Shown piece after piece: positions 1 to 34,733 of a stretch of 34,733 nt of DNA (position 1 is the stretch's first letter; every line of letters begins with the position of its first letter). Under the pieces are notes generated by a model. It was not told the origin of the DNA, ran no database searches, and saw nothing but the letters and a program-made list of their open reading frames with translations. This DNA is from Deltaproteobacteria bacterium (GTDB taxonomy: Bacteria; Desulfobacterota; DSM-4660; Desulfatiglandales; HGW-15), in assembly GCA_020342025.1 (NCBI GenBank), contig CP070840.1, positions 3,322,877-3,357,609 of the forward strand, read 5' to 3'. The position numbers and the translations under genes were made by a program.

Positions 1-1
1 A

Positions 2-109
2 CCCCGTCTCTCGAAATGGGAGCGGGGTTTGGTTTTCAGGAAGGAGAAGGCTATAACCAGAGCGGGTATGGCTCAAGATCTCAAGAGACTCGAGCAACAC
101 AGAATATGA
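2..109 (+). CDS. 3' end of an upstream gene (partial, unidentified)
   Basis: A reading frame is open from the left edge of the window and stops at TGA 107-109. The last residues read AGMAQDLKRLEQHRI. The stop overlaps the ATG of the next gene as ATGA (106-109), the usual sign of translational coupling, which supports this being the tail of a real upstream gene. Only about 35 codons are visible and no family can be recognised. An alternative is a 13-codon leader peptide starting at ATG 68, which has an AAGGAGAAGG purine run about 10-18 bases upstream. Confidence 0.35.
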   Translation, partial: PRLSKWERGLVFRKEKAITRAGMAQDLKRLEQHRI

Positions 110-1023
110 TGAACGATAAACAGCTCTATGACCTCATAAATACGGATTCTCCAAAGGAAGTCCTTGACGAGGTCCGAATCATCCTCAATATGATATCACC
201 CGACTTCGACCAAGACCCTGTGGCAGAGGCTTTCCATATCATAGTTGGTCTTTACGAAGGAAAGCACCCAGGTTTCAAGGCGTGCAACACGGAATACCAT
301 GATCTTAGGCACACGATCGAAACCTTCCTCGCCATGGCAAGGCTACTCCACGGCGCCCAGCTCAACGGTGAAGGCTTTGCTGAGCCGAATATCGCACTGG
401 GCCTAATTACCGCCCTTTTCCATGATGTGGGATATATCCAAGAGGACCACGACGGGCAAGGTACTGGCGCCAAATATACTGTCCACCACGAGCAACGAAG
501 CGCCCATTTATTGGAACGCTTTGCTCCGGAATTCGGCCTTTCTGAGGGCGGCATCGCCGCTGGCCGGATCATGATCCTCGGCACAGATATCAGCATAGAC
601 CATTCAAAACTGACCTTCCCATCCGCTCAGGTGAAGCTCCTTTGCCAGATGTTAACGGCCTCGGATCTAATGGCCCAGATGGCTGATCGGTCTTATTTGG
701 AGAAACTCCTCTATCTCTATCACGAATTCAAAGAGGCCGATGTGGGAGGGTACGAGAGTGAGTTGGATCTTCTAAAGAAGACGGTCACCTTCTACGAATT
801 TGTCACAGAACGTTTGGAAAGTATACTCGATAAGGTGGACAGATTTATGACTTCACATTTCATCTTACGGTGGGACATCTCTTCGAACCTTTATCAGGAG
901 GCTATTGAAAGGCAGAAAAACTACCTCAACCAGATTCTCCATACGCCGGATTTAGACCCGCGCGACCAGCTGAAACGCGCGGGGATCGTTCAGAAAGTCC
1001 GCGAGAAATATGAAAAAAAGTGA
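106..1023 (+). CDS. HD-domain phosphohydrolase related to class I cyclic-nucleotide phosphodiesterases
   Basis: The protein has 305 residues from ATG 106; a longer in-frame start at 16 is unlikely because 106 forms an ATGA overlap with the preceding frame. It shows YHDLRHT at residues 64-70 and LFHDVGY around 104-110 (HD pair 106-107), then GTDISIDHSK and TASDLMAQ further on. This order (YHN-x-x-H, HDV, TD-S, AD) resembles eukaryote-like class I cNMP phosphodiesterases, so it is probably a metal-dependent phosphohydrolase acting on cAMP or cGMP. The exact HDxxH motif is not conserved, so the substrate is inferred. No signal peptide is evident and it should be cytosolic. A nucleotide cyclase at 20490 and a cyclic-nucleotide-fold protein at 4025 make a cyclic-nucleotide role plausible. 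Confidence 0.7.
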   Translation: MMNDKQLYDLINTDSPKEVLDEVRIILNMISPDFDQDPVAEAFHIIVGLYEGKHPGFKACNTEYHDLRHTIETFLAMARLLHGAQLNGEGFAEPNIALGLITALFHDVGYIQEDHDGQGTGAKYTVHHEQRSAHLLERFAPEFGLSEGGIAAGRIMILGTDISIDHSKLTFPSAQVKLLCQMLTASDLMAQMADRSYLEKLLYLYHEFKEADVGGYESELDLLKKTVTFYEFVTERLESILDKVDRFMTSHFILRWDISSNLYQEAIERQKNYLNQILHTPDLDPRDQLKRAGIVQKVREKYEKK

Positions 1024-1104
1024 TTGATTTCTTCACACACCTCTTGTATCTGAATTCCTTACCCTTTATCTCAATGACAGAAAGATAGAGCGGCGGCATT
1101 TCGA

Positions 1105-1590
1105 ATGATGAAATATTTAAGCGTTTTTGTTGGTTTAGCCCTTTCTGCCCTCTCCTTAGCCGGATGTGCGGGAGTCGGGAAAACGTTAGAGCCTCCCCGA
1201 GTAACCCTTGCGAACATAGAGGTGGAGGAGGTAAAGGCCTTTGAAACCGTATTTCAGATCGAACTGCGAGTATTCAACACCAATGATATTCCTATTGAGA
1301 TAGAGGGGATAGATTGTGAACTGGAACTCAATGGCCGGAAATTCGCCACGGGTGTATCAAAAGTGGAAAAGGAAATCCCTTCTTATGGAACAGATACAGT
1401 CCCCATTACGCTGTACTCCTCCGTGCTGGATATGGTAAGGGGCGTTCTTAATCTACCGGGCAAAGAGAAACTCCAATATAAAGTATCAGGACATGTCCGT
1501 CTTGGTGGAGGTCCCCTCCTACCATCGGTTGTTCCGTTCAAGTCTGAGGGAGAGGTCGCTCTAGAAGGAATAAATGATCCCACTCGATAA
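1105..1590 (+). CDS. LEA type 2 (WHy-domain) lipoprotein
   Basis: A 161-residue protein with a short hydrophobic signal and the lipobox LAGC, with Cys at about residue 21, so it should be lipidated and envelope-anchored. The rest reads as one beta-rich LEA14/WHy domain: PRVTLANIEVEEVKAFET, then FQIELRVFNTNDIPIEIEGID (the N-x-N-x-x-P-I core typical of the family) and a late TVPITL strand. LEA14-like lipoproteins are common in Desulfobacterota and Gammaproteobacteria; their role is unclear, with stress or envelope protection proposed. Two adjacent ATG codons (1105, 1108) are possible starts and no clear Shine-Dalgarno sequence is visible. It stands alone: 81 bases after the HD gene and 357 bases before the next. 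Confidence 0.8.
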   Translation: MMKYLSVFVGLALSALSLAGCAGVGKTLEPPRVTLANIEVEEVKAFETVFQIELRVFNTNDIPIEIEGIDCELELNGRKFATGVSKVEKEIPSYGTDTVPITLYSSVLDMVRGVLNLPGKEKLQYKVSGHVRLGGGPLLPSVVPFKSEGEVALEGINDPTR

Positions 1591-1947
1591 CCTTTCTCCA
1601 AACCCCACTGACTGCATTAGAAACCTATACGGAAGGGCAGATGTCTGGAGAAATTCCTGACGTCTTTCAGCCGCCCGTTCTCCCCCCGTAACCAGGATTA
1701 AGGAAGCTCCAAAACCGGCACAAGAATAAGATTTTGTAAAGACCTATAACAAAAAAGGGCGGATCAAACTTATTTGACGTTTTTTGTTTTTTATTAAGTC
1801 ATTTTATACTATTTTGTCTAATTCTTTTGCCCTGATTCGGCTTTTGGTCATTTTTAATTTGAATTGTGCCTTATATCCCGTGTAAAATGTGAGGTTAATT
1901 TGTCATTTTACATAGAATAGATCTAAGCTACTATTACGGTAAATAAC
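1591..1947 (+). other. AT-rich intergenic region upstream of the PilZ operon
   Basis: There is no credible gene here. The second half (about 1725-1945) is much more AT-rich than the flanking genes, with T runs around 1780-1795. It contains TTGACG at 1774 and TATACT at 1805, but their 25-base gap is too long for a standard sigma-70 promoter. It most likely holds the promoter and leader of the 1948-5206 gene set, although I cannot assign boxes with confidence. Confidence 0.4.
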
Positions 1948-2328
1948 ATGAGCCATGAGGACAAAAGAAAGGATCCAAGGGTCAAATCACCAAACCTCTT
2001 AGTCTATCTCTGTATTGATGAAGGGAAAAACGAGATAATTCAGGGGATGGGAAGGACTTTGAACGTGAGTGAAGGCGGGATCCTGCTGGAAACGCATGTG
2101 CCTATTGACCCGCGACACACCGTGCTTCTGACCATAGCCATGGAAGATGACCTGATGCATTTCAAGGGAAAGATCGCCCATTCAAAGGAGAGGGATGATG
2201 GAAGGTTCGAATCTGGGGTGGAGTTCCTTGAAATGGATGATCAAAAACGTCGGTTTTTGAGGCAATACATCATCATTTTCAAGGGCCAAGAAAATGCACT
2301 ATCAGATGAAAATTTTCATCTTACATGA
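1948..2328 (+). CDS. PilZ-domain protein (putative c-di-GMP receptor)
   Basis: A 126-residue stand-alone PilZ domain. Both c-di-GMP-binding signatures are visible: the arginine motif RKDPR near residues 7-11 and the NVSEGG (N/D-x-S-x-x-G) motif near residues 39-44, followed by alternating beta strands and RFESGVEFLEMD. Such single-domain PilZ proteins typically bind c-di-GMP and signal to motility, exopolysaccharide or secretion machinery. It is the first gene of a same-strand set with the TPR/poly-lysine protein (26 bases downstream), MglA-like GTPase and DUF4388 protein, suggesting that c-di-GMP input feeds into that module. No strong ribosome binding site is visible before ATG 1948. Confidence 0.85.
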   Translation: MSHEDKRKDPRVKSPNLLVYLCIDEGKNEIIQGMGRTLNVSEGGILLETHVPIDPRHTVLLTIAMEDDLMHFKGKIAHSKERDDGRFESGVEFLEMDDQKRRFLRQYIIIFKGQENALSDENFHLT

Positions 2329-2354
2329 CCAGGACTTTCGGATGAGAGGATTAA

Positions 2355-3278
2355 ATGTCTGATAAAGAACACATAAAAGCCCTAGCCAGAGAGGCTGAAA
2401 TTTATCGAAGTCAGGGCCTTTTGAGCGGCGCGAAACAGAAATACCAGGAGATTCTCCAATTCGTCCAAAAACACGACCGTTATTCTAAGGACAAAAAGCT
2501 CATAGATGCCGTCAACAAGAAGATCACGGCCATAGAAGAAAATCTGGCCGAGGTGTTGGAAGCCCCAGAAAAGCCTGAGGTTTCTGAAGACGTACAAAGC
2601 CTCATTCAGAAATTGTTTTCATTTTCAAAAGATCAACAGGCATCTCAAATTGAAGGGGCTGTGGCCCTGGCCAAATTTGGCCAATATGAAAAGGCCCTAA
2701 ACGAATTCAAAAGACTCCTGAAGGAAGGCATCCTACCCCTTGATGCTGCAAAGAACATCCTTAGGTGTCATCTCACCCTCTCCTCGCCAGACGTGGCTAT
2801 TTATCAATTTAAACGATGGGTGTCCCGGGGCGACTTCCCGCCAGGAGATCTTAAATACCTACGCGGCTTTCTGCAGAAGTACTTGGAGAAGAGGGGTATC
2901 CAGGCCGCCCTACCAAAGGTGGCTGAAGCACCGCAGGAAAAAGAAGAAGGAAAGAAAAAGAAGAAAAAAAAGAAGACAGAAGAAGAGGTCCTGGACATTT
3001 CTTCAGTGGGTGTTCAATTTCAGAATGGCCCTCTAAGGGGCCAAATGGAGGAATTCGAGGTCACTTTTCAGACAGGTAATACCATCAGCGTCATCATTCC
3101 TTCTGATCGGAAGGATCTTCTTGGAACCCTTGAACCAGGCCTCCGACTCAAAGATATGCAGTGTTATTCCCTTATTGCTGTATTTAATGGCAGCGGCGTT
3201 GTTTCCAACAAGGCGGTGATTACTTCTGGGCCTAAAAGAGGGCACTACACGCTGGATATTACAATAGATGGTGGCTAA
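2355..3278 (+). CDS. Unknown protein: TPR-like N-terminus, poly-lysine linker, beta-rich C-terminal domain
   Basis: A 307-residue cytosolic protein I cannot place in a named family. Residues 1-65 are helical and TPR-like (AEIYRSQGLLSGAKQKYQEIL). Residues 95-185 are again helical, with FGQYEKALNEFKRLLKEGI resembling another TPR unit. A highly charged linker around 190-212 contains eight consecutive lysines. The C-terminal 95 residues, beginning VGVQFQNGPLRGQMEEFEV, look beta-stranded and resemble the small barrel that often accompanies PilZ domains, though this is only an impression. An AGAGGA ribosome site precedes ATG 2355. The PilZ gene lies 26 bases upstream and the MglA-like GTPase downstream, so it may be an adaptor in that pathway. 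Confidence 0.6.
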   Translation: MSDKEHIKALAREAEIYRSQGLLSGAKQKYQEILQFVQKHDRYSKDKKLIDAVNKKITAIEENLAEVLEAPEKPEVSEDVQSLIQKLFSFSKDQQASQIEGAVALAKFGQYEKALNEFKRLLKEGILPLDAAKNILRCHLTLSSPDVAIYQFKRWVSRGDFPPGDLKYLRGFLQKYLEKRGIQAALPKVAEAPQEKEEGKKKKKKKKTEEEVLDISSVGVQFQNGPLRGQMEEFEVTFQTGNTISVIIPSDRKDLLGTLEPGLRLKDMQCYSLIAVFNGSGVVSNKAVITSGPKRGHYTLDITIDGG

Positions 3279-3314
3279 TGCTTGCATCAGATAAAAATCT
3301 GATGCGGATAAGCA
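3279..3314 (+). repeat. Strong intergenic stem-loop
   Basis: Directly after the stop codon, GCATCAGAT (3284-3292) and ATCTGATGC (3297-3305) form a perfect 9-bp stem around an AAAA loop. TGCTT (3279-3283) and AAGCA (3310-3314) extend it across a small bulge. No T-run follows, so it is not a standard intrinsic terminator. It could be a processing or mRNA-stability hairpin within the PilZ-to-DUF4388 operon. Confidence 0.6.
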
Positions 3315-3391
3315 ATGGGGATTTTGAGCGACAAGGATTATTGAATCTAATTTTCAAAGAGCGGATTTGAAGAGGATTTGAGCAAGGATTT

Positions 3392-4006
3392 ATGGCTGTT
3401 TTCAACGCAAAAGATAGGATCATCGAGTGCAAACTTGTCTATTATGGTCCAGGGCGAGGCGGGAAGACCACGAATTTGGAATACATTTTCAAGGCAGGAC
3501 AAAAATATACCAAGACCGATATGGTCTCCATTAATACCAAAGGCGACCGAACCCTGTTTTTCGACTTTCTTCCCATAGGATTGGGAAAAATCAGGGGGTG
3601 CGATGTGAAGGTTCAGCTTTACACAGTCCCCGGGCAGCAAAAGTATAGTTCCACGCGAAGACTGGTTCTCAAGAATGTGGACGGTGTGGTTTTTGTTGCT
3701 GATTCCCTTGAGATTCGCAGGAAGGCAAATGTCTTGTCCCTGAAGGATTTACAGCAAAACCTGGCAGCCCAGAATATGGACATATTTAAAATTCCTTTGA
3801 TAATGCAGTATAACAAGCGAGATCTCGCGGAAAAGGGGATTCCCATCCTTCCCCTAGATACCATGGAAGCAGACCTCAATAGCAAACTCAACGCCCCCTC
3901 TTTCGAAGCCAGCGCCATAAGAGGACAAGGTGTGGGGCAAACCCTGAAGAAATCTCTGGTACTCACATTGCGCCATCTCCAGAAAGAATTAAGATGGACG
4001 CAATAG
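3392..4006 (+). CDS. mglA: MglA-family small Ras-like GTPase
   Basis: A 204-residue GTPase, the usual length for MglA. The visible G motifs are the P-loop GPGRGGKT (19-26), TVPGQ (78-82, the G3 position, with P in place of the Ras D), NKRD (141-144, guanine specificity) and SAIRG (174-178). In Myxococcus and related bacteria MglA is a nucleotide-dependent polarity switch for gliding and type IV pili, turned off by the roadblock protein MglB. No MglB or roadblock gene is seen in this window. Start ATG 3392 is preceded by AAGG at a good distance. The downstream DUF4388/cyclic-nucleotide-fold gene begins 18 bases later and is almost certainly co-transcribed, suggesting a functional partner. Confidence 0.88.
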   Translation: MAVFNAKDRIIECKLVYYGPGRGGKTTNLEYIFKAGQKYTKTDMVSINTKGDRTLFFDFLPIGLGKIRGCDVKVQLYTVPGQQKYSSTRRLVLKNVDGVVFVADSLEIRRKANVLSLKDLQQNLAAQNMDIFKIPLIMQYNKRDLAEKGIPILPLDTMEADLNSKLNAPSFEASAIRGQGVGQTLKKSLVLTLRHLQKELRWTQ

Positions 4007-4024
4007 AGAGCCTAACCGTCTAAT

Positions 4025-5206
4025 ATGCCTGAAAAAACTACACTGACGGGAAACTTGGCCTTTATCGCCCTGGCGGATGTCTTCCAAATTCTTGGGGGAA
4101 ACAACAGTACAGGCGTACTGCGCATAAAGAGTCAATTCACTCCCAACCCTGGCCTTATATACTTTGTGAACGGGGACCCCGTGAATGCCTCGACTGGATC
4201 TTTGCATGGCATAGAGGCCATTTATGCACTGTTCGGTTGGACCGAGGGAAATTTCGAATTTGATGAACAGCCAGTTAACGTTAGGCATGTGGTCAAAGAA
4301 GGCCGAATGGAGATTGTCCTGGAAGCCTTGCGAATGCTTGATGACGAGGTGATCAAGAAGGTGGGTCCCCCCTCCTTCGACGATTCCATTGTTCTGGAAA
4401 CGGGCAAAGATAAAGAGGGCGAAAAAGGTGGTCCCAAGGTGGTTACAGGACCACCCCTTGATTACTCCCATATCCTGGAGGAAGAAGATTACCGTGATGG
4501 GGAGAGATTGATCAAGGAAGGGGGACACGGCAAGTGGATTTGGGTCATATTGGAAGGTATAGTAAATATAAGCAGGGAAACCCCCTCGGGACCCATAACC
4601 GTGAACAGGCTCGGACAGGGATGCTTTATAGGGACTGTCACTTCTTTATCCTTTCTGGAATACGCTCGAAGTGCCAGCGTCATTGCGGAAGGCAACGTAC
4701 GCCTTGGTTTGATAGATACGGAACGTCTTTCCAGGGAGTATACATCGCTGTCGCCGCAGTTCAGGGCACTCCTTATTAGTGTGGATGGCAGGCTTAGACA
4801 GGTGACAGATCGGGTTGTGGAGTTGTACCTAAAAAAGAACAAGGCTAAAGAATTGACCAAAGGCAAAAAGGTCATCATGAAAAGTGGTTCCTCCAAAAAA
4901 CAAGCATTCATCATAAGTGGGGGGGAGACATGTGTGGTTGGGAAGAGCAAAAGGGGCCATTTGCCATTATTAACGCTAAGGAAAGACGACGTCTTTGGAA
5001 ATTTTCCGTTCTTGCAGCTGGGTCACGAAACTCGGTCTGCTTCTGTGATGGCCACCGAAAATCTGAAAGTGAGCAAGCTTGATGTGGACGCCATCCAAAA
5101 AGAATATGACAATCTTTCTGGAACGTTCAGAAACCTGATTTTCAATGCGAGCACCTGTGTCTTCTCGACCACAAAAAAGGCTTACCGCCTCCACGAAAAA
5201 GGATAG
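4025..5206 (+). CDS. DUF4388 (PATAN-like) protein with two cyclic-nucleotide-binding-like domains
   Basis: A 393-residue cytosolic protein. Residues about 5-115 are a DUF4388 domain (GNLAFIALADVFQILGGN, then GLIYFVNGDPVNA and GIEAIYALFGWTEGNFEFDE). Residues about 145-260 and 275-385 are two cyclic-nucleotide-binding-like folds (KEGGHGKWIWVILEGIVNIS and YARSASVIAEGNV; then DVFGNFPFLQLGHETRSASV). Both phosphate-binding cassettes keep the Arg in RSAS, but the usual Gly-Glu before it is replaced (IG in the first, GN in the second), so nucleotide binding is uncertain. There is no DNA-binding domain, so it is not a CRP-type regulator. It follows the MglA gene by 18 bases and is a likely effector or regulator of that GTPase. 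Confidence 0.8.
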   Translation: MPEKTTLTGNLAFIALADVFQILGGNNSTGVLRIKSQFTPNPGLIYFVNGDPVNASTGSLHGIEAIYALFGWTEGNFEFDEQPVNVRHVVKEGRMEIVLEALRMLDDEVIKKVGPPSFDDSIVLETGKDKEGEKGGPKVVTGPPLDYSHILEEEDYRDGERLIKEGGHGKWIWVILEGIVNISRETPSGPITVNRLGQGCFIGTVTSLSFLEYARSASVIAEGNVRLGLIDTERLSREYTSLSPQFRALLISVDGRLRQVTDRVVELYLKKNKAKELTKGKKVIMKSGSSKKQAFIISGGETCVVGKSKRGHLPLLTLRKDDVFGNFPFLQLGHETRSASVMATENLKVSKLDVDAIQKEYDNLSGTFRNLIFNASTCVFSTTKKAYRLHEKG

Positions 5207-5587
5207 TCTTGGACACCAGCTTTTTCGGCCCCATCCGTCACCCCCTGCCTCTAAATTCCACACAAAAGACGGGTAGTGCTCAATTCATAACTTCTTCTGA
5301 CTATAGGTCCCTGAAAGCTCTGAAAAGCGCCTCAGGTTTCCCAAAGTCACCGTCTAATTTGGGATTGAGGACTGAAATCAGGAATTTATGGAGGATTCCT
5401 GATCACCAACGAGGTATTAGACGCCTTGATGGTGGATCAGGGGTTTGCCCTTGACTCGAATCATAATGTCATCTATGAAAACCGATTGATGAGTGGGAAC
5501 TTGTTGTAACCCTTCGTTTTGCGGCAATTCGAAGAAGGCGATAAACGTCTTGTTGGATTGTATCGCGCTAAGGGGAAGGAGGAAAGA
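5207..5587 (+). other. Intergenic region with a possible coding remnant
   Basis: About 380 bases without a convincing gene. A frame open from 5369 to a TAA at 5507-5509 translates to a protein-like stretch (FLITNEVLDALMVDQGFALD, then NHNVIYENRLMSGNLL) with no start codon or ribosome site where needed. It may be the end of a decayed gene. No terminator hairpin with a T-tract is visible after the stop at 5206. The ribosome binding site of the next gene (AGGAGGAAAG) is at the right end. Confidence 0.3.
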
Positions 5588-6004
5588 ATGCCGCTTACAA
5601 AAGATGAAATCAAAAATACTCTCACCCAATGGAACAAGGCCTGGGACGAACATGACCTGGATGGGGTCATGGCGCTTTTTCACGAGGATATCTTATTTGA
5701 AAACTTTACAGGCGGGAAGGCACGGGGAAAGGAAAACCTCCGTCAGGCATGGGCCCCTTGGTTTGCAAATCATGGTGGTTTTCGATTCATAGAGGAAGAG
5801 ACTTTTATCGACGAAGATGAACAGAAAGTCCTCTATCGATGGGAGCTCCATTGGCCCTCATTTGAAAAAGGCTACGAGGGGAAGCCTGAAGTTCGACGAG
5901 GAGTAGATGTCATCCATTTCCGAGATGGGAAGATCTTTAAAAAGCTCACTTATTCTAAGACCGCCTTGGAGATCGAAGGAGAGAGGATTCCCCTTTCTGC
6001 ATAG
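5588..6004 (+). CDS. SnoaL/NTF2-like protein
   Basis: A 138-residue single-domain protein. ATG 5588 is chosen because AGGAGGAAAG lies just upstream; a longer in-frame start at 5519 lacks a ribosome site. The sequence is a typical NTF2-like cone: LTQWNKAWDEHDLDGVMALF, HEDILFENFTGGKARGKENL, then YRWELHWPSF and GVDVIHFRDGKIFKKLTY near the end. These polyketide-cyclase-like folds cover enzymes and binding proteins, so no specific reaction can be named. It is cytosolic and has no clear operon partner. A small palindromic repeat starts six bases after its stop. Confidence 0.8.
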   Translation: MPLTKDEIKNTLTQWNKAWDEHDLDGVMALFHEDILFENFTGGKARGKENLRQAWAPWFANHGGFRFIEEETFIDEDEQKVLYRWELHWPSFEKGYEGKPEVRRGVDVIHFRDGKIFKKLTYSKTALEIEGERIPLSA

Positions 6005-6009
6005 ATGAT

Positions 6010-6082
6010 GGGGTCAGATCTTCAATCTGGACAAACTCAGCTCCATTGCATTCGATCTGATAGGTAAATAGACCTGAACCCC
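6010..6082. repeat. REP-like imperfect inverted repeat
   Basis: GGGGTCAGATCT (6010-6021) is answered by AGACCTGAACCCC (6070-6082), the near reverse complement with one extra base and one substitution. The arms bound a 73-bp element between the NTF2-like gene and the protease gene. Ends of the GGGGTCAG-type resemble the REP palindromes mobilised by Y1 (RAYT) transposases, but that assignment comes from memory of such ends and no transposase is in the window. Confidence 0.5.
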
Positions 6083-6105
6083 TACGTAAGAAAGAAAGGA
6101 AACTA

Positions 6106-6879
6106 ATGAGGCCCATAGAAACTGCCCTTGTCTCTTTTCTCATTTTGGGTTCAATGATCTTCAACAACGCCTGCACGACTTTGAGTTCGCGGGAAACACC
6201 CATCGTGAGGGTCGTCCGGGAATATGCGCCGGCGGTGGTCAATATCAGAACCGAAAAGATCTTGGATTTGAAAGAATCTCAGGAGTGGGGAATGTATGGG
6301 GAGGAACTAGATAGCTTCTCCCAAGAATATTTTGAGAAGTCCCATTCTGAAGGTACGCTCATATACAAGAGCATAGGATCAGGTGTTATCCTGGACAATA
6401 ATGGCCTCATTGTTACAAATGCACATGTGGTTCAGAAGGCTACGGATATTTACGTGGTGTTAAATGATGGCACCATCTTGCAAGCAGAAGTCATTGGAAT
6501 GAACCAAAATGACGATTTGGCCATAATCAAAGTAGCGCTTCCCTATTCCGTCAGAGAGGTAAGATTTGCAGATATCAAAGACCTGATGATTGGCGAGACT
6601 GTTATAGCCATAGGAAACCCGTTGGGGCTGGAGAATTCTGTCACAGTGGGCGTTTTAAGCGGAAAAGATAGGGCATTTTCAAGTGCGCGCTGCGCCTATG
6701 TCTGTTCAGGATTGCTGCAGATTGATGCCCCTATAAATCCCGGCAATAGCGGTGGCGCCCTTTTAAACCTTGACGGAGAACTCATCGGCGTGAATCTGGC
6801 AGTCGTTCAGAGTGCTGAGAGCATCGGCTTCGCCGTCCCCGTAGACAAAATACTGAACCTGCTGAAGATATATAAGTAA
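6106..6879 (+). CDS. Exported trypsin-like (S1C, DegP/HtrA-type) serine protease without PDZ domain
   Basis: A 257-residue protein with an N-terminal hydrophobic export segment ending near FNNACTT. The Cys at about 23 could be a weak lipobox (NNAC). The chymotrypsin-fold catalytic triad is visible: His107 in TNAHVV, Asp137 in NDDLAIIKV and Ser215 in NPGNSGG, along with GSGVILDNNGLIVTNAH and IGNPLGLENSVTVGVLSG, which are diagnostic of HtrA-like proteases. The protein ends right after the protease domain (FAVPVDKI), so it lacks the PDZ domains of full DegP (about 450 residues). It probably acts in the periplasm in protein quality control or regulated proteolysis. A good AAGGAAA site precedes ATG 6106. 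Confidence 0.9.
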   Translation: MRPIETALVSFLILGSMIFNNACTTLSSRETPIVRVVREYAPAVVNIRTEKILDLKESQEWGMYGEELDSFSQEYFEKSHSEGTLIYKSIGSGVILDNNGLIVTNAHVVQKATDIYVVLNDGTILQAEVIGMNQNDDLAIIKVALPYSVREVRFADIKDLMIGETVIAIGNPLGLENSVTVGVLSGKDRAFSSARCAYVCSGLLQIDAPINPGNSGGALLNLDGELIGVNLAVVQSAESIGFAVPVDKILNLLKIYK

Positions 6880-6948
6880 AGAATCCTGACCTGGAGGACC
6901 AGGCTTTGGGATATCCCTGTAAGGGATGATTTGCAGGATCGGTATTTC

Positions 6949-7117
6949 TGAATTCGAAATCCTAATATCGAAATCCGAAACAAATTCGAATATCGAATTT
7001 TTCAATGCCCCAAACAAACCCCCATATGAACAGCACCCAGAGATCTTTTGTTTAGGTAATTTGAATTTTGGTCATTTTATATTGTTTCGAATTTCGGATT
7101 TCGTGCTTCGGATTTAG
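6949..7117. repeat. AT-rich inverted repeat array (TTCGAAATCCGAA type)
   Basis: The left arm (about 6949-7003) carries iterated blocks such as CGAAATCCGAAACAAATTCG. The right arm (about 7055-7117) carries the complementary blocks (GTTTCGAATTTCGGATTTCG, CTTCGGATT). The two arms flank about 50 bases of unrelated sequence and could fold into one long hairpin. Iterated CGAAATCCGAA-like sequences recur between genes in many environmental bacterial genomes. A separate small hairpin, ATCCCT-GTA-AGGGAT, lies at 6913-6927. No gene is present between 6880 and 7185. Confidence 0.6.
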
Positions 7118-7185
7118 AGCCGTGCTATTGGCAACCGCAAAGCCAAGAATTTCTGACCTAGTCGGAAAACCAGGTTTTGCAAAGG

Positions 7186-7677
7186 CTATTTCCTGCTCTT
7201 GTAGAATTTCACCAGCCCGAGCACATCTTTGGCCACGAATCGACCAATGGGTCCAGAACTATAACAGGCAACCTCTATAGTCTTGTCCGGGCGGATGAGA
7301 AAATTGGCCGCGTGGAGATATTTCTTGTCCTTTTCATAGTAGGTTCCGGTAATCTCTGAAACCTTCTCGGGGTCCAGACCATAACCAACCGGAAAGGTGA
7401 CTTTGGCCTTTTCAGCGGTCTCTCTAGCCTTTTCGATGGGATCCACAGACCCGGCAATCACAGTGATCTCTTCCGCTTCAAACGTCTTGATAGCCGATTG
7501 AAATTCAGCCAACTGCTGACTGCAAAAAGGTCACCAGTAACCCCGATATAAGATAAAAACAGCATACCCCTTTCCGAAATCTCTTGGAAGCGAGAGCGTA
7601 TCGCCCGAAATTGTTTCCATTTCCAGTTCAGGGAATCGGTCATTGGCATCCAAAAACACGTCACCTACTTTAGCCAT
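7186..7677 (-). CDS. Peroxiredoxin-like selenoprotein (in-frame UGA read as selenocysteine)
   Basis: Reading continuously from ATG 7677-7675 to TAG 7188-7186 gives a 163-residue thioredoxin-fold protein of AhpC/TSA (redoxin) type with one in-frame TGA at 7533-7531, codon 49. The context is FILYRGYW-U-PFC: exactly where relatives have the peroxidatic Cys of RGxWCPxC, with a second Cys at residue 52 giving a U-x-x-C redox motif. Sequence is family-like both before (VFLDANDRFPELEME) and after the codon (SQQLAEFQSAIKTF, SVDPIEKARETAEK, FLIRPDKTIEVACYSSGP). GGAG lies eight bases before the ATG. A SECIS-like hairpin follows the UGA. It likely reduces peroxides or disulfides in the cytosol. Automated callers will probably truncate it to 7186-7512. 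Confidence 0.85.
7505..7533 (-). promoter_or_regulatory. Putative bacterial SECIS element
   Basis: On the minus strand, the UGA (7533-7531) is followed after 11 bases by TCAGC (7519-7515), a five-base loop AGTTG (7514-7510) and GCTGA (7509-7505), a perfect 5-bp stem. The apical loop contains GU and sits about 17-21 bases after the UGA. This matches the known layout of bacterial SECIS hairpins, which lie within the coding region just after the UGA and present a GU loop to SelB. The lower stem is weak. Confidence 0.6.
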
Positions 7678-7776
7678 CCTTAGCTCCTTTCTTTAAATGA
7701 GAAATCTGAACCTCAGCTCGGTAAGTCTAAGCTAGCCGCCCCAGGATGGGCAAGTCAATAGGGTGAAACCCGTATT

Positions 7777-7805
7777 TTGAGTGAAGATTATATGTATTTT
7801 ATCTT
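7777..7805 (+). promoter_or_regulatory. Candidate sigma-70 promoter for the TIM-barrel gene
   Basis: TTGAGT (7777-7782) and TATCTT (7800-7805) are separated by 17 bases, in the 266-bp gap between the divergently oriented selenoprotein and TIM-barrel genes. A small hairpin, GGGT-GAA-ACCC, lies just upstream at 7761-7771. Box scores are moderate only. Confidence 0.35.
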
Positions 7806-7943
7806 GCGAAACGATCCCGGAATGCATCCTGCTTCAGAACGGGGAGTTTCACTTCAGCCCCGGTTGCTTCACAAACGCGGATTTGTGGTTGTTTGGAAGA
7901 AACGGCTATGGTATGCAAGTCTTATAAGGGAGGTTTCACACCA

Positions 7944-8741
7944 ATGCTCTATGGAGGCATGAATTTCCCCATAAAACCGGTCTTAGAGGAAGTTGAGGCC
8001 ATTGCGGAATTGGGATTTGACTACGTGGAGTTGGCCATGGATCCTCCTCAGGCCCACTATAAGATAGTTAAGCAGCAGAAAGATGAGATACTGAGTGCCT
8101 TAGAGCGATACAATATGGGAATCGTTTGCCATCTTCCCACCTTCGTCTCCACAGCGGATCTAACCGATAGCCTAAGAGAAACATCTCTGAATGAAGTATT
8201 GGAATCTCTTCAAGTTGCGGCCCACCTTCGATCTCTTAAGGTGGTTCTGCACCCAAGCTATATAAGTGGACTCAGCGTCTTAGTGATGGATCAGGCCAGA
8301 GATCGTGCCTGGAGGAGTCTTGAAGCCATTGTGGAAAAGGCCGATCAACTGGGCGTCTCCCTTTGCCTCGAGAACATGTTCCCGCTGACAAATTCGCTCG
8401 TCGAGCCCGAGCACTTTATTCCGGTCTTTGAGAACTTTCCCTCACTCAAAATGACCCTCGACATAGGGCACGCGCATATGCAAAGCAAAGGGGGTAAGCG
8501 GGCCCTTCGTTTCATTGAGAGGTTTGGCAACCGAATCGACCATGTCCACGCAAACGACAACTTCGGCAAAGAGGATAATCACCTCCCCATCGGAGCAGGA
8601 ACGGTCGATTTCCCTAGGATTACCAGGGCCCTAAAGAAAATCGGTTACGATGAGACAGTAACCCTTGAAGTCTTCTCACGAGACAGAGACTATCTTAGGA
8701 TAAGTCGGCAAAAGCTGGCTGCCATGTTTGCCGCCCGATGA
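7944..8741 (+). CDS. Sugar phosphate isomerase/epimerase-like TIM barrel (AP endonuclease 2 family)
   Basis: A 265-residue protein from ATG 7944, chosen because AGGGAGG lies about 12 bases upstream and MLYGGMNFPIKPVLEEVEAI is a natural family start; ATG 7908 in the same frame is possible. Metal-site motifs of the xylose-isomerase-like barrel are present: VVLHPSY, CLENMF (Glu), MTLDIGHAH (Asp, His), IDHVHANDN (His) and a late VTLEVFSRD (Glu). DNFGKEDNHLPIGAGTVDFP is the typical loop near the product end. Members are metal-dependent isomerases, epimerases or endonuclease IV relatives; the substrate cannot be read from sequence. It is cytosolic, and lgt follows 65 bases downstream with a small hairpin between them. 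Confidence 0.85.
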   Translation: MLYGGMNFPIKPVLEEVEAIAELGFDYVELAMDPPQAHYKIVKQQKDEILSALERYNMGIVCHLPTFVSTADLTDSLRETSLNEVLESLQVAAHLRSLKVVLHPSYISGLSVLVMDQARDRAWRSLEAIVEKADQLGVSLCLENMFPLTNSLVEPEHFIPVFENFPSLKMTLDIGHAHMQSKGGKRALRFIERFGNRIDHVHANDNFGKEDNHLPIGAGTVDFPRITRALKKIGYDETVTLEVFSRDRDYLRISRQKLAAMFAAR

Positions 8742-8806
8742 GATCATAGAAATACAGAATCTTGACCCAGCGGGTCAGGTGTCTGGAGTCAAAATAAAGA
8801 GAGCCC

Positions 8807-9601
8807 ATGCTACCCTTCCCCAACATAAGTCCAACCTTGATCAAGATCGGTAAGATTCAGATTCGCTGGTATGGCCTCATGTACCTGTTCGGGTTCCTCG
8901 CCTCTTACTTTCTTATCCGCATTCAGCCCCGGGCCCGCCGTCTCGGACTTCAGGGAGCACTCCTTCAGGATCTCATTCTCTTCCTGGCCCTTGGCCTCAT
9001 CGTCGGAGCCCGTATCGGGTATGTCTTTTTTTACCAGTTCTCCAATTTGGGCGAATACCTGAGAAACCCCTTAGAAATCATTGCCATCTGGCATGGGGGC
9101 ATGTCTTTTCATGGTGGCCTGATAGGCGCTATGGCAACAGGCATCCTCTTCTGCCGTTGGCGCAAGTTACCCATCTGGGAGGTGGCCGACACGGTCATCG
9201 TGACTGCCCCCATAGGCCTTTTACTGGGAAGGCTGGGCAATTTCATCAATGGTGAACTCTACGGCCGTCCCAGTTCTGTGCCTTGGGCCATGGTTTTTCC
9301 CGGGGGTGGTCCCGTACCGCGCCATCCCTCTCAACTCTATGAAGCCGCCCTCGAGGGCCTTTTCCTCTTCTTTGTCCTCTGGGTACTCAAAGATCTCCGA
9401 TTCCGCCCGGGTGCCATGGTTTGCCTGTTTCTCGGCGGCTATGGTATACTGCGATTCTTGGTGGAATTCTTCCGGGAACCCGATCCCCACATCGGGCTTT
9501 TCTGGGGCGTGCTTAGCATGGGTCAGTTGCTTTGCCTTGCCATGATTCTCACAGCATTCATCCTCTGGGCCCTTCTGCCCCGCCGTCTACGTACACACTA
9601 A
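8807..9601 (+). CDS. lgt: Prolipoprotein diacylglyceryl transferase Lgt
   Basis: A 264-residue integral inner-membrane enzyme that moves diacylglyceryl from phosphatidylglycerol to the lipobox Cys of prolipoproteins, the first step of lipoprotein maturation. Diagnostic motifs are visible: IRWYGLMYLFGF near the N-terminus, HGGMSFHGGLIGA, and the Lgt signature GRLGNFINGELYGR, followed by PRHPSQLYEA. About seven hydrophobic segments are apparent. Length matches the family. Lipoproteins in this window (1105, 29769, possibly 30596) are its potential substrates. A hairpin at 8763-8777 (TGACCC-AGC-GGGTCA) lies in the leader, without a T-tract. No strong ribosome site precedes ATG 8807. Confidence 0.97.
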   Translation: MLPFPNISPTLIKIGKIQIRWYGLMYLFGFLASYFLIRIQPRARRLGLQGALLQDLILFLALGLIVGARIGYVFFYQFSNLGEYLRNPLEIIAIWHGGMSFHGGLIGAMATGILFCRWRKLPIWEVADTVIVTAPIGLLLGRLGNFINGELYGRPSSVPWAMVFPGGGPVPRHPSQLYEAALEGLFLFFVLWVLKDLRFRPGAMVCLFLGGYGILRFLVEFFREPDPHIGLFWGVLSMGQLLCLAMILTAFILWALLPRRLRTH

Positions 9602-9686
9602 CAGGGCGTCCTCACGGGGCCGAACATCATGACCTGAATGATGCTGACAATTCTTTATAGATCTGGCCCTATTTAAACCCTTTATA

Positions 9687-9714
9687 TTGATAATAATTAA
9701 TTTCGAATTATTTT
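9687..9714 (+). promoter_or_regulatory. Candidate promoter for the GAF-domain gene
   Basis: TTGATA (9687-9692) and TATTTT (9709-9714) are spaced by 16 bases within a sharply AT-rich stretch (9680-9725) just before the 9747 gene. GGAG at 9736-9739 is its ribosome site. AT richness makes chance matches likely. Confidence 0.3.
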
Positions 9715-9746
9715 AATTAAAATACACCAACTCATGGAGATCCAAT

Positions 9747-12098
9747 ATGGAACAGCCCATTGAGGATTACCCCTTTCGCAGCGTGCTCAGTCTTGAGCCG
9801 CTTATTGACTACCTGAATCGCGTAGTGCAGGATTCCCAGGAGGTAATGCTTTGCCAAATGCAAAACCTTCAGGAAAGGCTGAGGGCGGCACCAGAGCTGA
9901 ACGGCCCAGTGGAGGATCTGAACGTGCTGGAGCGTCACCGAGACTTGGTACGGACCCTCATGGGCTTTGTGTTTCCGCCGCTTTACTGGGACACCGAGGC
10001 CTTTGGAGCCATCATTCCCTTCTCCATGAAGCCCTTTTTCGTCTCCCCACGATTCCAGCAGCTCTTCCTTGATCGAGACGGATCTTTCCACGGGCGGCTC
10101 AATCTGGATGACGAGATGTTCCACAGGGGACGAGTCATCAGGGCCTATCTATTCATCTTGCAGGAGTTTTACGACATTCACCAGTCCCTCGACTATCCCA
10201 TTATTCGTATCGTGCCCGATTCAGAGACCGGTCTGGATCGGCATTTCAAGATGAACCTGGACTTCCGCTTCGTGCGACCCCATGCCCTCAAAGAGCCCAG
10301 ACCCCTTACAGAGGATGAGCGTGCATTTATTTTGGAACACTTGACCGAACCTGAGGTGCTTCGCGAAATCCTTCCCCCAGAGGATTTTGAGTTGCATGGG
10401 TTCACTATACTGCACGGTGTGGATGTGACGGAATCAGAGGTCTTATCTGCCTTGGAGAGGGATCTCATTGACCAGGAGTCCGTCGTTTCCCAGGGGGGAA
10501 TCATGCGCCTTCAAGAGAGGCTCCGAACCCTCTTCCGCCGTCCAGATCTAATTGCCGGCCTAGATGCTATTCAGGGGCATCAAGTCCTTCAACTCAGCTC
10601 AGGATGCGAGATGAGCCACTGTTGCATATTCCAGGACACACGCCATATCCCTATTTCCGAATTTGAGGGAACCTTCTATGAAAAGGCCTTGCAGGGAAAA
10701 GAAATAATCCGGATCCCTGATATTCGTGAGGCGTGTTGTTCGCCTAAACAGTCGGAAGAAGAAATGCTCAAAATGGGAATCAGGTCTTTCCTGATAGCAC
10801 CCCTTTATTACAAGGACGAGCTTATCGGCATTTTACATCTTGGCTCTCCTCGACCCAGGGACTTGGGGCCCGTGGACGCCTTGCTCATGCAGCAGATCCA
10901 ACCCCTCTTCTCCATCGCCATCAAAAAGGCCTTGGATGACTTTGACGTCCAGGTCCAGGGCGTCATTAAAGAGAAATGTACCGCCATCCATCCGTCCGTG
11001 GAATGGCGTTTCCGCAAGGCCGCCTTCAATCAATTGGAAGATCTTCGTATGGGAAAGGCATCGGAGATCGAGCCTATCGTCTTCAATAACCTGTATCCCC
11101 TTTACGGCATCTCTGACATCCGCGGGTCGGCCCAGGAGCGAAATCGGGCCATTCAGAAGGATCTAATCCAGCATCTAAACTTGGCCCTGAAAGTGGTCTC
11201 CCTGGCCAATGAGGCCAGACCTTTGCTCATCCTCCAGGAATTGGCGGGACGCGTTAATAGGCATCTTGAACGTCTCCATGCCGGGTTGGGAACCGGGGAT
11301 GAATTATCGGTCTCAAAATTTCTCCGCGAGGAGGTGGTACATAGCTTTTCATATCTCAAGGGTTTTGGCCCCAAGGTGATGCGGGCCATCGAGGCCTACG
11401 AGTCTGCCATTGATCCCCATGTGGGTACGGTCTATTCGCTCCGCAAGGAATTCGAGGAGAGCGTCTATCTTCTCAGCGACACCCTGGCCACCTATTTGGA
11501 TCAGGAGCAGACCGAAGCACAGGCCATTTTCCCCCATTATTTTGAGAGGCATCGGACAGACGGTGTGGACTACCTCATTTACATGGGCGCCTCTCTCAGG
11601 GAGGATGGCAACTTCAACCAGATATACTTGAAAAATCTGCGCCTCTGGCAACTGAAGGTGGCCTGCGGTATGGCCTGGCATACGGAACAGCTGAAATCTT
11701 CCCTCAAGGTGCCTCTTGACACCGCGCACCTCATCCTTGTTCAAGACACGCCCCTTTCAATTCGATTCCGTTATGACGAGAAAAGATTCGATGTGGATGG
11801 GGCCTATGATATCCGGCACGAAATCATCAAGAGTCGTCTGGATAAGGCCGTTGTCAAAGGCGGAAGGGACAGGCTGACTCAGCCGGGGAAAATTGCCATT
11901 GTCTACGCCCATCCTGAGGAGGCAAAGGAAATGCGTCCTCACATTGAATTCCTCCAGTCAGAGGGGTACCTGACCGGGGAATTGGAGACCGTGGAATTGG
12001 CAGATCTACCCGGGGTGCAGGGTCTCAAATCCTTTCGCGTGGGGGTGAATCTTGAGTCCCAGGCCCTTTCTGAGAAGGCCAAGATGATCGCCAGCTAG
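9747..12098 (+). CDS. Large GAF-domain protein of unknown function
   Basis: A 783-residue protein with no membrane segment. A GAF-like sensory domain lies around residues 265-395 (VLQLSSGCEMSHCCIFQDT, EEEMLKMGIRSFLIAPLYY, then KDELIGILHLGSPRPRDLG). It is followed by a helical segment with FNNLYPLYGISDIRGSAQER, a sequence I associate with long GAF proteins, notably in Bacteroidetes. The C-terminal part (VDYLIYMGASLREDGNFNQI, LRLWQLKVACGMAWHTEQLK) looks like a conserved domain of the same family; it carries no kinase, cyclase or GGDEF motif I can see. GGAG and an AT-rich promoter-like stretch precede ATG 9747. It ends six bases from the convergent DUF362 gene with no evident terminator. Confidence 0.65.
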   Translation: MEQPIEDYPFRSVLSLEPLIDYLNRVVQDSQEVMLCQMQNLQERLRAAPELNGPVEDLNVLERHRDLVRTLMGFVFPPLYWDTEAFGAIIPFSMKPFFVSPRFQQLFLDRDGSFHGRLNLDDEMFHRGRVIRAYLFILQEFYDIHQSLDYPIIRIVPDSETGLDRHFKMNLDFRFVRPHALKEPRPLTEDERAFILEHLTEPEVLREILPPEDFELHGFTILHGVDVTESEVLSALERDLIDQESVVSQGGIMRLQERLRTLFRRPDLIAGLDAIQGHQVLQLSSGCEMSHCCIFQDTRHIPISEFEGTFYEKALQGKEIIRIPDIREACCSPKQSEEEMLKMGIRSFLIAPLYYKDELIGILHLGSPRPRDLGPVDALLMQQIQPLFSIAIKKALDDFDVQVQGVIKEKCTAIHPSVEWRFRKAAFNQLEDLRMGKASEIEPIVFNNLYPLYGISDIRGSAQERNRAIQKDLIQHLNLALKVVSLANEARPLLILQELAGRVNRHLERLHAGLGTGDELSVSKFLREEVVHSFSYLKGFGPKVMRAIEAYESAIDPHVGTVYSLRKEFEESVYLLSDTLATYLDQEQTEAQAIFPHYFERHRTDGVDYLIYMGASLREDGNFNQIYLKNLRLWQLKVACGMAWHTEQLKSSLKVPLDTAHLILVQDTPLSIRFRYDEKRFDVDGAYDIRHEIIKSRLDKAVVKGGRDRLTQPGKIAIVYAHPEEAKEMRPHIEFLQSEGYLTGELETVELADLPGVQGLKSFRVGVNLESQALSEKAKMIAS

Positions 12099-12104
12099 GG
12101 GAAA

Positions 12105-13196
12105 TCACACTTCTATAAGCCTGCCACCCTCTGGAAGGTCACTCTCCTTGTACCCACAGTCTTCCAACATTCTTCGGGCCGCCTTTATATTTGGCTTCCA
12201 GCCCATCCTTTCACCGCGAAACTTGGTCGCCACCTGAAAGTCAACAACGGGTGAGAGCACACCCATGGCGAGAAAATTTGGCTGATGGGTTGGAGCGCCC
12301 CCTGGGCCACCTTTACTTGCCCAGAGTGCGTCTATGAGGCAGAGTTGCTGTCGGGGATAGAGGACCTTGCCCGTTCGTTTGTCCATAGGGCCCAGAATCT
12401 CGGTTGTCTTGTTAATGGCCATGAGGTAGTCTTGGCTTCCCTGCTCATGCGCCGGCCCTGGGGAGAAGGTGCCGAGATGATTTTTCATGGTCATGGTAAA
12501 TCCGCCAAACCTGCTGCTGTGCCCCTTACACATGGCGATGTTTATGAGAATGTCCACCGAGCTGTCCACAAGGTGTCTCAGACACCTGGATTTTTCGTCT
12601 CCACCCTCCCACGGCTCCGGTACGGATGTGAGCGTATCAATCCCGCCCCAGGTACCTTCTATCTTGACACCTTCTGGGAGGCCAGCAAAAGGTGTGTGCC
12701 TGCTCATGGTCCCGCCGTGGGTCCCGTCGTAGATATGGATATTGGAAGGCGTTACCCCAAGCAGACCGGTTAGCGTATGACAAATTTTGGCCATGACAGC
12801 GCTGCGCGTGTGTTGCTGGGCGATATTGTTTGTCTTTATTGCTACCATCGTGTCAGGCCATGACTTACGGGGAGGTCTGATAAAAATCGTCCGCCACGCC
12901 TCCTCCGGATTCCTCGTCTGCACAAGACCGCACGCGAGCTTGTCGATATTTTCCCAGACCACGTCTCTAACAACAAGGTCATCCTGACGGGACCAGGAGT
13001 AAAATTCTCTACCTGTCCTCGTCATGTTGCTGTCCATGATTCCGACGACACGAAGATTATCCACATTCGGGTGAACCACGGTTCCCCTGGCCCACGCCGT
13101 GCGGGCATTCCGAACCCATACCATGGGGAATGCCGTAATTCCAGCACCCAGAATGACGGCCTTTTTCACGAACTTTCTTCTAGAGATCCTCTTCAT
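12105..13196 (-). CDS. Tat-exported DUF362 domain protein
   Basis: A 363-residue protein with a twin-arginine signal: KRISRRKFVKKAVILGAGIT, then a hydrophobic stretch and an AWA cleavage region. GGGAGAG precedes the ATG. DUF362 features include IFIRPPRKSWPDTMVAIKTN, NIAMCKGHSSRFGGFTMTMK with NHLGTFSP, and AINKTTEILGPMDKRTGKVL. DUF362 proteins are widespread in anaerobes, often next to Fe-S or redox genes; their biochemistry is not settled. Export through Tat suggests folding, or cofactor loading, in the cytosol. A paralogue at 15895 is also Tat-exported, and a nitroreductase-ferredoxin gene starts divergently about 420 bases away. Function beyond the family name is not assignable. Confidence 0.85.
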   Translation of the reverse strand: MKRISRRKFVKKAVILGAGITAFPMVWVRNARTAWARGTVVHPNVDNLRVVGIMDSNMTRTGREFYSWSRQDDLVVRDVVWENIDKLACGLVQTRNPEEAWRTIFIRPPRKSWPDTMVAIKTNNIAQQHTRSAVMAKICHTLTGLLGVTPSNIHIYDGTHGGTMSRHTPFAGLPEGVKIEGTWGGIDTLTSVPEPWEGGDEKSRCLRHLVDSSVDILINIAMCKGHSSRFGGFTMTMKNHLGTFSPGPAHEQGSQDYLMAINKTTEILGPMDKRTGKVLYPRQQLCLIDALWASKGGPGGAPTHQPNFLAMGVLSPVVDFQVATKFRGERMGWKPNIKAARRMLEDCGYKESDLPEGGRLIEV

Positions 13197-13273
13197 ATCT
13201 CTCCCCTTTTCTAACTATCGATCTACTAACCATCTCTCCCTGAAAATAAAGGAGAAAAAAGGCAAAGATGGAA

Positions 13274-13302
13274 ACTATACGAGTTTGGTATTAATTTGAC
13301 AA
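13274..13302 (-). promoter_or_regulatory. Probable sigma-70 promoter of the minus-strand DUF362 gene
   Basis: On the minus strand TTGTCA (13302-13297) and TATAGT (13279-13274) are separated by exactly 17 bases, each matching five of six consensus positions. They lie about 80 bases before the ATG of the DUF362 gene, leaving a leader of about 70 bases. This is the best-scoring promoter in the window. Confidence 0.55.
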
Positions 13303-13357
13303 TATCTAAATGTCCGGAAGAAATTGTGCCGTCTTGTATGATTCATACTCTACCGAG

Positions 13358-13506
13358 GAGGCTATGGGGAGTTCCTCAAGGCGATCTCTCGCAAAAAATT
13401 CCACCGAACCTCGCAGTGGTCGAATATTTGGGGTTCACTCCACAAAATTTATGGGAGTCTCCACCTGACTCTTTAAACTCCAAATATTCGTCCACCGCCC
13501 TTGACA
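13358..13506. repeat. Structured dispersed repeat, copy 1
   Basis: Related to the element at 15584-15770, in the same orientation. The core stem pairs CGAATATTTGGGGTT (13421-13435) with AACTCCAAATATTCG (13476-13490): all 15 positions pair, one as G-T. An apical palindrome GGAGTCTCC (13454-13462) lies between. Shared flanking text includes AAAAATTCCACCG (left) and CACCGC (right). The left outer arm starts with GAGGCTATGG (13358), matching GAGGCTACGG of copy 2, but the right outer arm is degraded. It lies in the 417-bp gap between DUF362 and the nitroreductase, which otherwise holds only the promoter at 13274-13302. Confidence 0.7.
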
Positions 13507-13613
13507 CAAAACCCTCCCTCCCCTATTCTCAATGCATCTGAAAAGGGTTTATGCAGTTACAACCCATCCAGGAATTGGGCCAGTCTCAGCACCCAATTGC
13601 ATAGGAGTAACCC

Positions 13614-14441
13614 ATGACGAGTCTCTTTGTTGCAGATCAGGACAAATGCGAACAGGACGGTTTGTGTGTCACTGAGTGCCCCATAGGAATCATTGAAATA
13701 AAGGACAAGAAATCCGTACCAACCCCCACTGAAGATGCTGAGGAGCTTTGTATCCACTGCGGCCATTGTGTGGCCGTCTGCCCGCATGGGGCCATGTCTC
13801 ACAGAAGCATGACCCCAGAGCAGTGCCCACCCGTCAAAAACGATTGGCTCCTCAACCCCGAACAGGTGGAGCACTTCCTGCGCTCCCGCAGATCCATTCG
13901 AACTTACAAGGAAGAGCCTGTTGAGCGCGAGATTCTTACCAAACTCATCCACATTGCCCGGTTTGCGCCATCCGGTCACAATCTTCAACCCGTCAGGTGG
14001 TCCGTTATTTACGACAGCCAGAAAGTCCACCGGCTCGCTGGAATTGTCATCGATTGGATGCGTCATTTGCTGGACAAAGGGGAGCCCCTAGCCAAGGTAC
14101 TCCACATGGACCGGGTCGTGGCTGCCTGGGAATCCGGGGTCGAAAGAATCTGTCGCGGAGCACCGCACGTTATTGTTGCTCACGCACCCAAAGAAGAGCG
14201 TACCGCGCCCCAAGCTTGCACCATCGCCCTTGCCTATCTTGAATTGGCTGCACCCTCTTTTGGATTGGGCGCCTGCTGGGCCGGATACTTCAACGCCGCA
14301 GCCAACTTCTGGCCACCCATGCAAGAGGCCCTAGATCTCCCTAAAGAACACATTAGCTTTGGCGCCATGATGATCGGTTACCCGAAATTCAAATATCAAA
14401 GACTTCCGCTCCGCAATGAAGCACAAGTCACCTGGCGTTAG
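13614..14441 (+). CDS. Nitroreductase-family flavoprotein with N-terminal two-cluster ferredoxin domain
   Basis: A 275-residue fusion. Residues 1-62 are a bacterial-type ferredoxin: first cluster motif C12-x5-C18-x3-C22-P, where the usual second Cys is Asp15 (CEQDGLC), and second motif C46-x2-C49-x2-C52-x3-C56-P, fully canonical. Residues about 85-275 are an FMN-binding nitroreductase domain (RRSIRTYKEEPVEREILTKL, ARFAPSGHNLQPVRW, then GACWAGYFNAA and ISFGAMMIGYP). Such fusions pass electrons from ferredoxin-type clusters to FMN for reduction of nitro or quinone-like compounds; the real substrate is unknown. TAGGAG lies seven bases before ATG 13614. No signal peptide, so cytosolic. Similar fusions are common in anaerobes. 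Confidence 0.9.
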   Translation: MTSLFVADQDKCEQDGLCVTECPIGIIEIKDKKSVPTPTEDAEELCIHCGHCVAVCPHGAMSHRSMTPEQCPPVKNDWLLNPEQVEHFLRSRRSIRTYKEEPVEREILTKLIHIARFAPSGHNLQPVRWSVIYDSQKVHRLAGIVIDWMRHLLDKGEPLAKVLHMDRVVAAWESGVERICRGAPHVIVAHAPKEERTAPQACTIALAYLELAAPSFGLGACWAGYFNAAANFWPPMQEALDLPKEHISFGAMMIGYPKFKYQRLPLRNEAQVTWR

Positions 14442-14589
14442 GCATACCGTTTGTGACTATTTAATATGATATGCTCTGAGAGCTCACCATGTACAATAAG
14501 ATACTGGCGTTGGAAAGGAAGTAGCAGCCAATAACTTCCTTGTAATGCTGAGCTTTGTCGTTCTATAAATACGCGCTAAGCCAATCCTG

Positions 14590-15504
14590 ATGCAAGGAAT
14601 CCTCAAGAAAAACACGGGCTTTATTTTCCTTATGGCCGTATTCATTTGCGGGTTTTCCCTACTGATGATCCAAGAATCTTATGCAGATCCTCTTCAGGCC
14701 CTGCGTGCCACGCTTCCCGAGCACATACAAGGCTGGAGCGCAGAGCCGAATGACCGCTTTTTCGATGATGAAACCATTTTCGACTACATCGACGGTGCGG
14801 GTGAAGTTTACAGGGCCTATAAAATGCGAAAGTGTCTTTCCCGCCGCTACACGACCCCTAATGGTCCTCCCATTGTGCTCGACATCTTTGACATGCAGTC
14901 CTCGGAGGATGCCTTTGGTGTTTTTACCCATGATCGGGACGGGGAACCCGTCGACGTGGGTCAGGGGGGCTTGTATCGGTCTGGTTGGTTGAGTTTCTGG
15001 AAAGATCGATTTTTTGTCTCCATCTATATGGAGGAAGAATCAGTAGCCGCTGAAAGAGCGGTGAGGGGACTGGCCAAAGAGGTGGCCTCAATCATTTCCC
15101 GCGAGGGTCCCAAGCCGCAAATCCTTTCGCTCCTTCCCCAGAAGGGTCTCCAGCCAAGGACGATCAGGTACTTTCATCACTATGTCTTGTTGAACTACCA
15201 CTTCTATCTTGCAGATGAAAATATCCTCAACCTGGGACCCGAAACAAAGGCAGCACTTGCGGAATACAATCGGGGACAGGAGAAGGCCCGGTTGCTTTTG
15301 GTACAGTATCCTCAAAGAGAAGAAGCGGAAAAAGCGCACAGGAGATTTCTCAAGGCCTATCTCCCCGAGGCAAGCTCGACAAGCCCGATCCAAATAGAGA
15401 ATGCAAAATGGTCTGCCACTCACTTAAAGGAGGAGTTGCTGGCCATTGTTTTGGAAGCCGACAGCCAAAAGCTTGCTGAAAGCCTCATAAAAGAAGTGAA
15501 ATAG
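14590..15504 (+). CDS. Secreted DUF6599-family protein
   Basis: A 304-residue protein with an N-terminal signal peptide (hydrophobic residues about 10-28, then SYADP). The following motif NDRFFDDETIFDYIDGAGEV is characteristic of what I recall as the DUF6599 family, continuing with YRAYKMRKCLSRRYT, VLDIFDMQSSEDAFGVFTHD and a second half with FHHYVLLNYHFYLADENIL. It likely works in the periplasm, but no activity is known to me. It follows the nitroreductase by 148 bases on the same strand, and both sit between the two structured repeats (13358 and 15584). No obvious ribosome site precedes ATG 14590. Confidence 0.7.
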   Translation: MQGILKKNTGFIFLMAVFICGFSLLMIQESYADPLQALRATLPEHIQGWSAEPNDRFFDDETIFDYIDGAGEVYRAYKMRKCLSRRYTTPNGPPIVLDIFDMQSSEDAFGVFTHDRDGEPVDVGQGGLYRSGWLSFWKDRFFVSIYMEEESVAAERAVRGLAKEVASIISREGPKPQILSLLPQKGLQPRTIRYFHHYVLLNYHFYLADENILNLGPETKAALAEYNRGQEKARLLLVQYPQREEAEKAHRRFLKAYLPEASSTSPIQIENAKWSATHLKEELLAIVLEADSQKLAESLIKEVK

Positions 15505-15583
15505 TAAAGAATCCGGGCTCTACGAGCCGGAGGCCCAGAGAGGCCCCGGCTTTGTGCTCAAGCCGCATAGGGGCTAGTGGGAT

Positions 15584-15770
15584 GAGGCTACGGCCCTTTT
15601 CTAAAGGCCGTATCTGAAAAAATTCCACCGGTCCTCGCATTGACCATATATTTTGAGGTTTGCGCCTCTGAGTCCTTGGGGAGTCTCCCGTCACTTTGTT
15701 AAACCGCAAAATATTGGGTCACCGCTTACTGACCCAGCAGATGCGGCCTTTAGAAAAGGGGCGTGGCCTC
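15584..15770. repeat. Structured dispersed repeat, copy 2, with 33-bp terminal inverted repeats (MITE-like)
   Basis: Outer arms 15584-15616 and 15738-15770 are reverse complements at 30 of 33 positions (ends GAGGCTACGG and CGTGGCCTC). Inside are GGTC/GACC around 15630-15645, a 14-bp stem ATATTTTGAGGTTT (15648-15661) with AAACCGCAAAATAT (15701-15714, one mismatch), the apical palindrome GGGAGTCTCCC (15679-15689), and a hairpin GGGTCA/TGACCC (15717-15736). It carries no coding sequence. Just upstream (15518-15560) are further GC-rich hairpins such as GGCTC-TAC-GAGCC. No clear target duplication is seen. It fills most of the 390-bp gap between 15504 and 15895. Confidence 0.75.
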
Positions 15771-15894
15771 AGACTCCAAGAGCGAAGTTCCTTTATCGGC
15801 GAAGACATTAAACCATCATTTCACGAGCAGAACTCAACCATATCGTTTCAGATAGCGAGAACATCCTGGAAATTACTAAAGGAAGGATAGGTCA

Positions 15895-16794
15895 ATGGTA
15901 AGAAAGAAAAAGGTCATTACCAGGCGTGATTTTATGCGGGCCAGCTCCTGCGTGGCCATGGGAAGCCTCATGGGATGGCCCCTTTTGGGTAAATCGTCTG
16001 CCAAAGAAACCGTAGAAAGCCGGGTGGTGCTGGTCCGGGACAAGGACGTCTTAGACAGAAGCGGCCAGATTAGGCCTGAAGTCCTGCGGGCCATGCTGGA
16101 CCAGGCCTTAATGGCCCTTCTTGACGCGCCCACTCCCGTGTGGGCCTGGAAGCAAATATTCAAGCCCAGTGATGTTGTGGGTATCAAGAGCAACGTTTGG
16201 CACTACCTGCCCACACCGAAGCCCCTGGAGGAGGCCATCCAGGAAAATCTACTGGAGGTTGGCGTCCAAGAGGAGAACATGGATGCCGATGACCGGGGGG
16301 TACTTGGGAACCCCGTGTTCGAGCGTTCCACGGCCTTGATCAATACACGTCCCCTGAGGACCCATCACTGGTCCGGCCTAGGCACACTCCTGAAAAACTA
16401 TATCATGTTTGTCTCCTGGCCCTTTAGATACCATGGCAACGCCTGCGAAAAACTCGGGTCCATTTGGCAACTCCCCCATGTGAAGAGGAAAACCCGCCTC
16501 AATATCCTGGTCATGCTCACACCACTGTTTCACGGCATCGGGCCCCACCATTTCAGCCCTAAGTACACATGGCCTTACTGTGGAGTGATCGTGAGCGCTG
16601 ATCCTGTGGCTGCGGATGCCACGGGCGCCCGTATCATTCAGGCGAAGCGAAATACCTTTTTTGGGGAAGAAAAACCCATCAGTCCGCCGCCTCTTCACAT
16701 TGCAGCAGCGGATACGCGATTCGGGCTCGGCAACAGCCGCCCCGAGCGCATCCAACTGATTAAGCTCGGCTGGGAAAAGGACATCTTGATATGA
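15895..16794 (+). CDS. Tat-exported DUF362-like protein
   Basis: A 299-residue protein with a twin-arginine signal (ITRRDFMRASSCVAMGSLMG, then a WPLLGKSSAKE cleavage region). AAGGAAGGA lies about 8-16 bases before ATG 15895. The body matches DUF362-type sequence: VVLVRDKDVLDR, IFKPSDVVGIKSNVWHYLP, INTRPLRTHHWSGLGTLLKN, a late PYCGVIVSADPVAADATGAR. It is shorter than the 363-residue paralogue at 12105 and differs in its middle part. The protein is probably periplasmic or membrane-associated. An unknown 692-residue gene follows on the same strand after a 96-base gap containing a hairpin. Confidence 0.8.
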   Translation: MVRKKKVITRRDFMRASSCVAMGSLMGWPLLGKSSAKETVESRVVLVRDKDVLDRSGQIRPEVLRAMLDQALMALLDAPTPVWAWKQIFKPSDVVGIKSNVWHYLPTPKPLEEAIQENLLEVGVQEENMDADDRGVLGNPVFERSTALINTRPLRTHHWSGLGTLLKNYIMFVSWPFRYHGNACEKLGSIWQLPHVKRKTRLNILVMLTPLFHGIGPHHFSPKYTWPYCGVIVSADPVAADATGARIIQAKRNTFFGEEKPISPPPLHIAAADTRFGLGNSRPERIQLIKLGWEKDILI

Positions 16795-16829
16795 GGTCCC
16801 TTGTCCCGCTTTTAATCTCCTTCCCCAGA

Positions 16830-16863
16830 ATGCCCTGCGACGTGACGTGGGGATGAAGGGCAT
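16830..16863 (+). repeat. Intergenic hairpin before the 692-residue gene
   Basis: ATGCCCT (16830-16836) pairs with AGGGCAT (16857-16863) around a 20-base loop that itself contains GACGTGACGTGG. There is no T-tract, so termination is not indicated. It lies in the leader of the gene starting at 16891. Confidence 0.4.
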
Positions 16864-16890
16864 CCTGAGCAAAGACTTCCGAACCGAGAA

Positions 16891-18969
16891 ATGGTCGAGA
16901 CATTCCAAACCATCATCGCCAAACTGACACAACCCAAAAAGGGCAAAAAGACTTTCTCCATTCTCGATCCCCGAGAGACTTTTGACCAAGATCCTGAAGA
17001 CGACACCGGTATTGTCCAGGCGTTGAACGCTGCTTTCCTCATTAATCTGTCAGGAGACACGCTCTCCGGATCAGAACGCGCAGAACGGTTTCTTAGCCAC
17101 ATGGCCGGCTCAGAGCAGTGGGCAGACGTGGCCCAGTTTTACCTTGACGGAATAAACCGAATCCATCAGGAGATCGAAGGCATCTGCAAGCGCGATCCCA
17201 TTTTTGCCGACCGCCTAAAAAAGCTCTCAGATTGGCTTTCGAATCCGGAAAGCGCAAAAGATGAACAAAAGACAGCCGAAGAAATCTGGTCCGTCTTCTT
17301 CCCGGAAGCAAACGGCATCCTGACAAATAAAGAAAAGTGCATAGAAGCCTTACGCTCCCAACGCACCGTCACAGTTGAAAAATTAAACCTAACGCCGATC
17401 ACCGATCCGGCCCGACAGATCCTCTTCACATCCAATGTACTGCTCACCATCTGTCCCCCATCCAGATCGATAGACGAGCTTTCATACTCCCGCACACTTA
17501 AAGAAAAGCTCCGAGATCTCTGTCGCGAACCCCAGCTCTTTTTTTATGACCACCCTATACCACTGGGGGTTGAACCGAAAAAAAACGAGGTCCTTTATGG
17601 GCTCCGAAGCCTAGACGCGGCCTTTGAGTTCGAACGCAGCCGCGGCAATATCTCACGAGATACAAAACCTGTCTGCGTGCTGTCGGTCTCCACGACCCAC
17701 AGGGGCCTTCAGCAGGTCGCCAAGGGGTGGCTACAGGAAGAATTTGGCCATTCATACAGGTTGAAAAACTTGAACGTTTACGTATTCACTGAATCAGATA
17801 CGCAACGCCTCATTAACGAAATTTTCGTACCAGCAGCCGCGCACTACCTTGAACTAAAAGATGAGAAAGAATCTTTTTCCGTTTTCGGTGTGGATGGAGA
17901 GTATGGCAGGCACTATAGCTTCCTTAGGGCAATTGCTAACTTCTGGAACATTTTCATTCAACCGGAAATAAGGGCCACGTTTAAAATCGACCTGGATCAG
18001 GTTTTTCCTCAAGCGGAACTTGTTCAGCAGACGGGCGCTTCCGCTCTGGAGCATCTCAGTGCGCCCCTCTGGGGAGCACGTGGTTTGGATGCCAGCGGAC
18101 AACCCGTGGAACTGGGCATGATCGCCGGCGCCCTCGTAAACCATAAGGACATGGGACGGTCCCTGTTTACCCCGGATGTTCCCTTTCCGAACCGATCCCC
18201 ATATCTGGACGAATACATTTTCTTCAGCACCTTGCCCCAAGCCCTTTCCACAGAAGCGGAAATGATGACACGCTATAACACGTACGAATTGGACGGCAAA
18301 AGAACGTGCATTCAAAGGATCCATGTCACTGGCGGAACTACCGGGATCCTTGTGGACAGCCTCCGCCGTTATCGTCCATTTACCCCATCGTTCATAGGCC
18401 GGGCAGAGGACCAGGCATACATCCTCTCTGTCCTCCTCAATCCGGGGACAAGGCTTGCTTATGCCCATAAGGATGGGCTTATTATGCGGCACGACAAGGA
18501 AGCATTTGCTCAGGAAGCCATGCAATCCGCTTATGTGGGCAAACTTGTGGCTGACTATGTTCGCATCCTTTACTTTTCCGCATACGCCAACGCGCTCGCT
18601 GACGATGGGGGAAGACTCAAAGAGATTATTGACCCGTTCACGGGCTGTTTTGTTTCAAAGATTCCAGTAAGCGTTGTGTACCTGCGACTCGCTTTTAAGG
18701 CAGCATCATTCTTTAACGAGGACAAAAAGAAGCAAGGACTTGAATTCGTGCAGACGGGGGCAAGGCGCATTAAGAGCGCTCTCAAGTTTGTAGGGGGTGA
18801 CCCTAGCAAACTGAAGCAGCAGTATGAAAAAGAACGCCTTGCTTGGGACCTCTATTATGACACCCTCTCGTCTGTGGAAGAAGGGTTAAGGCGTGGAGAC
18901 GCTTTTGCGCGAGAACTACAGACCAAGGCGGAGTCAATTCTTAATGATTGCGCGATCCGCTTTGAATGA
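16891..18969 (+). CDS. Unknown 692-residue protein with glycosyltransferase-like motifs
   Basis: I cannot assign this protein to a named family. It has no signal peptide or membrane span. The middle and C-terminal half carry features of a GT-A glycosyltransferase: VFGVDGEYGRHYSFLRAIAN, an acidic D-x-D (KIDLDQVFPQ, Asp368 and Asp370) and, near residues 500-530, FIGRAEDQAYILSVLLNPGT followed by LAYAHKDGLIMRHDK. That D-x-D plus late acidic motif plus His layout is common in GT2-like enzymes. The first 180 residues are helical and family-less. Its neighbour is a Tat DUF362 protein; the isomerase downstream is 146 bases away. No good ribosome site is visible before ATG 16891. An unknown sugar-handling role is possible. 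Confidence 0.5.
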   Translation: MVETFQTIIAKLTQPKKGKKTFSILDPRETFDQDPEDDTGIVQALNAAFLINLSGDTLSGSERAERFLSHMAGSEQWADVAQFYLDGINRIHQEIEGICKRDPIFADRLKKLSDWLSNPESAKDEQKTAEEIWSVFFPEANGILTNKEKCIEALRSQRTVTVEKLNLTPITDPARQILFTSNVLLTICPPSRSIDELSYSRTLKEKLRDLCREPQLFFYDHPIPLGVEPKKNEVLYGLRSLDAAFEFERSRGNISRDTKPVCVLSVSTTHRGLQQVAKGWLQEEFGHSYRLKNLNVYVFTESDTQRLINEIFVPAAAHYLELKDEKESFSVFGVDGEYGRHYSFLRAIANFWNIFIQPEIRATFKIDLDQVFPQAELVQQTGASALEHLSAPLWGARGLDASGQPVELGMIAGALVNHKDMGRSLFTPDVPFPNRSPYLDEYIFFSTLPQALSTEAEMMTRYNTYELDGKRTCIQRIHVTGGTTGILVDSLRRYRPFTPSFIGRAEDQAYILSVLLNPGTRLAYAHKDGLIMRHDKEAFAQEAMQSAYVGKLVADYVRILYFSAYANALADDGGRLKEIIDPFTGCFVSKIPVSVVYLRLAFKAASFFNEDKKKQGLEFVQTGARRIKSALKFVGGDPSKLKQQYEKERLAWDLYYDTLSSVEEGLRRGDAFARELQTKAESILNDCAIRFE

Positions 18970-19050
18970 TCTCTTGCCCGCGCGCCATTCACCCTCAGTA
19001 GCGGTTCTACTGTGGACACCGTCGTCTATAGCCTTTGGCGTCGGACGAGG

Positions 19051-19099
19051 AGGGGCGGCTTCGCCTCAGGCGAGGCGGGCGGACCTGCTCTGCGAGAGC
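19051..19099 (+). repeat. Tandem GC-rich hairpins in the leader of the CHMI gene
   Basis: CTTCGCC (19059-19065) pairs with GGCGAGG (19069-19075, one G-T), and GCTCT (19087-19091) pairs with AGAGC (19095-19099). They stand between the 692-residue gene and the isomerase gene, ending just before its GGGGG ribosome site. The GCTTCGCCTCAGGCGAGGC text looks like a dispersed genomic repeat rather than a designed regulator. Confidence 0.4.
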
Positions 19100-19115
19100 A
19101 AGAAAGGGGGATTAA

Positions 19116-19487
19116 ATGCCACATTTTGTTCTTGAATATTCAGACAATATTCTGGAGGAGGTGGACTTCAAAGACTTCTTTAAAAGACTCCATACCTTGC
19201 TCGTTGAGAACGGCCCGTTCAACCTTTCTGACATCAAGAGTCGTGCAATACCTCACCAGCGGTTCTATGTTGCAGATGGTCAAGAATCAAAGGCCTTTGT
19301 CCACTTGACCCTCTCGATTTTCGAGGGTAGGGATTTAAGCATTCGACAAGCTGTGGGGGAAAAAATACTGGCTTTTCTCAAAGGGGAATTTGCGCGCTCT
19401 TTCAAGGAACTGAACTGCAGTTATACAGTGGTAATCACGGAAATGGACAAGGGAACCTACTTTAAGGCTACAAGTGGAGAATTGTGA
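19116..19487 (+). CDS. 5-carboxymethyl-2-hydroxymuconate delta-isomerase family (CHMI/HpaF-like)
   Basis: A 123-residue protein with the CHMI pattern: MPHFVLEYSDNI at the start, where Pro2 becomes the N-terminal catalytic proline after Met removal, then RLHTLLVENGPFNLSDIKSR, FVHLTLSIFEGRDLSIRQ and an ending with CSYTVVITEMDKGTYFKA. CHMI belongs to the tautomerase superfamily and isomerises a dienol in homoprotocatechuate degradation. None of the other pathway genes (hpaB-E, G, H, I) are in this window, so the enzyme may act on a different substrate. AAAGGGGG precedes ATG 19116. It ends eight bases from the convergent TPR gene. Confidence 0.85.
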   Translation: MPHFVLEYSDNILEEVDFKDFFKRLHTLLVENGPFNLSDIKSRAIPHQRFYVADGQESKAFVHLTLSIFEGRDLSIRQAVGEKILAFLKGEFARSFKELNCSYTVVITEMDKGTYFKATSGEL

Positions 19488-19494
19488 AATAACA

Positions 19495-20268
19495 TTACCC
19501 CATCTTCTTCAGCCGCTCTTCAGCCTCCTTCTTGTGGCCCTCATCGTCCGCATCTTTTATGGGGAGTTCCAACACCTTGTTGTACGCCGCCACAGCCAGG
19601 TCTTTTTTCCCCATCTCTTCATAGGTGATGGCCAGTTCTAGATGATGATTAATGTGGGAAGGATTCAGTTGAATCGCCTTTTTGAAACAGTCGACGGCGT
19701 TCTCCATGGAGGCCTCTTCGGGCACACCTCCCAGGAACATGTTGGCAAAGTTTTTCTCGATCCAGCTCAAACTAGACAGCCTCCGGTGCCACCGGCCCAA
19801 CACGTGCCAGGCGACATCATCCTGCGGATCAATACTCAGGGCCTTATCCACCTCACTCTTCACTTCCTTTGACAACTTGACCCGTTCTTTAGCGCCTGCA
19901 TCAAGAGCGACCCTCCCGATGGCAATACTGAGGAAGAGGTGCCCCTTGGACCCGTTAGGATTATTCGCCACGGCTTTTTGGGCATATTCATAGCCCTTCC
20001 CATAGTAGGACCTGCGTTCTTTTGTGTCAGACAGTTTCTCCCCCACATCCACGTAAGCCCTGGCCGACTTCCATGCAGCTTCATAGTTTTTTGGCTCTGT
20101 TTCCAGTGCTGCGCTGTAATACTCCAGGGCACCTTTATTGTCGAATTTCTTGTAAGCGGCGTCCCCTTTTGCGATCAAGGCTCTTGCAGAACCGCCTTCT
20201 GCTGCGTAAAGAGATCCACTGAGCAACAGAAAAAGTACCATTATAAGCATTGCTATGACCCGTTTCAT
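19495..20268 (-). CDS. Exported TPR-repeat protein
   Basis: A 257-residue protein whose start is placed at ATG 20268 because GGGAGGTGG lies directly upstream and a signal peptide follows (KRVIAMLIMVLFLLLSGSLY, then AAEGG). A longer frame to 20496 lacks these features. At least three TPR units are visible: GDAAYKKFDNKGALEYYSAA (with LETEPKNYEAAWKSARAY), a middle KALSIDPQDDVAWHVLGRWH and a late AIQLNPSHINHHLELAITYE. TPRs mediate protein contacts; here in the periplasm, partner unknown. The gene diverges from the nucleotide cyclase gene over a 221-bp gap that should contain both promoters. Confidence 0.8.
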   Translation of the reverse strand: MKRVIAMLIMVLFLLLSGSLYAAEGGSARALIAKGDAAYKKFDNKGALEYYSAALETEPKNYEAAWKSARAYVDVGEKLSDTKERRSYYGKGYEYAQKAVANNPNGSKGHLFLSIAIGRVALDAGAKERVKLSKEVKSEVDKALSIDPQDDVAWHVLGRWHRRLSSLSWIEKNFANMFLGGVPEEASMENAVDCFKKAIQLNPSHINHHLELAITYEEMGKKDLAVAAYNKVLELPIKDADDEGHKKEAEERLKKMG

Positions 20269-20489
20269 AGCCACCTCCCAGATAGCCAGGATTGAACTGC
20301 ACCTTTTTTCCCGTGAAGTATATGTAAAAAGCATAGAAGGGATCAAGCAGTAATCGTCAGCGTGGGCAGTTGGATACAGATGCACTTGACTCAGGCTCGG
20401 CAATTCCCCTATTCTGGCAGGCGAACAGGAGCATGTACAAGCCAAACCCGGACAGTCCACAAAAGATCTCCAAGGAGAGGTTGACAGCC

Positions 20490-22025
20490 ATGACAAAGCT
20501 AAAGCTTTTGCGCCTCAAAAATGCCATGCTTATGGCCAACGCCATTTCCAACCTGATCGGTGTCTGTGTAGTCATATTTCTTGGTCAAGTGGGTTCTTTA
20601 TCCTCGCCAGAAATACTTCAGTTGACCAATCGCATCAACCTAGTCTTTATCCCTTGTGCTTTTATACTGCCCGTTGTTTTGACCATACGCTACGAAAATT
20701 CCATCCGGCGTTACCTGGAAATGGCCTACCTTGGTGAGCCGATCCCAGAGGATTTTAAAGTCAGGGTTCATCAAAGACTGCTCAACGAGCCCTTTTTTCT
20801 GATCGCCCTCGACCTGGCCATATGGATCACCGCCGCAGTGCTCTATCCCGTTGTTTTCTGGGCTCATGGCGCTACGCTCCCCGTCATCGTTCCCTCCTTC
20901 TTCTTGAGTCTATATACAGGTCTGATTACCGTGACCGTCGCCTTTTTCGTATTTGAATTCGTCCTTCAAAAGCGAGTGGTCCCCCACTTCTTTCCCAATG
21001 GGGGTCTGTACATGACGCCCAAGACCATTCGGATCCGCATACGAACACGAATCATTGCTTTCCTCTTTGCCTGCAATCTTGTTCCTTTCCTTGCCATTTT
21101 AAACGCACTGGGAGAAACTCTTTTCACCGATCTTGGCCCTGCGACTATCTTACAAGGATTACGCTCATCCATGTTCGCCAATTCCCTGATTTTCATGGGC
21201 GTGGGTATCTGGCTGGCATTCCTGGTGAGTAGTAACCTGACGAGACCTCTTCAGGAAATCATCCGGGTCCTCAGAAGGGTCCGATATGGTGACTTTGATA
21301 AGAAAGTGGGGGTAACCACCAATGATGAGATCGGTTACACAGGGGACGTGATCAACGAGATGAACAAGGGACTTAAGGAGCGGGAATTCATCAAGGAGAC
21401 ATTCGGGAAATATGTTGCACAGGAAGTTCGCGATGAGGTCCTGTCTGGTCGGGTTCCCCTAGATGGCGAGATGAAAGAAGTGACAATCCTCTTTGCCGAT
21501 TTGCAAGATTTCACGCCCATGACCGAATCCCACGACCCGAAGTTTGTGGTCAAGATCATGAACAGTTACTTCGAAGAGATGGCGGATGCAATCCAGCAAG
21601 AGGGCGGCTTGGTCCTGCAATTTCTTGGTGACGAGATTTATGCCGTATTCGGTGCCCCTATCTCTCGAGCCGACCACCCTGAACGGGCATTCAGAGCGGC
21701 TGTTGCCATGAACCAAAGGCTGGTTGATCTCAACAGCCGGTTCTCTATACAGGGCTGGCCAACCCTCCGGCACGGCATCGGTATCCACACGGGTGAGGCC
21801 GTAGCCGCAAACATCGGCAGCCCCGACCGGCTTTCCTACCTCCTGATGGGCGACACGGTCAATCTGGCTTCCAGGCTTCAAGGATTAACCAAGGATATGG
21901 GAGAAGAGATAATTATAAGCGAAGCGACACGCGTGCGTTTAGAGGATGATTTCCCGCTGAAGAGGCTGCCAGCCGTGAAAGTTAAGGGAAAGAGCAAACC
22001 AGTGGAAATCTTTGCCCTCACCTGA
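20490..22025 (+). CDS. Membrane-bound class III nucleotide cyclase (HAMP plus cyclase)
   Basis: A 511-residue protein starting at ATG 20490, chosen because AAGGAGAG lies nine bases upstream; a TTG start at 20370 has no support. Five or six hydrophobic segments fill residues 15-255, then a HAMP linker (SSNLTRPLQEIIRVLRRV) and a cyclase domain from about 330. Metal-binding aspartates lie in FADLQDFTPM and FLGDEIYAVFG; GDTVNLASRLQGLTK completes the fold. The two purine-specificity positions differ from canonical adenylate cyclases: Gln in VLQFLGD where Lys is usual, and Ser in RLSYLLMGD where Asp or Thr is usual. It probably makes a cyclic nucleotide in response to a membrane signal. Confidence 0.88.
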   Translation: MTKLKLLRLKNAMLMANAISNLIGVCVVIFLGQVGSLSSPEILQLTNRINLVFIPCAFILPVVLTIRYENSIRRYLEMAYLGEPIPEDFKVRVHQRLLNEPFFLIALDLAIWITAAVLYPVVFWAHGATLPVIVPSFFLSLYTGLITVTVAFFVFEFVLQKRVVPHFFPNGGLYMTPKTIRIRIRTRIIAFLFACNLVPFLAILNALGETLFTDLGPATILQGLRSSMFANSLIFMGVGIWLAFLVSSNLTRPLQEIIRVLRRVRYGDFDKKVGVTTNDEIGYTGDVINEMNKGLKEREFIKETFGKYVAQEVRDEVLSGRVPLDGEMKEVTILFADLQDFTPMTESHDPKFVVKIMNSYFEEMADAIQQEGGLVLQFLGDEIYAVFGAPISRADHPERAFRAAVAMNQRLVDLNSRFSIQGWPTLRHGIGIHTGEAVAANIGSPDRLSYLLMGDTVNLASRLQGLTKDMGEEIIISEATRVRLEDDFPLKRLPAVKVKGKSKPVEIFALT

Positions 22026-22090
22026 TTCCATTAAGATACAAACGCAACGTTGGAAGGGTGGACAAACAAGGAGAAAGGTCCTAGATTCTA

Positions 22091-22118
22091 TTGACTCTTA
22101 CGGTGGTCTTATTATGTT
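22091..22118 (+). promoter_or_regulatory. Candidate promoter for the AI-2E-type transporter gene
   Basis: TTGACT (22091-22096) and TATGTT (22113-22118) are separated by 16 bases in the 153-bp gap after the cyclase gene. GAGGAGA, about 15 to 9 bases before ATG 22179, is the ribosome site. Confidence 0.45.
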
Positions 22119-22178
22119 AAGTGCAATTTAAGACATCTCTATCGAACTTATCAGCAGAAGCGGGTGAGGAGAAAGTTT

Positions 22179-23198
22179 ATGGAAACAAAAGCGGGGACAT
22201 CTAAAGCGGCTCACTTGTTAATTGTTGCTGCGAGTTTTGTCATCGTGGTTGCCGGTATGCGTGCGGCCAGTTCAATTCTCGTGCCCTTCCTTCTTGCTAT
22301 GTTTATCGCCATAATCTGTGCTCCGCCCCTATTCTGGATGCAGCGGAAGGGGGTCCCCAACACCCTGGCTGTTTTGTCCATCCTTGCGGGAATAATAGTC
22401 ATAGGCCTGCTCCTCGCTGCCTTCGTTGGGAGCTCGGTAAATGAGTTCTCTAAAGCGTTACCCCTCTATGAAAAGCGGCTGGCGGATATGACGGCCGCGG
22501 TGGTATCCTGGCTGCAACATTTAGGGGTAGAAATTTCCGGGCCGGTGCTGACCGACTATTTTGACCCGGGCAAAGCCATGAAGATGGCCGCAAACACCCT
22601 CGCAGGATTGAGCGGGTTGCTCACAAATGTCTTCATGATCCTACTCACGGTCATTTTTATTCTGCTCGAAGCGTCAGGTTTGCCCCAAAAGCTGCGCACA
22701 GCCCTAGGGGGCCCCGACGAATCGCTGGGTCAGTTCAGGAACTTCACTGAAAGCGTCAATCGCTATTTAGCCTTGAAAACGGTCTTCAGCCTGGCAACAG
22801 GCGTTACCATAGCCATTTGGCTGGCCATCCTGGGTGTTGATTTTGCGCTGCTGTGGGGTCTGGTGGCCTTTCTGCTCAACTATGTGCCGAATATAGGGTC
22901 CATTATCGCCGCTATCCCTGCCATCCTCTTGGCATTGCTACAACTTGGATGGGGCCCTGCACTCTTGACTTGCCTTGGATATGTGGTCGCTAACGTCGTC
23001 TTCGGCAGCATCCTGGAGCCCAAGTTCATGGGGCGTAGGCTGGGCTTGTCCACACTGGTCGTGTTCCTCTCACTCGTCTTCTGGGGATGGGTCTTGGGGC
23101 CCGTAGGAATGGTGCTTTCTGTGCCACTCACGATGATCGTCAAGATTGCCATGGAGAGTAATGAGGACACGCAGTGGATCGCTGTCATGTTGGGCTAA
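22179..23198 (+). CDS. AI-2E family (PerM-like) membrane transporter
   Basis: A 339-residue polytopic membrane protein. ATG 22179 is preferred over a GTG at 22164 because GAGGAGA precedes it. It has paired hydrophobic helices at the N-terminus (SFVIVVAGMRAASSILVPFL and LAMFIAIICAPPLFWM), a soluble middle part, and family motifs in the second half: LWGLVAFLLNYVPNIGSIIA with AIPAILLALLQLG, then NVVFGSILEPKFMGRRLGLS and LVFWGWVLGPVGMVLSVPLT. The PN-I-GS and EP-x-MG signatures define the AI-2E/TqsA/YdiK family. Roles in this family include autoinducer export and Na+/Li+ antiport, so the cargo is unknown. A likely promoter precedes it and a repeat follows its stop. Confidence 0.92.
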   Translation: METKAGTSKAAHLLIVAASFVIVVAGMRAASSILVPFLLAMFIAIICAPPLFWMQRKGVPNTLAVLSILAGIIVIGLLLAAFVGSSVNEFSKALPLYEKRLADMTAAVVSWLQHLGVEISGPVLTDYFDPGKAMKMAANTLAGLSGLLTNVFMILLTVIFILLEASGLPQKLRTALGGPDESLGQFRNFTESVNRYLALKTVFSLATGVTIAIWLAILGVDFALLWGLVAFLLNYVPNIGSIIAAIPAILLALLQLGWGPALLTCLGYVVANVVFGSILEPKFMGRRLGLSTLVVFLSLVFWGWVLGPVGMVLSVPLTMIVKIAMESNEDTQWIAVMLG

Positions 23199-23217
23199 AT
23201 GGCCTTGAAATGATAAG

Positions 23218-23364
23218 GTCATTGCGAGCCCGTAGGGCGTGGAAATATCTATGCATATGAGATTGCTTCGTTTCACCCGGCCCGTCTCGCCTGAGCGAGA
23301 GCATCCCTCCTCCGCAGTAGTCTGCTACATAGGATGGAATGGCGGCCAAATCGCAAGTGACATT
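23218..23364. repeat. GTCATTGCGAG-type dispersed repeat, copy A
   Basis: Starts with GGTCATTGCGAG (23218-23229) and ends with the near reverse complement TCGCAAGTGACATT (23351-23364). ATATGAGATTGCTTCG at 23255-23270 is identical to 33809-33824 in copy B. This GTCATTGCGAG...GCAATCTCAT type of repeat is widespread between genes in many bacteria. It fills most of the gap between 23198 and 23442. Confidence 0.75.
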
Positions 23365-23441
23365 TCAATTTGTGCGTTTATATTAGTCAAAAGGGGGATG
23401 AATATTCTGACGACCGCTTCAATGAAAAAGGAGGAAGAACC

Positions 23442-24257
23442 ATGAAGAAATGGATACTTATAGGCGCGTGCGCCGTCGTGGTCATCATTGTTGTAATCGT
23501 GGTTTTGGGACTTTCGAATCTCGGTCCTATCATCAAGAATGCGGTCAATACCTACGGTCCTAGGATCACAAAGACAGAGGTGCGGCTTGGGGACGTGGAT
23601 ATTTCCATACTCTCCGCCGAAGCTAAACTCAAGGATTTCTTTTTGGGGAATCCGAAAGGATTTAAGTCACCCCAAGCCATGAAGGTGGGCTCCATCTATG
23701 CCAATGTGGATGAGAAATCCCTGACGGGTGACACGATAATCATTAAAAAGATCGAGGTGGTTCGTCCTGACATCACCTATGAGAGGACAGGCCGAACGGA
23801 TAACTTCCAGGCCATCCTAAATAACGTGAAAGGGAGCGCGAGCAAGTCTGAGCCCCCAAAAAAGGATCCTGCGAAACCCGGGAAAGAAGGTGAGGGCAAA
23901 AAACTCGTTATCAACAATTTCATCTTGAGGCAAGGAAAGGTAAACTTGGCTCTGTCCACTGCTCTCGGGGGCAAGACCATCACCGCAGATCTGCCTGATA
24001 TTCACCTTAAGGACATAGGCAAGGGAAAAGGAGGCGCAACCCCTGAAGAGGTTTTTGAGAAAGTCTTCGCGGCATTGCATAAGCAGATCACCTCCCCAGT
24101 CGTCACTGATATCCTAAACAAAGAACTCAAGACCATGGGTACCAGTTTGGATGCCCTGAGCGGTACGGCGACAAAACAACTTGAGTCCATCAAGGCGGGG
24201 GACCAAGAGGCAACAAAGTCGGTGACTGACAAGGTCAAGGGATTGTTCGGCAAATAG
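23442..24257 (+). CDS. AsmA-like membrane-anchored periplasmic protein
   Basis: A 271-residue protein with a strong AAGGAGGAAG ribosome site before ATG 23442. An N-terminal membrane anchor (WILIGACAVVVIIVVIVVLG) is followed by an AsmA-like beta-rich region: NAVNTYGPRITKTEVRLGDV, FFLGNPKGFKSPQAMKVGSI, IIIKKIEVVRPDITYE, then a charged linker (PPKKDPAKPGKEGEGKK) and KLVINNFILRQGKVNLALS. This pattern matches short AsmA/DUF748-type proteins, relatives of bridge-like lipid transport or outer-membrane assembly factors in the envelope. The C-terminal 60 residues are helical (KTMGTSLDALSGTATKQLES). It is followed by a META-domain gene after 22 bases, likely co-transcribed. Confidence 0.7.
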   Translation: MKKWILIGACAVVVIIVVIVVLGLSNLGPIIKNAVNTYGPRITKTEVRLGDVDISILSAEAKLKDFFLGNPKGFKSPQAMKVGSIYANVDEKSLTGDTIIIKKIEVVRPDITYERTGRTDNFQAILNNVKGSASKSEPPKKDPAKPGKEGEGKKLVINNFILRQGKVNLALSTALGGKTITADLPDIHLKDIGKGKGGATPEEVFEKVFAALHKQITSPVVTDILNKELKTMGTSLDALSGTATKQLESIKAGDQEATKSVTDKVKGLFGK

Positions 24258-24279
24258 AGAGGCAGGGCCTGTTTCTAAT

Positions 24280-25782
24280 ATGAGAGGACTTATTAGTATC
24301 CTACTGCTCTTTCATTTTGCTCTGGCATTTTTCGGGCCAACCTCATTATATGCTAGCAATATCTTTCGCGGCCATCTTGTTTGGGGGCATGAAGTGCGTT
24401 CTTTCAAGCCCTGTGGCAGGGAAGTGGAGTACTGGGTTGTTGACGGGACAGGAGGGGAAGTGCGGGAAGTTTACCGTGCACTTACTCATGAGCCATATCA
24501 ACCCCTTTACGCTGAACTGCGTGGAATCTTGGGCACGTCGCCTTCTACCGGTTTTGGGGCCGAGTACGAGAAGCAGTTGACAGTTCTGGAACTACGACGA
24601 GCAGCGAGAGAGACTCGGGGGTGTGAAGAGAACCTGGGAGGCATTGATTTCAGGGCCTCTGGCAATGAACCGGTTTGGAATGTCACGATCTCAAGGAATG
24701 AGATCATCTTTTCTGAATTGGGTAAGCGTAAAATTATCTTTCCCCATGTCTCTCCGAGATTATCTGGAAATCGCTACCTCTATCCCTCAAGAACCGGCGA
24801 GCCTTCGCCACATGGGATCGAGATCATCATCGACGAAAAACGCTGCATCGATTCAATGTCTGGAGAGTACTTCAGCTTCGCAGCCCAGGTGAGTCTTGAT
24901 GGTCGTAAATACGTGGGTTGCGCCAGGGAGGGTTGGTCACATTTTTCAGGTACCAACATCTCACTTTTCCCTTCCAAACCTCTGACAATCGAGGGTCTAA
25001 AAAACGCGGAATATCAGTCTGAGTTTTCTGTAAGCGGGAGAGTTAAGCTGTCCAACGGTATTTATAGGGGGAAAATTGTTCCCGACTTGGCCTCAGAATT
25101 GATTGTCCTGCTCAGTGACCAGGTTGCGTTCGGAGACCTGAACGGTGATGGCGCAGATGATGCGGCCGTTGTATTGATTACGGATCCAGGAGGGAGCGGG
25201 ACCTTCCGTCATCTGGGAGCTGTCATCAACCAGCAAGGATCTCCAAAACATGTCACCTCCATATTGTTAGGTGATAGGGTGAAGGTGAAATCCCTCTCCA
25301 TTAGGTCGGGAGAGATAGCCGTCGAGATGATTACGCATGGCCCAAATGACCCCATGTGTTGCCCCACTCTCCAAGTCACTCAGAATTACGTGCTCCAAGG
25401 AAGCAAATTGGTCGTTGCCCACGTGCGAGAGCTGATGAAGAGAAAATGGGCCTTGCGATCTTTTGGAATCAAAGACTCAGAAGATCCGCTCGTACCCCGT
25501 ACAGCCATTAGCCTTGAATTCACCGCAGATGGAAGACTGCATGGCTCTGGCGGCTGCAATAGGTATTTTGCTGCATATCAAATCGGGCCCGGTGATTCTT
25601 TGAAAATTGAAAGTATCGGATCCACCCGGATGGCGTGCCCTCAAGAATTTATGGATCAAGAAATGAGATATTTTGAGGCTTTACAGCGAGTATCCGCCTT
25701 CACAGTAGAAAAAGATTGCCTACAACTCTCTTATGAAAACAGTCAACGGGTCCTTAATTTCATAACGGCGCCACGCCAATAG
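24280..25782 (+). CDS. Exported protein with C-terminal META (HslJ-like) domain
   Basis: A 500-residue protein with a signal peptide (LISILLLFHFALAFFGPTSL then YASN). The N-terminal part contains EENLGGIDFRASGNEPVW, the EP-W motif seen in NlpE-associated and COG3650-like envelope proteins. The middle has GDLNGDGADDAAVVLITDPG, an integrin-repeat-like acidic loop that may bind calcium. The last 110 residues are a META domain (ISLEFTADGRLHGSGGCNRY, then IGSTRMACPQEFMDQEMRYF), as in HslJ, associated with stress or novobiocin resistance. It probably acts in the periplasm. It follows the AsmA-like gene by 22 bases. No good ribosome site is visible, so coupling or another start is possible. Confidence 0.7.
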   Translation: MRGLISILLLFHFALAFFGPTSLYASNIFRGHLVWGHEVRSFKPCGREVEYWVVDGTGGEVREVYRALTHEPYQPLYAELRGILGTSPSTGFGAEYEKQLTVLELRRAARETRGCEENLGGIDFRASGNEPVWNVTISRNEIIFSELGKRKIIFPHVSPRLSGNRYLYPSRTGEPSPHGIEIIIDEKRCIDSMSGEYFSFAAQVSLDGRKYVGCAREGWSHFSGTNISLFPSKPLTIEGLKNAEYQSEFSVSGRVKLSNGIYRGKIVPDLASELIVLLSDQVAFGDLNGDGADDAAVVLITDPGGSGTFRHLGAVINQQGSPKHVTSILLGDRVKVKSLSIRSGEIAVEMITHGPNDPMCCPTLQVTQNYVLQGSKLVVAHVRELMKRKWALRSFGIKDSEDPLVPRTAISLEFTADGRLHGSGGCNRYFAAYQIGPGDSLKIESIGSTRMACPQEFMDQEMRYFEALQRVSAFTVEKDCLQLSYENSQRVLNFITAPRQ

Positions 25783-25914
25783 GGCTGGCATCTGGAAAAA
25801 GGATAAGGCATTGAGGTGGAATAGGCCTATTGAGCCCATGGGGGCCTCATGCCTGGGAAACCTACACCTGCTTGACTCCTTTTTATTGTTTGGATCAAGG
25901 GAAAGGAAGGTTCC

Positions 25915-28563
25915 ATGTCTGAAAAGAAGCGTTATCTATCCATCCTTTTTGGCCTATTCGTTCTGATTGGGCTTCACATCACCAGCCTTTACAGCTTCCT
26001 CCTCTTTCACAGCCTTGCTGAGATATTCAGCATCGTTGTGGCTAGCGGCATTTTCATGCTTGCCTGGAATTCCCGTCATTTATTGGATAACAATTATCTC
26101 CTCTTTATCGGTATCGCATATCTCTTCATAGGTGGCCTGGATCTCGTCCACACCCTTGCTTACAAAGGGATGGGTGTATTCCATGGATACAATGCAAACC
26201 TACCTACCCAGCTCTGGATTGCAGCCCGATACATGGAAAGCCTCTCTCTTCTTTGCGCTTCCTTTTTTGTTGGCCGTCGTCTCAGAAAGAATATGGTCTT
26301 TCTCGGCTACGCTTTGGCCGCCGCTCTTCTGCTGGGGTCTATTTTTCATTGGAAGCTCTTCCCAGCCTGCTTCGTTGAGGGTGTGGGGCTGACTTCTTTT
26401 AAAAGGTTCAGTGAGTACATGATCTCGCTTATTTTGATCGCCTCCATTGTCATGTTATGGAAAAAGCGCCCAGAATTCGATGCGGACGTTTTAAGATTGA
26501 TTATTGCATCCATCCTGTTGACGGTAGCCTCTGAGTTGGCTTTCACCTTTTATATACATGTCTATGGTTTTTCCAATCTGGTGGGTCACTATCTGAAAAT
26601 CATTTCTTATTATCTCATATACAGAGCCATCATCGAAACGGGCCTGGCGAGACCCTACACCTTGCTTTTTCGGAACCTGAAAAAAAGTGAGATGGCCCTT
26701 CGAGAGAGCGAAGAAAGATATCGCCGACTGGTTGAACTCTCATTTGACGCCATCGTGATCCACGCACGTGGGCAAATTGTCTTTGTAAATTCCAGCGCAG
26801 CAGAGCTTTTAGGAGCAACGAAACCTGAACAGCTCATCGGGAAATCGATCCTTGATTTGGTTCATCCCGATCGCCGGGCCGCTGTCTCAGACAGGGTCCG
26901 ACAGGTTCTGGAGGAGGGTAAACCCGTCCCTCCCGTTGAAGAAAAGTTGGTTCGACTTGACCGGATGCCCATTGATGTTGAAGTGCTGGGCATTCCCATC
27001 CTCTATCAAGATCAACCAGCCGTGCAAGTCGTCTTTCGTGACATCACAGAGCGCAAAAAAACAGAGGCTCAAATCATCCGTGCCAAGCGGGAATGGGAAT
27101 TTACCTTCGACGCGGTGCCCGATCTCATCATGATACTTGACAGGGAACACCGAATCCTGCGCGCCAACAAGGCGATGGGGGAGAGATTGGGCGTCAGGCT
27201 AGAAGAACTGGTGGGCCTTAACTGCTATCAAGTTGTACACGGAACTAAAGAACCGCCAGGCTTTTGCCCGCACAAACAATTGCTGGCGGACGGCCTCGAG
27301 CACAGCGTAGAGGTGAGTGAGGACCGTATGGGGGGTGATTTCCTTGTGTCCGTGTCTCCCCTTATTGAACCGGACGAGCCCTTAAAAGGCAGCGTCCATG
27401 TGGCTCGCGACATCACCAAGCGCAAGAAGGCCGAGGAGGCATTGCGAGCCAGCGAGCAATTCAGCCGCTCCACCTTAAACTCACTCTCTGCGCATATAGC
27501 AATCTTAGATAACGAAGGCGAGATTATCGAGGTGAACGACGCATGGCACCAATTTGCCCGTGAAAACGGTATGGCTGCCAGCCTTGTTGGTGTGAACTAC
27601 CTCTCAGTATGTGACAATGCCATGGGCCAGTGTAGTGAGGAAGCACCGCTGGCTTCCGCCGGTATCCGTTCAGTCATTGGAGGTGAACAAGGGTCTTTTT
27701 CATTGGAGTATCCGTGCCACTCTCCTGACGAGAAGCGTTGGTTTCACATGCGGGTCTCAAGGTTTGCAGGACCGCCTCCGGTCAGAGTGGTCGTTGCCCA
27801 TGAAGATATCACAGAACAGAAGCTGGCTGAACAGGCGCTACAAAGGGCACATGACGGGCTTGAAAGACGGGTTAAGGAACGAACCGCCGAGTTGGGGCGT
27901 GTCTCTGCTCGGCTTCTCAGTGTGCAGGAAGACGAAAGAAAGAGAATCGCCCGGGAACTGCATGATAGTGTTGGACAATCTTTGGCGGCCATGAAATTTA
28001 AGCTGGAAAACACCCTCGACCAGATGCGTCGGGACGAACCCAGAGCAAGCATTGAATCCTTGGAAACCCTTGTCCCCCTATTTCAACAGCTCTCTGACGA
28101 GGTCCGACGGATTCACACAGACCTGCGCCCCTCCCTTCTGGATGATCTGGGGATTGTGTTGACCATCTCCTGGTTTTGCCGTGAATTTGAAAGCCTCTAT
28201 TCAGATATCCGGATCGAAAAAGCGATTCACATTGAGGAGAAAGAGGTCCCTGACCGCTTCAAGATCGTTATTTTCAGAGTATTGCAGGAAGCCCTCAACA
28301 ATGTGGCCAAACACAGTAAAGCGAAACTTGCCCATGTTTCCTTAAGAGGGAAAAATGGGAATATTGAACTGCTTATAAAGGACGAGGGGCAAGGGTTTGA
28401 TGTGGAGGAGCAGCGATCAGAGAAAAGTTTGAGTGCCGGGTTTGGCCTCACCAATATGAAGGAACGAACCGAACTCTCGGGCGGTTCTTTTTGGGTTGAG
28501 TCCAGCAAGGATAGGGGAACCACCATCCGAGCACTTTGGCCCGTTAAAGAAGAAATCCCGTGA
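25915..28563 (+). CDS. MASE3-PAS sensor histidine kinase (NarX-type HisKA_3)
   Basis: An 882-residue membrane kinase. GGAAAGGAAGG precedes ATG 25915. Residues about 10-240 form a MASE3 membrane sensor (LLFIGIAYLFIGGLDLVHTL, then YKGMGVFHGYNANLPTQLWI). Three PAS-type domains follow: about 265-385 (SEERYRRLVELSFDAIVIHA), 395-505 (with a Cys-containing insert GFCPHKQL) and 520-640 (LNSLSAHIAILDNEGEIIEV). The phosphoacceptor is His683 in IARELHDSVGQSLAAMKFKL, typical of HisKA_3, and the ATPase domain shows N in EALNNVAKHS plus DEGQGFD and GFGLTNMKERTEL. Such kinases normally pair with NarL/LuxR regulators; none is in the window, so the cognate regulator is elsewhere. Confidence 0.92.
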   Translation: MSEKKRYLSILFGLFVLIGLHITSLYSFLLFHSLAEIFSIVVASGIFMLAWNSRHLLDNNYLLFIGIAYLFIGGLDLVHTLAYKGMGVFHGYNANLPTQLWIAARYMESLSLLCASFFVGRRLRKNMVFLGYALAAALLLGSIFHWKLFPACFVEGVGLTSFKRFSEYMISLILIASIVMLWKKRPEFDADVLRLIIASILLTVASELAFTFYIHVYGFSNLVGHYLKIISYYLIYRAIIETGLARPYTLLFRNLKKSEMALRESEERYRRLVELSFDAIVIHARGQIVFVNSSAAELLGATKPEQLIGKSILDLVHPDRRAAVSDRVRQVLEEGKPVPPVEEKLVRLDRMPIDVEVLGIPILYQDQPAVQVVFRDITERKKTEAQIIRAKREWEFTFDAVPDLIMILDREHRILRANKAMGERLGVRLEELVGLNCYQVVHGTKEPPGFCPHKQLLADGLEHSVEVSEDRMGGDFLVSVSPLIEPDEPLKGSVHVARDITKRKKAEEALRASEQFSRSTLNSLSAHIAILDNEGEIIEVNDAWHQFARENGMAASLVGVNYLSVCDNAMGQCSEEAPLASAGIRSVIGGEQGSFSLEYPCHSPDEKRWFHMRVSRFAGPPPVRVVVAHEDITEQKLAEQALQRAHDGLERRVKERTAELGRVSARLLSVQEDERKRIARELHDSVGQSLAAMKFKLENTLDQMRRDEPRASIESLETLVPLFQQLSDEVRRIHTDLRPSLLDDLGIVLTISWFCREFESLYSDIRIEKAIHIEEKEVPDRFKIVIFRVLQEALNNVAKHSKAKLAHVSLRGKNGNIELLIKDEGQGFDVEEQRSEKSLSAGFGLTNMKERTELSGGSFWVESSKDRGTTIRALWPVKEEIP

Positions 28564-28691
28564 TAGTCAACATCAACAGGGCGAGTCATTGCTTGCTGTG
28601 GATGCGCCACGAAAAAAGTTGTTGGCCAAGGAAGGAAGCGCTGTAAGCACAGCAACAATTCTCCGATGAAGCGCGAGGTCAGACTCTTCTA

Positions 28692-28892
28692 ATGATTAAA
28701 AGCAGGAACAAGTCAAGAAGGAAAAAACCGATCCACAAAAATCTTATGAAAGCTTTACATTCCGAAATCACATGTTATGTTTGGAGAAACCTATATCCAT
28801 CTGGCACTGGTCTAAAGTGGAACCAAGGGCTTATCAAAGGCTTTATAGAAAAAGTCATCACGGACCAGATGGAATCCACCACCCCAAACTGA
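28692..28892 (+). CDS. Doubtful small ORF in the gap before pagL
   Basis: The 339-bp gap between the kinase and the PagL gene contains one open frame of 66 codons (starting MIKSRNKSRRKKPIHKNLMK), very basic at its start. No ribosome site and no recognisable domain are visible, so it could be chance. A hairpin GCTGT-AAGC-ACAGC lies at about 28640-28653. Otherwise I see nothing in the gap. Confidence 0.15.
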   Translation: MIKSRNKSRRKKPIHKNLMKALHSEITCYVWRNLYPSGTGLKWNQGLIKGFIEKVITDQMESTTPN

Positions 28893-28902
28893 GCGGCGAA
28901 AC

Positions 28903-29472
28903 ATGCGGCAGTTTTTTTACAGAAGCTTTGCAGTCTTTGTTCTGGCACATTTGATCCTCACCCTCTCCAGTCTTTCGAACGGCTTCTGCGAAGAAGATTC
29001 TAGGCCTCGATATGAATATGGATTGAGCCTCCTTGGAGGTGGTGGCCACGAAGATGACCCCGATATTCGCTACTATGCAGCCTACCCCAGGTGGGGCTGG
29101 ACCTTTCTTGAGCGTCACGCATTTGAATTGGAGGGTAACATTGGCCACTACCGTTTCGACTCCACTGATATGACCTCTCTTGGTCTCCAGGGACTTTTCA
29201 CTTACGAGTTTTACCAGTTCAAGCATGGAAAGGCCTTCATCGCGGCTGGGGGAGGCCTAATCTATCTTGACTTGGACGAACGCCCTCAGGTGGGGGATTC
29301 CTCGGTTGTGGCCTTAGGCCAAGCGGGATTTGGCCTTAAGTTTGCCATCGGCAGCAATAAGGCCCTGCGGTTAGAGTATCGTTTCCAGCACGTTTCGGAC
29401 CCCTTTGATAGCAACGACCACGGTTGGAATTACCACTGTTTTGTATTGGGGATCTCCTGGTTGAGGTATTAG
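28903..29472 (+). CDS. pagL: Acyloxyacyl hydrolase, lipid A 3-O-deacylase (PagL family)
   Basis: A 189-residue outer-membrane beta-barrel precursor with an N-terminal signal (SFAVFVLAHLILTLSSLSNG, then FCEE). Alternating strands follow (YEYGLSLLGGGGHEDD, WGWTFLERHAFELEGNIGHY). The catalytic signature of PagL is present near the C-terminus: LRLEYRFQHVSDPFDSNDHG, where QHVS supplies the His and Ser of the active site. The barrel ends with an aromatic-rich strand (FVLGISWLRY). PagL enzymes remove the 3-O-acyl chain from lipid A, remodelling the outer membrane. Start ATG 28903 has only weak support. Lengths fit the family (about 170-190 residues). Confidence 0.8.
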   Translation: MRQFFYRSFAVFVLAHLILTLSSLSNGFCEEDSRPRYEYGLSLLGGGGHEDDPDIRYYAAYPRWGWTFLERHAFELEGNIGHYRFDSTDMTSLGLQGLFTYEFYQFKHGKAFIAAGGGLIYLDLDERPQVGDSSVVALGQAGFGLKFAIGSNKALRLEYRFQHVSDPFDSNDHGWNYHCFVLGISWLRY

Positions 29473-29596
29473 CTAATAAACGGGCAAGCCATAAAGAACC
29501 AAGAAAGCCAACCCACAAAAGCCCTAGGAACGCTTGCAATTGGGAAATGAAGTTTTAGCTTAGTGCAATACTGTAATGCTGCGATAGATTAGTTAT

Positions 29597-29746
29597 GAGA
29601 CTGTCGAAAACCGGCTTCTGAGAGGCTGATGGAAAATGTCCATATGCAAGGCTTCCGAAATCCCGAGGAATCAGGCGTACATAGAAGTACGCCGCAGTGA
29701 CGAGGGATGAGGGTAACGCCGCAGATGGGCGTTTTCCGACAGCCTC
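29597..29746. repeat. MITE-like element with GAG(A/G)CTGTC terminal inverted repeats
   Basis: GAGACTGTCGAAAAC (29597-29611) is answered by GTTTTCCGACAGCCTC (29731-29746), a 150-bp non-coding unit. A further internal copy of the end, GAGGCTGATGGAAAATG, starts at about 29622, and CGTAC-ATAGAA-GTACG forms an internal hairpin (about 29678-29693). It stops 22 bases before the ATG of the binding-protein gene, so it could contribute to that gene's promoter or leader. No transposase is nearby. Confidence 0.65.
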
Positions 29747-29768
29747 AACAAAAGAAAGGAGAGTTAGA

Positions 29769-30575
29769 ATGAAGAGAGCAACTGTAGTGTTTGTGTTGGT
29801 CCTGGCGTTGGGCCTCATGTCCGCATGCGCCAGTGTCATGGGGCCTCCTGTCATCAATCGGATCCAACAGAAGGGAGAACTCGTGGTGGGTACTGCTGGG
29901 AATATGCCCCCTTTCAACATGACCACAAAGGACGGGACAATCATCGGGTTTGAGCCAGATCTGGCCCAATATCTGGCCAGTGCCATGGGTGTAAAACTCA
30001 GGATCGAGACCATGCCCTTTGCTGAACTGCTTCCCGCCCTTGAAGCCGGTAAAGTGGACGTGGTGATGTCCAGTATGACCATGCTCACCGAGCGAAACAT
30101 GAAGGTGGCCTTTGTAGGTCCTTATTTTGTTTCGGGTAAGTCCTTCCTGACTAAAACACGAACCTTCCTCTCGGTGGAAGACCCCAGCGAGGTCAACAGT
30201 CCTGCCACGACTCTGGTGGCACTTGAAGGGTCCACCAGCCAGCTCTTTGTGGAGGAATTGATCCCCAAGGCCACGCTTATAAGGGCCAAGGATTATGACC
30301 AAGCCGTGCAAATGGTGCTCCAGGGTAAAGCCCAGGCTTTGGTTGCAGACTACCCTATTTGTGTGATCTCCGTCTTTAGATACCCAGACGCAGACCTAGC
30401 CACTCTGCTCACCCCTTTGACCTATGAGCCCATAGGTATAGCACTGCCTGCCAACGATCCACTCCTTATCAACCTGGTAGAGAATTTTTTGGGAGCCTTT
30501 GAGGGCAGTGGTGAGCTGGAGGAGCTAAGAGAGCGCTGGTTCGAGGATGGATCCTGGTTAAGAAAGCTGCCCTAG
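29769..30575 (+). CDS. Orphan amino-acid-type ABC substrate-binding lipoprotein (SBP_bac_3)
   Basis: A 268-residue protein starting at ATG 29769, with AAAGGAGAG about eight bases upstream; an upstream start at 29697 would lie within the repeat. A lipoprotein signal (MKRATVVFVLVLALGLMSAC) gives Cys20 as the lipidation site. The rest is an SBP_bac_3 fold: GELVVGTAGNMPPFNMTTKD, GFEPDLAQYLASAMGVKLRI, AGKVDVVMSSMTMLTERNMK, VAFVGPYFVSGKSFL. It should bind a small polar ligand, probably an amino acid, in the periplasm. No permease or ATPase gene is adjacent, so it may serve a distant ABC transporter or act as a sensory input. Confidence 0.9.
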   Translation: MKRATVVFVLVLALGLMSACASVMGPPVINRIQQKGELVVGTAGNMPPFNMTTKDGTIIGFEPDLAQYLASAMGVKLRIETMPFAELLPALEAGKVDVVMSSMTMLTERNMKVAFVGPYFVSGKSFLTKTRTFLSVEDPSEVNSPATTLVALEGSTSQLFVEELIPKATLIRAKDYDQAVQMVLQGKAQALVADYPICVISVFRYPDADLATLLTPLTYEPIGIALPANDPLLINLVENFLGAFEGSGELEELRERWFEDGSWLRKLP

Positions 30576-30595
30576 GGCAGATACTTTCATAAACA

Positions 30596-31009
30596 ATGAG
30601 TTTTGCTCGATCCCCGGAGTTTAATATACGTGTCAGACCCGTTTTAGGTACCGCCTTTTTACCGTTACTTCTGTTGGCCGATATGGCCAAGGTGTTCGCT
30701 GGACTTGTTGGTTGCTCATCCCAGGTTCATGTCCCTCGAGCTGGTGCCGAGGTCAAAAGGGCGGACATGAAAGTGGTGGAGAACTGTAAATATCTCGACG
30801 AAGTGGAAGGGTGTGACTATGAACGTTACACGACGGATTGGCGGCGGGCTGATAAGTATAGGGAGCTTCAGATTATGAATGCAAGATATGAAGCGTTGCA
30901 AAAGGCAGGGGCACTGGGTGCAACGCACACTGTATGGACCGGAGAGACCACCGAAGAGAGGCCTTGCGCCCAGGGCATCGCTTACGACTGCAGTAAATCT
31001 GCAAAGTAA
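30596..31009 (+). CDS. Small lipoprotein-like protein, DUF4156-like
   Basis: A 137-residue protein, 20 bases after the binding-protein gene. The long N-terminus ends in AKVFAGLVGCSSQ, a lipobox-like site (LVGC) with Cys near residue 40, so the true start may be later (ATG 30683) or the signal is unusually long. The body, ADMKVVENCKYLDEVEGC, then a late NARYEALQKAGALGATHTVW, resembles DUF4156-type lipoproteins, with a spaced Cys pair and GATH-x-V-W. Four Cys remain in the mature part. Function is unknown; it is probably an envelope lipoprotein. No ribosome site is seen before ATG 30596. Confidence 0.55.
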   Translation: MSFARSPEFNIRVRPVLGTAFLPLLLLADMAKVFAGLVGCSSQVHVPRAGAEVKRADMKVVENCKYLDEVEGCDYERYTTDWRRADKYRELQIMNARYEALQKAGALGATHTVWTGETTEERPCAQGIAYDCSKSAK

Positions 31010-31111
31010 CTGTAGCGCTGCCCGATTTTCGCCTTGACACGCAGGGCAGCTTGGTTATATTATTTCCTAAATTAGAATTTTGTTGTCAGGTTAACTGTCG
31101 GAATATAAATT

Positions 31112-31151
31112 GTTAGACTAGGGGTTGTGGGTTCGAAACCCACCGTCCACT
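31112..31151 (+). pseudogene. tRNA 3'-end fragment (T-arm and acceptor strand)
   Basis: GTGGG (31127-31131), a TTCGAAA T-loop (31132-31138) and CCCAC (31139-31143) form a perfect T-arm, followed by a seven-base acceptor-like strand CGTCCAC and T. The 5' half of a tRNA is missing: no GTGGACG-like strand or D-arm is found 55-85 bases upstream. Such 3' remnants typically mark attachment sites of integrated elements. The terminator at 31192 may be the original tRNA terminator. The amino-acid identity cannot be read. Confidence 0.5.
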
Positions 31152-31191
31152 CAATTTAGACCTTATACTAAATTCGGTTAAGGCTTGAGAC

Positions 31192-31226
31192 CCCTGCCTG
31201 GTCAACTTACAGGTAGGGATTTTTTT
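31192..31226 (+). terminator. Rho-independent terminator
   Basis: CCCTGCCTG (31192-31200) pairs with CAGGTAGGG (31210-31218, one G-T) around a nine-base loop, followed by A and a run of seven T (31220-31226). It lies after the tRNA fragment and just before the ribosome site of the DUF3047 gene, so it separates the 29769-31009 transcripts from what follows. Confidence 0.8.
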
Positions 31227-31245
31227 GTTTATAAGGAGGCGTTGG

Positions 31246-31905
31246 ATGACACTGTCGGGTCTGATAAGGGGCACGTTGCTTTTCATTTTGTTTATTTCTC
31301 TCACACCGGCCTGGGCGTCGGAGCGGATGGTGGTCGCTGATTTTTCCTCCGGTGTGGATGCGAACGGGGTGCCGCTGGGCTGGCAACTCAAAGAGAAATC
31401 AGGCAAGGCAGACTTTGCCATTATAAAGGAAGGTCATATCCACGCCGTGCACCTGCGGAGCGTGGACAGCTCCTTTGCCCTCCAAAAGCTGGTCAAGGTG
31501 AATACACGCAATTATCCTGTCCTATCCTGGAAGTGGAAGGTCACCAAACTGCCTCAGGGCGCAGACCTTAGAACACCAAAAGCCGATGACCAGGCTGCCC
31601 AGCTCTTTCTCGCCTTCTCTGACGCAAAGGTTATCGTCTATCTTTGGGACACCACTGCGCCGCAGGGATCCATGGAAGATTTACCGGCGCCGCCTTTCGT
31701 GACTATCAAGGCCATCGTCCTTCGCTCAGGAGATATGGAAACCGGCAAGTGGATTACCGAGACCCGAAATGCTTATGAAGATTACAGGAAGCTTTTTGAC
31801 CGGGAACCGCCGACTGTGGTCGCCATGAGAATCCAGATAAATTCTCAGCACACCGAAACCTCTGCAGAGAGCTATTTTGCGGATGTGGTGTTCAAGGGGC
31901 ACTGA
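31246..31905 (+). CDS. Exported DUF3047 protein
   Basis: A 219-residue protein from ATG 31246, which has AAGGAGG seven bases upstream; a frame opening at 31225 has no such site and overlaps the terminator. A signal peptide (LIRGTLLFILFISLTPAWAS) is followed by the DUF3047 pattern: VADFSSGVDANGVPLGWQLK, PVLSWKWKVTKLPQGADLRT, DDQAAQLFLAFSDAKVIVYL, then VAMRIQINSQHTETSAESYF and a FADVVF end. DUF3047 proteins are periplasmic or secreted beta-sandwich proteins of unknown role; the fold resembles carbohydrate-binding jelly rolls. It is transcribed after a strong terminator, so a promoter must lie in or just before the short leader. Confidence 0.85.
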   Translation: MTLSGLIRGTLLFILFISLTPAWASERMVVADFSSGVDANGVPLGWQLKEKSGKADFAIIKEGHIHAVHLRSVDSSFALQKLVKVNTRNYPVLSWKWKVTKLPQGADLRTPKADDQAAQLFLAFSDAKVIVYLWDTTAPQGSMEDLPAPPFVTIKAIVLRSGDMETGKWITETRNAYEDYRKLFDREPPTVVAMRIQINSQHTETSAESYFADVVFKGH

Positions 31906-32033
31906 GACGCCCTCTTTTTCTCCCTCCCCTCTTTCCTCCCCAAAGCATACCAGGATGCTATCTGAGCCTGGCAATAACCGAGAGCACCATCTGCCACACG
32001 TTGGCTCGACTTAGGGCCGCCATCTCAAGTAGA

Positions 32034-32060
32034 TTGACAGAGAGTTCAACAACCTATAAG
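32034..32060 (+). promoter_or_regulatory. Candidate promoter for the porin gene
   Basis: A perfect TTGACA (32034-32039) and TATAAG (32055-32060, five of six) are separated by only 15 bases, shorter than optimal. They lie 55-80 bases before the porin ATG. Confidence 0.35.
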
Positions 32061-32114
32061 AAAATCTACGGCTACGAATAGGCCATAATAGAAGAAAGGC
32101 CGCCACCTTTTTGC

Positions 32115-33461
32115 ATGCGAACCCTATTTTCCATATTTATGCTTCTTTTTGTTGCCCTTTCTCCCCTTTCAGTTTCTGGGAATAATGCCCAAATTGATGC
32201 CCCACCATCAGAGGAGGACGAGTCAGCATACTGGAAGATTGTGAGAAAAGCGGAAGAGGGGGTAAGAGGACCAATTGGAGACTGGCATTACTACTGGAAG
32301 GAGGGCCTCCGCATTGATAGCCCCGAGAAGAACTTCACCATGAAGATCAATTTATCGATCTTTCTGGATGGGGGGTATATAAGCACGGATGAAGAGTTAG
32401 AAGCGGCCTTTCCCAAGCTGGAAGGTCCAGCACTGGGATTTTAGAGATTGAGGGTATCTGGTTTTGGGACTGTCTATGATTGGGCCATGTTCAAGCTCGA
32501 TATTGACCTTGCCAACATACGGGACATCAAGGACAACTACATCCGATTTACGAAGGTCCCCCTCATCGACCATTTCTCGGTGGGGCACATGAAAGAGCCG
32601 TTTTCCCTCGAAGGGTGGGCCAGTATGAAGGCGGCCACCTTCATGAAAAGAGCTCTGCCCACGGATGCCTTTTGGACGGGTCGCAATATTGGAATTAGGC
32701 GCCACACAACAGGACTGGACGAACGTATGACCTGGGCGGTGGGCGCTTTTCTGAACACGGGTTCCTTTGGTGATCTGGGGGAGACCAAAGATCAAATAAG
32801 TGATGCTAATGGCTGGAATCTCACCGGACGCATCACCTATCTCCCCTGGTATGAGGAGGGGGGCAGAAGGCTTCTTCACTTGGGCCTCTCATATACGCAC
32901 CAAATACGTGGAGAGGGCGTGGAGACAGATAGGAGAGCACGGCCAGAGACCTTTCTTACGGACGACAGGCTTGTGGATACGGGCAGGTTTTTGAACGATT
33001 ACGCGGATCAGATCAATCCAGAATTTGCAATGGTTACTGGTCCCCTCTCTTTCCAGGGTGAGTATTTTCATCTCTTCAACAAAGCAGAGGCATTGGGAGA
33101 CCCGAAATTCTGGGGCTTTTATCTCTACGGCAGTTCCTTCCTTGCGGGATAGTATCGAGATTATGGAACGCGATCAGGTACGTTCTTCCGCCCACAGCCG
33201 AAGCACAATTTTCGTCCCAGAGAAGGGCGATGGGGAGCCTGGGAGTTGGCCGCCCGGTTCTCCTATACCGACTTGAACAGCAAGAGTATCAGAGGGGGGA
33301 AGGAAGCCAATTTCACCGCAGGCCTGAACTGGTATCTCAACTCAAAAACCCGATTTATGCTCAACTATATCCGGGCCCGCGTTAAAGACCGCGAAACACC
33401 CCCTGCTGTGGACAGCGGTCGAGCAAATATCATCCAGGCCCGTTTCCAGATAGAGTTCTGA
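32115..33461 (+). pseudogene. O/P-type outer-membrane porin interrupted by two in-frame TAG codons
   Basis: Three open segments lie in one frame: 32115-32441, 32445-33149 and 33153-33461, separated only by TAG at 32442-32444 (codon 110) and TAG at 33150-33152 (codon 346). Read through, the product is a 448-codon precursor with a signal peptide (TLFSIFMLLFVALSPLSVSG), then LRVSGFGTVYDWAMFKLDID, DHFSVGHMKEPFSLEGWASM, FMKRALPTDAFWTGRNIGIR and a C-terminus ending IIQARFQIEF with a terminal Phe. This order matches the phosphate-selective porin O/P (OprP/OprO) family. At the second TAG relatives usually have a TGE-type Glu, one base from TAG. There are no frameshifts. Either it is a recent double-nonsense pseudogene or the ambers are read. 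Confidence 0.8.
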
Positions 33462-33695
33462 ACGCTCAAAAGACGCCTTGATCATCTTGCCCCTTTTGTC
33501 AGGCCTTTGCAGTGGGATATGCCATGTTAAGATTCAGTCCGGACGGAATGCTGAACACCCCTATTTCTCTAGAAAAACAACCCCTTCCCCATGAAAGGTT
33601 GCTTAAGGTTCGCTGCATTGGACTTTAACCAACAATGTTTGCTATATTGATCTGACCCAGAAACTAATCCAAGCACGTTTAGTATTACTACACCT

Positions 33696-33883
33696 GTCAT
33701 TGCGAGCAACTCCCGCGGAGGCGGGAGGAGCGCGGCAATCTCATCCTTCACTGCGAGATTGGGGAGCCTGTCCCAAACTAGGTCCTTTTAAGAAGGCACA
33801 CCGACAAAATATGAGATTGCTTCGCCCCTGACTCTATGGGGGCTCGCAATGACGGGCGAGGAATCTCTCTCCTCGTAATGACA
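33696..33883. repeat. GTCATTGCGAG-type dispersed repeat, copy B
   Basis: GTCATTGCGAGC (33696-33707) and its exact reverse complement GCTCGCAATGAC (33842-33853) bound the unit; a third, degenerate end (CCTCGTAATGAC) closes at 33883. An internal hairpin CTCCCGC-GGAG-GCGGGAG lies near 33710-33728, and ATATGAGATTGCTTCG (33809-33824) is shared with copy A at 23255. It dominates the 465-bp gap between the porin and the response regulator; 33462-33695 holds nothing I recognise. It ends 43 bases before the regulator gene, so it likely overlaps that promoter. Confidence 0.75.
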
Positions 33884-33926
33884 CTTCAGGCTTCACGTAT
33901 GTATTAGAACGCACAGGCTGAAACTT

Positions 33927-34604
33927 ATGCGCATATTACTGGTGGAAGATGATCTGAAGATCGCTTCTTTTATCAAAAGAGGCATGAAAGCTGTAGGTTT
34001 CGCCGTGGATCATGCTACGGATGGAGAGGAAGGTCTTCACATGGCCCTAACAGAGCCTTACGATACAGCCATTATAGATATCATGTTGCCAAAAAGGGAT
34101 GGTCTCTCCATTATAGAAGAAATGAGAAAAGATAAGATCACCACGCCGGTTATTATCCTGAGTGCAAAAGGGTCCATTGATGACCGGGTCAAGGGACTCC
34201 AAACCGGAAGCGATGACTATCTGACCAAACCCTTTGCATTTTCAGAGTTGCTCGCTCGTGTACAAGCCCTCATTCGACGGGCCAGCGGCGCTTCTGAACC
34301 AACCCGTCTTGTGGTGGGAGATTGTTCCATGAACCTACTCACACGTGAGGTTGTGAGGAGCGGCAAAAACATTGAATTGCAGCCCCTGGAGTTCTCTCTG
34401 CTCGAATACCTCATGCGTAATGCGGGAAGAGTGGTGTCTAAAACCATGATCATGGAACATGTTTGGGACTACAATTTTGATCCGCAGACAAACGTGGTTG
34501 AAGCGAGAATCTCCAGATTGCGTGACAAAATTGACAAAGGGTTTCCAACAAAGCTGATCCACACGGTGCGCGGGGTGGGATATGTCCTTAAAGAACCTGC
34601 CTAG
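33927..34604 (+). CDS. OmpR/PhoB-family response regulator
   Basis: A 225-residue two-component regulator. The receiver domain (1-115) has the acidic pocket EDD at 7-9, phosphoacceptor Asp51 (AIIDIMLPKRDGL), Ser79 (ILSAKGS) and Lys101 (LTKPFA). The winged-helix DNA-binding domain (about 130-225) shows IELQPLEFSLLEYLMRNAGR, VVSKTMIMEHVWDYNFDPQT and VRGVGYVLKEPA, typical of the OmpR family. Sequence style resembles heavy-metal type regulators such as CusR, but the stimulus is unknown. A partial histidine kinase gene overlaps its end (34582), forming a standard operon. Its upstream region is a dispersed repeat. Confidence 0.95.
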   Translation: MRILLVEDDLKIASFIKRGMKAVGFAVDHATDGEEGLHMALTEPYDTAIIDIMLPKRDGLSIIEEMRKDKITTPVIILSAKGSIDDRVKGLQTGSDDYLTKPFAFSELLARVQALIRRASGASEPTRLVVGDCSMNLLTREVVRSGKNIELQPLEFSLLEYLMRNAGRVVSKTMIMEHVWDYNFDPQTNVVEARISRLRDKIDKGFPTKLIHTVRGVGYVLKEPA

Positions 34605-34733
34605 ATTTCGTCACACCCTGGCATTTCGGTTGACCCTCTGGTACGCGGGCATCTTCACCCTTTCCTCTGGCATTGCCTTCCTTTTCTTTTACTTCCTTAT
34701 CACTGCCGTTATCCGTGAACGGACAGATCAGGA
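34582..34733 (+). CDS. Sensor histidine kinase, N-terminus (cut by window edge)
   Basis: An ATG at 34582 in another frame overlaps the regulator gene by 23 bases. It runs to the window edge with 50 codons, reading SLKNLPRFRHTLAFRLTLWY, then AGIFTLSSGIAFLFFYFLIT and AVIRERTDQ. This is the typical first transmembrane segment of OmpR-partner kinases (LAFRLTLWY start). The catalytic part lies outside. Together with the upstream regulator it forms a two-component system. Confidence 0.85.
   Translation, partial: MSLKNLPRFRHTLAFRLTLWYAGIFTLSSGIAFLFFYFLITAVIRERTDQ

Follow-up and report, generated by a model that had tools for sequence, protein, structure and literature searches.

A redoxin-like gene on the reverse strand of the 34,733-nucleotide stretch of DNA analysed here (the window) contains an in-frame TGA. 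The question is whether this codon is a stop, a tryptophan codon or the site of selenocysteine (Sec) insertion and, if Sec is inserted, what chemistry the resulting protein might carry out.

Reading frame and conservation of the TGA

Read on the reverse strand, the gene consists of 48 codons from the ATG, the TGA, 114 further codons and a TAG (Table 1). The preliminary description had regarded the frame as family-like on both sides of the TGA. In agreement with this, AhpC-TSA (PF00578) of Pfam matched across the TGA with 64.2 bits over residues 12 to 135 (curated cut-off 26); with PF00578 above its cut-off and a UxxC centre, the protein belongs with the Prx-like (peroxiredoxin-like) UxxC proteins. 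Redoxin (PF08534) was also above its cut-off for the window protein, again across the TGA (32.9 vs 26.6 bits). No NCBIfam model reached its cut-off for the window protein or for any of six relatives (the proteins P0117, P0171 and P0146 and the L002, L023 and L049 products). The weak match to the SelL-related redox protein (NF040769), 27.8 bits, was far under the curated cut-off of 120 and leaves the window protein outside that family. The ribosome binding site that had been proposed upstream of the ATG was confirmed, and purine-rich sites of the GGAG type were seen by eye upstream of the ATG in most relatives. A sigma-70-type scan of positions 6850 to 8000 found no promoter-like site, and Rfam gave no match in the window at gathering scores.

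Table 1. Features of the proposed selenoprotein gene in the window, and fragment loci in related genomes
Feature	Position	Strand	Remarks
Proposed Prx-like UxxC selenoprotein gene, ATG to TAG	7186..7677	-	163 codons, Sec at codon 49
TGA proposed to be read as selenocysteine, codon 49	7531..7533	-	TGA in 21/21 clade sequences; Cys in CxxC homologues at the same column
Cys52 codon, proposed partner of Sec49	7522..7524	-	Cys in 44/44 rows; peroxidatic Cys position of peroxiredoxins, opposite Cys in the Prx alignments
Bacterial SECIS-like hairpin, UCAGC / AGUUG loop / GCUGA	7505..7519	-	16 nt from TGA to loop
Ribosome binding site AAAGGAG	7684..7690	-	6 nt upstream of ATG
False 108-aa ORF, start at TTG within the SECIS-like loop	7186..7512	-	
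Fragment loci L025 (G004), L026 (G072), L029 (G005), L031 (G064), L051 (G137), L054 (G237)			3' part kept

Genome searches (at least 35% identity along approximately the entire length) recovered full-length relatives from 20 other genomes. All 20 carried TGA at codon 49, and each match contained exactly one inner TGA. With the window, these relatives make up a clade of 21 sequences, about 35 to 65% identical to the window protein, and because TGA occupied the same codon in all 21 its presence is not due to chance. The 48 codons from the ATG to the TGA were present in 20 of the 21 members, the exception being L023, whose start is ambiguous; the 3' end of L012 is cut by the end of its contig. 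By the same thresholds the gene was carried by 14 of the 85 genomes of one order, by 1 of the 6 genomes of another order and by at least 7 of 395 genomes drawn from the phylum, two of these 7 having already been counted. A scan of all species returned five clade loci, the other genome searches being confined to the window's own phylum, and on this basis the clade is known so far from Desulfobacteria and relatives only.

Among the matches listed, those without the TGA were either about 20 to 38% identical or short 3' fragments, mostly with partial coverage; G296, G357 and G463 (26% identity) covered 138 to 142 residues. The TGA-less matches other than fragments look like other Prx or ResA-type proteins. 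More distant redoxin genes with an in-frame TGA, reading FYRGxWUPYC, were present in related genomes (L030, L042 and L052) and are candidates for other UxxC Prx-like selenoproteins.

No conserved neighbour gene was seen when ORFs of at least 110 aa were compared at 14 loci, using flanks of unequal length and, for the window, its first 20 kb. Two groups of ORFs were each common to three loci, the window being in neither, and the sole group that included the window was the selenoprotein gene itself. Elsewhere in the window, positions 9747-12098 (+) encode a 783-aa GAF-domain protein with no NCBIfam match; its homologues were found at 54-68% identity in 9 of the 85 genomes of the order and in weaker or partial form in 6 more. 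A DUF362 gene at 12105-13196 (-) also ends in TGA, and its frame is open to 12006. This TGA looks like a true stop because the added stretch would overlap the end of 9747-12098, a convergent gene.

Cysteine homologues and decoding of the UGA

A search with the window protein returned 342 homologues, and the best 120 of these were classified by a motif script. Short calls without the centre accounted for 93 of them, as had been anticipated from the way that gene callers would truncate such a frame, 26 were full-length with Trp at codon 49, and only one, P0117 (42% identical), had Cys. The search with P0117 returned 613 proteins; in the best 120 the script found CxxC in 118 of the 119 proteins besides P0117, with one classed otherwise. 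The source names in this group include Deinococcus, Gemmatimonadales, Gammaproteobacteria and Ktedonobacteraceae. These CxxC redoxin-domain proteins are similar in length to the clade, carry RGxWCPxC and YSSGxxGR and are its neighbours in the tree, but have Cys instead of Sec. Alignment with redoxin homologues, which the preliminary description had proposed, thus placed Cys at the codon-49 column in the CxxC homologues, and an in-frame UGA at a position held by Cys in homologues is the pattern of a bacterial selenoprotein.

In a maximum-likelihood tree made with residue 49 masked (21 TGA rows, 26 Trp-called rows and 37 Cys rows, the last being P0117 and 36 of its 119 other listed relatives), the TGA and Trp-called rows formed one group with support of 100/99. 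This group contained none of the 37 Cys rows and adjoined the CxxC homologues. Under the rooting of this tree a single replacement of Cys by Sec on this branch is probable; the direction of the change is uncertain because the rooting rests on the long outgroup rows L042 and L052, which are themselves UGA genes.

The bases 12-26 nt 3' of the TGA were constrained beyond the needs of the protein and can be drawn as a hairpin with a 5-bp stem and an AGUU(G/A) loop. In 20 genes (L048 left out) the codons for Gln54 and Gln55 were CAG in 39 of 39 cases. In the same 20 genes Leu56 was encoded by TTG or TTA in 20/20, compared to 26/133 for the Leu codons further 3', and Ala57 by GCT in 18/20, compared to 34/182. 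L048 deviates from this pattern, with Val at residue 56 and the loop AGGUG. All five stem pairs were present in 17 of the 21 sequences and four of the five in the remaining 4. In 2000 trials that shuffled synonymous codons gene by gene, complete hairpins were obtained in a mean of 1.1 and a maximum of 6 of the 21. In one member, L022, both partners of a stem pair differ, G-C standing in place of A-U. Covariation in the 21-sequence clade was not above that of shuffled columns, a comparison that is uninformative because the stem hardly varies, and RNAalifold retained 4 pairs only. Uniform codons were also found outside the hairpin, e.g. at Ser140, Asp13 and Arg146, so that common descent or codon bias contributes to the uniformity of the hairpin.

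As set out in PMC13188914, the bSECIS model comprises a loop of 3-9 nt with G in the first two positions, an upper stem of 4-16 bp, a spacing of 16-37 nt and a free energy of -7.5 kcal/mol or below, and an N1-N2 pair in the loop is 'mostly' present. The window hairpin agrees with three of these four constraints (5-nt loop with G second, 5-bp stem, spacing of 16). On its own it falls short of the energy limit at -6.4 kcal/mol (39-nt hairpin region; z of -0.21 vs shuffles), and the N1-N2 pair is absent, these positions being A and G. The 45-nt region of the window reached -9.0 kcal/mol, mostly through other folds, and a second register competes in the window (probability of pair 18-26, 0.16).

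Genes for Sec insertion were sought in the related genomes. Of the 14 full-length carriers in the one order, 12 had selA over the cut-off, 12 had selB and all 14 had at least one of the two. G052 was without a selA match, G041 had a piece of selA only, and G001 and G025 were without selB over the cut-off. These counts are consistent with Sec decoding and represent no enrichment, since the base rate over the cut-off in the order as a whole was 73/85 for selA and 66/85 for selB. In the five related genomes found first, which include two that hold gene fragments only (G004 and G005), selA was over the cut-off in 5/5, selB in 3/5 and tRNA-Sec over the score in 3/5; the tRNA-Sec search is weak evidence because 5 of the 14 genomes used as controls were over the score too.

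If the TGA were a genuine stop, either the gene would be dead or a product would be made only from the TTG at codon 56. Decayed fragments do exist in six relatives, and among the best 120 of the 342 homologues 71 of the 93 short calls (entries of about 90-120 aa) start at codon 56. However, divergent genomes keep the TGA together with the 48 codons before it and have no other in-frame stop, the TTG at codon 56 sits in the constrained loop of the hairpin, and a start there would leave out strands one to three and the first part of the central helix. The pseudogene and internal-start explanations were rejected on these grounds, and a genuine stop seems highly improbable. The Trp found at codon 49 in 26 of the best 120 homologues would be explained if TGA were reassigned to Trp (table 4), yet the contigs behind all 26 entries measure 605 to 1625 bases. 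These rows, known from proteins alone, interleave in the tree with rows whose DNA shows TGA (P0027 lies beside L023), the homologous residue is Cys rather than Trp, and the gene's own terminator is TGA in 4 of the 21 clade members (L016, L020, L047 and L050). Reassignment was therefore rejected, and we give it even less credence than a stop; the full-length Trp entries probably carry a false Trp, consistent with TGA having been read under genetic code 4. Sec at codon 49, in contrast, is strongly supported because the TGA is conserved, the nucleotides downstream are constrained, homologues have Cys and related carriers have sel genes. We consider it very likely that the gene encodes a selenoprotein of the Prx fold, in which Sec is inserted and the redox centre is of the UxxC type, an assessment that leaves the substrate aside.

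Active site and proposed chemistry

Peroxiredoxins are defined by an active site of the form PxxxTxxC and by the KGxxR Arg, and the Pro and Thr of the former and the Arg of the latter are catalytic. Peroxiredoxins were the best fold match for the whole chain, which thus has the Prx fold. When the protein was aligned to peroxiredoxins, codon 49 paired with the PxxxTxxC Thr and Cys52 with the peroxidatic Cys. The preliminary description had placed an in-frame TGA at the peroxidatic Cys of a redoxin; the TGA itself stands, and its position is that of the Thr. Arg45 (44/44 rows) occupies the place of the Pro and Sec or Cys49 that of the Thr, while Glu135 or another residue is found at the Arg of the KGxxR stretch, where Arg was present in 0/44 rows. 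Arg146 (44/44 rows) falls on the Arg of the IGR/TGR stretch of peroxiredoxins. The active site of a peroxiredoxin proper is therefore missing, with Cys52 and Arg146 kept.

The mechanism that we propose starts from features read from the sequences, namely the conserved UGA, the constrained hairpin bases, the fold model, the invariant Cys52 and the changed Prx active-site residues. UGA49 would be decoded by SelB and Sec-tRNA, with the small hairpin 16 nt downstream helping, to give a thioredoxin-like Sec-Pro-Phe-Cys centre on a peroxiredoxin fold. Sec49 is predicted to lie immediately ahead of the central helix, with Cys52 in the first turn of that helix. By analogy with thioredoxin-type UxxC enzymes, Sec49 is most likely the nucleophile and Cys52 its resolving partner: the selenolate of Sec49 may attack a disulfide or a peroxide, Cys52 would resolve the product to a Se-S bond, and a cellular reductant such as thioredoxin would reopen that bond. 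The protein is probably cytosolic because no obvious signal peptide was seen by eye.

On balance we favor a thiol:disulfide oxidoreductase rather than a peroxidase. The same Sec protein might be a true thiol peroxidase, with hydroperoxide reduction as its main function as in peroxiredoxins, and the fold match of the whole chain, Cys52 at the peroxidatic position and the invariant Arg146 would fit this. We think it unlikely, though still a serious contender, given that other residues stand in place of the PxxxTxxC Pro and Thr and the KGxxR Arg.

Gene loss, known families and annotation

Six relatives have only fragments of the gene, in which the Sec centre is missing (Table 1), suggesting that the gene is dispensable there. 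G072 and G137 contain early codons besides the 3' part, which points to an internal deletion that removed the Sec centre, and in G004 and G005 a homologue of the window gene at 9747-12098 immediately precedes the fragment. Loss does not follow simply from lost Sec decoding because three of the four fragment genomes searched, G005, G064 and G072, keep both selA and selB over the cut-off (the fourth, G004, has selA). A speculative idea, which we rate as rather doubtful, is that this Sec-only branch has a rebuilt Prx active site in which Sec stands where the catalytic Thr was and forms a pair with the former peroxidatic Cys; such a Se-S relay might be unworkable with Cys, hence there would be no return to Cys and loss would occur by deletion.

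The UxxC Prx-like class is already known, both as Prx-like thiol:disulfide oxidoreductase selenoproteins (PF00578, UxxC/UxxU; PMC13188914, Table 1) and as 'Prx-like 1' of the GOS survey, with 225 Sec and 2,740 Cys forms (PMC2398784); in the genomes examined, the clade is a Sec-only branch. As these sources describe them, and on description rather than sequence, the Prx-like selenoproteins resemble the clade in Pfam family, UxxC centre and many Cys homologues. The U-x-x-C pair, which the preliminary description took to be special to this member, is typical of them. Of the other families in Table 1 of PMC13188914, the Redoxin family selenoprotein (PF08534) has the UxxC motif in common, whereas the window protein scores higher on PF00578, and the Sec peroxiredoxin is alike in fold and Pfam family but has Sec second in its motif (TxxU) instead of first. 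For the two UxxC classes already described, PMC13188914 cites the entries WP_010940744.1 and HEU0032618.1. Text searches of the literature, based on words rather than sequences, found no name for the clade.

The listed records of these proteins are mostly fragments or Trp proteins, a repeated fault of annotation. Their correct reading would add a well-defined branch to the Prx-like selenoproteins, and such records would be mended by a curated family model in which codon 49 is Sec.
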